Source: DATKZS01 sp035527835 [NCBI: bacterium]
GTDB taxonomy: Bacteria; RBG-13-61-14
DNA length: 5,281 bases
Direction: 5' to 3'
NCBI GenBank assembly: GCA_035527835.1
Contig: DATKZS010000172.1
Coordinates: 1 to 5,281, forward strand
Below are positions 1 to 5,281 of this stretch, piece by piece. Within the stretch, counting starts at the first letter, position 1; each line of letters opens with the position of its first letter. The position numbers and the translations under genes are program-made. The notes below the pieces were generated by a model. The model did not search any database and was not told the origin of the DNA. It saw only the letters and a program-made list of their open reading frames with translations.

Positions 1-138
1 TTCGTCGAGTCCGTGTTTTGCCATTGGCTTCCTTCAGATTCCGCCTCGCGGCGGACACCCTTGCCTAGGCTGGCGGTTCCGCTCACCGCGGCCCGCAGAG
101 GACTTCCACCTCCAACAGGTGCGACATGCCTGGCACAC
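1..138 (-). mobile_element. Group IIC (bacterial class C) intron, 5' part of domain I, cut by the window edge
   Basis: This is the 5' end of a self-splicing retroelement RNA, not a protein gene. Read on the minus strand it begins GTGTGCCAGGCATG, which matches the GUGYG 5' splice-site consensus. As I recall it, the Oceanobacillus iheyensis IIC intron begins almost identically (GUGUGCCCGGCAUG). Further matches follow in the same order: GGTGGAAGTCC near 107, CAAGGGTGTCCG at 63-52 and GGAATCTGAAGGAAGC at 42-27. Between the last two, a CCGCC/GGCGG stem at 54-41 closes a GCGA tetraloop. The O. iheyensis RNA has the same tetraloop on a different but still paired stem (CCGUG/CAUGG), so the helix is preserved by compensatory changes. 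The exon-binding sites, the reverse transcriptase/maturase ORF and domains V-VI would lie beyond position 1, so whether the copy is complete or mobile cannot be judged. The element sits immediately after a terminator hairpin, as expected for IIC introns. The alignment is from memory. Confidence 0.85.
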
Positions 139-170
139 AAAGAAGGGGCACGGTTTTCCATGCCCCTTCT
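139..170 (-). terminator. Intrinsic terminator hairpin, probable fdhA terminator and intron 5' exon
   Basis: On the minus strand a 10-bp perfect stem (AGAAGGGGCA / TGCCCCTTCT) extends inward by TGG/CCG, including one G-U pair, to close an AAAA loop. This gives a stem of about 13 bp. The 3' arm runs into TTCTTT, a modest U-tract that ends at the intron boundary (139/138). It lies 210 nt past the fdhA stop, with an inverted-repeat element in between, and no other gene intervenes, so I infer it ends the fdhA transcript. The intron insertion has separated the hairpin from whatever U-rich sequence originally followed. Confidence 0.7.
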
Positions 171-177
171 GTATTTA

Positions 178-318
178 GAGCTTCTTGCAAAAGTCCAGGA
201 CATCACGTGGGAGCGCCCTTCCGGGCGCGATCCGCTATCCGGCCCCGTGAAGAATCGCGCCCGGAAGGGCGCTCCCACGTGATGTCCTGTGCCGACATGA
301 TAATTTTGCAAGAGGCTC
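178..318. repeat. REPIN/MITE-like inverted-repeat element with nested arms
   Basis: A 35-bp perfect inverted repeat (197-231 and 254-288) surrounds a 22-bp centre. Each arm carries a REP-like unit: a GTGGGAG head, then a GCGCCC-TTCC-GGGCGC hairpin, then GAT. Outside these lies a second inverted pair, GAGCTTCTTGCAAAA at 178-192 and TTTTGCAAGAGGCTC at 304-318, matching at 14 of 15 positions. The whole 141-bp unit is flanked by TTTA on both sides (174-177 and 319-322), a possible 4-bp target duplication, although the flank is AT-rich. Two REP units in opposite orientation form a REPIN, a class mobilised in trans by RAYT (Y1 tyrosine) transposases. No transposase is in the window. The copy sits in the 3' untranslated region of fdhA. 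Confidence 0.75.
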
Positions 319-379
319 TTTAAAAAAATAATTTTCTTGGCGTTTTGGCGTTAAATCTTCGCCGCCCTCTCGTTCCCCC

Positions 380-3067
380 TCACGCCGCTTCCACGCTCAC
401 CGCGCAGGCCTTGAACTCGGGGATTTTGCACTTGGGGTCCAGTGCCGCGTTGGTAAGCACATTGGCGTTGGCCTCCCAGAAATGGAACGACATGAACACG
501 GTGCCGGGCGCCACGCGGTCGGTGACCCAGGCCTTGGTCGCGATCTCGCCGCGCCGGCTCCTCACCTTGATCTTGTCGCCGTCCCGGATCTTGAGCTTGT
601 TCGCGTCATCCGCGGCGAGCTCCAGGCGGTCTTCCGGGAGCAGGTCGTTAAGCCCGCTCGCGCGCCGCGTCATGGTCGAGGTATGGTACTGCTGGAGCCG
701 GCGGCCGGTGGTGAGCCAGAGCGGGTACTCGTCGCTCGGCGACTCGGCCGGCTCGGTGTGCTCGATGACCTGGAACGATCCCTTGCCCCGCGTGAAGTTG
801 CCGTCCTGGTGCAGGTACTGGGTGCCGGGGTGCTCGAGGGTGGGCTTGGGCCACTGCAGGCCGCGGACGTTCAGTTCCTCCCACTTCATGCCGGCCATGG
901 AGGGCGAGAGCGGCGCGATCTCCTGGTCCCAGATCTGGCCGGCGTCAGTGCAATGGAGGTCATAGCCCATGCGGGAGGCGAGCTCGGAGACGATCCACCA
1001 TCCGGGCTTGGCCTCGCCCGGCGCTTCCACGGCCTTGCGCACCCGGGTGACCTTGCGCTCCGTGTTGGTGTAGGTCCCGTCAATCTCGGCGAAGGTGGCG
1101 CAGGGCAGGATCACGTCCGCCATCTCCGCGGTCTCGGTCTTGAACAGGTCCATCACCACCATGAAATCGAGCTTGCCCATGGACGCCTTGGCATGGCCCA
1201 CGTCCGGCTCGGAAGCGGCCGGGTTCTCGCCGAAGCAGATGAACGCCTTGACCTCCTTGCCGAACTTGTCGAAGGCCTCGGTGATGGTGAGCCCGACCTG
1301 GTCGGAAAGCTTCACTCCCCACGCCTGCTCGAACTTCTCCTGGATCTTGGGATCGCCGACCTTCTGGTAGGCCGTGTAGACGTTGGGCAGCGCGCCCACG
1401 TCGCAGGCGCCCTGCACGTTGTTCTGGCCGCGCAGCGGGTTCAGGCCGGTCGAGGGCCGGCCGATCTGGCCGCAGAGCATGACCAGGTTGGCGAGCGACA
1501 TCACGTTGTTCACTCCGCAGGTGTGCTGGGTGATGCCCATGGTGTAGCAGACCGAGCCGTTTTGGGCCTTGGCATAGAGCGCGGCCGCGGCCTCGATCAT
1601 CTTGGCCGGCACGCCGGAGATCTTCTCGGCGTGTGCGGGCGTGTATTTTTTCAGGTGCTCTTGAAGCGCGTCAAAGCCCTCCGTGTGCTCCTCGATGAAC
1701 TTCTTGTTCGTGAGGCCCTGCGCGATGATCGAGTTCATCATGGCGTTGATGACGGGGATGTCGGTGCCGACGCGGGACCGGAGGTGGAGGTGGGCGAGAC
1801 GGGCTATGTCGGTCCGGCGCGGGTCCACCACGATCAAAGTGGTCCCCTTCTTGACCGCCCGCCGGATGATGGAGGCGATGATCGGGTGCGTCTCGGTGGT
1901 GTTGCTGCCCCAGACGATGATCACGTCCGCGCCCTCCAGCTCGAGCTGCGAGTTGGTCATGGCGCCCGATCCGAAGCTTGTCACCAGACCGGTGACGGTG
2001 GCGCTGTGTCAAAGTCGGGCGCAGTGGTCAATGTTGTTGGTGCCCAGCACGGCCCGGGTGAACTTCATGAGCGCGTAGTTTTCCTCGTTGGTGGCCTTGG
2101 CCGAGCTCGCCATCATGATCGAGTCCGGCCCCGACTTTTCCTTGATCTCCTTTAATTTGGCGGCCACCAGGTCCAGCGCCTCGTCCCAGCCCGCTTCCTC
2201 GAACTGCCGGCCCTTGCGGATCAAGGGCCTGGTCAGCCGGTCCGGGCTGTAAATGAAATCGAACCCGAACCGGCCCTTCACGCACGTGGTCCCGTAATTC
2301 GGGGCCTTGTCCTCGGATGCCTCCACGTACACCACCTTGCCGCCCTTCACGTGCAGCTCGAGCTGGCACCCGCAACCGCAGTACGGGCACGTGGTCTCCA
2401 CCACCTCCGTCTCCGCCTCCCGCGTCGCGTAGCGCGCCTTCTTATAGGAGAGCGCTCCGGTCGGGCAGGCCTGAACGCACGAGCCGCACATGCCGCAGTT
2501 GGAGTTGATGAGCGTGGTATCCAGGAAGGTCGAGATGTGCGCGTTCATGCCGCGCAAGGTCAGGTTGATCGCGCCCTGGCCCACCAGCTCGTTGCACACG
2601 CGGTAGCACCGCCCGCACATCACGCACTTCGAGTAGTCCCGGATGATGAACGGGTTGTCGTCGTCTATCGGCAGGTCATCCCGCTTGATCTCGTAGCGCG
2701 GCTTGTCAATCCGGTACTGGTAGGCGAGCCGCTGCAGCGTGCACGACCCGCTCATGTCGCAGGCCATGCAGTTGTGGTCGCCGGAGGCGATCATGAGCTC
2801 GGTCACGATCTTGCGGACCTTGTGCACGTTCTCGGTGTCGGTCCTGACGATCATCCCGTCCTTGACCTCGGTGCCGCAGGAGATGGGCAGGCCGCGCATG
2901 CCCTCGATCTCCACGATGCAGAGCCGGCAGCCGCCGTAAACCTTGGTCCGCGGGTGCCAGCACAGGTTCGGCACATCAATCCCCACCGACAAACACGCCT
3001 GCAAAACAGTCTGGCCCGGATCAACCTGGAAGGGCTTGCCGTTCACATTGATCGTGATCTTATCCAT
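380..3067 (-). CDS. fdhA: Formate dehydrogenase catalytic (alpha) subunit, selenocysteine-containing, read through UGA at 2009-2011
   Basis: This cytoplasmic Mo/W bis-MGD enzyme interconverts formate and CO2 (the family is also called fdhF). It is 895 residues long, close to the Moorella-type FdhA. A NuoG-like 2Fe-2S domain comes first (C36, C47, C50, C64). It is followed by a His-Cys cluster (H98, C100, C103, C109), two ferredoxin 4Fe-4S motifs (C148/151/154/158 and C191/194/197/201) and the active-site cluster C227-x2-C230-x3-C234...C262, with K264 in CVKGRFG. The catalytic region reads HCARL-Sec353-H354-SATVTGL. R546 in NPLRGQNNVQG lies 193 residues after Sec, the same spacing as Sec140-R333 in E. 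coli FdhF. The molybdopterin dinucleotide-binding domain is about 780-890. There is no signal peptide. ATG 3067 is preferred over TTG 3070 because AGGGAGG lies 6 nt upstream. Standard calling would split it into two ORFs (3070-2009 and 1984-380). No diaphorase or hydrogenase subunit is adjacent, so the electron partner is unknown. Confidence 0.96.
1980..2011 (-). promoter_or_regulatory. Selenocysteine UGA codon and bacterial SECIS hairpin
   Basis: The in-frame TGA (2011-2009) is followed by a hairpin at 1996-1980 with a perfect 6-bp stem, GTCACC / GGTGAC, closing a GGTCT loop. In E. coli fdhF the same GGUCU apical loop binds SelB, and as I recall that sequence the loop starts 18 nt after the UGA. 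Here it also starts 18 nt after the UGA. The stem sequence differs from E. coli but still pairs. The protein reads on without interruption into the conserved family sequence, so this is recoding and not a nonsense mutation. Insertion needs SelB, tRNA-Sec (selC), SelA and SelD, none of which is in the window. Confidence 0.95.
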
Positions 3068-3073
3068 CAACTT

Positions 3074-3080
3074 CCTCCCT
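3074..3080 (-). promoter_or_regulatory. Ribosome binding site of fdhA
   Basis: AGGGAGG on the minus strand lies 6 nt before ATG 3067. This near-perfect Shine-Dalgarno sequence decides the start in favour of the ATG over the in-frame TTG one codon upstream, which would be only 3 nt away. Confidence 0.8.
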
Positions 3081-3148
3081 GGATCTTAAGGGTTTTAATG
3101 TACTGCCCGAGGAACTGCTTTAAATCGAGGCCGGTCTCCTGAAATTTG

Positions 3149-3178
3149 ATGATAAACCTTAATCTCGATGGCTGTCAA
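3149..3178 (-). promoter_or_regulatory. Sigma70-type promoter for fdhA
   Basis: On the minus strand, TTGACA (3178-3173) is a perfect -35 box. After 18 nt comes TATCAT (3154-3149), a 5 of 6 match to the -10 consensus. The predicted transcription start near 3142 gives a leader of about 75 nt. I see no sigma54 (GGCAC-N5-TTGC type) site, which is what drives fdhF in E. coli, so regulation here probably differs. No operator was recognised. Confidence 0.65.
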
Positions 3179-3244
3179 GCCAAGGGAACCACAGTTTCCC
3201 ATGCCGCGGGGAGGCACTCTGAAAGCATGAAAATGCTTATGAGT

Positions 3245-3319
3245 GTGGGAGGCAGCCTCCGGCTGGCGACTCTTCGGTTTTTCCGGGAGTATAGTCGCCC
3301 GGCGGAGTCGGCCTCCCAC
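3245..3319. repeat. REPIN-like inverted repeat upstream of fdhA
   Basis: Two inverted arms (3245-3271 and 3293-3319) both start with GTGGGAGGC and end with GGCGACT when read inward. Between these ends each arm can fold on itself (CAGCC-TCC-GGCTG in the left arm). The arms differ internally, so pairing across the 21-bp centre is imperfect. The GTGGGAG head and the GCGA-Y tail are shared with the element at 178-318, which suggests two variants of one REP family. It lies about 70 bp upstream of the fdhA -35 box. Confidence 0.65.
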
Positions 3320-3330
3320 GTTATTTTCAG

Positions 3331-3389
3331 ATGAACACGGATAAACACGAATTGATGGAAAAACCACAAAGCCACGAAAGGCACAAAGG
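3331..3389. repeat. A-rich short-repeat tract of dispersed intergenic type
   Basis: The plus strand has two iterated stretches: an ACACGGATAAACACGAA segment (3335-3351) and CACAAAGCCACGAAAGGCACAAAGG (about 3365-3389), built of CACRAAG-like units. From memory, similar motifs are scattered between genes in several environmental bacterial genomes. No convincing coding potential is seen in either strand. Confidence 0.4.
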
Positions 3390-3442
3390 CCCCGAAGAGC
3401 GAGCAGGCCCATCTCATGCCCCAAGGGGGCTGTTTATCAAAG

Positions 3443-3474
3443 CCCGGGGTTGGCCGTCTCCGGCCTACCCTGGG
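3443..3474. repeat. Imperfect intergenic palindrome
   Basis: CCCGGGGTTGGCC (3443-3455) and GGCCTACCCTGGG (3462-3474) pair at 11 of 13 positions around a 6-nt loop. No T-tract follows on either strand, so it is not an obvious terminator. It is the first of a series of palindromes running to 3692. Confidence 0.5.
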
Positions 3475-3543
3475 AACCAGACACGTAACATATGGTCTTC
3501 CCTGAAAGGGATATTTAAACCATGCCGCTTTCAGCGCTGAACT

Positions 3544-3592
3544 TTAACCCAGGACTTCCGCCCTGGGTTAACGAAGTACGCCCCGGCGGGGC
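3544..3592. repeat. Double palindrome: TTAACCCAGG hairpin plus GCCCC hairpin
   Basis: TTAACCCAGG (3544-3553) and CCTGGGTTAA (3562-3571) form a perfect 10-bp stem with an 8-nt loop. Eight bases later GCCCC-GGC-GGGGC (3580-3592) forms a second hairpin. The paired arrangement suggests a composite dispersed repeat rather than a terminator, since no T-tract follows in either direction. Confidence 0.55.
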
Positions 3593-3609
3593 TGAAGAGA
3601 ACCTCCATC

Positions 3610-3692
3610 ATCCCTCCGGGATTCTAGTGGTCAGGGCCGACGGCCTCCCAGCGATGAATCGCCGGGCTATTCTCCGCGATCCCTCCGGGATC
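3610..3692. repeat. Repeated TCCC-TCC-GGGA palindromes
   Basis: The same small palindrome occurs twice in direct array: ATCCC-TCC-GGGAT (3610-3622) and GATCCC-TCC-GGGATC (3678-3692). Between them are a GGCC-GAC-GGCC palindrome (about 3635-3645) and GCGAT-GA-ATCGC (3651-3662). No credible gene spans the region. Confidence 0.45.
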
Positions 3693-3737
3693 AAGAGCCG
3701 ATTGCCTTCATCCCATCAGGCGGACGGGTCCATCACT

Positions 3738-3757
3738 GAAAAACAAGGGCCGGGCCC
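3738..3757 (-). terminator. Possible short intrinsic terminator of the cyclase gene
   Basis: On the minus strand, 18 nt after the stop codon, GGGC-CCG-GCCC is followed at once by TTGTTTTTC. The stem is only 4 bp of G-C pairs, which is short, but its position and T-tract fit a terminator for the gene ending at 3776. Confidence 0.4.
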
Positions 3758-3775
3758 GAATTCCCCAGTCCGTCA

Positions 3776-5086
3776 TCATCCATGTCTTCGCAACCAGTCC
3801 TGGATTATTGCGATGTCGTCATGCTGGTGGTTTTTCTCGTAGATGGTTTGGGCTTCATCCAAATAGCGCTTGATTTCTTCGAGGCGCGCGGCCTCGGCCG
3901 GACCTTTGTCCTTGACCTGTTTCCAAAGGATGAAGCCCAGATTGGCGAGCGCCCGGGCATAATCCGGAGTGTCGGCGGGCAGGGAGGCCAGGGCTTTCCG
4001 GACCAGGGCTTCGGCCTCTTTGAGGGCCTCCGTTTTTTTCGGCTTCAGGTTTTCGCCGTGAACGCATATGGTAATGGCCTCGCCAAGGCTGAGCCAGATC
4101 AGGGCTTGCCCGGCCGGGTCGCCGCCGGCCTTGATTGAGGCGTCCAGGGCGTCGCGCAAGAGCGGGATGCTGTCCTTGATCAATTTCCAGTTCACTTTCT
4201 GAAGCGTGGCGGCGCGTCCGGCGAGGAGCATGGCTTCGGCCCGATAATATTTGACCAGGGAAAGCTCCGCCGAGGACAGGCTTTGCTTCTTGATCAATTT
4301 CTCGCTCTTTTGCATGACGCCCGCGAGGATTTTTTTCTTGTTGCTGTGCGGATTGGATTTGACCAGGTCCAGGTCGGCGCCCAGGTCTTGGATGGCTGCC
4401 GGGACCGGTCTCGAATCGCCGCCCCGGGCCTGGGCGCGAGGGCCATCCGGGGCCTGGGCTTTCCGGGCCGCGGCGGGAAAGGGCCAGAGGGCGTAGAGTT
4501 TGTCCTGATCCTGTACGCCCCGGAAATGCACCTCATACGGTCCCTGGCATTCAAAGTTGGCCTGGGAAACGTTGTTCCACACCGCCCGGGTGACGAAAAC
4601 GTAATGGTGGTTCCGGCCCGGTTTCAGGTTTTTCTCGGCCAGCCGCATTAAAAAATCCTTGCCGGCGCTTTCGCAACGCTGGGCCCGGTTGATCACGGGG
4701 CCTACATAGTGGTCCTGCCATTTGTAATATTTTCCGAAATCAATCCCGGTCCGCAGGATGTAAATCGCCCCGGGCTCCCGGCCGGCTTTTTTCAGGAGCG
4801 AGGCCCGGACCGGCTCCCATTCCTCGATCAGCGCCGCGGCCAGATGGATGGCGTTGATCACGTTCCTGAAAATGATCAGGAACCCGTCCCCCGTGAAGTT
4901 GCCGATCTCCCCCTGGCAGTCCTCCCGGCGTAACAGGGAGCGCAGGCAATCCTGGAGCCGGTTCAAGGCCTCCTCGGCCACCTCGTGATAGTTTTGCCAC
5001 ATAAAGGTGGATTCCTGGAGGTCCAGAAAAAGGGCCGCGCCGTAACTCTCGGCGGAGTCAGGGTATCCATTTTTACGGTCAGCCAT
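3776..5086 (-). CDS. Class III nucleotidyl cyclase-domain protein with helical TPR-like C-terminus
   Basis: 436 residues, soluble, with no signal peptide or membrane segment seen. The N-terminal half (about 14-205) is a cyclase homology domain. D22 (FLDLQ) and D67 (NFTGDGF) occupy the metal-binding positions. RTGIDFG is at 112-118, and GPVINRAQR (129-137) supplies the transition-state pair N133 and R137. The position that is usually Lys in adenylate cyclases (K-x-x-GD) is N63, and the second base-contacting position, usually Asp or Thr, aligns with H126. The substrate (ATP, GTP or other) is therefore uncertain, and loss of activity is possible. A Pro/Ala-rich linker (about 205-232) leads to helices at 245-436 with TPR-like repeats (for example 353-370 and 375-395), likely a protein-interaction module. 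ATG 5086 is chosen because AAGGGGA lies 7 nt upstream. The gene is co-directional with fdhA but 700 bp away and probably transcribed separately. No partner gene points to a pathway. Confidence 0.85.
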   Translation of the reverse strand: MADRKNGYPDSAESYGAALFLDLQESTFMWQNYHEVAEEALNRLQDCLRSLLRREDCQGEIGNFTGDGFLIIFRNVINAIHLAAALIEEWEPVRASLLKKAGREPGAIYILRTGIDFGKYYKWQDHYVGPVINRAQRCESAGKDFLMRLAEKNLKPGRNHHYVFVTRAVWNNVSQANFECQGPYEVHFRGVQDQDKLYALWPFPAAARKAQAPDGPRAQARGGDSRPVPAAIQDLGADLDLVKSNPHSNKKKILAGVMQKSEKLIKKQSLSSAELSLVKYYRAEAMLLAGRAATLQKVNWKLIKDSIPLLRDALDASIKAGGDPAGQALIWLSLGEAITICVHGENLKPKKTEALKEAEALVRKALASLPADTPDYARALANLGFILWKQVKDKGPAEAARLEEIKRYLDEAQTIYEKNHQHDDIAIIQDWLRRHG

Positions 5087-5093
5087 TCACCGA

Positions 5094-5100
5094 TCCCCTT
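5094..5100 (-). promoter_or_regulatory. Ribosome binding site of the cyclase-domain gene
   Basis: AAGGGGA on the minus strand, 7 nt before ATG 5086, supports that start. The 74-bp gap to the preceding gene is AT-rich with overlapping GAATTC motifs. I could not pick a convincing promoter in it. Confidence 0.55.
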
Positions 5101-5160
5101 GCGCCTATAAAATTCTTTTAATTCTGAATTCTGGAATTCCGGGGACACAATAGAATGGCA

Positions 5161-5281
5161 CTAACTTAAGCCTAACTTGGCTTGTTTTTTGGGTTTTCTT
5201 TTCTTCACCCCTACCGTAGTCGCTTCGCCGATCGCGAGCGAGAGTTCGCGCATCTCCCGGATGATTTCCTCCATTTCCCGG
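5161..5281 (-). CDS. C-terminal 39 residues of an unidentified protein, cut by the window edge
   Basis: An open minus-strand frame enters from the window edge and stops at TAG 5163-5161. It begins REMEEIIREMRELSLAIGEA, an amphipathic helix-like run, and ends in a lysine/arginine-rich tail (VKKRKPKKQAK). The composition looks coding, but the piece is too short to identify. ATG 5274 could be an internal Met or the start of a 37-residue peptide. It lies 74 bp upstream of the cyclase-domain gene on the same strand, so the two could be co-transcribed. I do not recognise the family. Confidence 0.45.
   Translation of the reverse strand, partial: REMEEIIREMRELSLAIGEATTVGVKKRKPKKQAKLGLS

Follow-up and report, generated by a model that had tools for sequence, protein, structure and literature searches.

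In E. coli, SelB with Sec-tRNA binds a hairpin and decodes UGA as selenocysteine (Sec). According to a review (PMC13188914), no other selenoprotein family of bacteria is as widely distributed as FdhA, and the same source describes binding of the active-site metal by selenium in FdhA. Replacement of Sec by Cys in FdhA is documented as well, seven events being given in Table 1 of PMC1794560. Misannotation of selenoprotein genes was called "almost universal" in a 2005 paper (PMC1088965).

Here we describe an FdhA of this well-known Sec-containing kind, encoded on the minus strand of a 5,281-nt stretch of DNA (hereinafter, the window). We have very little doubt that positions 380–3067 form one gene, fdhA, whose UGA codon 353 specifies Sec through SelB and a GGUCU hairpin, and that the product is a Mo/W formate dehydrogenase. 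Read through, the locus encodes an apparently intact CO2/formate selenoenzyme; by translation table 11 it is two fragments. The gain is a correct annotation, together with a collection of homologs, having either Sec or Cys, that shows the constraint imposed by the SECIS element.

The reading frame of fdhA

The initial annotation placed a UGA between the HCARL and HSATVTGL motifs, and an in-frame TGA is indeed found there on the minus strand (2011–2009). It is the sole break in the frame from ATG 3067, the next stop being the TGA at 380–382. The likely start is this ATG, behind a Shine–Dalgarno-like GGAGG (3074–3078, minus strand) situated 6 nt before it; this choice makes the UGA codon 353 and the protein 895 residues long. 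The gene is longer than the extent proposed initially, 1980–3067, and runs from 3067 down to 380. Third codon positions vary most on either side of the TGA, as seen in comparison with four relatives. The codon (2009–2011) aligns with TGA and Cys codons of homologs and is very probably decoded as Sec353, judging by the sequence comparisons below.

Table 11 yields an upstream ORF at 2009–3070 (minus strand, 353 aa, starting at an upstream TTG) and a downstream ORF at 380–1984 (minus strand, 534 aa, starting at GTG). Thus the expectation that a standard annotation would split the gene holds for table 11, but not for the Cetobacterium record (L023), where one CDS (3007–5667) spans the TGA (site 4042). 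The two ORFs could be taken for two separate genes translated apart, one for a NuoG-like iron-sulfur protein and the other for a headless molybdopterin enzyme, but the GTG at 1984 sits only 8 codons past the TGA, all 57 other TGA sites identified in homologs lie each within one single-frame tblastn alignment, and the break falls inside one catalytic domain, as follows from the family model described in the next section. We regard two genes as extremely improbable.

The protein family and the active site

The joined protein scores 822.7 bits with TIGR01591, covering the complete model (positions 1–672 of 672), above the curated cut-off of 666.25. Taken apart, the halves score 178.5 and 616.4 bits, each below the cut-off, and cover positions 1–128 and 130–672, respectively. 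Since the halves are parts of one family model and there is no other stop before 380–382, the continuity of the frame is beyond chance. Together with the hairpin and the alignment of TGA and Cys codons, this bears out the initial proposal of a single selenoprotein gene split by UGA.

The N-terminal part (approximately residues 1–215; 2423–3067, minus strand) is a NuoG-like electron-transfer module with 2Fe-2S, NADH-G type 4Fe-4S and further 4Fe-4S clusters, matching Pfam Fer2_4, NADH-G_4Fe-4S_3, Fer4_Nqo3 and Fer4. It is followed by the Mo/W-bisPGD formate dehydrogenase catalytic part (approximately residues 221–895; 383–2407, minus strand), matching Pfam Molybdop_Fe4S4, Molybdopterin and Molydop_binding. 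The catalytic residues are U353, H354 and R546, corresponding to U140, H141 and R333 of E. coli FdhF. The assignment of the UGA to the catalytic Sec/Cys position agrees with the alignment, where this column holds 57 other TGA sites and 31 Cys sites; it is X in 9t1s, an F420 formate dehydrogenase. The distance from Sec to Arg is 193 residues in both proteins, exactly as had been claimed.

By its predicted activity, the window FdhA is a formate dehydrogenase using Mo or W and bearing a NuoG-like iron-sulfur module at the N-terminus. In the proposed mechanism, the selenium of Sec353 would be a metal ligand in the active site, formate and CO2 would be interconverted at Sec353, His354 and Arg546, and electrons would pass through the N-terminal clusters to an acceptor encoded outside the window. 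Judging by its NuoG-like module, the enzyme may be linked to NAD or ferredoxin; no gene of a partner subunit was recognised within the window. What the sequences show is the frame, the homology, the hairpin and its association with TGA rather than Cys, and sel genes in most of the TGA relatives studied; Sec insertion in the window organism, the metal, the direction of the reaction and the electron partner are inferred.

The hairpin downstream of the UGA codon

Counting from the U of the UGA, nucleotides 16–21 form a perfect 6-bp stem with nucleotides 27–32 (GUCACC/GGUGAC), enclosing the loop GGUCU (1986–1990). This hairpin (1980–1996, minus strand) is the apical part of a bacterial SECIS (bSECIS) element as judged by pairing and by comparison with homologous sites, and thus a search for SECIS, proposed as a check at the outset, gave a SECIS-like structure at the right place. 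SelB with Sec-tRNA(Sec) would bind the hairpin, with its GGUCU loop 18 nt past the UGA, and Sec would be delivered at UGA 353 in place of release.

The bSECIS constraints given in a figure legend of PMC13188914 are a loop of 3–9 nt with G in its first two positions, a stem of 4–16 bp, spacing of 16–37 nt, and a minimum free energy of at most −7.5. The window hairpin agrees with all of them, with a 5-nt loop starting with GG, a 6-bp stem, the spacing of 18 nt, and −8.0 kcal/mol for nucleotides 16–32 or −10.5 for nucleotides 1–45. Taken alone, these constraints discriminate weakly: among the 166 TGA trinucleotides on either strand of the window that have 60 bases on the 3′ side, 29 are followed by a looser SECIS-like geometry, and another fold is favoured over nucleotides 4–48. 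Hence only the exact geometry (16–21 with 27–32) is informative, and it is observed at a single TGA out of 166, namely codon 353.

Two other criteria were rejected as proof of SECIS. The first is folding energy. The 45-nt fold of the window has no extra stability compared to shuffled sequences (z = 0.38), and the probability of the hairpin pairs depends on the folded stretch, being about 0.9 for nucleotides 1–45, 0.65 for 1–60, and about 0.11 for 4–48, where a competing fold beats the hairpin. The second is the Rfam score taken alone. The SECIS_3 model (RF01989) aligns at its full length to 1956–2014 (minus strand), but its score of 22.2 bits is far below the gathering threshold of 63 (E-value 0.18 in the window, 0.0049 in 141 bases, and 1.9 in a search of 55,952 bases). 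This score is the lowest among the eight TGA loci compared, of which six others, not counting E. coli, also are below the threshold (51.3 to 30.3), while E. coli fdhF passes SECIS_2 (87.1 against 70). One of four Cys loci, L013, outscores the window with 25.2 bits; the remaining three (L003, L017, L019) have no SECIS match at E ≤ 3.

Selenocysteine and cysteine sites in homologs

Scanning genome contigs yielded 21 loci, and searches of 4, 199, 199 and 1 genomes by phylum or class added further ones, loci being taken for only part of the matches. We also included seven stretches with a reported TGA copy, a longer stretch surrounding the gene from the nearest relative found (G032), E. coli fdhF, and one Cetobacterium plasmid locus. 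The tblastn search with the window protein produced 111 alignments across the site, 94 of them unique by downstream DNA; five of the latter (L028, L030, L031, L036 and the second match in L097) were dropped as representing a wrong site. The site codon is TGA in 58 unique sites, the window included, and TGC or TGT (Cys) in 31; as the stretches with reported TGA were added on purpose, this ratio is not a frequency, and the sites, being related sequences, are non-independent. Two further fdhA-like frames, G279:C1:884465-885322 (extra stops: one TGA and three TAA) and G110:C490:14589-15467 (one TGA and one TAG), are perhaps decaying copies.

The hairpin follows TGA rather than Cys. The loop sequence GGTCT is present at the same place in 54 of 58 TGA sites, again counting the window, and in 4 of 31 Cys sites. 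This bias persists among sites encoding Gly-Leu at this place (54/58 versus 4/26), and hence reflects codon choice, not the protein sequence alone. The full 6-bp stem is formed in 50 TGA sites and four Cys sites, and the loop and the stem occur together in 50 and two sites, respectively. Eight TGA sites lack the stem, among them E. coli, which has its stem in a different register; no full stem appears in TGA sites when the 3′ arm is shifted by 1–3 nt. Similarly, the mean probability of the four upper pairs, calculated for nucleotides 1–45, exceeds 0.5 in 50/58 TGA sites and 2/31 Cys sites, and equals 0.90 in the window.

These data bear on two further explanations. The 31 Cys homologs, and the fact that one base separates TGC or TGT from TGA, would fit a recent nonsense mutation or a sequencing error in a Cys codon, the gene being broken or misread. 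But a chance change provides no reason for the GGUCU loop and the perfect stem, a pair of features seen in only two of the Cys sites, and the codon-position pattern is alike in the downstream and upstream halves. Moreover, the nearest relatives found, L110 and, over the part it covers, L020, carry TGA, rather than Cys alongside other disabling mutations in the window copy. We consider such an event very improbable.

UGA may also be recoded without selenium, by suppression or by a changed code, as it is a Trp or Gly codon in some bacteria. This has a minute probability, given that the hairpin tracks TGA and not Cys, that the homologous column is Sec or Cys, and that fdhA itself ends with TGA (380–382), so TGA is probably also a stop here. 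Insertion of Sec by SelB thus is our preferred reading of codon 353.

One stem position deserves a separate description. The pair 19–29 is A-U in the window, G-C in 48 of 58 TGA sites, and G-U in five, four of which have an otherwise complete stem. The A-U pair entails Thr for Ala before Gly-Leu and Val for Ala after it, that is, VTGLV instead of the common VAGLA; a compensated stem change would explain this replacement in the window FdhA. The sixth residue past Sec or Cys is Ala in 55/58 TGA sites and 19/31 Cys sites. The SECIS stem may have steered the protein sequence, with RNA pairing fixing residues near the active-site Sec that vary more in Cys homologs, and G-U as a possible bridge between the pairs; on these comparisons we hold the chances for and against to be equal.

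Covariation and phylogeny

For 28 TGA sites, the window excluded, the stem covariation score and the number of paired cells were reached in none of 500 shuffles, whereas two of the five covariation measures were ordinary, being reached in 100 and 187 shuffles. A covariance model (R1) built from 28 TGA sites, again leaving the window out, assigns 42.0 bits to the window and 49.4 bits to the Cys site L077. The window is 26th of 61 matches, behind L077 and 24 of 29 untrained TGA sites, some of the latter being near copies of training rows. As a classifier of Sec and Cys sites R1 is weak, though the direction is as expected, and it was set aside.

A tree of these 89 sites places the window together with L110 (from G032) and L062, both having TGA (support 95/91). 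The Sec/Cys label changes 11 times on this tree, and at least six changes are forced by supported branches. In six independent Sec/Cys pairs on supported branches, the loop accompanies Sec in three to five and never opposes it (median p = 0.06). For the full stem there is agreement in three or four, with one opposing in a few of the pairings (median p = 0.125); both comparisons are underpowered. A small genome group (L010: Coatesbacteria) contains close FdhA relatives of which some have Sec and others Cys (L027 from G009 versus L024–L026); this looks like a recent switch and could help to study how SECIS is gained or lost.

Selenocysteine machinery in related genomes

Genes for Sec insertion are present in most of the TGA relatives examined. 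Of the 19 genomes in the first set, 11 have SelB above the cut-off, including all eight with a TGA locus from the contig scan and G016, where L017 carries Cys and L112 carries TGA; among those where only Cys copies were seen it is found in two of nine (G008, G017), and in G019 (L021) the site is not covered. In the second set, picked from the searches by phylum and class, SelB is found in 11 of 14 TGA genomes, the exceptions being G174, G181 and G029, and in three of six with only Cys copies seen. Overall this makes 20/23 versus 5/15 (Fisher p = 0.0013), where the Cys-only label means that Cys copies were seen and may hide Sec copies, genome completeness is unstated, and the limit of 1e-75 applied to part of the second set could overlook a SelB whose match is fragmented (two TGA genomes and no Cys-only ones were re-examined at 1e-20).

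The tRNA-Sec scores more than 60 bits in 8/8 TGA genomes and two of nine others (again G008 and G017) of the first set, with only 49 in G016, and in 11 of 12 TGA genomes of the second set. SelA is present in 12/13 TGA genomes, and SelD in 9/10, versus 0/7 with only Cys copies seen, a set to which G008 and G017 do not belong. The exception in the last three cases is the TGA-bearing G181, in which SelB, tRNA-Sec, SelA and SelD all were not found. The nearest relative found, G032, has selA, selC (tRNA-Sec, 72.1 bits), selD, and three selB. The latter, SelB-like genes over the cut-off on C156, C76 and C10 of the 5.7 Mb genome, reflect either a duplicated SelB or a mixed assembly.

Other features of the window

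Downstream of fdhA, a group II intron is represented by its 5′ part (1–55, minus strand; RF02001, 45.8 bits, gathering threshold 32), which runs off the window edge. A long inverted repeat just past the fdhA stop (195–289) may be either a terminator or a mobile repeat of small size; it matches an miRNA model below the gathering threshold because it is a long hairpin. Upstream of fdhA, a second inverted-repeat region was noticed by eye at about 3245–3320, with arms GTGGGAGG and CCTCCCAC. Two copies of the Acido-Lenti-1 RNA (3548–3593 and 3647–3692, plus strand) score 34.1 and 33.9, just below the gathering threshold of 37; matches to it occur in four of 11 genomes searched (21 in G032, 27 in G016, nine in G005, three in G009). 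G032 was taken from the phylum to which G016 belongs, but the matches in G005 and G009, and the ability of fdhA to pass between lineages, speak against reading the host of the window from this RNA. Finally, the ORF at 3776–5086 (minus strand, 436 aa) has motifs LFLDLQEST and GDGFLIIF and by eye resembles a nucleotide cyclase domain with helical repeats; neither Pfam nor NCBIfam gave a significant match to it (GGDEF, E = 0.16; TPR_11, E = 0.088).

Comparison with known systems

In the domain order, length and catalytic residues, the window FdhA is the same as the FdhA/FdsA type with the NuoG-like N-terminus. It aligns with 6tg9_A over residues 7–895, with Cys in 6tg9_A at the site of Sec353. 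Apart from E. coli, the homologs with TGA share 42–58% identity with the window FdhA by tblastn. The nearest relative found, FdhA of G032 (L110), has 59% identity over residues 1–894, TGA at the site, and a hairpin of the same shape with a different stem, GUCGCG/CGCGGC versus GUCACC/GGUGAC. Its gene neighbours, judged by eye, differ from those in the window; within 16 kb around it they include a small 4Fe-4S protein, and no NuoF-like gene was seen there by eye.

E. coli FdhF is 41% identical to the window FdhA (280 of 685 alignment columns). Having 715 residues, it lacks the N-terminal module and aligns from residue 223 of the window protein. An alignment with it was envisaged from the start, and the two proteins agree in the Sec/Cys column, sharing the Sec-His pair and Arg at +193. 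The GGUCU of the E. coli fdhF SECIS is equally far from the UGA, and nucleotides 17 and 22–24 (U and GGU) are identical to those in the window. According to PMC8659212, U17 and G23 contact SelB in E. coli, U17 being bulged. Both nucleotides are present in the window, but U17 is paired, and the bulged stem of E. coli, set in its other register, corresponds here to a continuous stem of 6 bp.
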